A stretch of 38,932 nt of DNA, from the IMG/VR virus record IMGVR_UViG_3300042878_000998, positions 1 through 38,932 of that record; one strand, 5' to 3'. Origin of the DNA: a virus. This document shows positions 1 to 38,932 of this stretch, piece by piece. The translations under genes were made by a program, and so were the position numbers. Numbering within the stretch: the stretch's first letter is position 1; every line of letters starts with the position of its first letter. The notes under the pieces are model-generated. The model had not been told where the DNA came from. It made no database searches and saw nothing but the letters and a program-made list of their open reading frames with translations.

Positions 1-245
1 ATCGCGGTCGGGGGGGTGGGGTTATTGTAATTGGTCAGAACGCCCCCATAAAAAAATATTACAAATGGTCCCTCCTGAAAGGAGAACGTAGAACATAGTT
101 GAAGAAGACATTGAAACATAGTTGAACAAATGTCTTGACAGAAATTTTGGGGGCTCAGTACAATCCATACGCAAGCGAAGGATAATGCTTAAAGACTTTT
201 TTTCATTGTTTTTGTTTGGCATTTCATGTCTAAATTGTTTCAAGT
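1..245. other. Left-end gene-free leader
   Basis: No credible gene lies here. The only open frame of any length (minus strand, 22-243) has a composition unlike the phage proteins and covers the promoter. The stretch holds a small hairpin (CTCCT-GAA-AGGAG, 72-84), a 12-base direct repeat AACATAGTTGAA at 92-103 and 115-126 (start-to-start 23 bases), and a sigma70-type promoter facing the terminase genes. I infer that it is the late-transcription control region, possibly contiguous with the right end of the window if the genome is circular or circularly permuted. Confidence 0.6.
135..164 (+). promoter_or_regulatory. Sigma70-type promoter for the late operon
   Basis: A perfect -35 box TTGACA (135-140) is separated by 18 bases from a near-consensus -10 box TACAAT (159-164). 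Transcription would begin near 171, about 75 bases before the small terminase start. The -35 box is the right half of a TGTC-TT-GACA inverted repeat (131-140), and two AACATAGTTGAA direct repeats lie just upstream, so a regulator could act here. This is the best promoter match I found in the window. It implies that host RNA polymerase transcribes the structural genes, consistent with the absence of a phage polymerase gene. Confidence 0.75.
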
Positions 246-740
246 ATGAGCATAGAAAACATCAGCCCCGTCCTGTTGTCCTCACTAGTGGACAGTGATT
301 GTCGCACCCTAGAGGCGCGGGAGCCGACGAAGGCTATGCTGTGCTTGGAGCAACTAGCGGAGGGGAATACATGGGAGGAGATAGCTGAGGCTACGGGCTT
401 CTCGTTCAATCAGATTAGTAAGGTAAAGGCGCGGCATGAGGTGGCCATTGAGGTGAGACGGAAGCAGTTGGCGGCTGATGGATTTGAGATGGCAGAGGGA
501 CTGAGGTTGTTGGCTAAACAGAAGCTAGAGATGCTGGCGAACAACCCAGACGCTTTGGCTAAGGTGAACATTCGAGACTTGGTTCTTTCCTATGGAATAG
601 CCGTGGATAAGGGTATGCAGGCTCTAGGTGAGAACAAGGTGGTGGTGGAGCATAAGGCCGGGAAGCCTAGCTTGGAGGATGCTATGAAGGCTATAGCGGA
701 TGCTAGGGCCGCGCTTCAGAAGGAGGCCATCAGCATATGA
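246..740 (+). CDS. terS: Terminase small subunit (putative)
   Basis: This 164-residue protein should bind packaging sites on concatemeric DNA and load the large subunit. The call rests on position, first in the late operon and overlapping the large terminase gene by 4 bases (ATGA), and on architecture. A helix-turn-helix-like segment lies around residues 33-60 (GNTWEEIAEATGFSFNQISKVKARHE), followed by a long charged helical stretch typical of an oligomerisation core. The start follows the TTGACA/TACAAT promoter by about 80 bases. No Shine-Dalgarno sequence is visible; the leader is T- and A-rich. Small terminases diverge fast, so the family cannot be fixed by eye, but the genomic context is strong. 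Confidence 0.8.
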   Translation: MSIENISPVLLSSLVDSDCRTLEAREPTKAMLCLEQLAEGNTWEEIAEATGFSFNQISKVKARHEVAIEVRRKQLAADGFEMAEGLRLLAKQKLEMLANNPDALAKVNIRDLVLSYGIAVDKGMQALGENKVVVEHKAGKPSLEDAMKAIADARAALQKEAISI

Positions 741-2338
741 TTTGGAGGAAACACGCCATTCTCACGCCACCAACCAATGAGGAAATGGCGCGAATGCAGC
801 CGGAGGCTCTAGCCTCGCTCTACGACATCTATCATCAGGCAATAGAGAACAGCATCCGAGACCCTTACAGGTATGGCTTTAAGCTCCCGCATTGGAAGAA
901 AGCTGAGGAGTTGTTAGAATCTTTCAATGAACTACTTGTGAGCGGCGGCAATAGATCGTCTAAGACGACTTGGGCAGCGACGGCGGTGGTGAAAGCAGCA
1001 ATGGACAATCCCGGTAGTGTGATTATGTGCTTCGCCCAGAACGCAGACGTTTCCATTAGACAACAACAAAGCGCAATATATGATGCACTCCCAGAAGAAC
1101 TTAGGAAGAAAACGCTTAGTGCTGAAGAGAACATTAGCTACACGCGGAAGAACGGCTTCTCGAAAAGCAGCCTCATCCTCCCCGGCACGAAGAGCCACAT
1201 CATCTTCAAGACCTATGCTCAGTTTCTTAACAACGATACTATTCTGGAAGGAGCGGAGCTGGGCAGCCGTGAACCGGTATGGCTCAATCTTGGGGCTTGG
1301 TGTGATGAATACCTTATTGGCCCTGAGCTACTACGCACTCTGCGCTTTAGATTGGCTACCCGTAACGCCAAAATCATTGTTACGTTCACTCCGATTGACG
1401 GTTACACGGAAGTGGTTAGAGACTACCTTGAGAAAGCAAGAACAGTAGAAACCAAACTAGCGGAGCTTCTCAATGATAGACCTGTGCCGTTTGTTCAACA
1501 CGCTGCGAATGGAAACAGCGCGATCATTTATTTCCATTCAAAGGACAATCCGTTTGGTGGGTATGATCGTATTGCTCAGGACTTACAAGGCAGGGGCGAA
1601 GAAGAAATCCTGACGCGAGCCTACGGCGTTCCCACCAAGAGTGCGTCAACTAGGTTCCCTATGTTCTCACGGGAGGTTAATGTCATACCACATGACAAGA
1701 TACCGCGTGAAAATGTTACACGTTACATGGTCTTAGACCCGGCTGGGCGCAAGAACTGGTTTATGTGTTGGATAGCTGTGGATGAGAGCGAGACCTACTA
1801 CGTCTATCGTGAGTGGCCGGATGTGAACGTAGGGGACTGGGCCAAGTGGCATGGAGGACGATGGATAGGAGGAGATGGTAGCAAGGGGCTTGGCTACGGC
1901 ATTAAGAACTACGTTGACTTAATTATCCGGTCTGAGTCGGACGACAAGGAGGAGATACTGGACAGGCTCATTGACCCGCGCCTTGGCGCAGCCAAGTATC
2001 AATCGCAGAACGGGGCGAGTTCGATCATCGAAGACTTGGCTGACAACGGGCTGACGTTTAATCCTGCTCCCGGTTTGGACATTGAGGACGGCATCCAAGC
2101 CATCCAAAGCAAGATGGCTTACAATCGTAAGGCTAAGATGGATAGCCTCAACCGCCCACGCTTCTATGTTTCAGAGAATTGCCAGAACATCATCACTGCC
2201 CTTCAGGAATACACGGGAGACGGCGGAACAGATGAAGCATGGAAAGACCCAATAGATGTCATCCGCTATGCGTGCATTGACGGCATACGCTGGATGGATA
2301 AGACAATACAACAACCAAAACGAAGGAGCGGATACTAA
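737..2338 (+). CDS. terL: Terminase large subunit
   Basis: This is the DNA-packaging motor ATPase and nuclease, 533 residues long, a normal length. The Walker A-like P-loop GGNRSSKT lies at residues 70-77. A Walker B-like segment ending in CDEY (189-192) is followed by a coupling motif TFTP (216-219). The C-terminal RNase H-fold nuclease begins at YMVLDPAGRKN (330-340), with D334 as the likely first metal ligand. Its start overlaps the small terminase stop by 4 bases, and its stop TAATG overlaps the next start by one base, so translation is coupled on both sides. The ATPase plus nuclease domain order matches complete large terminases, and I see no truncation. Confidence 0.95.
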   Translation: MIWRKHAILTPPTNEEMARMQPEALASLYDIYHQAIENSIRDPYRYGFKLPHWKKAEELLESFNELLVSGGNRSSKTTWAATAVVKAAMDNPGSVIMCFAQNADVSIRQQQSAIYDALPEELRKKTLSAEENISYTRKNGFSKSSLILPGTKSHIIFKTYAQFLNNDTILEGAELGSREPVWLNLGAWCDEYLIGPELLRTLRFRLATRNAKIIVTFTPIDGYTEVVRDYLEKARTVETKLAELLNDRPVPFVQHAANGNSAIIYFHSKDNPFGGYDRIAQDLQGRGEEEILTRAYGVPTKSASTRFPMFSREVNVIPHDKIPRENVTRYMVLDPAGRKNWFMCWIAVDESETYYVYREWPDVNVGDWAKWHGGRWIGGDGSKGLGYGIKNYVDLIIRSESDDKEEILDRLIDPRLGAAKYQSQNGASSIIEDLADNGLTFNPAPGLDIEDGIQAIQSKMAYNRKAKMDSLNRPRFYVSENCQNIITALQEYTGDGGTDEAWKDPIDVIRYACIDGIRWMDKTIQQPKRRSGY

Positions 2339-2724
2339 TGGCTAAAGTAAAAATCATCACGCTGGCCGACAGGCTGGGCAAGACAGTTAACGAGCTGCTT
2401 AAAATTAAAGCGGCAAAACTAAAGGAGGGGTTGCACTACTCCGGCTACGGAAAGAACACCTACCTCACCGAAGAAGCCGTAGAGTTAATTGAGCTATCGC
2501 TTGAGGCTCCGCTTGCTGTTCCAAACAAAATTAGGGCAACAGTGTTGATGGAAGCCCGCAATCCACGATGGGTTTACGCAAAGCTAGAGGGGCATGAAGG
2601 CAAGGTGCCTGTTGCAATCCCTCGCAAACTCCGTGGTAAGCTGTTGGGCAAACGAATAAATGTTGACGCAATTACAGACTCATCCGGTGGAACTACCTAT
2701 CGCCATGAAATGCTTGGAGATTGA
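2338..2724 (+). CDS. Unknown protein with HTH-like N-terminus, between terminase and portal
   Basis: This 128-residue protein is of unrecognised function. Residues 6-25 (ITLADRLGKTVNELLKIKAA) resemble the small helical domain found at the N-terminus of initiation factor IF-2 and in some DNA-binding proteins. The C-terminal half (about 63-125) alternates hydrophobic and charged residues like a small beta-barrel. It starts at the TAATG stop-start junction with the large terminase and overlaps the following small gene by 20 bases. A DNA- or RNA-binding accessory role in packaging is possible but is inference from position. Confidence 0.75.
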   Translation: MAKVKIITLADRLGKTVNELLKIKAAKLKEGLHYSGYGKNTYLTEEAVELIELSLEAPLAVPNKIRATVLMEARNPRWVYAKLEGHEGKVPVAIPRKLRGKLLGKRINVDAITDSSGGTTYRHEMLGD

Positions 2725-2917
2725 TATTACATTGGACCGTAAGTGGCAGGATGAACAAATTGATCGTCTGTTGGGTTTTGAAATTTTGCAACGAACACTT
2801 CACGCTGAATACCAACCGATTGAAGCTGCTGTCCTAGCGGATAAAGTAGCAATTGATAAGGGTGCAGCTTACCGCATCATTCGCGCTATTGGACAAAATC
2901 TAAATGGAAAACGATAA
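2705..2917 (+). CDS. Small helical protein upstream of portal
   Basis: This is a 70-residue, mostly helical, charged protein (MKCLEIDITL... ending IGQNLNGKR). I chose the ATG at 2705 over the longer in-frame start at 2660. The shorter form overlaps the upstream gene by only 20 bases and begins with a protein-like sequence, whereas residues before it are a shadow of the other frame. Its 3' end overlaps the portal start by 14 bases (AAATGGAAAACGATAA), so coupled translation is likely. I recognise no family. The position suggests a small packaging or head accessory. Confidence 0.7.
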   Translation: MKCLEIDITLDRKWQDEQIDRLLGFEILQRTLHAEYQPIEAAVLADKVAIDKGAAYRIIRAIGQNLNGKR

Positions 2918-5015
2918 TCAAGAAGCACTTATTTACGTTCAGGATAAGCCAAATGTTATGGCTATCCGTAATGCGTATGAACGCACTACCACTGACCTCA
3001 ATTTCTATTTTGACCAGTGTGCCGACGCCTATGACAACCGGCGCAACTTGTGGTCGGGCAAGTCCGAGGATTTACGCAAGGGTGGAAGCGATGCCTTCCC
3101 ATGGAAGGGTGCATCCGATCAGGAGGCTCATGTCATTAACGAGCGCATCAATCGTTATGTGGCAATGTTTATGTCTTCGCTTAACCGCGCAAACATTCGC
3201 GCCTATCCGGTTGAGTCTGGCGACATTGGCCGCGCCCGCGTTACTAGTGCTTTCTTAAAGTGGATGGTGGCTAGTTACATTCCTCAGTTTAAACGGCAAA
3301 TGGAACTTGGGGCCAACTACCTCCTTGAGCGTGGCATCATGATTACCTATGTGGGCTGGCAGAAGGAAGACCGCATCTTCAAGCAGAAGCTAACACTAGA
3401 TCAGCTTCAGCAAGTTAGTCCCGATTTGGTTAAAGCCATCTTGGAAAAAAAGTCCGACGACCAATTGGTTGAGCTTTTGAAAGGTCAATTCAACGGAATG
3501 ACTGACAAGAAAGCCAAGCGTGCATTGAATGATTTGCGTAAGACTGGTAATGCTGAGTTCCCCATCATTCGGCGCAGCGTAGATTGCCCAATGGTTCAGG
3601 CTATTGCCCCTGATGGAGATGTTCTGTTTCCGTCCTACACCACCGACCCACAGAAAGTTCCCTATTGCTTCTGGCGTGTGTTGATGAGTGCCCAGCAGCT
3701 CAAGAATAAAATTGCAACAGAGGGCTGGGATGAGAGCTGGGTTGATTATGTGATTGAAAATTGCGGCGAAGAAGGCGACCCAATCAACAACAATAACAAC
3801 AACACCAATTTCACCTACAAATCCACGACGTATGACGCCAGTGAGTTGTTTGAAGTGATTTATTGCTACCAACGCCTAGTCGATGAGGACAACGCGGAAG
3901 GTATCTATTGCACCGTTTTCCATAGAAACGTAATTGGTAAGCAAAACGTAGAGGATTATGCAAAGCATGAGCTTCTGAATGGCTACGAAGACTACCCGTT
4001 TGTTGTAACAAAGATTAGCGAGGACAACAAACGTCTCTACGATCTCCAGAGTTTTGCTGATTTGCTCAAAGGTATCCAGTGGCAAACAAAGGTTGAGCGC
4101 GATAGCCGCACGGACCGCAACTCGCTTGCTACCCTTCCGTGGATTGAGCATCCAATGGGCTTCCCGCCTAGCGATATTCGTCCCGGTGGCCTCCTGCCCT
4201 ATCGTCGCCAAGGGGAGATTCGTTACGGCCCAACGCCACAATACAATCCCGGCTCGGTGGAGATGGAAAACACCCTGCTTACGCAAGCCGACAAGCTAAT
4301 TGGTCTGGATGTTGGTAATCCCTTGTCCACAATTCAGCAGCAGTATTTCGTGGATAAGTTCCTGACCCACGTTAAGGACGTTCTGCGCCTGTCATACAAG
4401 TGCTATCAACGCTTTGGCCCAGATCAAGTGTTCTTCCGCGTAACAGGCGTTTCCGACCCACAGAAGTTTAGCAAGGGAGACCCCAATGAAAACTTCGACA
4501 TCATCATCAACTATGACGTTTTGCACAACGACCCAGACAACGTGGAAACACAGCTTGGTCAGTTTGTCCAATTGATGCAACTTGATAGAAATGGCCGCAT
4601 TGACGTTGATGCCTTGCTTGAAATTAGCGGCTCAGCCATCAATCCAGTTATTGCGGACGCTATCCTGCGTCCACGCGAGCAAGCTCAAGAGCAAGTGGTC
4701 AAACAGGTCACAGATGACTTGTCTAAGATTTACGCTGGCATTGAGGTGGGCGCACGTCCTAATGGTGCTCAAATCGCTATGCAGGTTCTTCAGCAATACA
4801 GCCAGCAGCCTGACGTTATGCAGCGTTTACAGCAGGATAAGGCATTTGCGGCTCGCTTCCAGAAGTATGCCCAGCAATACCAGTTCCAAATGCAGCAAAC
4901 TCAGAACGCTGAGATTGGTCGCATTGGAACAGCTCCCGCAGAAATGGGCGGAATGCAAACACAGGGTATGCAGCAAGCTCCTTCGGGTATGGCCCCCGGC
5001 CCTCAACAATACTAA
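2904..5015 (+). CDS. Portal (head-tail connector) protein
   Basis: This 703-residue protein is the dodecameric vertex through which DNA enters and leaves the capsid. Size and position, directly after terminase and before scaffold and capsid, fit podovirus portals of the P22/T7 size class. The N-terminal third has the helix-rich pattern around RNLWSGKSEDLRKG and WKGASDQEAHVINERI that is common in portals. The C-terminus (from about residue 620) is Gln-rich with EQVVKQV, QQYSQQPDVMQRLQQDK and YQFQMQQTQ, matching the C-terminal barrel helices and a disordered tail (GGMQTQGMQQAPSGMAPGP). It overlaps the upstream gene by 14 bases and is followed after 3 bases by the next. Confidence 0.88.
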   Translation: MENDNQEALIYVQDKPNVMAIRNAYERTTTDLNFYFDQCADAYDNRRNLWSGKSEDLRKGGSDAFPWKGASDQEAHVINERINRYVAMFMSSLNRANIRAYPVESGDIGRARVTSAFLKWMVASYIPQFKRQMELGANYLLERGIMITYVGWQKEDRIFKQKLTLDQLQQVSPDLVKAILEKKSDDQLVELLKGQFNGMTDKKAKRALNDLRKTGNAEFPIIRRSVDCPMVQAIAPDGDVLFPSYTTDPQKVPYCFWRVLMSAQQLKNKIATEGWDESWVDYVIENCGEEGDPINNNNNNTNFTYKSTTYDASELFEVIYCYQRLVDEDNAEGIYCTVFHRNVIGKQNVEDYAKHELLNGYEDYPFVVTKISEDNKRLYDLQSFADLLKGIQWQTKVERDSRTDRNSLATLPWIEHPMGFPPSDIRPGGLLPYRRQGEIRYGPTPQYNPGSVEMENTLLTQADKLIGLDVGNPLSTIQQQYFVDKFLTHVKDVLRLSYKCYQRFGPDQVFFRVTGVSDPQKFSKGDPNENFDIIINYDVLHNDPDNVETQLGQFVQLMQLDRNGRIDVDALLEISGSAINPVIADAILRPREQAQEQVVKQVTDDLSKIYAGIEVGARPNGAQIAMQVLQQYSQQPDVMQRLQQDKAFAARFQKYAQQYQFQMQQTQNAEIGRIGTAPAEMGGMQTQGMQQAPSGMAPGPQQY

Positions 5016-5018
5016 TTC

Positions 5019-5231
5019 ATGGACATTAAAAAACTAGAACAGCTTTCGCACAACGAAACCTTTGTTGATTTCCTTGAAGAAATTCACAGCACACGCGAAG
5101 CTCTCATTCAACAGCTTCATGACGTAAGTGCCGATAGAATTCAGCAGATTAGCGGACGTATTCTCCAATGCGACGAAATCCTCGTAGCTGGTGGCTTCAA
5201 CACCATCCAGCTGCGACGGATGGGGAGATAG
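5019..5231 (+). CDS. Small alpha-helical protein between portal and tRNA
   Basis: This 70-residue protein is predicted to be two helices (MDIKKLEQLSHNETFVDFLEEIHSTREALIQQL; DRIQQISGRILQCDEILVAGG). It begins 3 bases after the portal stop, and small helical proteins at this site recur in podovirus head modules. Its TAG stop ends exactly at the base before the 3' CCA end of the opposite-strand tRNA gene, so gene and tRNA abut with no spacer. I assign no function. Confidence 0.75.
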   Translation: MDIKKLEQLSHNETFVDFLEEIHSTREALIQQLHDVSADRIQQISGRILQCDEILVAGGFNTIQLRRMGR

Positions 5232-5306
5232 TGGAGCCCCCGATAGGGATTGAACCTACGACAGCCAGTTTACAAAACTGGTGCTCTACCACTGAGCTAC
5301 AAGGGC
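5232..5306 (-). tRNA. tRNA-Thr (anticodon UGU)
   Basis: Read on the minus strand this 75-base segment folds into a complete cloverleaf. It has a 7-bp acceptor (GCCCTTG/CGGGGGC, with G-U pairs), D stem GCTC/GAGC with loop AGTGGTA, and anticodon stem CCAGT/ACTGG with loop TTTGTAA (anticodon TGT). The variable loop is five bases, and the T stem GTAGG/CCTAT carries the loop TTCAATC. The 3' CCA is encoded. All conserved positions (T33, GG in the D loop, TTC in the T loop) are present, so it looks functional. It decodes ACA, a threonine codon useful for the Thr-rich fibres. It lies antisense inside the plus-strand late cluster, so it needs its own minus-strand transcript. Confidence 0.95.
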
Positions 5307-5336
5307 GTTTAATGTTTCTCCATGCCTAGTCGCAAA

Positions 5337-5359
5337 ATAGCAAACAAAATCTTTGCTAT
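5337..5359. promoter_or_regulatory. Perfect 8-bp inverted repeat overlapping a -10-like box
   Basis: ATAGCAAA (5337-5344) and TTTGCTAT (5352-5359) are exact reverse complements separated by 7 bases. The right arm overlaps TATGAT (5357-5362), a -10-like hexamer on the plus strand, but no good -35 box lies upstream. It sits between the minus-strand tRNA and the plus-strand scaffold gene. It could be an operator, a weak hairpin downstream of which minus-strand tRNA transcription begins, or an mRNA 5' structure. The symmetry is seen directly; the function is inference. Confidence 0.4.
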
Positions 5360-5408
5360 GATGGCCCCACGCAATCGCTGTGGCGTAAAGTCAGCGGAAA
5401 ACAATAAT

Positions 5409-6512
5409 ATGTCTAATGTCGCACCGTCCGCCGCTGGGGACGATAAATCAACAGTGAGTAATGATAAGTCTAACATCACGATGAATGAATATGCTGTTCG
5501 TCGTTTGGGTGAGCTTAAAGCCAAGCCTCCGGCTCCTGTAACACAGAAGCAAGAGATTGACGAAGAGCCCACTATTAAGGCCGCGCCAGCGGAAGAGGAA
5601 AATACTGAATCGCCAGACCCACAGGAAGGTGGCGAAGCTCAGGATTCAACCAACACCAAAGGCAAGGATGTTCTTTCACAACTTGACCTAACGGAATTGT
5701 CAGATGATGACATTGCCGAGCTTGCTCAAAAGGGTAAATCTGGTCTGCTTAAACGCATTGCGGAACTTACGGCCAAACGAAAAATGGCCGAGGAACGCAT
5801 GGCGCAAATGGAGTCCTATCTCCAACAACAGAGCAATAAAACCGCCCTTGAGCCAAAGGTTGAGAACAACCCCTACGAACACATCAAAACTGCGGACGAA
5901 CTCAGTAAACAATCTGAGCAAGTTAACGAAGTAATTGAGTGGGCTGAGGATGTTCTTGATAAAGCCGAGACTCTTGGATATGAGGATATTGCCGCCAGTG
6001 TGGATGGCAAAGACCTTACCAAAGCTGAGGTAAAAGATCATTTGCGTCGTGCAAGAAAAGCACGGGACAAATATCTTCCTGCCCAGCAAAAGGAGTTGAA
6101 CGCCAAGGAACAGCGCAAGTCGCTACGTTCCGCCTTTCAGAACCAAGCTGCAAAAGAGTTGGATTGGCTGTCTTCGCAAGAGGACAACGATGTTCGTCGC
6201 CAATACCAAGCAATGATGTCCGACCCACGCCTCAAAAACATTGAGGATGTGATGCCGGAAATTGCTCCACAACTCCCATACCTGTTGGCGCACGCCGCTA
6301 ACTCGTTGTATGGCCGCAAACTCATCAGTCTTGATAAGCCCGGTCACAAGGTCAATCCGCCCGGTAGTCCCGATCTATATGCCGCACCCAATGAGCGGCC
6401 AGTAGTAAAGGGCGAAAAGGCCGTGAAAGACGCTCGAACGCGCCTTATGGACTCAGGAAGCATAGGCGACTATATTGCCTTCCGCACCCTTCAAAAAACT
6501 AAACGCAAGTAA
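5409..6512 (+). CDS. Capsid scaffolding protein (putative)
   Basis: This protein would guide capsid assembly and then be expelled. I place the start at ATG 5409 (MSNVAPSAAGD, 367 residues). It has the AATAAT leader also seen before the capsid gene, whereas the upstream extension to 5322 is Cys- and Arg-rich and runs through the inverted repeat. The protein is acidic and low-complexity at the N-terminus (KPPAPVTQKQEIDEEPTIKAAPAEEENTESPDPQEGGEAQD) and has a long predicted coiled coil (LLKRIAELTAKRKMAEERMAQMESYL). It ends in a basic tail (AFRTLQKTKRK), a pattern typical of scaffolds with a positively charged capsid-binding C-terminus. It lies immediately before the major capsid gene. Confidence 0.85.
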   Translation: MSNVAPSAAGDDKSTVSNDKSNITMNEYAVRRLGELKAKPPAPVTQKQEIDEEPTIKAAPAEEENTESPDPQEGGEAQDSTNTKGKDVLSQLDLTELSDDDIAELAQKGKSGLLKRIAELTAKRKMAEERMAQMESYLQQQSNKTALEPKVENNPYEHIKTADELSKQSEQVNEVIEWAEDVLDKAETLGYEDIAASVDGKDLTKAEVKDHLRRARKARDKYLPAQQKELNAKEQRKSLRSAFQNQAAKELDWLSSQEDNDVRRQYQAMMSDPRLKNIEDVMPEIAPQLPYLLAHAANSLYGRKLISLDKPGHKVNPPGSPDLYAAPNERPVVKGEKAVKDARTRLMDSGSIGDYIAFRTLQKTKRK

Positions 6513-6524
6513 ACTTTTAATAAT

Positions 6525-7511
6525 ATGGCCTTTTCTAATACCTACGATACAACTAATCCCGGCTCCGCCGTTTCTAACCGCGAAGACCTCACAGACGTTC
6601 TGACAATCCTCGCTCCCGAGGAGACACCAGTTCTTTCGTCCGCCTCCAAATCCAAAGCTACCGCTACCTACGTTGAGTGGACTGTCGATAGCCTTGCCGC
6701 TCCCACTACAACGGGCGTTGCTGAAGGTGCAGACGTTACCTCATTCACGGACAAATTCTCCAACCGCGCTCGCCTTGGTAACTATATCCAAAAGTTCCGC
6801 CGCGACTACATGGTTAGCGATTTGCAGAACGCTGTTGACAGCGTTGGTCCAGCAAAGATTGCCCAAGCTGAGGCAAAATCGGTACGCGAAATCAAGCGCG
6901 ACATCGAGGCTACTCTCTGCTCTAACAACGACCGTTCGATTGAGGACGGCGCGGGCACGCCATACGGCCTTCGTGGTCTTGGCGACTGGATTGATAGCGC
7001 AGGTCCAGCAGACGTTCCAGCGGCCTATCGCACCCCAGCGGGTTCGATTCAGGGCTCCGGCACGACCTTTACGGAAACCGTTTTCAATAACCTCATCACC
7101 AGCATCTTCCGCGTTACTGGCATGAGCAACGGTTTGACGCTTGTTGCTGACACGTCGCTCCGTCGGGTTATCAGCGACTTCGCTCGCACCTCGGGTAGCT
7201 CGGACTACTCGGTTCGCAAAGTTAGCTATGATGGCGGCGAGGCGTCGATTAAGCTGTCGGTTGAACTCTACGAGTCCGACCATGGCATCGTGTCCATCGT
7301 CAACATGAATCCTGATTGCGCTCCTGATACGACCAACAAGGATACCGGCTACTTGGTTAACCCCGAGTATTACGGCATTGCTGAACTCATCCCAACTGGC
7401 TCGACCCGTCTCCCTAACCTTGGTGGTGGCGAACGCGGCTACGTTGATTGCGCCTTGACTCTCATCGTGAAACACCCCGGTGCTCACGGCAAGATCACTG
7501 CCCTCACATAA
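6525..7511 (+). CDS. Major capsid protein
   Basis: This 328-residue protein forms the icosahedral shell. Order (scaffold, then this gene, then a small decoration-like gene) and sequence support it. The N-terminus MAFSNTYDTTNPGSAVSNREDLTDVLTILAPEETPVLSSASKSKATA resembles the SU10-type major capsid family (formerly DUF5309), with a long helix around KIAQAEAKSVREIKRDIEATL like the HK97-fold spine helix. Near the end are surface-loop-like glycines (LPNLGGGERGYVDCALTLIVKHPGAHGKI). The start follows an AACTTTTAATAAT leader without SD. No protease gene is nearby, so proteolytic maturation is not indicated. Confidence 0.9.
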   Translation: MAFSNTYDTTNPGSAVSNREDLTDVLTILAPEETPVLSSASKSKATATYVEWTVDSLAAPTTTGVAEGADVTSFTDKFSNRARLGNYIQKFRRDYMVSDLQNAVDSVGPAKIAQAEAKSVREIKRDIEATLCSNNDRSIEDGAGTPYGLRGLGDWIDSAGPADVPAAYRTPAGSIQGSGTTFTETVFNNLITSIFRVTGMSNGLTLVADTSLRRVISDFARTSGSSDYSVRKVSYDGGEASIKLSVELYESDHGIVSIVNMNPDCAPDTTNKDTGYLVNPEYYGIAELIPTGSTRLPNLGGGERGYVDCALTLIVKHPGAHGKITALT

Positions 7512-7532
7512 TCCAACGAAAGGAATACCAAT

Positions 7533-7997
7533 ATGCCTAAACTGACAGTAAATGAAAGCGCGTTCGGGATGACCGACGAGCTTGTTATCGACTTCACAGC
7601 CTTCTCGGTTGCCAATGCTGGCGTTTTGGCTGACAACGCGACCAAGACATTCACGTATGTTATTCCAGCCGGAACTATGGTTACGGATGTCTCGGCCTAC
7701 CTGATGACTGCGTTCGACGACAGCGGCGGCGGCGATGAGCTGAACGTTATTGTTGGCGACGGCACGGACGATGATGGCTTTCTGACAACTGCGGCCCTGC
7801 ACGTTGACCAGACTGAAATCACCTACGTTGCTGACACGGGTGCATACATCGACAATGAGAACGGCAAGGTTTACACCGCAGCCGACACCATTGATCTGAA
7901 GTTCACCCCCAACGTCTCGACTGGTACGGATTACTCGCTCAACGAGCTCACCGCTGGTCAGGTGAAGTTTAAGTTCCGCTTGGTTAGTCTCGCCTAA
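7533..7997 (+). CDS. Capsid decoration/head-fibre-like protein (putative)
   Basis: This 154-residue beta-strand-rich acidic protein (MPKLTVNESAFGMTDELVIDFTAF..., ending VKFKFRLVSLA) lies 21 bases after the major capsid gene and just before a transcription terminator. A small, Gly/Asp/Thr-rich protein in this slot is usually a capsid-stabilising or decoration protein made in near-stoichiometric amounts, which the downstream terminator would favour. It has no signal peptide or membrane segment. The assignment is positional; I recognise no catalytic motif. Confidence 0.7.
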   Translation: MPKLTVNESAFGMTDELVIDFTAFSVANAGVLADNATKTFTYVIPAGTMVTDVSAYLMTAFDDSGGGDELNVIVGDGTDDDGFLTTAALHVDQTEITYVADTGAYIDNENGKVYTAADTIDLKFTPNVSTGTDYSLNELTAGQVKFKFRLVSLA

Positions 7998-8021
7998 GCC
8001 AACTTTTTAGTTGTGTTAAAC

Positions 8022-8059
8022 TTGGCCACCTCTTAACTGGGGTGGCCAATTTCGTTTTG
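8022..8059 (+). terminator. Rho-independent terminator between head and tail genes
   Basis: A perfect 9-bp inverted repeat TTGGCCACC (8022-8030) and GGTGGCCAA (8041-8049), with a 10-base loop, is followed by a T-rich tail (TTTCGTTTT, 8050-8058). No clear promoter follows before the next gene at 8061, so the terminator probably acts partially and lowers tail-gene expression relative to capsid and decoration proteins. Confidence 0.85.
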
Positions 8060-8060
8060 C

Positions 8061-8369
8061 ATGAATATCATCAATAAACCAAAAACCTATTCCAAAGAAG
8101 AAATTGATAACGAGCTTATCAACATCGTGAAAGAGAGTCTTGCGGAAGAAAAGGCAACGGAGTTTGAGCGCACCAACGTAGCTCGCGCACAAGCCTCTGT
8201 GATGAAAAACCACAAGAGTGTTCCCGGCTTGGGGAAGTGCATAGGTGTTATGCCGGGACGTGAGTATTTCCGGCTTGTGAAGAAATACGGATACGAGACG
8301 GTTCACAGCAAAGATTTCATGCGATTCTTCAACAAGAAGATGCCTGAACTTTCCCCCAATAGAGTTTAA
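8061..8369 (+). CDS. Unknown small basic protein preceding the adaptor gene
   Basis: This 102-residue protein starts 2 bases beyond the terminator tail (ATGAATATCATC) and ends at a TAATG junction with the adaptor gene. It is helical and charged in its first half (YSKEEIDNELINIVKESLAEEKATEFERTNVARAQ). A second half, GKCIGVMPGREYFRLVKKYGYETVHSKDFMRFFNKKMPEL, looks folded. I recognise no family. Translational coupling to the adaptor suggests a head-completion or assembly role. Confidence 0.75.
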   Translation: MNIINKPKTYSKEEIDNELINIVKESLAEEKATEFERTNVARAQASVMKNHKSVPGLGKCIGVMPGREYFRLVKKYGYETVHSKDFMRFFNKKMPELSPNRV

Positions 8370-9232
8370 TGAAAAACAAGTCATATTCCGAGTTGCTAGC
8401 ACTTGTCCAAGCTCTTTCGGGCGTGGATGCGTTCACTGTGCTTGAACAATCGAAAGTGTTGGCAATGGCCAATCGTCGCTTGTATGAGGCGTATGACTTC
8501 AGCCCAACATGGCCGCGATACATCGTGGGCGCACAGGTGAGGCCAGCTACAAATAATCTAATTGCCCGTGAATACGATCATGTTGCTGGAATTAGAACAT
8601 CGTCGTCTGCTTCGCGTAACGGGACAACGGTTACAATCGTTTGCACGGCCTCTATCAGCTTTGTTGCTGGAATGACTGTTGTTGTGTCAGGGCTCACTGG
8701 AACGGTTAGCCCCAATGGAACTCAAACAGTTGTAAGCATTGAAACAACCAACCTGAGTAACGACACATTTACTTACAGCCTTGCATCCGGAACAGGGGTT
8801 GAGACGTATAGCGCTACCGCCACCGTGTCCCCTGTGGCCATTGACGACATCTCGGACTACAACCGTATCTGGAACGCCAATCCTTTTGGCACAAACCCAT
8901 CCTACGAATACGACTTCTTTGTTGATAGCAATGGCGCGACAGTCATTAACAACGCGACAGGAAACCTCGGGTTTTGGGTTGGCTACAAGAAGGAATGGCC
9001 CGGTCCATACACCACCGCTGCGGTTGATATTCCACTAGAGTTCTTTCACTATGCAGCCCACGCTACCTATGCCGATTTCCTTCGTATGGACGGTCAGGTT
9101 GACAAGGCTATTGCCGAAGAACAAATTGCCATGAGCTACCTTATGCTAGAGTTGAGCAAGGCCCAGAATCAGCGCAATAACAACTTCTTGTTTCGCCGTA
9201 TTTCTACCTACGTTTCAACACAATCACGCTAA
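8369..9232 (+). CDS. Head-tail adaptor-like protein with inserted beta module
   Basis: This 287-residue protein has terminal helical parts (YSELLALVQALSGVDAFTVLEQSKVLAMANRRLYEAYDFSPTWPRY at the N-terminus; FFHYAAHATYADFLRMDGQVDKAIAEEQIAMSYLMLELSKAQNQR at the C-terminus). These fit the helical-bundle adaptor (tail tubular A / gp4-like) that sits under the portal. Between them, residues about 77-150 carry a Thr/Val/Gly beta module (VVVSGLTGTVSPNGTQTV... TFTYSL). A closely similar module occurs in the nozzle-like protein at 13046-15226. It is coupled by TAATG to both neighbours. Its position before the small beta proteins and fibres fits a tail connector. Confidence 0.8.
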   Translation: MKNKSYSELLALVQALSGVDAFTVLEQSKVLAMANRRLYEAYDFSPTWPRYIVGAQVRPATNNLIAREYDHVAGIRTSSSASRNGTTVTIVCTASISFVAGMTVVVSGLTGTVSPNGTQTVVSIETTNLSNDTFTYSLASGTGVETYSATATVSPVAIDDISDYNRIWNANPFGTNPSYEYDFFVDSNGATVINNATGNLGFWVGYKKEWPGPYTTAAVDIPLEFFHYAAHATYADFLRMDGQVDKAIAEEQIAMSYLMLELSKAQNQRNNNFLFRRISTYVSTQSR

Positions 9233-9546
9233 TGAATAACTCCCTTGTTGTTAATCTCTATCCGTCTCCAACCGGGGAGGCCGACGAACGCCTTGCTGTA
9301 AGCACAGCGGCAGTTGCTCTTACGAATGTCTGGTCTTCGTCCAAGACGAAATACATCCTAATTGATATTCAGGGTGACGATGTTATGGTGACTTTTGATG
9401 GTAGCACACCTACCGCTACGAATGGTCATTTGTTCAAGAAACTGACGCCTCCGTTTTTCTGGAATAAGAGCACGGCTCTTGCGGCTAAGTTTATCCGCGC
9501 TGCTTCTACGGATGCTTCGGTTCACGCAACCCCATTCACTGTCTAA
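9232..9546 (+). CDS. Small beta-rich structural protein, paralogue A
   Basis: This 104-residue protein is rich in Thr, Ser, Val and Ala. It shares the segment DVMVTFDGSTPTATNGHLFK (residues about 49-68) with the next gene's [20 protein letters not shown], so the two arose by tandem duplication. It starts at the adaptor stop (TAATG) and ends 2 bases before its paralogue. Proteins with this DGSTPTAxxGH core occur among phage structural proteins and are probably minor head-tail or decoration subunits. The exact role is unknown. Confidence 0.75.
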   Translation: MNNSLVVNLYPSPTGEADERLAVSTAAVALTNVWSSSKTKYILIDIQGDDVMVTFDGSTPTATNGHLFKKLTPPFFWNKSTALAAKFIRAASTDASVHATPFTV

Positions 9547-9548
9547 CC

Positions 9549-9869
9549 ATGTCAAACTCACGCATAGTTAACGGACCAATGCAGGTGCTTCCGGTTAGCG
9601 GAACATCCATGCGAACGCTTTCGGTTGGAGCAACAGCCACCAACTTTATTGCTGCTGCCCTCAATCCAAACACAAGTCACGTCTATTGGACGCTAGAGGG
9701 CGCAGACATTCGCCTTACCATTGATGGCTCAACCCCAACAGCTCTGGCTGGACACATCTTCAAAGATGGTAATAGCGGTATTTGGAGCGCGGGCTGGGCA
9801 AAGAACGCCAAAGTCATTGCGGTTAGCGGAACGGGCGTGTTTACGATTAGCGAACTCAACTACATTTAA
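9549..9869 (+). CDS. Small beta-rich structural protein, paralogue B
   Basis: This 106-residue tandem paralogue of the preceding gene has the shared core [20 protein letters not shown] at residues about 58-77 and similar overall length and strand pattern, but a diverged N-terminus. It lies 2 bases after its partner and 2 bases before the large fibre gene. Two different but related subunits could form a hetero-oligomeric ring or serve two positions on the particle. This is inference; no catalytic residues are seen. Confidence 0.75.
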
Positions 9870-9871
9870 CC

Positions 9872-11416
9872 ATGTCCGGCATTTTTGACCAAATCATCAA
9901 CTATTCTCCCCCGCTAATTGTTAGCGGCACGGTCAATTATAAGGGGACATGGAATGCTTCTACGAACACTCCAACGCTAATTGACCCGCCAGTTGCATCA
10001 ACTAAGGGCGACTACTACGTTGTAAGCACGGCTGGAACACAGTTTAGCATTACGTTTGGCGTCGGTGACTGGATTATCAGCAACGGCACAGCTTGGGAAA
10101 AGGTGGATTTGACGGACGCTGTTTCTAGCGTGTTTGGGCGCACAGGCGCGGTGGTAGGTGTAAGCACCGACTATTCCGCTGTTGGCATTACAAACACGGC
10201 TGTTGGGGCAGCAAACCCATCTTCTGGGGCTTTTACCAGTCTTTCGTCCTCTAGCACAACTACGCTTAACGGAACAACGATTCCGGCCTCCAAGACCTTG
10301 GTGGTAACGACGGACAAACTTTCGGCTTTAGCAGCCACGACTTCGGCAGAACTTGCCGGTGTGATTAGCGACGAAACGGGCTCTGGTGCGCTTGTGTTTG
10401 CCAATTCCCCAACCCTCGTCACGCCAGCTCTGGGCACTCCTTCAAGCGGCACGGTCACGAACCTGACGGGCACGGCCTCAATCAACATCAACGGCACGGT
10501 GGGAGCCACGACGCCGAGCACCTTGTCAGCAACAACTGGACTATTTACTGGCGACATTACGCGCAATGGCGCAGTTAGTGTTCGCGCTATCAAATATCAA
10601 ACCAGCGGCGTGGATCGTTGGTATGCTTATGTTAATGGCACTGCTGAATCTGGTTCAAATCAAGGTTCTAGCTATGCAATAGGAAGATTTAACGATGCCG
10701 GAACTTTTGTCGCCAACTCGCTATTATTTGATCGCGCTGATGGTTCCGCTACGTTTGAGGGCAAGGTAGCAGGAGCCTTTAATGGCACTATCGGAGCCAC
10801 GACGCCGAGCACGGGCGCGTTTACGACGCTGAGCGCGAGCAGCGGCGCAACAGCTCTTGCGATCACCGCAAATTCTACTTCGGCAAATGGCACGTATGTG
10901 CAAATTAACAACAGCGGCACGGCCAACACCTTTTTGGGCGCGTGGAAAGCACTATTGGGCGCGGGCAACGCCACCGACACTGTTCTTCTTTCGAGTGGAG
11001 CGACACTGGGACTTGGCGTAAATTCGGGCACAAATGTTCCGCTTAGCATCTCCTCCACCGGCCTCGCCGTGACCGGTGCGTTGTCATGCACGGGAGCCGT
11101 GACGATTAGCGACCGAATCAACGCTGCGGCAAATTTTGATTTTCGGGGAGCAGGGGATGTTTACACGACGCTGTCCTCTGGCACAAATTTTTACATCCGC
11201 AGCATTTCGGCGGTAAATGTTTTTACCGCTGCTGATACCGGCAACATCGGCATCGGCGTAACGGCTTTTGGCACCTCTGCCGCAAAGGTGCTAGGCATGG
11301 CAAACGCAACGGCTCCGACTACCTCGCCCGCAGGGATGGGCCAGCTCTACGTCGAGGGCGGCGCACTCAAATATCGCGGCTCCTCGGGCACCGTGACGAC
11401 CATTGCAAACGCTTAA
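9872..11416 (+). CDS. Tail fibre protein (large, repeat-containing)
   Basis: This 514-residue protein is very rich in Thr, Ser, Gly and Ala, like trimeric fibre shafts. The motif GAxxPSxGAFTxLSxSS recurs ([47 protein letters not shown]), a well-known fibre repeat. An N-terminal part with [13 protein letters not shown] and [10 protein letters not shown] resembles virion-attachment domains. The end [23 protein letters not shown] is a typical fibre terminus. From about nucleotide 10390 onward the DNA is visibly richer in G+C than the first part, suggesting exchange of the distal receptor-binding part. It likely determines host range. Confidence 0.88.
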
Positions 11417-11420
11417 ACAC

Positions 11421-11561
11421 ATGACCAACGAACAAGCACTCCAGAACCTCTACGCAGCCGCCCGCCAAGCCCCATTAAAGGCCGACGACCACGATCTTGT
11501 CCGCAAGTGCGCGGAACAGATTGCCGAGGCGTTAAAGCCAAAGGAACCGAAAGCCGAATGA
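11421..11561 (+). CDS. 46-residue protein after the fibre gene
   Basis: This short gene starts 4 bases after the fibre stop, and its TGA overlaps the next start (ATGA at 11558). The product is helical and charged (MTNEQALQNLYAAARQAPLK ... LVRKCAEQIAEALKPKEPKAE) with no membrane segment. It could be a fibre-assembly chaperone or a small accessory, inferred only from position. Its G+C-rich composition matches the distal fibre segment and the following gene, so the three may have moved together. Confidence 0.65.
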   Translation: MTNEQALQNLYAAARQAPLKADDHDLVRKCAEQIAEALKPKEPKAE

Positions 11562-12088
11562 GCGGGACGGCGGACACGAATTGGCGCAGCTACGTTGGAC
11601 CGCAGGACAACGGGCTGACGGTGGACGCGGCTGAGTGGCAGGCTCCGCTTGACCCCGAGAACTACGACGATCTCGTAAAGGGCTCCAATGTGTCGAATCT
11701 CTGCGTGTCAGGACTAACTATTCCAGCCTCGCAGGAGGACAGCATAGACTTCGTGCGCGGCAAGGATTATGTCGTCCAGCATTGCATCGTTCAAGGGTCG
11801 ATCACCGCCAAAGGCTCCATTGACGGGCTATCGCTCTACGGGTGCTCCATCTCGGGCACCATTGAGCTTGGGCAGTATGATAACTATTGGACCAAGGGCC
11901 GCGCTCCCACGCGCAACGTGTCAATAATTAGCTGCACCTCGCCGGATGGCTCGCCAATTAGGGTGAAGCTCTGGGATGCAGAAATGCCGTTTATTGAAAG
12001 CACTAACGTAAAGGTGACGAAGATTCCAAGGTGGGTCTGGTTGCCATACTTCCTGTTCCGTCGTCTTACCAACCCTAAAGCCGCCTAA
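11558..12088 (+). CDS. Beta-helix-like tail-associated protein
   Basis: This 176-residue protein has its start at ATG 11558, which overlaps the upstream stop by 4 bases and discards an unlikely 17-residue extension. The middle shows short repeating strands with regular Ile/Val/Cys spacing (NLCVSGLTIPAS, YVVQHCIVQGSITAKGS, DGLSLYGCSISGTIEL, RNVSIISCTSPDGS). This is the ladder pattern of a right-handed parallel beta-helix as in tailspikes, though short. A hydrophobic C-terminal patch (IPRWVWLPYFLFRRL) could anchor to another protein or to a membrane. No active-site residues can be named. Confidence 0.65.
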   Translation: MSGTADTNWRSYVGPQDNGLTVDAAEWQAPLDPENYDDLVKGSNVSNLCVSGLTIPASQEDSIDFVRGKDYVVQHCIVQGSITAKGSIDGLSLYGCSISGTIELGQYDNYWTKGRAPTRNVSIISCTSPDGSPIRVKLWDAEMPFIESTNVKVTKIPRWVWLPYFLFRRLTNPKAA

Positions 12089-12090
12089 CG

Positions 12091-12489
12091 ATGCTAGACC
12101 TCCTCACAAACGCACTAGGCGGCGGCGCACTCGGTGTTCTCCTTCGCATTGGCAATGGGTTCTTTGACAACTACAAAGCTGGTCAAGAGCACAAACGCGA
12201 GCTAGAGAAGGCTAAGGCTATGGCCTCTATTGCGGCTGATAAGGCTCAATGGGAAGCGTTTACGGCCAGCCAGAATGCGGCGATTGCACCTGTAAACACC
12301 GCACCTTGGGCGGCGAATGTTCTTACCCTCTTTCGTCCTGCTATTACCCTCCTTCTCCTTGTCCTAGTTACCATTGTCTTCTTCAATGTTCCAGATTTTG
12401 AACAAGCCGACATGGTGGACGAAGTGCAATTTGCGGCCTTCAATTGTGTAGGCTGGTGGTTTGGTGACAGAATGACCCGTAAGCGATGA
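12091..12489 (+). CDS. Holin-like membrane protein (putative)
   Basis: This 132-residue protein has an amphipathic N-terminal segment (LTNALGGGALGVLLRIGNGFF), a charged helical middle (GQEHKRELEKAKAMASIAADKAQWE) and a strong membrane segment (FRPAITLLLLVLVTIVFFNV, about residues 84-103). A further semi-hydrophobic stretch is followed by FGDRMTRKR. This layout resembles the three-segment holins described for gene-transfer-agent release. It starts 2 bases after the beta-helix gene and overlaps the next small membrane gene by 4 bases, forming a candidate lysis pair. Confidence 0.65.
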   Translation: MLDLLTNALGGGALGVLLRIGNGFFDNYKAGQEHKRELEKAKAMASIAADKAQWEAFTASQNAAIAPVNTAPWAANVLTLFRPAITLLLLVLVTIVFFNVPDFEQADMVDEVQFAAFNCVGWWFGDRMTRKR

Positions 12490-12641
12490 ACTCCTACGAG
12501 AAAGACATCATTGTGGCCTCTACCCCAGCGGCAGCAGCATTAGGTCTAAGCCAAATTAACCATCTTATCGGCATCATTGGCGGATTGGTGGGATTGGCCT
12601 ATCTCATCTGGAAATGGCATAAGGAATACAAGAAGGAATGA
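12486..12641 (+). CDS. 51-residue single-span membrane protein (holin/pinholin candidate)
   Basis: The product has one membrane segment (INHLIGIIGGLVGLAYLIWKW) flanked by a polar N-terminus and a basic C-terminal tail (HKEYKKE). It overlaps the preceding holin-like gene (ATGA) and the following gene (ATGA), so the three are translated as a coupled set. A small holin, anti-holin or spanin-type role is plausible from size, topology and neighbour; there is no lipobox. Confidence 0.6.
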   Translation: MNSYEKDIIVASTPAAAALGLSQINHLIGIIGGLVGLAYLIWKWHKEYKKE

Positions 12642-12880
12642 ACCCTCGTAAGCTACCCTGTAACAGCCCTAGGCGGGACATTAGCGGCGGCAAGAAGTCC
12701 GTAGTCCGCGCCTGTGCCAATGGTAAGTCTAAAGTGATACGCTTTGGCGACGCCAATATGTCCATCAAGAAGAACCAACCCAGCCGGAAAGCCTCCTATT
12801 GTGCCCGTTCTGGTGGCATTAAAGGCACCTCTAACAAGCTATCGGCAAATTACTGGAGCCGAAAAGCATGGTCGTGCTAA
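12638..12880 (+). CDS. Small basic Cys-containing phage protein (DUF6321-like)
   Basis: This 80-residue, Lys/Arg/Ser-rich protein contains ISGGKKSVVRACANGKSKVIRFGDANMSIKKN and ends KLSANYWSRKAWSC. That combination (KxxVVxACxxGKxKxIRFGD, then KxSxxARSGGI and KLSAxYWS) is a pattern I recall from small conserved proteins in many marine and freshwater phages. Its biochemical role is not known. It overlaps the upstream membrane gene by 4 bases. Confidence 0.7.
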   Translation: MNPRKLPCNSPRRDISGGKKSVVRACANGKSKVIRFGDANMSIKKNQPSRKASYCARSGGIKGTSNKLSANYWSRKAWSC

Positions 12881-12889
12881 TATCTTTTT

Positions 12890-13012
12890 ATGAAAAACGA
12901 AAACTACAAGTCACGCAAGCAGATGATTAAGCACGAAAAGAAAGAGAATAAGAAGAAGGACTACGAGGGTTTTGGCAAAGCAGCCTACGGCAAACGTAAG
13001 TCCTGTTCCTAA
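12890..13012 (+). CDS. 40-residue highly basic protein
   Basis: This short gene has an ATG at 12890 after a TATCTTTTT leader. The product (MKNENYKSRKQMIKHEKKENKKKD... GFGKAAYGKRKSC) is about one third lysine and resembles small nucleic-acid-associated or virion-packaged peptides. It lies between the DUF6321-like gene and the nozzle gene. Its reading frame runs cleanly from start to stop with no overlap, but it is short and may be missed by automatic annotation. Confidence 0.55.
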   Translation: MKNENYKSRKQMIKHEKKENKKKDYEGFGKAAYGKRKSCS

Positions 13013-13045
13013 TTGTGCTAAGGCACAGTAGGGTATGATAGGCCA
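13013..13045 (+). promoter_or_regulatory. Possible weak promoter or hairpin before the nozzle gene
   Basis: A 5-bp hairpin TGTGC-TAAG-GCACA (13014-13027) precedes TATGAT (13034-13039). TTGTGC (13013-13018) could serve as a -35 box, but the 15-base spacing is short. TATGAT also occurs before the scaffold gene. The evidence is weak. Confidence 0.25.
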
Positions 13046-15226
13046 ATGGCTCGTTATAACACTTTTGGCGAAAAAGACAGTCAGTTCAATGATGAGGTGG
13101 ACATTGGATTCTCACGAATCAATGCCCGATTGCGCCCCGATCAATTAAAGTCTGGCGAGCTGGCTGTGTCCATCAATGGACGCATGGACATTGACGGTGC
13201 TTGGCAACCCCGAAAAGGGTCTAATGCTTTTGGTCCCCAGCTTGGTAATAGCGGCGAAGCGTTGATTGTTCCGTTCTACGTTTGGACCAACCGCACTATT
13301 TCTAGCGCAACTCGCAGCACAACGACGGTTACAATTACCACCTCCGTTGCTCATGGATTTACCACAAGCACACAAGTGGGTATCTCTGGGCTTACTGGAA
13401 CCGTTGACCCCAATGGCAATCGCACAATCACTGTAACGGGTTCAACCACATTTACGTTTACTATTACAGGTGCTACGGGTAGCGAAACCTATTCGATTGG
13501 TGGAAGCAACTTTGCTGGGGCTCCTCTTCTGAGCAGCAACATTAACAATGCCTACGGCTCTTGCTTGTTCTCCGACCCATCGGATGACAATGACGAATAC
13601 TTTATTTTGGCCCTAAATTCTAAAGCCATTGCGGTTAATTGCGCGACAGCAGCTACAACTAACATAGCCTATCCATCCGGCATCACCATAACGGATGACG
13701 TGGAGATGATTCAGGCGTTTAACAAGGTGTTCATCTTCAGGGATGGACTTACGGCCCTATCTTGGAACGGCGTTGTTACGGGTAGCCCAGCCTTCGTTAA
13801 GGTGGCAAACGGCACCTATGCCAACACAACGTATTATGATAGCAACAACAATACGGTGATAACGGATGGCGTAGTAACTGTAAGTGAAACTGCCCACGGT
13901 CTTTCTGTTGGTAGACAGATTTTTGTGGTAGATGCTGGCACAACTCCACTAGTAGAAAACGGGGCTGGTTACACCATTGCGTCTGTTCCTAACGCCAATA
14001 CATTCACTTTCTTTGCCCAAGTTGTAGATCACGCAAGTCACAAAGTGACTTATTCTGTGGCTCAATCACAAGGACTTGGATTTGTTCACATGCCCGCGCC
14101 CCCGTGGGGAGTCTATCACCAACGTCGTATCATTGCTCCCTACTACTACACATCGACGGGAACATCTGGCAGTGAAGTAATTACTAGCCGCAACGTAAGG
14201 GATGAGTTGATATTCTCTGACATTTTTGATTCAGACACCTATGACCAAATCCAGAATCAGTTCAAGGTTACGGCTGGCATTGCTGACTACTTGCAATATG
14301 TCCACCCGTTCACCGACGACAATGCTGTGGTTCTCAATCGCAATAGCATTCATCTTCTTAGCGGACTTTCGGGTAGCCTGACCGACATTACACTCAAAGA
14401 AATTACACGCGAAGCTGGGCTTGTGGCCCGTCGTTCCGTTGTAACCATTGCCAATCAAATCTTCTTCCTTTCAGACAACGGTGTTTACGCAACAGCCTTC
14501 GGCGACCTCTATAATCTTCGCGGAGCAGGACTACCCTTGTCTGACCCAATTGACCCTATCATTCGCCAAATCAACAAGGAGTATGCCGACAAGTCGGTAG
14601 CCATCTATCACAACAATCGCTACTACATTGCCATCCCGTTAAACGCATCCATCTACAACAACGCCATATTGGTTTACAACTTGCTCAACCAAGGCTGGGA
14701 AAGCATTGATTTAATTGAACAGGAAGGCTGGGACGTGGCCAACTTCATTACCTCTAGTGCTGGTGGCGTTAATAGACTCTTTGCCATCAATCGATTTGGC
14801 GGCATCAATGAGGTGGAGTCCCGCGTTGATGACGTGGATAACATCTATACGTTCCCCGGTCTCCCATCCAAATCATTTCACGTTGAGTCCGAAGCGTTAA
14901 CCCGCGAGTTTACATTCCAAAGTCCAGAACGCAAGAAGTTCAACAGCTTTGAAATCCATACGGAATCCAGCGAAACCAACAACTCCGACGCTCTCATTGA
15001 GGGTGTGTCTGAGAATTTGGATAGTGAATTTGAGCTTGGCACCGTATCCGGCATCCTAGGTGAAGTCTTAGCCGTTGGTGAAGACGCATCCCTGCGTGGT
15101 AGAATCGGCAACATTCGGGCTTACGGAATGCAACTTAGATATACTCCGACTGCTGGACGACCCAAGTTGCGCTTAGTAAAGCTCACAGTATCACCCACCT
15201 TCAGAGCGTTAACACAAGCCTCATAA
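13046..15226 (+). CDS. Tail nozzle / tail tubular B-like protein
   Basis: This 726-residue protein is the likely distal tail tube. The opening (NDEVDIGFSRINARLRPDQLKSGELAVSINGRMDIDGAWQPRKGSNAF) is characteristic of phage tail nozzle proteins, which begin with a segment about contributing strands and 'ings of the genome'. The body is beta-propeller-like with repeats such as IIAPYYYTSTG and KSVAIYHNNRYYIAIPLNASIYNNAILVYNLLNQGWESI. Two beta modules are inserted (around VGISGLTGTVDPNGNRTITV and AHGLSVGRQIFVVDAG...NANTFTF). The first closely resembles one in the adaptor-like protein. It lies 2 bases before a fibre gene. Confidence 0.85.
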   Translation: MARYNTFGEKDSQFNDEVDIGFSRINARLRPDQLKSGELAVSINGRMDIDGAWQPRKGSNAFGPQLGNSGEALIVPFYVWTNRTISSATRSTTTVTITTSVAHGFTTSTQVGISGLTGTVDPNGNRTITVTGSTTFTFTITGATGSETYSIGGSNFAGAPLLSSNINNAYGSCLFSDPSDDNDEYFILALNSKAIAVNCATAATTNIAYPSGITITDDVEMIQAFNKVFIFRDGLTALSWNGVVTGSPAFVKVANGTYANTTYYDSNNNTVITDGVVTVSETAHGLSVGRQIFVVDAGTTPLVENGAGYTIASVPNANTFTFFAQVVDHASHKVTYSVAQSQGLGFVHMPAPPWGVYHQRRIIAPYYYTSTGTSGSEVITSRNVRDELIFSDIFDSDTYDQIQNQFKVTAGIADYLQYVHPFTDDNAVVLNRNSIHLLSGLSGSLTDITLKEITREAGLVARRSVVTIANQIFFLSDNGVYATAFGDLYNLRGAGLPLSDPIDPIIRQINKEYADKSVAIYHNNRYYIAIPLNASIYNNAILVYNLLNQGWESIDLIEQEGWDVANFITSSAGGVNRLFAINRFGGINEVESRVDDVDNIYTFPGLPSKSFHVESEALTREFTFQSPERKKFNSFEIHTESSETNNSDALIEGVSENLDSEFELGTVSGILGEVLAVGEDASLRGRIGNIRAYGMQLRYTPTAGRPKLRLVKLTVSPTFRALTQAS

Positions 15227-15227
15227 C

Positions 15228-16256
15228 ATGGCAATTCTATCCAAAGGAGCAACGATTGTTGCCGACACGCAAGTTAGTGCAACCAACCTCAATAACTTGG
15301 TTGATGCAGCTACGTTTGTATCTGGTGCGGTTGACGGCACGACTACCCAGCTTTCGGGTGGGGCAATCATTGTTAAGGACGCCGGTATTACCCCAGCCAA
15401 ACTAAGCACGGGTGGCCCCAGCTGGACAAGCGGTGGAACGGTGTCTGCCACAGCGTTTTCCGGCCCTCTTACGGGAGCTGTAACGGGTAATGTTACGGGT
15501 AATGTCAGTGGTTCATCTGGCAGCACAACGGGCAACGCTGCAACTGCTACGGCTTTAGCAACGGCGCGGGCTATTAACGGGGTCAACTTCGACGGAACGG
15601 CGGCTATTACTGTTACAGCAGCAGCAGGCACATTAACAGGCGCAACTTTGGCTTCAGGTGTAACAGCTTCAAGCCTGACAAGCGTTGGCACACTTGGTAG
15701 CCTTACCGTCACCAATCCCATTTCGGGCTCTATTACAGGGTCTAGCGGTAGCACTACGGGTAACGCAGCAACGGCCACTAAGATTGCGAGCATTACCAAT
15801 TCGGACATTGTTCAACTAACGGCAAGCCAGACGTTAACAAACAAGACGTTAACCTCACCAACTATCACTGGAACGGGAGCTATTGCTGGAAACTTTACGG
15901 GCCCAATTACGGGCAATGTCATTGCCAGCATCGCAAATATTACACTGCTTGATTTGGTTCCTGAATTTGGCTATGCCACAAGCGGCACCATCACCCTCAA
16001 TCTTGCGGCTGCAAGTAACGCCAAAATTGAACTGAGCGGTAATAGCACGTTTGCGCTTTCCGGCATTGATAGCGGCCAAGTAAACATTGTGGCCCTAAAG
16101 AACAATACAGGTGGAAGCATTAACACTACTTGGCCAGCTTGGACTTCTGCTGGTGGCAGTTTCCCCGCTTCCCTAACATCTGGGCAAGCAATGGTTGTTT
16201 CCCTCTATTCCTACGGTTCTACCACAGGTAGCGTTTACGCAGTTTCTTCCCTCTAA
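15228..16256 (+). CDS. Second tail fibre protein
   Basis: This 342-residue, Gly/Thr/Ser/Ala-rich fibre protein has virion-facing N-terminal motifs (MAILSKGATIVADTQVSATNLNNLVDAATF). The shaft contains GSSGSTTGNAATAT twice and TLTNKTLTSPTITGTG, a recurring phage fibre element. The globular C-terminus reads FALSGIDSGQVNIVALKNNTGGSINTTWPAWTSAGGSFPASLTSGQAMVVSLYSYG. It begins 2 bases after the nozzle gene and is followed after 4 bases by the repeat protein. It may be the adhesin or an attachment platform for the fibre at 9872. Confidence 0.85.
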   Translation: MAILSKGATIVADTQVSATNLNNLVDAATFVSGAVDGTTTQLSGGAIIVKDAGITPAKLSTGGPSWTSGGTVSATAFSGPLTGAVTGNVTGNVSGSSGSTTGNAATATALATARAINGVNFDGTAAITVTAAAGTLTGATLASGVTASSLTSVGTLGSLTVTNPISGSITGSSGSTTGNAATATKIASITNSDIVQLTASQTLTNKTLTSPTITGTGAIAGNFTGPITGNVIASIANITLLDLVPEFGYATSGTITLNLAAASNAKIELSGNSTFALSGIDSGQVNIVALKNNTGGSINTTWPAWTSAGGSFPASLTSGQAMVVSLYSYGSTTGSVYAVSSL

Positions 16257-16260
16257 TTTT

Positions 16261-18744
16261 ATGCCTTACAACCCACAGACAGGCGAGTATGAACCAGACA
16301 TGGGGCAAGTCCCGGTTAACGCTCCTGCGGCTAACCCATTTGGTTTTGACCCCGGCCAAGCTACCCGTGACTATCTTGCAGGCATAGCCAATCCCCAAAC
16401 GCTTACAGCCCTCCTTGGAGCCGAAGCTGCGGCACGCCCTCAATTGGGTGCTCAGGGACTTAGAGACCTTAGCCAATTTCAGGCTGGCGCACCACAATTT
16501 AATGTTCAGGCGTTTCTTGCCGCTCGTCCCGACATCCTCAATAATTTCAACAATGACCCCGGCTATGCTCAGACATATGGAAGTCTTGAGCAATACGCTA
16601 AGGCTGCTGCTGACGCCGAGGGTCTTACGCCTCAATTTACAACTACCCAAGGTGGTAGTCTCGATCTTCTAAGACAATCTGCTGGTGTTACGAGTGGTGT
16701 AGAGACGGCGGCAAATACTGCCCTGCGAACAGCAGGAGCGGCGGATGTTGCTGCTTTGGCCCCCCAACTTGCGGCCACCTACAATCAGCTAAATCCAGAG
16801 ATTCAAGGGAGCTTACAACGGGCTGAGGATTTGAGGCGAGTTCCTGATGCCTATGCTCCAATGCGGACGGCGGCTTTTAACGCTCAACAATTTGGCGATC
16901 TTCAATTCAATCCAGCCCAAGCCTCTTTGCTTGGTAGTGCTCCGCAAGTAGGTCTAGGTGGATACAACGCCGCACAAGTTGGGGCTCAAGGTTACAATCC
17001 AGCACAGGCTTCCGCACAAGGCTATAACGCGGCCCTAGCGCAGTCTCAGGGCTACAATGCTCAACAGGCGCAGTCGCAAGGCTACAATGCCGCTCTAGCT
17101 CAATCTCAGGGCTATGACGCTGCACAGGCCCAATCACAAGGCTATCAATCTCAAGGCTACACCCCGCAAGGCTATCAAGCTGCTCAGGCTGGTGCTGGTA
17201 TGCAGACGGAGGCCGAACGCTTGGCCCGTGGTCAACTTGGTCAATCGCTCTATTCTCAGGCTTTGCAGGCTGGTCCTAGCCAAGCTGCTCAACTCCTTGG
17301 TGGTCGTGCGGCGGAATTTGCCGCTAGCACAGGTCAACTTTCCCCTGAAGAACTGAGAAACATTCAGCAAGGCACCCGCGAAGCCTATGCTGCGCGTGGC
17401 ATTGAAATGAGCAATCCAGCCATTGCTGCTGAGGCTGCGGCTCGGTCTGGAGCAATGCGTCAACGTCAGGCTGAAGACTTGGCTCAAGCTGTCGCTCTCA
17501 ATCAGGCTTATACCCAAGACCTTTCAGCTAACCGTCAATTTGGCACAGGTCTATATGGGCAGGAAATTGGTTTGCAACAAGCCAACCAACAGGCCGCGCT
17601 TCAGGCTGCTCTTGCCAATCAACAGACTGGCCAAAACTTGTCCTTGGCCAACCTTCAAGCCACCAATCAAGCTGGTCAATTTACCGCTGGTTTGGGTGCT
17701 GAAGCTGCTCAGTTTGGTGCTAATGCAGCCAATCAAGCCGGTCAGTTTGCGGCTACCGCTGCAAATCAGGCTGCGTTACAGAATGCTCAGTTGGCTTCTC
17801 AGGCCGGTCAGTTTGGGGCTAGTGCGGCCAACCAAGCGGCCATCCAGAACGCCCAGAACATATCCCAAGCCAATCAATTTGGGGCTGGAGCGTTTAATCA
17901 AGCTCAGTTGCAAAATGCCTTGCTGGGCTCACAAGCTGGGCAATTTGGCGCATCTGCGTTCAATCAGGCTCAATTGCAGAACGCCCAGAACATTTCTCAG
18001 GCTGCTCAATTTGGTGCTGGGGCTCAAAACCAAGCATCCCTAGCCAACCAAGCGGCGTTTAATCAGGCAGGTCAATTCGGGGCTGGAGCCCAGAATCAAG
18101 CCAATCTTTCTAACCAAGCTGCACTCAATCAGGCAGGTATGTTCCGAGCTGAGGCTGGCAATCAAGGCCAGCTTACAAATGCTCAGCTACAAGCTCAGTA
18201 TGCTATGGCCAATCAGGGTGCGGCCAATCAGTTCTCCCTCGCCAATCAAGCTGCGGGTATGGATTTGAACGCTCAGAATCGTTTGTTTGCCGCCAATCAG
18301 CAACAGCAGAACATCTCCAACCTTGGTCTAATTGGACAAGCTGACTCGGCTACTTCTGAAGCTAACAGGGCTTATGCTCTCAACTTGGCCCAAGGCTATC
18401 GTGGCGCGGCGTATGACCCAACGGCTATGCTGTTAGGTCAACAGAGCAATGCCGGTCAAACCGCTGCTCAACAGCAAGGGTATGCTCTGGACTTGGCTAA
18501 GACGTTCAACACCCCCACAACCTACAATCCAGACACGGGTATTAACTTGGCGTTGGCCAATCAGGCTAACATCACGAATAGAGACATTGCCCAGCAGTCT
18601 GCTGCTGCTCAGTTGGAAGCCGCTAGGATGGGTGCTTCTGCTACAAAAACTGCTGGTGTTGCTTCTGGTGTTGGTTCATTGTTGGGCGGCGCAGCCGGTG
18701 TAGCCTTGGCTACAAAAGCAATTCCGGCTCTCGTCGCCTTTTAA
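16261..18744 (+). CDS. 827-residue Ala/Gln repeat protein (internal virion/ejection candidate)
   Basis: The start is at ATG 16261; an upstream ATG at 16195 lies inside the fibre gene. Two repeat arrays stand out. The first (16960-17193) is a decapeptide-like array built on QGYNAAxAQS. The second (17734-18129) has six repeats of exactly 22 residues with QAGQFGAxAxNQ in the first half and QNAQNxS in the second, period 66 bases. A hydrophobic glycine-rich C-terminus (TAGVASGVGSLLGGAAGVALATKAIPALVAF) resembles membrane-inserting glycine-zipper segments. Position before the other ejection candidates suggests a DNA-ejection protein forming helical rods. It is coupled to the PAPS-like gene by TAATG. 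Confidence 0.8.
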   Translation: MPYNPQTGEYEPDMGQVPVNAPAANPFGFDPGQATRDYLAGIANPQTLTALLGAEAAARPQLGAQGLRDLSQFQAGAPQFNVQAFLAARPDILNNFNNDPGYAQTYGSLEQYAKAAADAEGLTPQFTTTQGGSLDLLRQSAGVTSGVETAANTALRTAGAADVAALAPQLAATYNQLNPEIQGSLQRAEDLRRVPDAYAPMRTAAFNAQQFGDLQFNPAQASLLGSAPQVGLGGYNAAQVGAQGYNPAQASAQGYNAALAQSQGYNAQQAQSQGYNAALAQSQGYDAAQAQSQGYQSQGYTPQGYQAAQAGAGMQTEAERLARGQLGQSLYSQALQAGPSQAAQLLGGRAAEFAASTGQLSPEELRNIQQGTREAYAARGIEMSNPAIAAEAAARSGAMRQRQAEDLAQAVALNQAYTQDLSANRQFGTGLYGQEIGLQQANQQAALQAALANQQTGQNLSLANLQATNQAGQFTAGLGAEAAQFGANAANQAGQFAATAANQAALQNAQLASQAGQFGASAANQAAIQNAQNISQANQFGAGAFNQAQLQNALLGSQAGQFGASAFNQAQLQNAQNISQAAQFGAGAQNQASLANQAAFNQAGQFGAGAQNQANLSNQAALNQAGMFRAEAGNQGQLTNAQLQAQYAMANQGAANQFSLANQAAGMDLNAQNRLFAANQQQQNISNLGLIGQADSATSEANRAYALNLAQGYRGAAYDPTAMLLGQQSNAGQTAAQQQGYALDLAKTFNTPTTYNPDTGINLALANQANITNRDIAQQSAAAQLEAARMGASATKTAGVASGVGSLLGGAAGVALATKAIPALVAF
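16960..17193 (+). repeat. Coding repeat array, about 30-base units (QGYNAAxAQS)
   Basis: Codons for a ten-residue unit, QGYN/D-A-A/Q-x-A-Q-S, recur at least five times followed by shortened units (QGYQS, QGYTP, QGYQAAQAG). DNA copies stay recognisable (CAAGGCTAYAAYGC). Such arrays can expand or contract by slippage or recombination. Confidence 0.85.
17734..18129 (+). repeat. Coding array of six 66-base (22-residue) repeats
   Basis: Six consecutive units of exactly 22 residues occur without gaps. They begin QAGQFAAT, QAGQFGAS, QANQFGAG, QAGQFGAS, QAAQFGAG and QAGQFGAG. The 22-residue (2 x 11) period is that of extended amphipathic helices. The unit boundaries keep the frame exactly, so the array seems to be maintained by selection. 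Confidence 0.9.
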
Positions 18745-19547
18745 TGCAATATCAAAACAAGATAGATTATGCTCATGCCCTCATTGAGCAAACGCTAAAG
18801 CGTGCCCAAAATCCGGCAATCATGTGTTCCTTCGGTAAGGACAGCATGGTTGTTCTAGATTTGGTTCTAAGACACATCCGCAATATCCCGGTTATATTCC
18901 ATCGAGAGGCATTCCAGCCCCATAGGTATCGCTTTGCAAACAGCGTCATAGATAGCTTTAACCTAACTGTTTACGACTATCCGCCACTATCAACCGAAAT
19001 CCAAGAGCACAACGGGGAGGTTGAAATAGTAAATTACTACCCAATTGGAAAGCAAACTTGCATGGTTCCAACTGGTATTCGTTCCCCACGAGAAGGGGAA
19101 CAGTTTGTTTGCGGCTTAAAAGACATCTACCTCAAGCCAACAGGTTCATTCAAATACCCTTGGGACTTTGTTTTTCATGGGCACAAGTCCACGGATAGCG
19201 ACCCGATCTACGGGAGTGTTCCATTGAATTCAGACATTGCCGTAAACCTTGAAAGCGCAAGTGCGGCCTTTCCTATTAGGATGTTTACGGATGACGATTT
19301 ATGGCGATACACCGAGGAGAACAATGTCCCTATCCACCACACCAGATATGTGAAGGAAAACGGCAAGTGGAAGGAGCGCGAGGATAAGAGCATGAATCCA
19401 GACTATTTCTCGGCTTGCACGGCCTGTATGAGCAAGTCTTCACCCAATTCTGTTCTGTGCCCAAAGATGGGCGGGGCTCTGGTTAGCAATGTTTCAGAGC
19501 AACTTCGTTGGGCTGCTAGAATGGACCCAGTTTACATGAGGCAGTAA
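18744..19547 (+). CDS. PAPS-reductase-fold (PP-loop) protein
   Basis: This 267-residue adenine-nucleotide alpha-hydrolase-like protein carries the PP-loop SFGKDSMV at residues 29-36, the signature of PAPS/APS reductases and related ATP pyrophosphatases. The canonical CysH C-terminal Cys-Gly-x-His motif is not visible. Instead it has Cys-rich segments (QTCMVP, FVCGLKD, ACTACMSKSSPNSVLC), which may bind zinc or an iron-sulphur cluster. The substrate is therefore unclear: sulphur transfer, nucleic-acid modification or another ATP-PPi reaction. The start overlaps the stop of the repeat protein (TAATG), so it is made late with virion proteins. This is unusual for a metabolic gene. Confidence 0.85.
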   Translation: MQYQNKIDYAHALIEQTLKRAQNPAIMCSFGKDSMVVLDLVLRHIRNIPVIFHREAFQPHRYRFANSVIDSFNLTVYDYPPLSTEIQEHNGEVEIVNYYPIGKQTCMVPTGIRSPREGEQFVCGLKDIYLKPTGSFKYPWDFVFHGHKSTDSDPIYGSVPLNSDIAVNLESASAAFPIRMFTDDDLWRYTEENNVPIHHTRYVKENGKWKEREDKSMNPDYFSACTACMSKSSPNSVLCPKMGGALVSNVSEQLRWAARMDPVYMRQ

Positions 19548-19560
19548 CAACACTATTTTT

Positions 19561-21075
19561 ATGATTGGAAGCTCCGTAAATCCCGCCCTAGGTCGCATTG
19601 ACTACTCCCCCATCACACAGGGGGCGCAATCTGCTGCACAAAGCATCCAAGCAGGCGGCCAAGCATACGGCCAAATGTTCGCCAATCTTGGCCAACAAAT
19701 TGGTAGTGGCATCCAGCAATATCAACAGAACAAGCAGAAGCGCGATTTCCTTGAGGCACAGGTAAGAAGCAACATCGGTGAAGCAATTCAGTCGATGAAT
19801 AAATTTAATGCTGATTCTTCAGCTTACGGCGGCAAAGCTCCCATTCGCCCTGAAGCATTTGAGAATATTTCTCTTGGGGAACTTCCTAGGATGCCTATTG
19901 GTAAACTAGAAGCACTTGTTACCCAGACAGAAAAACTGCTGCAAAAACCACGGGCAATTGAGAGCTTTATCCAACAGCAAGCCCTGACGGATGCCGCAAC
20001 CCAGCAGCGTAATACAAGGTTAAGTGATGTGTATCAGAAATATACTAAACCCGCCCCACCATCAATGATTGCAAGGCCGGGACTTGAGGCAAAGCCAATG
20101 GATCAAGTTGCGTTTACCTCTGATTTGCTTAGAGCTGGAGCAACTCCAGACGAAGTTGCTACCCTAACAAAAGCAATGCCATTTGCTCAACAACAGCAAT
20201 TGGATACAGCATTGCATCGTAATGTCATTGCTACCGTTAATGCAGAAATTCAATCGGGCCTTCTTAAGCCACAAGATTTTGAGAAACGATATGCCACGTT
20301 GATGGCTAATAACGGAAGAAATGTTATAGAGCGTTTTCCTTCTGCTGGAACATACGTTCGTAGAGATAATCAAGGTGGTGCTGTTCAAGCTGTTAGAAGC
20401 ACCAACACTGGTCAAATTGGAGTCGTTGATGTAACCGGAAAATTTAATCCGATAGACAGTGAGGATTATATGCCGATGACTACATCTGATGCTAATATCT
20501 TTTTAGATGGTCCAGCATTCAAAAAGTTGGGTCAAGATTTAGTTGACCAAGAAAATGCCGTAAAAGAAATCAACCGTTTTGTTGAAGGTGTAGGCAGTCT
20601 TCCTAAGGGCATAGATAAACTTGTTAATGCTGCTTCCGCAAAGATTAAGACAATTTTTGATGCTGGTCCTCTTACGGAGCAAGAAAGAGCTGGTGGATTA
20701 AGTCAAGCCAGACAACAGGGCTTGCTTGGTGCTCTTAGAACTACTATTCTTGGTCCCGGCGTTCTAACTGAAATTGACGCTCAACGCATTCTTGATCGTA
20801 TTGGTGGCGATGTAACAAGCGTTTCAACCAACCCAGCTTTGTTAAGAGATATTGTTGCCGAAGTTATTGAAGGCAAAATGAATCAATATCAAGAAAACCT
20901 GAATATCTACAATAGCCATGTTGCAGGACGCTATGGTTCTTGGGGGATAAAGCAAAGAAATCGTATTGCTCCGTTTACTGAATACAACTTAAATACGGTT
21001 CCATTGGGTATGGATTTAGATATTTGGAATGCTATGACCCCAGAGGACAGAAAGAAGTTCCAAAAAACTAACTAA
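19561..21075 (+). CDS. Internal virion / ejection protein (putative)
   Basis: This 504-residue protein has an N-terminal Ala/Gln/Gly-rich helical region (GAQSAAQSIQAGGQAYGQMFANLGQQIGSGIQQYQQNKQKRDFLEAQ), similar in character to the 827-residue repeat protein. It is followed by helical and mixed segments up to NSHVAGRYGSWGIKQRNRI. I see no lysozyme or transglycosylase motif. It lies between the PAPS-like gene and the membrane-active candidate, 2 bases apart, in the slot of internal core proteins of podoviruses. The start has a CACTATTTTT leader and no SD. Confidence 0.7.
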   Translation: MIGSSVNPALGRIDYSPITQGAQSAAQSIQAGGQAYGQMFANLGQQIGSGIQQYQQNKQKRDFLEAQVRSNIGEAIQSMNKFNADSSAYGGKAPIRPEAFENISLGELPRMPIGKLEALVTQTEKLLQKPRAIESFIQQQALTDAATQQRNTRLSDVYQKYTKPAPPSMIARPGLEAKPMDQVAFTSDLLRAGATPDEVATLTKAMPFAQQQQLDTALHRNVIATVNAEIQSGLLKPQDFEKRYATLMANNGRNVIERFPSAGTYVRRDNQGGAVQAVRSTNTGQIGVVDVTGKFNPIDSEDYMPMTTSDANIFLDGPAFKKLGQDLVDQENAVKEINRFVEGVGSLPKGIDKLVNAASAKIKTIFDAGPLTEQERAGGLSQARQQGLLGALRTTILGPGVLTEIDAQRILDRIGGDVTSVSTNPALLRDIVAEVIEGKMNQYQENLNIYNSHVAGRYGSWGIKQRNRIAPFTEYNLNTVPLGMDLDIWNAMTPEDRKKFQKTN

Positions 21076-21077
21076 TC

Positions 21078-22655
21078 ATGAAATATACACCAGAACAAGA
21101 AAAAGCTATTGCTGATGCTAGGGCTAGATTGCAAGCCCAAGTAACATCAACCCCTGCTGTTTCTGCTGCTCCCGCTGCTCCTGCTGGAAAATCATTGATG
21201 TCTAAAGCACCCGGTATGGCGGCTGACATTGGATTGGAAGCAGGCGGAGCTACTGCTGGACAAATGATAGGTGCTATTGGTGGTCCAGTTGGGGTCGGGG
21301 TTGGTGGTTTTATTGGCGGGGCCGGTGGCAATGCCGCAGCTCAGATGCGACAAATCAAAGCCGGTGATCGCTCCAAGTTTTCTGTTCCAGAAATGCTTGG
21401 CTCTGGTGCATCTTCAATGATTCCCGGTGGTTCTTTGTTTAAAGCAAGTGCTACAACCATCGCTAAAGAGGTGGCCAAACAAAGCTCCGCTCAACTCGCG
21501 GGCATGGCAATTGAGAGTCTCGGTGAACGTGGTGACATATCAAAGATAACTGCTCCACAGGCCGTAGTGACGTTTCTAGGCACATCTGCTGGTATTGGTG
21601 GCGCGGCGTTAACTGATATGGGCAAGAAAGTTCAAAGGCAGCTAATTGACAAAGCCGACAAAGCCGTGAGGGATAAAACCCTTGAAGAAGCTCGCAAGGA
21701 GGGATACATCATTCTTCCCTCAAGTTTAGGTAAGTCTGGTGTTGTTACCGATGCTCTTGAGTTTATTGCTGGAAAGTCGGCCACAATGTCAGATATTGTT
21801 GAACGCAACGACTTTGTTACTAAATCATTAGCTAAACGAGCCGTTGGTATTCCTTTGACTGAAACTCTCGATGTTGCAGCGTTGGAGAGTGTTCGTAAGC
21901 GGGCCGGTGAAGTTTATGCAGAAGCCGCTTCTGTATCTGGCAAGGCTTCTAAGGCTCTTGATAGCTATAAGATCGCAAGGGATGAAGCTCGCATATTTAG
22001 CATTGCGTATGAACGTAACGGTCAGGCTGCTGATCTAAAACAATTCAAGAAGTATCAGGCGAAAGCTGATGGCTATTGGTCTGTTATTGACAGCGAAGCA
22101 AAAAAAGCTGGCAAGGAAGATTTGATTGATCGACTACAAAAGTCTAAGGTTCTTATTGCCAAAACTCATCTTATTGAGGATGCTTACAACACCGGTGCTG
22201 GCACGGTTGCGGCAGACATTATTGCTAAACGTCGTGCATCTGGTCGGGCTATTCCAACGGATGAATTAAAAATCATTGCCGATTTTGCGGAAGCATTCCC
22301 AAGGGCTTCAGATGAAGCAATCGAACGATCTTCATCAGCCATTGTAAGGCCATTAGCTATGGCTTCTGTTCCGGCCATTGCTTATGGTATTACAAGAAAT
22401 CCAGCTACGGTTGCCACTTTTGCGGCGTCAACACTATTTGCGCCAAGTGCAGCAAGGGGTGTTCTCACATCCAATCTCTATCAGAAGTTAATGGCTACGC
22501 CTAAATACAACGTCAATGTTCCGCAAGACCTTGGAGCAATGTTGGCTCAAATGGGTGGTATGGCTACTGGTCGGCAAACAGCAAATCTCTTTCCCGAGAA
22601 AGAAAACAACTACTTCCTTAAGAAGAACTCTAATCAACCGGCTCCATCGCGCTAA
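21078..22655 (+). CDS. Membrane-active ejection protein (putative)
   Basis: This 525-residue protein has a short charged N-terminus and a long Gly/Ala glycine-zipper stretch (AADIGLEAGGATAGQMIGAIGGPVGVGVGGFIGGAGGNAAAQ, about residues 49-91) typical of proteins that insert into membranes. A helical coiled-coil-rich middle (ALESVRKRAGEVYAEAASVSGKASKALDSYKIARDEARIF) follows. A C-terminal hydrophobic segment (LAMASVPAIAYGITRNPATVATFAASTLFAPSA) is also present. As last gene of the late operon it fits an ejection protein forming a trans-envelope channel. It overlaps the convergent minus-strand gene by 26 bases. Confidence 0.72.
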   Translation: MKYTPEQEKAIADARARLQAQVTSTPAVSAAPAAPAGKSLMSKAPGMAADIGLEAGGATAGQMIGAIGGPVGVGVGGFIGGAGGNAAAQMRQIKAGDRSKFSVPEMLGSGASSMIPGGSLFKASATTIAKEVAKQSSAQLAGMAIESLGERGDISKITAPQAVVTFLGTSAGIGGAALTDMGKKVQRQLIDKADKAVRDKTLEEARKEGYIILPSSLGKSGVVTDALEFIAGKSATMSDIVERNDFVTKSLAKRAVGIPLTETLDVAALESVRKRAGEVYAEAASVSGKASKALDSYKIARDEARIFSIAYERNGQAADLKQFKKYQAKADGYWSVIDSEAKKAGKEDLIDRLQKSKVLIAKTHLIEDAYNTGAGTVAADIIAKRRASGRAIPTDELKIIADFAEAFPRASDEAIERSSSAIVRPLAMASVPAIAYGITRNPATVATFAASTLFAPSAARGVLTSNLYQKLMATPKYNVNVPQDLGAMLAQMGGMATGRQTANLFPEKENNYFLKKNSNQPAPSR

Positions 22656-22869
22656 TCCCATTCCCGCTCAGGTAGAATTGGAGGCCGCAATTGGCTCCGC
22701 CCACCACTTCACAATGGGCGGTAAGTTCTTTGTCCACGCTTAGCATCCTGAACTTGTAGTGTTTTGGTAGTTCCATGAGCCTCTTGTCGTCTAGCTGAAC
22801 TAGCACTCCTACCTCTTGTGGTAGGTTCTTAAACCAATAGAGCGGGTCGTTGGGGGATGTGTTGTTCAT
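22630..22869 (-). CDS. 79-residue unknown protein, last gene of the minus operon
   Basis: This small acidic protein (MNNTSPNDPLYWFKNLPQEVGVLVQLDDKRLMELPKHYKF..., ending GLQFYLSGNGISAMEPVD) appears soluble with a mixed fold. Its start is downstream of two strong hairpins (22881-22938), and its 3' end overlaps the convergent late gene by 26 bases. I recognise no family. I retain it because the composition matches the other minus-strand genes and there is no competing reading frame on this strand. Confidence 0.6.
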   Translation of the reverse strand: MNNTSPNDPLYWFKNLPQEVGVLVQLDDKRLMELPKHYKFRMLSVDKELTAHCEVVGGANCGLQFYLSGNGISAMEPVD

Positions 22870-22876
22870 AGATTTT

Positions 22877-22940
22877 GTAAGGGAGGCTCAAACTCCCATC
22901 CTCAGTATGGCCCCCACCTCGTCAGGTGGGTAGCCCTGAA
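22877..22940 (-). ncRNA. Structured intergenic element at the convergent junction
   Basis: On the minus strand a hairpin with 7-bp stem CCCACCT/AGGTGGG around GACG is extended by GGCT/GGCC with one bulged A. It is followed by a short CCAT/ATGG hairpin and then GGGAG/CTCCC around a seven-base loop TTTGAGC that resembles a tRNA T-loop. The three arms suggest a tRNA-like or other structured leader for the 79-residue gene, but anticodon-arm and acceptor features do not form a true tRNA. The plus-strand reading could also help stop late transcription, although no T-tract follows. Confidence 0.4.
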
Positions 22941-22943
22941 ATG

Positions 22944-23570
22944 TTATTCTTTAACACCATTACAAAAAGTATTGAGGTCGGCGTTGCGGCCAAGTTCAGC
23001 GTGCCATGTTTCGTCTGGCATTACGGCGTATTCCGTAAGGACGGATGGGTTGGGATGGACGAAGGAGTCATCATTCCAAAGGATGCGGTTGTTAGGTTGG
23101 GCCGCAATTTGGCCTGAGCCGTCTTCCAATAGGAGCAAATGATAGCATTTGTGCTCTGGGGGATATTGGGAGTAGCCGTTGTCCGTGTGGTCTAGGGTGA
23201 ACCAATAGGAGGCCGGGACCATGAGCCCGTCCCTTGTTCGATAGGAGCAGCCCATCTCCCGTAGGTATTCGTAGGCTGTTACCGAGAAATCCCATCCATG
23301 GCAGTCCCAGCTCTGGAGTTGTGGGAGTTGATGCCGGGGAGCGTTCTCCTCTGGTTCTGTATGCCGCAGTTTGTGTAGGGGTATTCTAGCCCACTGGCTA
23401 CCCACTTCTGTCATTATGGAGAAGTGGAGAGCGCGGGATGGGAGGGAAGTAACACCAAATATGACGCAGCGGTCAAAGCAAGCGGATTCCTCAATAGAAC
23501 CCCGTAGGATGTTCTGGTCAACCAGTCCATAGAGGTGTTGAGGAACTGAGGCGTTTAGTGTGTGGTGCAT
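22944..23570 (-). CDS. 208-residue unknown protein
   Basis: The product (MHHTLNASVPQHLYGLVDQNILRGSIEESACFDRCVIFGVTSLPSRALHFSIMTEVGSQWARIPLHKL...) is a soluble, aromatic-rich protein with many His, Trp and Cys residues (SWDCHGWDFSVTAYEYLREMGCSYRT). I do not recognise the family. It starts at the TAATG junction with the small winged-helix-like gene, so translation is coupled. The conserved-looking central Trp/His cluster could form an enzyme pocket, but no known catalytic motif is identifiable. Confidence 0.7.
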   Translation of the reverse strand: MHHTLNASVPQHLYGLVDQNILRGSIEESACFDRCVIFGVTSLPSRALHFSIMTEVGSQWARIPLHKLRHTEPEENAPRHQLPQLQSWDCHGWDFSVTAYEYLREMGCSYRTRDGLMVPASYWFTLDHTDNGYSQYPPEHKCYHLLLLEDGSGQIAAQPNNRILWNDDSFVHPNPSVLTEYAVMPDETWHAELGRNADLNTFCNGVKE

Positions 23571-23797
23571 TATTTTTTGGCGTAGCGGTAGTAGGTGCCG
23601 CGTTTTCCGTCAACGACAACTCCTGCTTTCTTCTCAAGCGCACCTAGAGCAAGCCAAGACTCAATTCGTGAGCGGGCTGTGCTTCTGGGGCATTTGTAGT
23701 TGTCCATGAAATCTTGCATGGACCACCACCCGTCCTTACGGGAAACGGTGTCCTCCGCCATTAGTTTGTCCATCTCAGACCAAGGGTTGGTTTTCAT
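23570..23797 (-). CDS. 75-residue winged-helix-like protein
   Basis: The ATG at 23797 is the better start; the longer frame (to 24073) is a shadow over the phosphoesterase gene. The product has a helix-turn-helix pattern (WWSMQDFMDNYKCPRSTARSRIESWLALGALEKK) and a wing-like beta hairpin (AGVVVDGKRGTYYRYAKK), as in small winged-helix DNA-binding proteins. Its start overlaps the stop of the phosphoesterase gene by one base. It may regulate or assist replication; the target is unknown. Confidence 0.7.
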   Translation of the reverse strand: MKTNPWSEMDKLMAEDTVSRKDGWWSMQDFMDNYKCPRSTARSRIESWLALGALEKKAGVVVDGKRGTYYRYAKK

Positions 23798-24528
23798 TAG
23801 TAGGTTTTTATGTTTGTGGGAGCGCGAAATTTGCCGTTGATGCCGCGCACTTGAAAGATGGAATAGCTTCCGTCGTCTTCTACCCAGCCATACACCCAGC
23901 CGTGACTCCAGCGGAGTTTGCCTGTCTTCCTGTTGGCGTAGCCGGGGTTGAGGTCGCAGAGACAGCCTATGCAGCGGGCTTCTTGGGGCTTTAGGCCGGG
24001 GGTTTGATAGGACTCTATGCTGTGGCAGTGGCCGAAAACTACGTTCCCGTAGATGCGGGAGTGGGAGGCGCAAGCTGACATTCCCGTGTGGAAGCCATGC
24101 ACTACGTTTAAATGGCCAATAGAAACAACCCCTAGACGGCTATCGTAGGGGATTAAAGAGGCTTTGTTCCTCTTTGCCACCATTTGTATGTCCTTAACCA
24201 TTCGTTGCCCCAAATCGGCTTTAACGGCATCTGTGGACTCGGCTAAGTCCCATGCCCTCACGTCGTGGTTGCCTAGCATTAGGGTGTTGTCCTTTCCTCC
24301 CTTGAAGAAGGAGTCGGCAAATCGCGCCCCTACGTCAAAGTCATCCCTCATGCTTACAGACCTATCTTCCTCTGAGGCTCCCTGACGGATGGCTGAGAAG
24401 TCCCATAGGTCGCCAGCTATCACCCTTATCTCAGGGTTGAAGTCTTTGGTGAAGGCTAAGGCGGCGGCGGTGGCTTGAGGGTCTGCGTGATTGCCGTGAA
24501 TGTCTGCGACTATGACGAATTTCTTCAT
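23797..24528 (-). CDS. Calcineurin-like metallophosphoesterase
   Basis: This 243-residue dinuclear-metal phosphoesterase carries all core motifs in order: DIHGNH (9-14), GDLWD (39-43), GNHD (86-89), a His segment VVHGFH (143-148) and GHCHS (166-170). The start is ATG 24528 (MKKFVIV), discarding an 18-residue upstream extension inside the HNH gene. The substrate could be a nucleotide, nucleic acid or protein phosphate; phage members of this family include nucleases and Ser/Thr phosphatases. It lies between the HNH gene and the winged-helix gene in the tightly packed operon, so a role in DNA metabolism is plausible. Confidence 0.9.
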   Translation of the reverse strand: MKKFVIVADIHGNHADPQATAAALAFTKDFNPEIRVIAGDLWDFSAIRQGASEEDRSVSMRDDFDVGARFADSFFKGGKDNTLMLGNHDVRAWDLAESTDAVKADLGQRMVKDIQMVAKRNKASLIPYDSRLGVVSIGHLNVVHGFHTGMSACASHSRIYGNVVFGHCHSIESYQTPGLKPQEARCIGCLCDLNPGYANRKTGKLRWSHGWVYGWVEDDGSYSIFQVRGINGKFRAPTNIKTY

Positions 24529-24529
24529 G

Positions 24530-24889
24530 TTATTTGAGTTTAGCAGCTTTACGGACAAGTCTTTCCTCGGCAGTTTTACCATCGTGACAGGCTACACAAA
24601 GGGCTTGGTAGCCGTCCTTCTCCACAAACAAGCGTTCAATGAAGCTGTCCCAGCTCACCCAACCTTTAAGTGGGTCAACTACGGGGTGGATGTGATCGAT
24701 CTTTATGTCCTTATTCCCTACGCTCTTTAAGCACAGGGAACAGGTGTAGGTGTTTCTGGCAGTCCTAGCATTTTTGCGGCACGTGAACTTCGGAGCCCAA
24801 CGAGACGAAGCCCTACGCAACGCAGAGGTGATGAAGCTCTTCTTGCGAGCCGCAGTCCATTGTCCGTTGCAGTAGGGCTTGTCATTCAT
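24530..24889 (-). CDS. HNH endonuclease (first)
   Basis: This 119-residue protein has a CSLC zinc-knuckle pair (C50, C53), the HNH core DHIHP (65-69) and CVAC (98-101) with a downstream His/Asp (CHDGKT). These are the standard beta-beta-alpha metal layout. The basic N-terminus (WTAARKKSFITSALRRASSRW) likely contacts DNA. Its start overlaps the stop of the upstream gene by 4 bases (ATGAATG). Phage HNH proteins may be homing-type nickases or packaging-linked nucleases; because this one is far from terminase, a mobile or replication-linked role is more likely. Confidence 0.9.
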   Translation of the reverse strand: MNDKPYCNGQWTAARKKSFITSALRRASSRWAPKFTCRKNARTARNTYTCSLCLKSVGNKDIKIDHIHPVVDPLKGWVSWDSFIERLFVEKDGYQALCVACHDGKTAEERLVRKAAKLK

Positions 24890-25374
24890 TGTTTATCAGT
24901 TGCTTTGCCTGTTAAGACTTTAATGATTTCTTCAGCTGTTTTCTGAAACGAGGGGTAATTCAGAACACTAAAACTCTTACCGTGTTTAGCGATGAACCAC
25001 TCCCAATCCTTCTTCTCCTCGTCTGACAAAACAAGTTTTACAGGCTTAGCCTCACAAGCTTCTGCAATGATGGTAATAAGATCATCCTCCATTGAGATTG
25101 CGGCGGCGTGGATAGCCACCTTATCCGGCACTATTTCCTGACGAATAGATGTGCATCCATCCTCTATTTTAATGAGCCAAAACCCCTCTCCAAGCCCATC
25201 AAGGGCATAGGGGTCGTTAACTCTGACAAAACGCTTCCCGTCTTTACGGTAGAGTTTCTGGTTTTCTCTGCGAGCTGCGAGCGCGAGCGGGTGGTCGGTT
25301 TGCCACCGATAACGAATCTCGGCTTGTAAGCGTTCGCATTCTTCTTTGAAGTAATCTCGATCTTTTGTTTTCAT
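24886..25374 (-). CDS. 162-residue unknown protein
   Basis: The product (MKTKDRDYFKEECERLQAEIRYRWQTDHPLALAARRENQKLYRKDGKRF...) has a charged helical N-terminus. A mixed segment (DPYALDGLGEGFWLIKIEDGCTSIRQEIVPDKVAIHAAAISMEDDLITII) and a C-terminal helix (FQKTAEEIIKVLTGKATDKQ) follow. I recognise no motif. It is coupled at its 3' end to the HNH gene by ATGA and starts just beyond the stop of the preceding small gene. Confidence 0.7.
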   Translation of the reverse strand: MKTKDRDYFKEECERLQAEIRYRWQTDHPLALAARRENQKLYRKDGKRFVRVNDPYALDGLGEGFWLIKIEDGCTSIRQEIVPDKVAIHAAAISMEDDLITIIAEACEAKPVKLVLSDEEKKDWEWFIAKHGKSFSVLNYPSFQKTAEEIIKVLTGKATDKQ

Positions 25375-25378
25375 AATG

Positions 25379-25561
25379 TTATATTGTTTCTAGTGCAAAA
25401 ATTAAAGCTAAGGCCTTGCTGTTAGCGTCAGTAAACCCAGCCAGCCCGTTGTTCCATTGCCACTTCCACAACTCACCCTCCTGCCATAGCTTCAGTCTAA
25501 ACCCCATGCTAGAGAGCAGGGAGGCTTTGGCACTAAGGATAGAGTAGGTGCGGGGCATCAT
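25379..25561 (-). CDS. 60-residue unknown protein
   Basis: The ATG at 25561 overlaps the upstream stop (ATGATG), making it a better start than the longer frame beginning at 25594, which would overlap the upstream gene by 37 bases. The product (MMPRTYSILSAKASLLSSMGFRLKLWQEGELWKWQWNNGLAGFTDANSKALALIFALETI) is small, mixed and Trp-rich. I recognise no family. Confidence 0.65.
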   Translation of the reverse strand: MMPRTYSILSAKASLLSSMGFRLKLWQEGELWKWQWNNGLAGFTDANSKALALIFALETI

Positions 25562-25794
25562 GGCTGAACAGGCAGGGCCAAAACCTTTTGCCATGTATCT
25601 AGGTCAAGGGAGCCACCAGCTTCCCCCATAGCCATTGCCGAACCTATCTCGCGCTGCACTTGTATTTGGGTGTGCGGTTTTAGGTCGTTCCAGCGATTTA
25701 TGAGAACATCAGCCACAATGCTTGGGGCTGTGGTCTTACGTCCAAGGGCATAGCGAAACGCAAACATTAGGATGTTTTCTTCGGTTGGGTTCAT
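25558..25794 (-). CDS. 78-residue conserved phage-type protein
   Basis: The pattern ENILMFAFRYALGRKTTAPSIVADVLINRWNDLKPHTQIQVQREIGSAM... DLDTWQKVL recalls a small protein found in many phage genomes. Its usual layout is EAFRYALGR, then a middle helix, then a Trp-containing tail. Its role is unknown. It overlaps both neighbours by 4 bases (ATGA at its start; ATGATG at its stop). Confidence 0.75.
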   Translation of the reverse strand: MNPTEENILMFAFRYALGRKTTAPSIVADVLINRWNDLKPHTQIQVQREIGSAMAMGEAGGSLDLDTWQKVLALPVQP

Positions 25795-26171
25795 GGCGTG
25801 CCTTTCATGGCGGCGTCGATTGCGGACCGCACGTCAGCAATGTCACCATCGTTGACCCAAATGTTATGCACAGCTGATAGTCGCTTGTCTGGAGCCTGCG
25901 CTATCCAATCGACCCGCATTTGATCGGTTCGCAGTCGAGCAATTTCCCTATAGTAAAAACCAGTCTTTACTTTGAGGTCACTGATTTCCTTAATTGCAAT
26001 CCGCAGGTGATTGCGTTTTGCCTCCATCTCGTATTGCAGCTGCCGTCGGAGATCGATGCACTCTGCGATGTACCAGTCGATGTCGCGATGGTTTGGTTTT
26101 GTCGTTGGTAGTGTCATTTGATGTAATGCTTTGGCGTGTCGATTGGCCTCGGCGATCAGGTGGTCGCTCAC
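25791..26171 (-). CDS. 126-residue coiled-coil-containing phage protein
   Basis: The product has a helical middle with long charged stretches (YIAECIDLRRQLQYEMEAKRNHLRIAIKEISDLKVKTGFYYREIARLRTDQ) followed by a motif-like tail (VDWIAQAPDKRLSAVHNIWVNDGDIADVRSAIDAAMKGTP). Tails ending in AIDAAxK are common in small phage accessory proteins; the neighbouring gene at 26554-27195 ends in a similar AAIDAARK. The function is unknown. Confidence 0.65.
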   Translation of the reverse strand: MSDHLIAEANRHAKALHQMTLPTTKPNHRDIDWYIAECIDLRRQLQYEMEAKRNHLRIAIKEISDLKVKTGFYYREIARLRTDQMRVDWIAQAPDKRLSAVHNIWVNDGDIADVRSAIDAAMKGTP

Positions 26172-26557
26172 GTTGGCGTTCCTCCTTCGTTAACGTGTTG
26201 ATCCATGATCTTATCTTGTCCCCAGTTTTTAGTTTGTATCTCGTTTTTTAACTCATCTGCTCTTTTATTTAGCTCCTCCACATTCACACCCTGCATCTCG
26301 AGGTATGCGTGGACTTGTTCCGGCGACATAGCGTCCACAACTTGCCCCAACCTATTGGCCTCGTAGTCAGCTATCGCATCTTCTAATTTACTTATTGCGC
26401 GGTTCATTTTGCCGAAGGCGCGTTGATGCGTGGTGCTAGTTAATTCGTACCAGCAAGCAATCACTCGATTTGCGCGGACCCGAATTAAAACGAACGGATC
26501 TATGCGACCTCCCATCGTATCGTTGTCCGATGTCTCGTCGGATTGGTCTTCGCTCAC
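26168..26557 (-). CDS. 129-residue unknown helical protein
   Basis: This acidic protein (MSEDQSDETSDNDTMGGRIDPFVLIRVRANRVIACWYELTSTTHQRAFGKMNRAISKLEDAIADYEANRL...) is predicted to be mostly helical. Its second half (SPEQVHAYLEMQGVNVEELNKRADELKNEIQTKNWGQDKIMD) may be a coiled coil. It is joined to both neighbours by 4-base overlaps. I recognise no family. Confidence 0.65.
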   Translation of the reverse strand: MSEDQSDETSDNDTMGGRIDPFVLIRVRANRVIACWYELTSTTHQRAFGKMNRAISKLEDAIADYEANRLGQVVDAMSPEQVHAYLEMQGVNVEELNKRADELKNEIQTKNWGQDKIMDQHVNEGGTPT

Positions 26558-27195
26558 GGCTGCTCCTTTCGTGCGGCGTCGATTGCGGCGCGAGCCTGTT
26601 CAGCGCACCACAAGCCATTGCACGAAATCGTCCCGCACTCCGTTTCGTGCTTGGTGCCGCCGTTCTCTGCAATGAACGCAAGCGCAGCCTGAAGCTCGGC
26701 GTTCTTTAGCCTTAGCTGTTCATACTTCCCAAGCTCTCCATGCCCATTTTTAATGGCCGCAAGTTCGCTTTCAAGGCGTCCAAGTTTTCCCAATAGGTCG
26801 GCTTCTCTTTCCCCTGACTTACCAAGCAGACGGGCTTGCTCCTCAATTTCGCTAATCAAGTCAATCTCACGGTCGTCGCGGGACATGAGAAGTAGCTTTT
26901 GCCACTTGGCGTTGTCAACCTCGGCTTTCTCGGCGCGGTCTAATGCAGCAACCAATTTTTGCCGAAGACCCACGGCAGCATTATGCTCTTCAGTCCCATC
27001 CTCTTCGATGGCCGCAAGCTGGGCGCGGAGGCGGCGGCGATCTGCATCTGCACCAAATCTCAGGCGTTCGGTTTCGGTAAGTTCGCGTTCGAGGGTGCGG
27101 GCTAAATCGGTCATCTCCACAATGTATGCAGGCTCTGGGTAGCCTCTATGCGCGATGGCGTTGGTTCGTGGCGTCGGGTGGTCGGGTGGGTTCAC
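26554..27195 (-). CDS. 213-residue long coiled-coil protein
   Basis: From residue about 27 to 180 the sequence is almost continuous helix with heptad-like spacing (MTDLARTLERELTETERLRFGADADRRRLRAQLAAIEEDG... LLGKLGRLESELAAIKNGHGELGKYEQLRLKNAELQAALAFI). A Cys-bearing tail follows (TKHETECGTISCNGLWCAEQARAAIDAARKEQP). Phages commonly carry such PTPRT...ARxLERE proteins, whose role is unknown. The G+C content of this stretch is visibly higher than in the genes just before it. Confidence 0.7.
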   Translation of the reverse strand: MNPPDHPTPRTNAIAHRGYPEPAYIVEMTDLARTLERELTETERLRFGADADRRRLRAQLAAIEEDGTEEHNAAVGLRQKLVAALDRAEKAEVDNAKWQKLLLMSRDDREIDLISEIEEQARLLGKSGEREADLLGKLGRLESELAAIKNGHGELGKYEQLRLKNAELQAALAFIAENGGTKHETECGTISCNGLWCAEQARAAIDAARKEQP

Positions 27196-27503
27196 TTGCG
27201 GGCCTTTCGTTTGGTGCAGGGTATGCCAGCGGCGGTCAGCGCGGCGTAGGCCATTGCTCGGTATTTAATACCCGGTGCATCGGGTGTAAGCGTGAATCCG
27301 TTCTGGTTTGCAATGGCCTCTGATACGCGGTCGCGAATCGCCTCCACGTCGTCCAGAGGAATCACGGCGACGCGGACGGGCTTTGTGCATCCGGCTGCGG
27401 CTTGTTCTGCTCGCTCGCGGTCGGGATAAATCGAAGGTGCTCCCACGAATTTCGGATAATAATTCGCCCACATCACGCGGGGCTTGGGTGTTTTGTTTTT
27501 CAT
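27192..27503 (-). CDS. 103-residue unknown protein
   Basis: The product (MKNKTPKPRVMWANYYPKFVGAPSIYPDRERAEQAAAGCTKPVRVAVIPLDDVEAIRDRVSEAIANQNGF...) contains a small alpha/beta core and a basic tail (AGIPCTKRKARK). The segment AAxxCTKPVRVAVIPLDD resembles other small phage proteins. It is coupled at both ends. The role is unknown. Confidence 0.65.
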   Translation of the reverse strand: MKNKTPKPRVMWANYYPKFVGAPSIYPDRERAEQAAAGCTKPVRVAVIPLDDVEAIRDRVSEAIANQNGFTLTPDAPGIKYRAMAYAALTAAGIPCTKRKARK

Positions 27504-27757
27504 TTGTTAAAACTAGCTATCACTGTGTTACCTAAGAACATTACTGCTGCGTTTATGTGTTTGCATCTGGTGCGTTGAGGGTTGCCGTATTCCACTACTT
27601 TCTTTGTCCGGTCCCATTCCTTCTGGCATCGAGTCATGAAGTCGGCGCAATTACAGGCTCCGTTGGGACAATTCTCGTCTAGGTCAATGGTGTATTTTAC
27701 GTCCCGGTCGGCGGATTCGCATTCTATCTGCGAGCGTCCAATCAGTTCACACTTCAT
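27500..27757 (-). CDS. SWIM-type zinc-finger protein (85 residues)
   Basis: The start is moved to ATG 27757; the longer frame (to 27802) overlaps the upstream gene by 56 bases, while this start leaves an 11-base overlap. The product has CNCADF followed by a 30-residue insert and RCKHI (C-x-C ... C-x-H), the layout of SWIM zinc fingers, which bind DNA or protein partners. The upstream portion is a beta-rich fragment (MKCELIGRSQIECESADRDVKYTIDLDENCPNGAC). Confidence 0.75.
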   Translation of the reverse strand: MKCELIGRSQIECESADRDVKYTIDLDENCPNGACNCADFMTRCQKEWDRTKKVVEYGNPQRTRCKHINAAVMFLGNTVIASFNK

Positions 27758-27926
27758 GGCCGGTGTCTGGAATGTAGTGTTCCAGTTCGTGAATGCGGGC
27801 AATGTTGAGGAGAGCGATAGAGCCTTTCTCCAGCCTTACAAGGGCGTTGTAAAGATCGGTGGGGTTCTCCGAATGGATGCAGTCCCCGAGCATGTGGTTG
27901 ATTAACTGGTCAATTTTTGGTTTCAT
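27747..27926 (-). CDS. 59-residue helical protein
   Basis: This short gene (MKPKIDQLINHMLGDCIHSENPTDLYNALVRLEKGSIALLNIARIHELEHYIPDTGHEV) has a stop that overlaps the SWIM-gene start by 11 bases and a start that overlaps the second HNH stop by 4 bases (ATGA). It is predicted to be all-helical. Its placement in an unbroken chain of overlapping genes supports expression; the function is unknown. Confidence 0.7.
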   Translation of the reverse strand: MKPKIDQLINHMLGDCIHSENPTDLYNALVRLEKGSIALLNIARIHELEHYIPDTGHEV

Positions 27927-28240
27927 AATAGGTAGCCTTGTTCCCTAGCCCAGCTAGGGTGATGGTGAATGTTAGTGTGGCAGGAACGACAGGTTTGCAG
28001 CCATGTCGTTGTTTCGTTGGTCTTAGAGCCTCGGCCTTCCTTGTGGTGGATGTCCGTGGCTGGTTGGTTGCATATGGCGCAGAAGGGCGACTCCTTCAGG
28101 AAAATGCGCCTCAGTTTGGTGTATTGCTTGTTCCTTGCCGATTGCTTGGAGCTTACTCGTTTCAGCCCCTTGCTCTTCTTCTTCTTCGGCAAGAAGTAGT
28201 TTACGCTACTCGCGGGTCGTAGTTGTTCTGTCGCCGCCAT
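27923..28240 (-). CDS. HNH endonuclease (second)
   Basis: This protein of about 105 residues has CAIC (54-57), DIHHKEGRG (64-72) and CRSCHTNIHHHPSWA (84-98), a complete zinc-stabilised HNH motif. A basic N-terminal region (FLPKKKKSKGLKRVSSKQSARNKQYTKLRRIF) probably binds DNA. The start may be ATG 28240 (MAATEQ) or 28255; either overlaps the exonuclease end. Because it follows the RecB-like exonuclease in the operon it may act with replication or recombination enzymes, or be a selfish homing nuclease. Confidence 0.85.
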   Translation of the reverse strand: MAATEQLRPASSVNYFLPKKKKSKGLKRVSSKQSARNKQYTKLRRIFLKESPFCAICNQPATDIHHKEGRGSKTNETTTWLQTCRSCHTNIHHHPSWAREQGYLL

Positions 28241-29010
28241 AAACGTGTGAGGCACAGGAAGTCTTTGTAGGACTCCATGAGTTGCGCCCCGTCATACTTC
28301 ACTACGTCAATGCGTCCCGGTTCGGTCGTGGAGATGTAGATGTTCATGCAGAGGGCATCGGTGAAGAACAAGTCTTGGTAGTGCGCGATGTAGTAGGCCG
28401 CGAGTTGCATGGGGTGCGTTTCACCGGGGAAGATTGGTTCCTCTGGTTTCGTCCGCTTGCTCTTCCAATCCAAGATGCCTTTGCCGTAGGGACTCTCAAA
28501 CACTACATCCGTAGTCCCTGCGTAGCCTTGCGTAGCGTTTACGAGAACGGTCTCAGCCTTGACTACTTTGATGCTCAGGCTTTCCAGCTTGGCGAAGGCT
28601 GGTTCTACTAGCTCAGACAGCATACAACTACGCTCCTCATTCAGAGCTACCTCATGATCGAAGTATTCTTGACCCTTCAGCTTGCCCTCAATGGCCGCGT
28701 GAATGGTAGTGCCAAGATCGGCTGCGCCCATGCCGTCTTGCTTGGACTTCTCCAGCATATTACGAACGTAGTCCCCCATCTCCTCACCGGGGTGTGGAGG
28801 CATCTGGAAGCAAGTTTCGGCCACCTTGCTCATCTTCCAGCGTTCTAGGCCGGGGCTTGCCAACATCTTCGTGTAGGCTGTCACTGAGGGCAGGAGCTTC
28901 TGCTCCCGTGCGTCCTTTAAGTTGGTGGGACGGGTGGGGTTCTTAGCCCCCTTCTTTGTGGCCTGCGTGTGGCAGGCTTTGCCGTCTAATGTGTAATAGT
29001 GTTCGCTCAT
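28201..29010 (-). CDS. PD-(D/E)XK exonuclease (RecB/Cas4-like)
   Basis: This 269-residue protein has the motifs of RecB-family phage exonucleases: GTTIHAAIEG (100-109, with H104), YAGTTDVVFE (163-172, D168), GILDWKSKRT (178-187, D181 and K183) and the QLAAYY helix (202-207, Q202). The N-terminus also contains LPSVTAYTKMLASPGLERW, common in these nucleases. It probably trims DNA ends for recombination-dependent replication or repair. It overlaps the following HNH gene by 40 bases and begins at an ATGA junction after an A-rich leader (ACAAACAAATGAGC). Confidence 0.88.
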   Translation of the reverse strand: MSEHYYTLDGKACHTQATKKGAKNPTRPTNLKDAREQKLLPSVTAYTKMLASPGLERWKMSKVAETCFQMPPHPGEEMGDYVRNMLEKSKQDGMGAADLGTTIHAAIEGKLKGQEYFDHEVALNEERSCMLSELVEPAFAKLESLSIKVVKAETVLVNATQGYAGTTDVVFESPYGKGILDWKSKRTKPEEPIFPGETHPMQLAAYYIAHYQDLFFTDALCMNIYISTTEPGRIDVVKYDGAQLMESYKDFLCLTRLWRRQNNYDPRVA

Positions 29011-29234
29011 TTGTTTGTCTCCATGTTTTTGATGCGTTGTTGAACCATTTCTTCAAACTTCTCGTTAAAGGCTTCGACTAACATTTTTGCAGCTTCTTGC
29101 GTGGCTGCGGATGCACTCATGCCTTCACCAATAATCATGTGACCGTCGGCAGTGATGCGGAGCACTTCTCTACCCGGCGTACTAAAGGTTATTGAGGGTT
29201 TAATCGACGGGGAGCCCGCAAGTGCGTAGCTCAT
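29007..29234 (-). CDS. 75-residue conserved phage-type protein
   Basis: The product (MSYALAGSPSIKPSITFSTPGREVLRITADGHMIIGEGMSASAATQEAAKMLVEAFNEKFEEM...) contains the phrase VLRITADGHMIIGEGMSASAATQEAA. Similar V-DG-x-I-x-VGEGLSADEAAxA sequences recur in small phage proteins. A beta hairpin followed by a helix is likely. It is coupled to the exonuclease and to its upstream neighbour by 4-base overlaps. The role is unknown. Confidence 0.7.
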   Translation of the reverse strand: MSYALAGSPSIKPSITFSTPGREVLRITADGHMIIGEGMSASAATQEAAKMLVEAFNEKFEEMVQQRIKNMETNK

Positions 29235-29467
29235 TGTTTACCCTCCCGTGCGGCGAGCATTGCGTCGGCGATTGCGTAACAATCAACAGCGAGGATGTCT
29301 CGGTGTTCGTAAGGGCTTAATAACCTATGCGTTTGTCCTTTGAGTGCCGCCGCCGCGAAGTAGTCGCGCAGTGTCATGCCGTTTTGGCCGTGCAAGGTTA
29401 TGGCGCCGCTGGTGCCGCGTGACTCTGGACGAGGAAACGCAAGCCCTCCGTCGTTAGTAGTTTTCAT
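29231..29467 (-). CDS. 78-residue conserved phage-type protein (MTLRDYFAAAAL)
   Basis: The product contains GGLAFPRP...GMTLRDYFAAAALKG and ends YAIADAMLAAREGKQ, a combination widespread in phage accessory proteins. I know no biochemical role. It overlaps both neighbours by 4 bases. Its leader (AACAAACAACCATG) has no SD. Confidence 0.75.
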   Translation of the reverse strand: MKTTNDGGLAFPRPESRGTSGAITLHGQNGMTLRDYFAAAALKGQTHRLLSPYEHRDILAVDCYAIADAMLAAREGKQ

Positions 29468-29640
29468 GGTTGTTTGTTTTTTTCTAAGTCTTTTGATATT
29501 TCTTTGCTGAGAGCCGCAAGTTTTTGCAACTGTTCGTGGAGTAGTTCCACTCCCATTTCTTTTCCGTAAAGTCCTGCAAATTCACAGGCTCCTAAGAGTC
29601 TGCCTAGAGAGTGGGTTATTAGATAGTCATTTTTGTTCAT
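29464..29640 (-). CDS. 58-residue helical protein
   Basis: This short gene has an ATG at 29640 after an AAATAAAC leader, and its stop overlaps the next start by 4 bases. The product (MNKNDYLITHSLGRLLGACEFAGLYGKEMGVELLHEQLQKLAALSKEISKDLEKNKQP) is probably a pair of helices. The overlap and composition support it; the function is unknown. Confidence 0.7.
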   Translation of the reverse strand: MNKNDYLITHSLGRLLGACEFAGLYGKEMGVELLHEQLQKLAALSKEISKDLEKNKQP

Positions 29641-29721
29641 GTTTATTTAAGTGACCGCGTATTTTCGCACGCCCACGGTCGGGCTCGGAGGGTTCTGGTT
29701 TAAGTCGATACCGGCGACAAA
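29641..29721. other. 81-base spacer with weak inverted repeat
   Basis: This spacer separates the SSB-like gene from the 58-residue gene. Around 29651-29678 it shows GACCG/CGGTC arms, but the interior is poorly paired. No promoter or T-tract is convincing. Confidence 0.3.
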
Positions 29722-30279
29722 TTAGTAGGGCTGTTCTTCGGAGGGTTCGTTGCCGGGCTCTGGTGCAAGGTTGCCCGCTTGTAGCTTCTGAGCCACGCGG
29801 ATGAGCATGGAAGCATGGTGCCAAACTGAGTTCTCGTCAATATGGACGCCACTCGGAATGAGGATGTCCACGGCTTTGTTAATGGCCATGCCTACCGTTA
29901 CGCCCTCAATGCGCGGGCTTTGGGTGTATGGTGTTGGGGTGCCTGTAACCGTTGGGGTGGGCGCGGATTGCGTTGCCTCGCCTACTGGACTGATGATGGA
30001 CTTATCGCCCAACACCACTTGACCCTTGCCCTGATAGTCATCACCGCGCTTGATGCCCATTCCGCCAAACTTCACCAACTTTCCTTCAAGCGGGGAAAGA
30101 TCGCGGCTAAACGAAGTGGCGGAGACTTCTACGCCATCACCCGAAAGGGTGGCTTTGTAGAACGTCTTGCCTGTCTTCAGAGTGTTCACGGCTTTGCAGC
30201 CGCTCACATTTGCTTGGAAGGTGCCGGAAAAGAAAGTTCCCGGTGCCGAGTTTACGAGGTCTTGGAGTGTCTTATTCAT
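29722..30279 (-). CDS. Single-stranded DNA-binding-like protein
   Basis: This 185-residue protein has an N-terminal OB-fold-like strand pattern (GTFFSGTFQANVSGCKAVNTLKTGKTFYKATLSGDGVEVSATSF) and a Pro/Thr-rich linker (SAPTPTVTGTPTPYTQSPR). A helical segment precedes an acidic C-terminus (EPGNEPSEEQPY) of the type that recruits partners. It sits in the replication operon between the helicase and the exonuclease. The leader CCTAAAAAACAATG is A-rich; a similar leader precedes the next gene upstream. A true SSB assignment needs structure prediction. Confidence 0.6.
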   Translation of the reverse strand: MNKTLQDLVNSAPGTFFSGTFQANVSGCKAVNTLKTGKTFYKATLSGDGVEVSATSFSRDLSPLEGKLVKFGGMGIKRGDDYQGKGQVVLGDKSIISPVGEATQSAPTPTVTGTPTPYTQSPRIEGVTVGMAINKAVDILIPSGVHIDENSVWHHASMLIRVAQKLQAGNLAPEPGNEPSEEQPY

Positions 30280-30544
30280 TGTTTTTTAGGTTCTGGATTT
30301 CTTCGCAGATTCGGCGAAAAGAGTTCTTGGATTGTTGGCTTGTTAGGCCAAGTTCGGCGCACATTGCTTCGTAGGGACATCCTTGGAGGCCGCGACGATA
30401 TTCGTAGAACTCGTCGCCATCAACGATGTGGCCCACCTCTGGGTGGTCAACGAGCATGAAGTCGCCGTCAATATGGCAGTAGTCGGTGGGGAGAACAGTC
30501 TCCCCGATTCCTAGCAAGCGTGTGTTTTCTATGTTTATGTTCAC
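30272..30544 (-). CDS. 90-residue unknown protein starting with GTG
   Basis: The best start is GTG at 30544 (VNINIENTRLLG), because its leader CCTAAAAACAGTGAAC mirrors the CCTAAAAAACAATGAA leader of the SSB-like gene. The alternative GTG at 30571 lies inside the upstream gene. The product (ETVLPTDYCHIDGDFMLVDHPEVGHIVDGDEFYEYRRGLQGCPYEAM...) is acidic and mixed, with a helix-turn-helix-like C-terminus (YEAMCAELGLTSQQSKNSFRRICEEIQ). A DNA-binding role is possible. Its stop overlaps the SSB-like start by 8 bases. Confidence 0.6.
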   Translation of the reverse strand: MNINIENTRLLGIGETVLPTDYCHIDGDFMLVDHPEVGHIVDGDEFYEYRRGLQGCPYEAMCAELGLTSQQSKNSFRRICEEIQNLKNNE

Positions 30545-30549
30545 TGTTT

Positions 30550-30723
30550 TTAGGTTTCGTGGAATATCCACGTTGTTTCTTTATCTACCCGAAGCACCGA
30601 GAAAGGTCTATTGATTGATTCGTGTCGAGCTATTTCTTCTTTTTTTTCTTCAACTTTTGCAACTGGCTTCTCGGTAGCCTTTTCTATCGTAATTTCGTTG
30701 CCGAAAAGATCGTATTGTTTCAT
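30550..30723 (-). CDS. 57-residue unknown protein
   Basis: The start is ATG 30723 (MKQYDLFGNEITIEKATEKPVAKVEEKKEEIARHESINRPFSVLRVDKETTWIFHET), overlapping the helicase stop by 4 bases. The N-terminal MKQYDLFGNEI phrase is seen in several phage and mobile-element proteins. A Lys/Glu-rich linker joins two short strand-like ends. The function is unknown. Confidence 0.7.
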   Translation of the reverse strand: MKQYDLFGNEITIEKATEKPVAKVEEKKEEIARHESINRPFSVLRVDKETTWIFHET

Positions 30724-31979
30724 TCTTGCTGTTCGTAAAACCAAGTGTGAGGTGCGAAGTATTTGATGCGGGAATAGGCCAATGGACCATCCCTGAGCTT
30801 CAGTTGGAGAAGTTCGTAGTCGTAGGTGGATTGCCCGAGTTCCTGCACGTTTCCAGTGTGGGACTTGCTGGGCCGGTGGAGTGCAATGACTCTGTGCGCG
30901 TCTTCCTCAATAGACCCAGCATCGCGGAAGTCAGACCTAGTTGGCGCACGGTCTTCCCGTTCGTTGGAGCGGTTGAGTTGAGCCGCAACCATGAGCACGC
31001 ATCCAAGGGTTTTGCGGAGCGGTATCATGGCTTTGGAGAGTTGCCCCATGCGTTCGTAGGCAGACCCATCGGTACCCCTGATGAGCCCGAGGTAGTCAAT
31101 GATTACAAGCTGAGGCTTCCAAGAGGCCGCGAGTAGGCGGCAACGGCTCTCAATTTGGCCAACAGTCATGTCCCTATCGAACACTCGGAGGTGTTGCTCC
31201 CCCAATCGCTTCAAAGCCTTAAAGTATTCCTGTTGCCGGTCGCTCATTTCCTGATTGATTTGGCGCAGGTTTATCTTGGCCCTCTGTCCCGCGATTTGCT
31301 TCACCACCGCATTCGCTGAGGTTTCAAGGGTGAAGTAGGCCACTCGAAGCCCCCGGTTTAGGTTGTGGCTGGCAATTTGGGACATAAACGAGGACTTGCC
31401 TATCGAAGTCCGAGCCCCCACCACGACATATTCATGCGCTTCCATAGGGCTAGAGAGCTTGTCGAAGCTAGGTAGGCCGGTAGTTACCAAGTCCCGGTTG
31501 TCTCTAGTGCCCGCAATTTCCTGTTCTGCCCACAGTTTAACCTCCGTAATGAGTTGGGTAAGGCTCGGAGCCTCCGATTCTGTGGGTTTTAAGTGGGTTT
31601 GCAGCCCTTCCACGAGTGTTGACACCTCCTCAGCCTTCCCGCCCCGTAAAACGCACGCAATCGTGTCCTGAAGGGCAGGCTTGAGGGTGGCTAGTTGGCC
31701 TTCCCATATCAGGCTCTTTAGAGCTTTCTTGCCGGTGACTGAGCTTTGGCAGGCTTTTTCCGCCGCAAATAGCTCATCCGCTGGGCACTTATCGCCTAGA
31801 GCTAGGTAAACTGAGTTACAGTCGGTGAGTTGGGCCTTAGAGCGCAGCCCCACAAGGGTCTGCCAGAGGGTGCGGTGGGCGTTGCCAAAGGCTGCGTTGC
31901 TTAGCCCCTGTGCTATGCCGTCGTCAATTAACTCAGGGCAAGCCAAGCACGCCCCGATGAATATGGATTCTTTGTTCAT
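30720..31979 (-). CDS. DnaB-type replicative helicase
   Basis: This 419-residue protein starts at ATG 31979, which has a good SD (GGAGG at 5-10 bases) and overlaps the HNH stop by 4 bases. The N-terminal part is helical. The ATPase core shows Walker A GARTSIGKSS (188-197), a downstream FTLET segment (216-220) and Walker B LVIIDYLGLI (291-300). Further motifs are AAQLNR (332-337) and RSDFRDAGSIEEDAH (348-362), as in RecA-fold replicative helicases. It unwinds DNA at the fork. No primase is linked, so host DnaG may be used. Confidence 0.93.
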   Translation of the reverse strand: MNKESIFIGACLACPELIDDGIAQGLSNAAFGNAHRTLWQTLVGLRSKAQLTDCNSVYLALGDKCPADELFAAEKACQSSVTGKKALKSLIWEGQLATLKPALQDTIACVLRGGKAEEVSTLVEGLQTHLKPTESEAPSLTQLITEVKLWAEQEIAGTRDNRDLVTTGLPSFDKLSSPMEAHEYVVVGARTSIGKSSFMSQIASHNLNRGLRVAYFTLETSANAVVKQIAGQRAKINLRQINQEMSDRQQEYFKALKRLGEQHLRVFDRDMTVGQIESRCRLLAASWKPQLVIIDYLGLIRGTDGSAYERMGQLSKAMIPLRKTLGCVLMVAAQLNRSNEREDRAPTRSDFRDAGSIEEDAHRVIALHRPSKSHTGNVQELGQSTYDYELLQLKLRDGPLAYSRIKYFAPHTWFYEQQE

Positions 31980-32449
31980 TTGTCGTCCTCCCATTTGCCA
32001 ACTGTGCGGAGGAAAGCCTCAGCGCGTTGGGCTTTTTCTTTCCAGTATTCAATTTCTTGTTTCATCTCCTTCATTTTCATGTGCGATTTGTAAGTGTGTT
32101 GATGGAATCGGTTTTCTGAGGGTGTTGCCCATTCTAGGTTTTCCACGCGGTTGTCTCCTCTGTCTCCGTTGATGTGGTTTACTTCAGGGAGGTCTTGCGG
32201 GTTTGGTATCCACGCCAAAGCGATTAGGCGATGCGTTCCTGTTGTGAGCTTCTTGGCTTTTGTCCAAACGGTTGTTCTCCAGTATCCCATGTATCCGCTT
32301 TTCGATAGGATTCTCGTTTTATGGTTTCCGCCCCTTCCGTTCTTCTCGGTGCGCTTTACCGATACGATTTCTCCACAGCGAGACGCCGCGTATCCATCCC
32401 ATTCGGGAATTGGCTTCAGTTCTAAATCTTCAATAGTTTTGTCAGGCAT
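31976..32449 (-). CDS. HNH homing-type endonuclease fused to a captured C-terminal tail
   Basis: This 157-residue protein has a NUMOD4-like N-terminus (IPEWDGYAASRCGEIVSVKR) and an HNH core EVNHINGDRGDNRVENLEWATPSEN (about 89-113), as in phage homing endonucleases. It then continues into a coiled region and ends in QRAEAFLRTVGKWEDDK. The neighbouring gene at 32480-32773 ends in the similar QRARAFLETLGLWDNGSA, so this tail looks captured from a paralogue. It overlaps the helicase by 4 bases and carries the helicase SD in its last codons. Confidence 0.88.
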   Translation of the reverse strand: MPDKTIEDLELKPIPEWDGYAASRCGEIVSVKRTEKNGRGGNHKTRILSKSGYMGYWRTTVWTKAKKLTTGTHRLIALAWIPNPQDLPEVNHINGDRGDNRVENLEWATPSENRFHQHTYKSHMKMKEMKQEIEYWKEKAQRAEAFLRTVGKWEDDK

Positions 32450-32479
32450 GGAGGAATCATGGCATCGCTACCGCAAATG

Positions 32480-32773
32480 TCAAGCGGAACCATTATCCCA
32501 TAACCCTAATGTTTCAAGAAAAGCGCGAGCCCGTTGGGCGGCGGTGGCGTGAACCAAAGACCCCTCCGCTACGATTACGGAAAGGCGGTCAAGGTAAGTA
32601 GCCCACTCGCAGTCAAGTATAAGCACCTTCTCCGCCTCGTGCATGGCGTTCAAGTCGTTGAGGTAGTCGGGAGGCGATTGTGGAAACACTTGACCGCGCA
32701 TATCCATTTGAAATGGATTTGGCTTCCACCCGCACGCTTCTGCAATGGCGATACGTTGTTTTTCTTTGTTCAT
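32480..32773 (-). CDS. 97-residue phage-type protein (EACGW / QRARAFLETLGLW)
   Basis: The product (MNKEKQRIAIAEACGWKPNPF ... SPPDYLNDLNAMHEAEKVLILDCEWATYLDRLSVIV... HATAAQRARAFLETLGLWDNGSA) shows the full layout of a small phage family I recall: EACGW, DYLNDLNAMHEAEKVL, then HATAAQRAxAFLxTLGLW. The role is unknown. It lies 30 bases upstream of the HNH gene and shares its C-terminal segment with it. Confidence 0.78.
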   Translation of the reverse strand: MNKEKQRIAIAEACGWKPNPFQMDMRGQVFPQSPPDYLNDLNAMHEAEKVLILDCEWATYLDRLSVIVAEGSLVHATAAQRARAFLETLGLWDNGSA

Positions 32774-33060
32774 TTCTTTATTTTGTAGCTAATATTTTCT
32801 AACGTGGGTGAGTGATTGTCCTTATTTGCCTTAACCAACCGATCAACCGAGGGCAATGAAAGGTTGTGTATCTTACATAAATCCTTGCGGCTCAAACCCC
32901 CTCGCCAGTCTTGCACAACGGCTAGGGCTTTCTTGGCGTCAATCCTAGGCCGTGAGGCAAACTCCCGGCTCTTACCCTGTGCAATGGGGTTGTTAGCAAA
33001 TCGTAAATAGTATTTTCCCATCAAAAATCTGACGGAAGCCATCGTTTCTGATATGTTCAT
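32770..33060 (-). CDS. 96-residue HTH-like protein
   Basis: The start is ATG 33060 (MNISETMASVRFLMGK), which overlaps the upstream stop by 4 bases. A helix-turn-helix pattern (ALAVVQDWRGGLSRKDLCKIHNLSLPSVDRLVKAN) lies in the middle. The C-terminus is Lys-rich. It may be a transcription regulator or replication-initiation factor; the site is unknown. Confidence 0.7.
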   Translation of the reverse strand: MNISETMASVRFLMGKYYLRFANNPIAQGKSREFASRPRIDAKKALAVVQDWRGGLSRKDLCKIHNLSLPSVDRLVKANKDNHSPTLENISYKIKK

Positions 33061-33296
33061 AGGGGTTTGACTCCGTTCTTTCGGCAATGGACCTGAATTG
33101 CGGCCCTACTTACGCCCAATTCCTTCCCGATTTGCTTAATAGGCATACCGCTTTTTCGGCGTTCGAGAATAGCGAAAATCGTTTTGGCTGAGAGCTTGTT
33201 CGTTTTCCGGTCTTCTTCAATTGGTCCCCCACCTTCGCGCATAAGGCGCGGAGCATGGCGGAAGATTAGGTCTAGGCAAATACTTGCTGTGCTCAT
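33057..33296 (-). CDS. 79-residue HTH-like regulator (putative)
   Basis: The C-terminal half carries a clear helix-turn-helix pattern (AILERRKSGMPIKQIGKELGVSRAAIQVHCRKNGVKPL). The N-terminal part contains a Gly-rich linker (MREGGGPIEEDRK). Like its downstream neighbour, it is small enough to be a promoter-bound regulator or origin-binding factor. Leader GAGAAAACAAATG; the start is a 4-base overlap. Confidence 0.72.
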   Translation of the reverse strand: MSTASICLDLIFRHAPRLMREGGGPIEEDRKTNKLSAKTIFAILERRKSGMPIKQIGKELGVSRAAIQVHCRKNGVKPL

Positions 33297-33577
33297 TTGT
33301 TTTCTCCAAAGTTTGGTTGGCCGCTAATAACAGCTCTCCTGAAATCTTCTGCCTGAAAAAGAATCGCTCCGTTCCAAGTAAGGATAAGAGCAGAATGCTT
33401 CTTAATGTCGTCGTGAATTTGGTTCACCATGACGACATATTCCTCCCTCTTTTCCGTGAACTCAGCTTCAGAGCTAACGGTTTTAGTGGTAGAAATCCAT
33501 GTGTCATCTTTGAAATAAATCGTGAACTTTATTTCCGAGCTTTTGGGCTCTGTTTTTTTCTTTGAGAATAGGTTCAT
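33293..33577 (-). CDS. 94-residue unknown protein
   Basis: The start is ATG 33577, overlapping the upstream stop by 4 bases; the frame's upstream extension is not needed. The product (MNLFSKKKTEPKSSEIKFTIYFKDDTWISTTKTVSSEAEFTEKREEYVVMVNQIHDDIKKHSALILTWNGAILFQAEDFRRAVIS...) is an alpha/beta protein with a basic N-terminus. I recognise no motif. Confidence 0.65.
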   Translation of the reverse strand: MNLFSKKKTEPKSSEIKFTIYFKDDTWISTTKTVSSEAEFTEKREEYVVMVNQIHDDIKKHSALILTWNGAILFQAEDFRRAVISGQPNFGENK

Positions 33578-33807
33578 TTTGTTTTGTTTTGATAGAGGTA
33601 GTGTCTTGCTAGGTGGAGCGGTGCTCCGTGGTCCCTGCAAAGCTCTCTTAGGGTTTTCTGTGCTTTGAATAGGTCCGCAACTTTCATTGCGGCCCAGCCT
33701 CTTTTGGTAGGCAATCTAATTCTGGTCTTAACTACTGTTTCTTTAGGCATTAAGACGGTTTCTTCAGGGTTAATGCTTGTTTCTTTAGATGTTATGTCTT
33801 GTTCCAT
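33574..33807 (-). CDS. 77-residue protein with three 7-residue repeats
   Basis: This is the first gene of the replication operon. The N-terminus contains three heptapeptide units (SKETSIN, PEETVLM, PKETVVK), matched in DNA by three degenerate 21-base repeats at about 33729-33793. The C-terminal half (KRGWAAMKVADLFKAQKTLRELCRDHGAPLHLARHYLYQNKTK) is basic with a possible HTH. The start context AACACCTATG matches that of the gene at 36744. The function is unknown; DNA binding is possible. Confidence 0.65.
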   Translation of the reverse strand: MEQDITSKETSINPEETVLMPKETVVKTRIRLPTKRGWAAMKVADLFKAQKTLRELCRDHGAPLHLARHYLYQNKTK

Positions 33808-33858
33808 AGGTGTTTGTTATTTTCTGACAAGGTTTTGACGCCGCTACGCAATTCGCGG

Positions 33859-33999
33859 CTAGTTAAGCTCCCCGGCAATAGACAAAAGGGGTTCCATAGG
33901 CGTTAGCCTCTTAAGTCCCGATTGCTGCTTCCTTAGTGTTTTAAGACCTAGTTTCGGTTTTTCGTGCTCCCCGTGTAATGAGCAAAATATGGGCTCCAT
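33859..33999 (-). CDS. Possible 46-residue ORF (low confidence)
   Basis: A frame from ATG 33999 to TAG 33861 encodes MEPIFCSLHGEHEKPKLGLK... and ends in MEPLLSIAGELN. The first and last dozen residues resemble each other because the underlying DNA is an imperfect direct repeat. The start lacks the A-rich leader of real genes in this operon. It may be only a by-product of the repeats. Confidence 0.25.
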   Translation of the reverse strand: MEPIFCSLHGEHEKPKLGLKTLRKQQSGLKRLTPMEPLLSIAGELN

Positions 34000-34140
34000 G
34001 CTGCAATCCTCGAATCCCCTAAAGTTGGACGGCAGACTTAATGAAAAAACCTAGCAATGCTGAGTGTGTCCCCGCTTAAGGGGTCCGGTGGTAATTGCCT
34101 TATACGCCCCCGGAACGGTGCGTCTTGTTTTGTGGGCAAC

Positions 34141-34180
34141 AAAAAAGCCCCAGAACGCTGACACGTTCTGAGGCTTTCTA
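34141..34180 (-). terminator. Strong rho-independent terminator of the right-hand minus operon
   Basis: A 12-bp inverted repeat with one mismatch (AGCCCCAGAACG and CGTTCTGAGGCT on the plus strand) encloses a 6-base loop. Read leftward it is followed by six T residues. It lies 75 bases after the stop of the 80-residue gene at 34255. A smaller hairpin (CAAGT...ACTTG, about 34223-34245) followed by TTTTT on the minus strand lies in front of it, so two terminators may act in series. Confidence 0.88.
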
Positions 34181-34254
34181 TGAACTCATCGCCCGATACG
34201 GGAGATAAACCAAAAATTGCTTCAAGTCGTGTCAGCGACTACTTGAGTAGGGGA

Positions 34255-34497
34255 TTATACCATGGGTTCGTTGTCAATTGGTTTGTCTTGTTTCTTTTGC
34301 CAGATTTCAGACTTCGCCATGCAGGATTCCAACTCCTGTTCCACCCACGCTTTGAACGCTTTTGGGTCGGTTATGGTGAGGCCGGGGATGTTCTGACACG
34401 GTATAAGGCGAAGGTTTGCTTGCAACATCCCAGCATAGTAGGCGTTACAGATATTACGTTGGCCAACTTCGGCACGGAATTCGTTTTCTGTGTTCAT
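34255..34497 (-). CDS. 80-residue unknown protein
   Basis: The product (MNTENEFRAEVGQRNICNAYYAGMLQANLRLIPCQNIPGLTITDPKAFKAWVEQELESCMAKSEIWQKKQDK...) is helical and acidic-to-neutral. Its start overlaps the upstream stop by 4 bases, and it is the last gene before the terminators. I recognise no family. Confidence 0.68.
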   Translation of the reverse strand: MNTENEFRAEVGQRNICNAYYAGMLQANLRLIPCQNIPGLTITDPKAFKAWVEQELESCMAKSEIWQKKQDKPIDNEPMV

Positions 34498-34859
34498 TTT
34501 AGACCCTCCCCTGTCATGCCATTTGTGACAAACTCACTCCAAGCGGCTTCCCTTTCCTCGTAGCTGAATGCACCGTCCCGCGAGTCCTTGCCGGGAGCCA
34601 TCATGCCGGTTTCCCGGTAAAAAGCTTCCGCCGCGCTTTCATACCTTTGCCTTATTTCTCGCTCGGCCTGAGCTACCGCGTTTCCAGCCTTTATATAAAC
34701 TTCCATTGACCGGTTTATTTCTTCTTGTATGACCTCCCGTTTTGCTCCGTTTCTATCCTCTTTTTCCCAGTGAATTTGAAGAATAGTCAAGTGCTTGCCG
34801 AGAACATTTTCGGCCTGCCTTAGCGTGTTAAGCAGTTTCATGGAGGTTTCAGGGTTCAT
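34494..34859 (-). CDS. 121-residue coiled-coil-rich protein
   Basis: The ATG at 34859 (MNPETSMKLLNTLRQAENVLGKHLTILQIHWEK...) avoids overlap with the previous gene; the alternative GTG at 34889 overlaps it by 10 bases. The product is mostly helical, with a central amphipathic region (REVIQEEINRSMEVYIKAGNAVAQAEREIRQRYESAAEAFYRETG) and a C-terminal YEEREAAWSEFVTNG. The function is unknown. Confidence 0.65.
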   Translation of the reverse strand: MNPETSMKLLNTLRQAENVLGKHLTILQIHWEKEDRNGAKREVIQEEINRSMEVYIKAGNAVAQAEREIRQRYESAAEAFYRETGMMAPGKDSRDGAFSYEEREAAWSEFVTNGMTGEGLK

Positions 34860-34879
34860 TAAATTAGTAATTACGGGCT

Positions 34880-35110
34880 TCACCAGCACACCTCCAATTG
34901 ACCGGCCCGCAGGTTAAACTTGGCCGGAACGTCAACCCAACCGCCGTCAACAGACAGGGGAACGGTCTTAACCTCCAATTGCCATTTGTGCCCGTATCGG
35001 GTCGGAACGTGAGCCGCGCAGTAAAGTCGGCCCTCGTGTTTGAATTCGCCCGCATGAAGGTTGCCCCCAAGCGGATTTCCGTGATATTGAACAGATAGTG
35101 TTTTAGTCAT
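34880..35110 (-). CDS. 76-residue beta-rich protein
   Basis: The product (MTKTLSVQYHGNPLGGNLHAGEFKHEGRLYCAAHVPTRYGHKWQLEVKTVPLSVDGGWVDVPAKFNLRAGQLEVCW) has alternating strand-like segments and many Gly, and no membrane segment. Its leader (AACAAAATAAAACATATG) is A-rich. A second frame on the plus strand is a shadow. I recognise no family. Confidence 0.65.
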   Translation of the reverse strand: MTKTLSVQYHGNPLGGNLHAGEFKHEGRLYCAAHVPTRYGHKWQLEVKTVPLSVDGGWVDVPAKFNLRAGQLEVCW

Positions 35111-35115
35111 ATGTT

Positions 35116-35217
35116 TTATTTTGTTCGCTGATAGAGTTCGATTAACGCTTTGGCTAGATGGTGAAATCCAGCCTCTTTTGCGCGTTCGGCTGCTAGTAAG
35201 TAGTCAAGGGGTGTCAT
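35116..35217 (-). CDS. 33-residue micro-protein
   Basis: The product (MTPLDYLLAAERAKEAGFHHLAKALIELYQRTK) is a single amphipathic helix. Its start overlaps the stop of the membrane peptide (ATGA at 35214-35217) and its stop lies 5 bases before the 76-residue gene. The tight overlap supports translation. A regulatory or lysis-related role is inferred from its neighbours. Confidence 0.55.
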   Translation of the reverse strand: MTPLDYLLAAERAKEAGFHHLAKALIELYQRTK

Positions 35218-35333
35218 AAGTCCCAACTGTCGTCATCGTCTTTGCGCCAAATTTGCCAAAGGACAATTAGGCCAAGCAATTGAAGGACAATTAGAACGGC
35301 CAAGCCTAGGCCGATTAGATTAATGAGTGTCAT
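35214..35333 (-). CDS. 39-residue single-span membrane peptide
   Basis: The product (MTLINLIGLGLAVLIVLQLLGLIVLWQIWRKDDDDSWDL) has a strong membrane helix (residues about 4-28) followed by an acidic tail. It lies in a chain with other micro-proteins near the endolysin. A holin, spanin or other membrane-active function is plausible. The ATG at 35333 is the only start that gives an open frame; the nearby ATG at 35341 closes after three codons. Confidence 0.6.
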   Translation of the reverse strand: MTLINLIGLGLAVLIVLQLLGLIVLWQIWRKDDDDSWDL

Positions 35334-35341
35334 AGTGTCAT

Positions 35342-35563
35342 TTATTGAGTGTTATCTGACTTAAGAGGCAAAGCTTTACCAGTTACCGGAAGCCGGAAAA
35401 TAAACGCCCCCTCGCCCCGCATGGCATGATCGAAGAGTGCGTCAAGGCTCTCGCCTATGGGGATTCCGTAGGCTTTACGCCACGCTTGCAGGCTTGCCAG
35501 TGTGCGAGGCTGCACGAGGCCGACAAGCCTCACCTTTGGCAGTCTATAGGGCTTAGGCGTCAT
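35342..35563 (-). CDS. 73-residue unknown protein
   Basis: The start is ATG 35563, overlapping the 28-residue peptide by 4 bases. The product (MTPKPYRLPKVRLVGLVQPRTLASLQAWRKAYGIPIGESLDALFDHAMRGEGAFIFRLPVTGKALPLKSDNTQ) is basic in its first half. The helical middle (TLASLQAWRKAYGIPIGESLDALFDHAM) resembles a short ribbon-helix-helix-type or anti-toxin-type segment. The role is unknown. Confidence 0.65.
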   Translation of the reverse strand: MTPKPYRLPKVRLVGLVQPRTLASLQAWRKAYGIPIGESLDALFDHAMRGEGAFIFRLPVTGKALPLKSDNTQ

Positions 35564-35646
35564 CTGAGAAGCCTCACCGCGAGGCATAGGACTAGCGCGC
35601 CTATGGAAAGCAGGCAGAGCGCAGCGTTAAGAATGAGACGTGTCAT
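35560..35646 (-). CDS. 28-residue membrane peptide with a strong SD
   Basis: The product (MTRLILNAALCLLSIGALVLCLAVRLLR) is almost wholly one hydrophobic helix with basic ends. AGGAGG lies 8 bases before ATG 35646, one of the best ribosome sites in the window, and both ends have 4-base overlaps. This combination suggests high translation of a membrane-active or regulatory peptide. It could be a minimal holin or a host-membrane toxin. This is inference. Confidence 0.6.
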   Translation of the reverse strand: MTRLILNAALCLLSIGALVLCLAVRLLR

Positions 35647-35831
35647 CTTCCGGCCTCCTGTAAAAATTGCCATTTGAACGGCCTATCCGCCGGACTAACG
35701 CATGGATGCCATTCAGTTTTTCTCACGCTATACCTATCGCCAGAAGGCGTTTCAAATAAGTCGCGTAACGCGGCCCAGCCGTTTCCATCCCCGACAAGCT
35801 GATTTTCTGCAAGTAGTTTATCAGTGTTCAT
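35643..35831 (-). CDS. 62-residue unknown protein
   Basis: The product (MNTDKLLAENQLVGDGNGWAALRDLFETPSGDRYSVRKTEWHPCVSPADRPFKWQFLQEAGR) is small and mixed, with no membrane segment. Its end carries the SD for the membrane peptide. It begins 3 bases after the endolysin stop. The function is unknown. Confidence 0.65.
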   Translation of the reverse strand: MNTDKLLAENQLVGDGNGWAALRDLFETPSGDRYSVRKTEWHPCVSPADRPFKWQFLQEAGR

Positions 35832-35834
35832 TTT

Positions 35835-36221
35835 TTATAAATGTTTTTTGATTTTGTTCCAATAGCGGTTTAAGTTTGTTAGTTTTTGGCCCGTTGCTTT
35901 CATGGCGTTCGGCCCGCCGTTCCAAATTCGGGCTTTTACCTCGTCAGAGCGTCCCTTGGCATAGTGTTCAGTGTAAAGCCGAAACATTTGCCGAGATTTT
36001 TCGGCATCGAATCGGTCGTTTAGGGTGTAATTTGTCCCCGCGAATCGATTAACGTCCCGCACGGTTATGGCCCATATCTGAGCTATTCCCGCCGCACGTC
36101 CGCCATCCCCTACGGCAAGCGGGTTTCCGTTGCTTTCGACACGGCAAACGGCTTCCCATAGGCCCGCCCTTGCGGGCAAGGCTGAAACGGCAAGGCATAG
36201 GATAAAGAGAGCGCGTTTCAT
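35835..36221 (-). CDS. Lytic transglycosylase endolysin with signal peptide
   Basis: This 128-residue protein has an N-terminal signal sequence (MKRALFILCLAVSALPARAG, residues 1-20) and an SLT-like core: E29 in RVESNGNPLAVGDGGRAAGIAQIW, VRDVNRFAGTNYTLND (54-69) and a C-terminal RIWNGGPNAMKATGQ. Together these match goose-lysozyme/SLT-type muramidases that cut peptidoglycan. The SP would send it to the periplasm by Sec, so it may not need a holin. The start has GGGAGG upstream and overlaps the previous stop by 4 bases. It sits in the minus operon, apart from the holin candidates. Confidence 0.88.
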   Translation of the reverse strand: MKRALFILCLAVSALPARAGLWEAVCRVESNGNPLAVGDGGRAAGIAQIWAITVRDVNRFAGTNYTLNDRFDAEKSRQMFRLYTEHYAKGRSDEVKARIWNGGPNAMKATGQKLTNLNRYWNKIKKHL

Positions 36222-36472
36222 GCGATGGCCTCCCACATTTGCGGCATAGAATTATGCACGGCCCCGGCATCGGTCTTTACCTGCACGCCGTAACCATATT
36301 TCCCCTTCTCGCATGAAACTACCGTGCCTGTGGTTGCCTTTCGCTTCTCATATTCATTCAAATAGGCTGTTTTAAGCTGATAGCTACCGGCACGCAACCA
36401 ACTATCGCGGGCAGGCCGCAAGCTGTATTCGCTAGGCTTTACCCGTTGGCCGGGTTGAAAGGGTGCGCTCAT
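36218..36472 (-). CDS. 84-residue unknown protein
   Basis: The start is ATG 36472 (MSAPFQPGQRVKPSEYSLRPARDSWLRAGSYQLKTAYLNEYEKRKATTGTVVSCEKGKYGYGVQVKTDAGAVHNSMPQMWEAIA), overlapping the previous stop by 4 bases. It looks like a small beta-barrel with a KOW/SH3-like strand pattern (GTVVSCEKGKYGYGVQVKTD). The end overlaps the endolysin start, coupling their translation. The function is unknown. Confidence 0.65.
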   Translation of the reverse strand: MSAPFQPGQRVKPSEYSLRPARDSWLRAGSYQLKTAYLNEYEKRKATTGTVVSCEKGKYGYGVQVKTDAGAVHNSMPQMWEAIA

Positions 36473-36744
36473 GCGTTGCCCTCCGCTTTGCTTATAACCG
36501 AACCAATTCGGGCGCGAATCCATTCAGGGGATTCCCCGGCGTTCGCATAAACCAATTGCAACGCCGCAAGCAACTCGGGTGCGGCTGCGAGCAAGGGTCC
36601 ATTTCCTTTGGTGTTGACGTGTAAAACTGCAATTACTGAATTGTCCGCGCTTCGGATTTTTGTATCCGTTCCAAATTGGCCGGGAGTAGTGTTTTGCGTG
36701 ATGTGAAACGGCCCCGGCGTGTGTATGTATTGTGTTTTTTTCAT
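36469..36744 (-). CDS. 91-residue phage-type protein (HTPGPF / APELLAAL)
   Basis: The product contains HTPGPFHI near the start and GPLLAAAPELLAALQLVYANAGESPEWIRARIGSVISKAEG. These are the two hallmark segments of a very common small phage accessory family of unknown function. Its leader (AACACCTATG) matches that of the gene at 33807. Confidence 0.78.
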   Translation of the reverse strand: MKKTQYIHTPGPFHITQNTTPGQFGTDTKIRSADNSVIAVLHVNTKGNGPLLAAAPELLAALQLVYANAGESPEWIRARIGSVISKAEGNA

Positions 36745-36757
36745 AGGTGTTCACCCC

Positions 36758-36792
36758 AAAGGCCCGCCCCCAACAAAGGAAAGCGGGCTTTT
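36758..36792. terminator. Hairpin between ArdC-like gene and the HTPGPF gene
   Basis: AAAGGCCCGC (36758-36767) and GCGGGCTTTT (36783-36792) pair over 10 bp (with a G-U pair in the plus-strand RNA), spaced by 15 bases. The minus-strand transcript would have one A-C mismatch and only a short T run. It could attenuate downstream genes of the operon or stop opposite-strand transcripts. The strength is uncertain. Confidence 0.5.
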
Positions 36793-36806
36793 GATGGGTT
36801 TAAAAA

Positions 36807-37682
36807 TCAATCAATCGGCGTGGTTTCCATCTTTCCGAGGATGAAATCGGCGGCCCTTTGTCCCTGCGCGGCGGCGTGAATTACTAATTTGCTATCCTCT
36901 TTCAATTGCTTTAGCCACCCCTGAATATAAGAGGCGGAAGCGGGCAGTGTGTTGTCAATCCCCGAAACAGCGCAAAGGAACGCCGCCCCCATTTCCGCAA
37001 CCAACTCCTCCTTAGCGTAGGTTTCGCCGCCAAACGCCGCAACCTCTGCAACCCCTTTACGATTGAGGCGGCTCTCATGCCCCGTTGCGTGCGTCAACTC
37101 ATGGAATAGGGTTGAATAGTAGTTTCCGGACGTGTCAAACGTCTCGGCTTGTGGCATTTGAACGCTATCCGTTGACGGGCGATAATATGCTCTGTCGCCG
37201 CCGTGTGCCAATTTGGGGGCCCTTGGCATATTGGAAACAATCTTTTCCGCCTCTGCTACGGGGTTAAACTCCGCCCCTTCAATCTTTTCCGCAGTCCATT
37301 CTATGCCCTCGCACTGTTCAACGTTGAAAACGGTGTAATACTTCAGGAAAGGGATTTTCTTCGGCTTGCCGGTAGCGTCCTTTTCTGTTTTGCTATCAAC
37401 CCAATTCCAAAAAACAACCGGCGTCCCCTTTTCCCCTTTCCGCACGCTTCCCTTTAGTTCGGCGGCTTGTTTGTAAGTAAGCCAAAAGGGGCACGAATAG
37501 GGGGAAAAGGATAACAAAAACCAATTGATTCCCCGGTAGGATTTGCGGCTTCCAAAGTTTGCAGGGTTACCGCCGTTTTGCGCCTTCCAAGGTTTGCGCC
37601 ATGGAACAGTCCCCGCTTCCAATTGGGAAACAATGCGTTCCGTGATAATGCTGTAAACGTCTTTCTTTTCTTCCGTTTTCAT
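36807..37682 (-). CDS. ArdC-like antirestriction protein
   Basis: This 291-residue protein starts at ATG 37682 (MKTEEKKDVYSIITERIVSQLEAGTVPWRKPW). The N-terminal domain (about 8-95) matches the ssDNA-binding half of ArdC proteins (GTVPWRKPW, SYRGINWFLLSF, FWLTYKQAAELKGSVRKGEKGTPVVFW). The C-terminal zincin-like domain has HELTH (194-198) with a downstream Glu/His-rich helix (KEELVAEMGAAFLC). ArdC proteins protect incoming DNA from host restriction, so early expression is logical. A hairpin at 37737-37769 sits in its leader. Confidence 0.9.
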   Translation of the reverse strand: MKTEEKKDVYSIITERIVSQLEAGTVPWRKPWKAQNGGNPANFGSRKSYRGINWFLLSFSPYSCPFWLTYKQAAELKGSVRKGEKGTPVVFWNWVDSKTEKDATGKPKKIPFLKYYTVFNVEQCEGIEWTAEKIEGAEFNPVAEAEKIVSNMPRAPKLAHGGDRAYYRPSTDSVQMPQAETFDTSGNYYSTLFHELTHATGHESRLNRKGVAEVAAFGGETYAKEELVAEMGAAFLCAVSGIDNTLPASASYIQGWLKQLKEDSKLVIHAAAQGQRAADFILGKMETTPID

Positions 37683-37736
37683 TTGTGTGTGTTTCCTGTC
37701 AATTAAGAGGACAATTGCGCCCTCCTTCAATGCCTT

Positions 37737-37769
37737 AACCCCGCCCCTCACGAATGAGGAGGCAGGGTT
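37737..37769 (-). promoter_or_regulatory. Stable UUCG-type hairpin upstream of the ArdC-like gene
   Basis: On the minus strand the arms AACCCTGCCTCCTCA and TGAGGGGCGGGGTT pair almost fully (one bulge, two G-U) around a TTCG loop. In RNA this is a very stable UUCG tetraloop. It lies 55 bases before the ArdC-like start and 21 bases after the preceding stop. There is no T-tract, so it is more likely an RNA processing, stability or regulatory element than a terminator. Confidence 0.6.
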
Positions 37770-37789
37770 GGGAGTTGGGAGTTGCGGGG

Positions 37790-38032
37790 TTAGCTTAGGT
37801 TTATTTGGATTTCATTAAACCGAACCCCGGTTTCCTTGCTGACAATGAACCTCTGATCTTGCCTGAGAGCGTCAATAAGCTTCCAATTGCGGCCAATCTT
37901 GCGCCCATCCCAATCAAGATCGGTGAGAGCTTCTAAGGGAAATGGGCAAACTGAGCCCCATCGTTTTAAGTGGGCCGCTTGCTTGCTTACAAGCTTCGCA
38001 AAGATGGCGTCAATTTTTGTTTTTGTGGTCAT
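37790..38032 (-). CDS. 80-residue unknown protein
   Basis: The product (MTTKTKIDAIFAKLVSKQAAHLKRWGSVCPFPLEALTDLDWDGRKIGRNWKLIDALRQDQRFIVSKETGVRFNEIQINLS) is small, alpha/beta and basic. It lies 20 bases after the stop of the first gene of the operon. I recognise no family; early position suggests a host-takeover or anti-defence role, as inference only. Confidence 0.68.
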   Translation of the reverse strand: MTTKTKIDAIFAKLVSKQAAHLKRWGSVCPFPLEALTDLDWDGRKIGRNWKLIDALRQDQRFIVSKETGVRFNEIQINLS

Positions 38033-38052
38033 GTGATTCCAAGGGTCGGCGT

Positions 38053-38442
38053 TTATGAGCAGCAGAGGCAGCGACGGGTTTCGGCGAGGGCAGCGGATTC
38101 TTCGCGAGCTAGGGCGGCGGCACTCGACCGAGCCTTGTCAGCAGCGAGACCCTTGACTATCTCGCCGAGGTTGAATCGAGCGTGCCAAAGCCCGCGCACC
38201 GATTCAGGCTTCCAATTAGTCATCGTGGAGATGCCGACCGAGGCGCGTCTAAGGCGGCGCACCGAGACGATGACTTGCACCCATTCATCACGATACCCTG
38301 ACCCAGCGCGGCAAGCATTGATCGTGGTCGTCTCAAATGAACCACATGAGAAGTTTTCGGTCTCGGTGGTAACGCTAAGGCCAGCGGAGCGAGCGTAGGC
38401 GATGAGGCAGTCGGCTTCGGCGAGGGATGCGGTGTTGTTCAT
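38053..38442 (-). CDS. 129-residue protein, first gene of the right-hand minus operon
   Basis: The start is taken at ATG 38442 (MNNTASLAEADCLIAYARSAGLSVTTETENFSCGSFETTTINACRAGSGYRDEWVQVIVSVRRLRRASVG...), which has an A-rich leader, instead of 38523. The end is Cys-rich (AALAETRRCLCCS). The G+C content is higher than in neighbouring genes. As the first gene it may be an early takeover or anti-defence protein; I recognise no family. Confidence 0.65.
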   Translation of the reverse strand: MNNTASLAEADCLIAYARSAGLSVTTETENFSCGSFETTTINACRAGSGYRDEWVQVIVSVRRLRRASVGISTMTNWKPESVRGLWHARFNLGEIVKGLAADKARSSAAALAREESAALAETRRCLCCS

Positions 38443-38544
38443 GATTTTTTTCGATCTTTTTTTTGCCTTCGCGGGATGCGTTGGCGATGTGATGAGAGTG
38501 CGTGAGCGTTTGATTGATTGCAAGCTTTTCTACACAAAAGAAAG

Positions 38545-38592
38545 AAGATAGTTCGCAAGTCGCTACGCTTGCAACGATTTGCGCGCTATCTT
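38545..38592. promoter_or_regulatory. Nested inverted repeat (cruciform-like)
   Basis: Outer arms AAGATAG (38545-38551) and CTATCTT (38586-38592) pair exactly. Inside, GCAAG (38555-38559) and CTTGC (38568-38572) pair, with CG/CG next to the loop after one bulged T. Read leftward a pyrimidine-rich stretch (CTTCTTTCTTTTG) follows. It could be an origin element, a binding site or a structured early leader. Confidence 0.5.
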
Positions 38593-38805
38593 TTCCACGT
38601 GATTTGCGGCCTCTTATGCCTCACACCGTAAGAACAGAGCAAACAGAGAGCAGAGAGCCTGCACAAAGGAAGAGAGCCAACGCTAGGTTGCCTGCCTGCC
38701 TTGCTGCATCTCACCCCGCCGTTCCAATCGCCCGTAATGCATCACCTCCCCTTAACGATTCCCGCCTCTCGCGACTGAGACTCTGTCGCATTAAGCTCTT
38801 GAGGC

Positions 38806-38916
38806 TGGGACATAGGCTGTCCCACCTATGGTTTGAGATGGATACCTGAGACAAGCCGTGTCCCACCCATCCCTTGCGCGGCCTGCCGCCGGATACCTGA
38901 GACATCCCTTGTCCCA
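38806..38916. repeat. Three palindromic operator-like sites
   Basis: Each site is 19 bases: TGGGACA-TAGGC-TGTCCCA (38806-38824), TGAGACA-AGCCG-TGTCCCA (38847-38865) and TGAGACA-TCCCT-TGTCCCA (38898-38916). Starts are 41 and 51 bases apart, near whole helical turns. The second and third share GGATACC just before the left arm. Repeated 7-bp half-sites with fixed 5-base spacing are typical of a dimeric regulator, possibly one of the HTH proteins encoded at 32770-33296. Confidence 0.75.
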
Positions 38917-38932
38917 TACGTTGCGACTCAGT

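Follow-up and report, generated by a model that had tools for sequence, protein, structure and literature searches.

What is a set of three near-identical palindromes doing in a phage region without genes, and which protein, if any, reads it? The window, by which we mean the whole stretch of 38,932 bases analysed, is the IMG/VR record IMGVR_UViG_3300042878_000998, a linear contig without end repeats. Close to its right end lie three 19-bp dyads of the pattern TGRGACA-N5-TGTCCCA, sharing one spacer length and with start-to-start distances of 41 and 51, exactly as the original prediction had claimed; they are the sole matches to this pattern in the record at zero or one mismatch. No exact match was found in 500 first-order Markov shuffles, and none is expected by chance.

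The array and its place in the closed genome

The features of the control region, read across the junction of the window's ends, are the following:

38776..38790, no strand: degenerate copy of a different dyad (TGAGATTCAGTCTCA in relatives), adjoining the array on its left
38806..38824, no strand: dyad 1, TGGGACATAGGCTGTCCCA, a perfect palindrome with 7-bp arms
38840..38916, no strand: two direct-repeat units GGATACCTGAGACA..TGTCCCA, 26 nt long, 88% alike and 51 apart, which hold dyads 2 and 3
38847..38865, no strand: dyad 2, TGAGACAAGCCGTGTCCCA, cleanly lost from the two-dyad relatives L018 and L028
38898..38916, no strand: dyad 3, TGAGACATCCCTTGTCCCA, the closest of the three to the G-tract
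between the window ends: left half of the G-tract, AGGGGGGGAGGGGG, absent here and present in L019, L020 and L028
1..25, + strand: right half of the G-tract (G7, T, then G4), conserved
90..128, + strand: pair of ACATAGTTGAA direct repeats at a 23-bp interval, adjoining the late promoter and shared by cassette types A, B and C
135..164, + strand: promoter-like sequence of the late genes, TTGACA-N18-TACAAT, kept in relatives

The palindrome is perfect in site 1 alone; in each of the other two the halves differ once, A against G. The dyad region holds no genes save short, probably spurious frames, and no sigma-70-like promoter overlapping the dyads was found in 38380-38932 with the sigma-70 consensus, the one promoter type covered.

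The junction of the window's ends is crossed by three contigs of relatives found via the large terminase (L019, L020 and L028), in which it reads ...TTGCGAC(T/C)CAGT CTCAATAGGAGGGGGGGAGGGGG ... GGGGGGGGTGGGGTTATTGTAATTGG..., and the window's ends match both sides; the junction of L030 is a few bases different. Because these contigs span both ends, the window is, on this comparison, a nearly whole genome that stops some 25 bp short, at the G-tract (G7AG5), and its dyads lie between the divergent operons. This bears out the gene-free place between early and late operons that had been predicted for a circularised genome: the array stands upstream of the leftward early operon, with the conserved G-tract next to it and the late promoter some 300 bp away.

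The G-tract is itself G-quadruplex-prone, lies upstream of the late promoter, and is where the assembly broke. In L020 (4297-4330) it consists of G7AG5 and a second G8TG4 run, and in the relatives where it was found it occupies a single place per genome. Its composition resembles that of the mitochondrial CSBII.

Retention, loss and replacement of the dyads among relatives

Relatives were retrieved with the large terminase of the window, which together with its neighbour opens the late operon:

246..740, + strand: first late gene, small-terminase-like by position and a weak HTH_23 match, kept in dyad-less relatives
737..2338, + strand: large terminase (phrog_2), the query for relatives

Two to four dyads were found just left of the G-tract and 0.8-1.2 kb upstream of the large terminase gene in 12 fetched terminase loci and in L101. 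Across all the dyad-bearing phages, those of the second family described below included, there are one to four copies at spacings of 23-51 bp, without regular helical spacing over at least three direct repeats, and in the two-dyad relatives the number of units changes by the clean loss of one unit. The dyads form regular direct arrays with 26 bp between them in L039 and L101, and stand 23 bp apart in L092. The helical phasing proposed in the original prediction is true of the three sites in the window but is not conserved, and the spacings of 23-51 bp rule it out as a design rule.

In relatives with a terminase 98-99% identical to that of the window, the G-tract and the late promoter are kept and unrelated repeats stand in the dyads' place. 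These are GGCTACTAGGC repeats in L005, L009, L011, L012 and L013 and CGCCCGTATT repeats in L006 and L007 (also in L037 and L045, at 90%), and some dyad-less relatives have no evident array. L006, L007, L009, L011 and L013 have the whole control region, with repeats of other kinds and zero dyads. In sisters the dyad array is thus exchanged as a block for unrelated repeat arrays left of the G-tract, and the phage group can dispense with the site, since sister genomes lack it. Those relatives that carry the CGCCCGTATT cassette (L006:5475-7612, L037) have an amidoligase (PF12224) and a glutamine amidotransferase (PF13522) beside a variant gene of the ribbon-helix-helix (RHH) type, and the control region of L037 holds a parS-like palindrome, TGTTCCACGTGGAACA. 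Five relatives (L010, L012, L013, L019, L028) carry an extra frame, endonuclease-like by eye, that separates the late promoter from the first late gene.

Further afield, the G-tract extends to Phage C75C1 (OQ984151), the late genes of which are collinear; in the annotated phage collection this was the only phage whose terminase protein matched over most of its length, at 44% identity, and the DNA of the window from position 14000 onward had no near match there. A literature search on the motif, and on operators of this kind in Verrucomicrobia phages, returned nothing useful.

What might read the dyads

Among the 27 distinct cores of this phage group, 17 have different outer purines in their two halves and 13 different inner ones, and the left outer edge is T in 29 of 29, though T was not demanded at collection; GACA and TGTC had been required in the search, which in part guarantees that they are invariant and keeps this from being independent evidence. 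In a hairpin each purine difference between the halves would give an A-C mismatch, and no compensation that keeps the arms complementary was found. Since the halves vary independently at the outer and inner purines, base pairing is not what is kept, and the dyads look like sites read by a protein with tolerant purines rather than base-paired hairpins. The array is real and recurrent, and probably a regulatory binding site of the protein type in a phage control region. Our best explanation, which we put forward tentatively, is that a dimeric DNA-binding protein, either host-encoded or unrecognised, uses the dyads as an array of operators and so controls the early operon.

The main rival, possible but weaker, is that the dyads are replication-origin iterons, at each of which an initiator dimer would bind and so open the A-rich stretch that lies right of the G-tract. 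The regular 26-bp arrays of L039 and L101 and the 23-bp array of L092 are iteron-like, the conserved G-tract and ATAAAAAAATATT come after the array, and the window has a DnaB-type helicase gene. But the replication genes are constant across cassette types, the helicase and small HTH genes being 80-99% identical when the array is replaced; moreover, arrays of one copy occur, spacing is irregular, and the GC skew has no clear switch. We consider this reading doubtful. Of the two options in the original prediction, a transcription switch or an iteron set, we prefer the switch, as an operator and with the reserve stated above, the single dyads, irregular spacing and constant replication genes making the iteron set the weaker.

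Could the palindromes be mobile, REP-like hairpin repeats, or RNA hairpins or terminators, with no DNA-binding protein dedicated to them? Site 1 scored as terminator-like, and a similar palindrome, AGGGACA-N5-TGTCCCT, is scattered through the genome of Verrucomicrobia bacterium LW23, where GGGACAT-N3-ATGTCCC is present in 65 exact copies; 386 further genomes from the phylum have 2 between them. In the LW23 loci that were read, these repeats lie between co-directional genes or inside frames, often as 18-bp tandems, and the family (L156, L165, L282-L296) is a genome-wide, lineage-specific REP-like repeat. The LW23 repeat, however, has A and not T at its outer edge, the phage arms are not compensated, the array region has no Rfam match, and in most records there is one array per phage genome, in a single place rather than dispersed over many loci. 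This reading is therefore improbable in our judgement. For its part, the LW23 family was rejected as proof of a host factor for the phage site, being a lookalike with a different outer base that is nearly absent elsewhere in the phylum.

The original prediction had proposed a dimeric protein and pointed to two small HTH proteins of the phage. Several early genes could be considered as the source of a binder:

32770..33060, - strand: 96-aa HTH protein, weak HTH match, conserved with and without dyads
33057..33296, - strand: 79-aa protein, predicted HTH, conserved with and without dyads
35342..35587, - strand: RHH-like protein of 81 aa, ribbon-helix-helix by eye, in three allele classes
38053..38523, - strand: first leftward early gene, no recognised DNA-binding domain

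A dimeric reader is likely, given symmetric sites whose halves vary independently, but a link between them and the HTH pair is not borne out. Homologues of the pair are present in most dyad-bearing genomes with enough sequence, yet in five dyad-less sisters (L006, L007, L009, L011, L013) both genes, and with them another small gene (33574-33807), retain 80-99% identity; for the HTH pair this is the very outcome that the prediction had named as telling against it, and on this ground the pair was rejected as dyad binders. In addition, the 79-aa protein had no match in 11 records of the second phage family described below, mostly dyad-bearing, in a search run without a positive control. The HTH genes co-occur with the ACATAGTTGAA repeats at the late promoter rather than with the dyads: the ACATAGTTGAA pair and TTGACA-N18-TACAAT are found in every close lineage, whatever its cassette, with a single copy in L020 and L025. 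That the pair binds the dyads is very unlikely, and the ACATAGTTGAA repeats are the better candidate site for these conserved proteins, which might act there, perhaps as activators. That a genome encodes an HTH protein says little about which protein reads a palindrome in it.

Equally hard to credit is a packaging site (cos or pac) with the dyads bound by the small terminase, as the array's place 0.8-1.2 kb upstream of the large terminase, by the G-tract where the assembly broke, might suggest, because the small-terminase-like protein is 98-99% identical in dyad-less genomes, for which it was rejected as a binder, and the conserved element is the G-tract and not the dyads.

Two further candidates were considered. 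Homologues of the first leftward early gene (38053-38523) were found in 5 of 10 dyad genomes and 0 of 9 others (p 0.03, from related and hence non-independent genomes); found only with dyads, yet missing from half of the genomes that have them, it was set aside. The RHH-like product of 35342-35587 has no PHROG, PDB or Pfam match and a poor AlphaFold model (mean pLDDT 51.6), and it was set aside as its allele classes do not follow cassette type (A and B share one, and A has two); it may still be the binder. Among the genomes compared, none of the early genes occurs in every genome with dyads and in no genome without them, which points to a binder outside the phage genome.

Elsewhere in the window we note an ArdC-type antirestriction protein (36807-37751, ArdcN and a zincin-like domain), a minus-strand tRNA-Thr (TGT) lying between two late genes (5232-5306; L020 also has an Rfam tRNA on the minus strand), and, where the early and late genes converge, a protein matching a phage ferredoxin family (22944-23570, phrog_3704).

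For the operator array we would propose one to four 19-bp sites built from the half-site TRRGACA, with one dimer of a sequence-specific binding protein on each, where the occupancy of neighbouring sites would most likely set early transcription and bending or looping of the control region might be involved. The binder would be neither the conserved HTH pair nor the small terminase, and most likely a host-encoded regulator or, less likely, the product of an unrecognised phage gene. What the sequences show is the sites, where they lie, a variation that is protein-like rather than hairpin-like, the exchange of the whole block and its reappearance in another phage family; that a protein binds there, that it acts on early transcription and where it comes from is what we infer.

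A second phage family and comparison with known systems

A pattern scan recovered a dyad pair in a second phage family (group 2), the terminase of which matches those of Akkermansia phages at 31-36% and is unrelated to that of the window. One or two dyads lie 2.0-3.2 kb upstream of the terminase in 53 of 63 group-2 loci, the other 10 holding at most 2.7 kb upstream of that gene; many loci have a single copy, spacings of 24, 33, 46 and 48 bp occur, and one nearly complete record (G450) has no dyad. Gene order was read in two group-2 contigs, G023 and G033, and in both the dyads stand ahead of a leftward early operon that runs away from the late genes. A 93.6-kb record (L330) likewise has, ahead of an operon, two dyads at 23-bp spacing, along with a TGAGA-N5-TCTCA dyad, which also flanks the array in the window's relatives; an accessory protein of L330 looks by eye like one from L030. 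Several accessory genes are common to both phage families, which suggests overlapping hosts. Distant relatives of the terminase were found in 8 of 387 genomes of Verrucomicrobiota, the only phylum searched and without a control phylum, and that phylum as the host is a guess.

A bolder proposal, and to our mind an unlikely one, is that at least two families with unrelated terminases, probably of Verrucomicrobiota hosts, share a dimer site through the same host protein, an early regulator or origin factor, and that sister phages switch this dependence by swapping the cassette beside an invariant G-quadruplex-prone tract. If the reading of the array given above is right, a simple cis-element would serve to recognise unrelated uncultured phages of one host group, and the sisters would be a natural experiment in which a control-region cassette changes while the genes stay, making the early-switch protein directly testable.

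Among known systems, the C-box sites of restriction-modification controller proteins are short GAC..GTC dyads read by small dimers, and for us they are a lead only: here no controller gene or restriction-modification operon lies beside the array. The REP-like palindromes of LW23 share the GGGACA-N5-TGTCCC core but are genome-wide, with A/T at the outer edges and often in 18-bp tandem, whereas the phage dyads occupy one locus and have uncompensated halves. With the lambda origin and plasmid iteron origins the array has in common tandem dyads near an A-rich stretch and, in some relatives, a 23-26 bp spacing; here, in contrast, a single copy is possible and the replication genes are unchanged with the array. 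From the lambdoid OL/OR operators it differs in that no overlapping promoter was detected, no repressor gene is adjacent, the spacing is 41 and 51 bp, and the array is exchanged without any gene following, no early gene co-varying with it; what it shares with them is several dyads of 17-19 bp, built on one consensus, in a control region between divergent transcription units.
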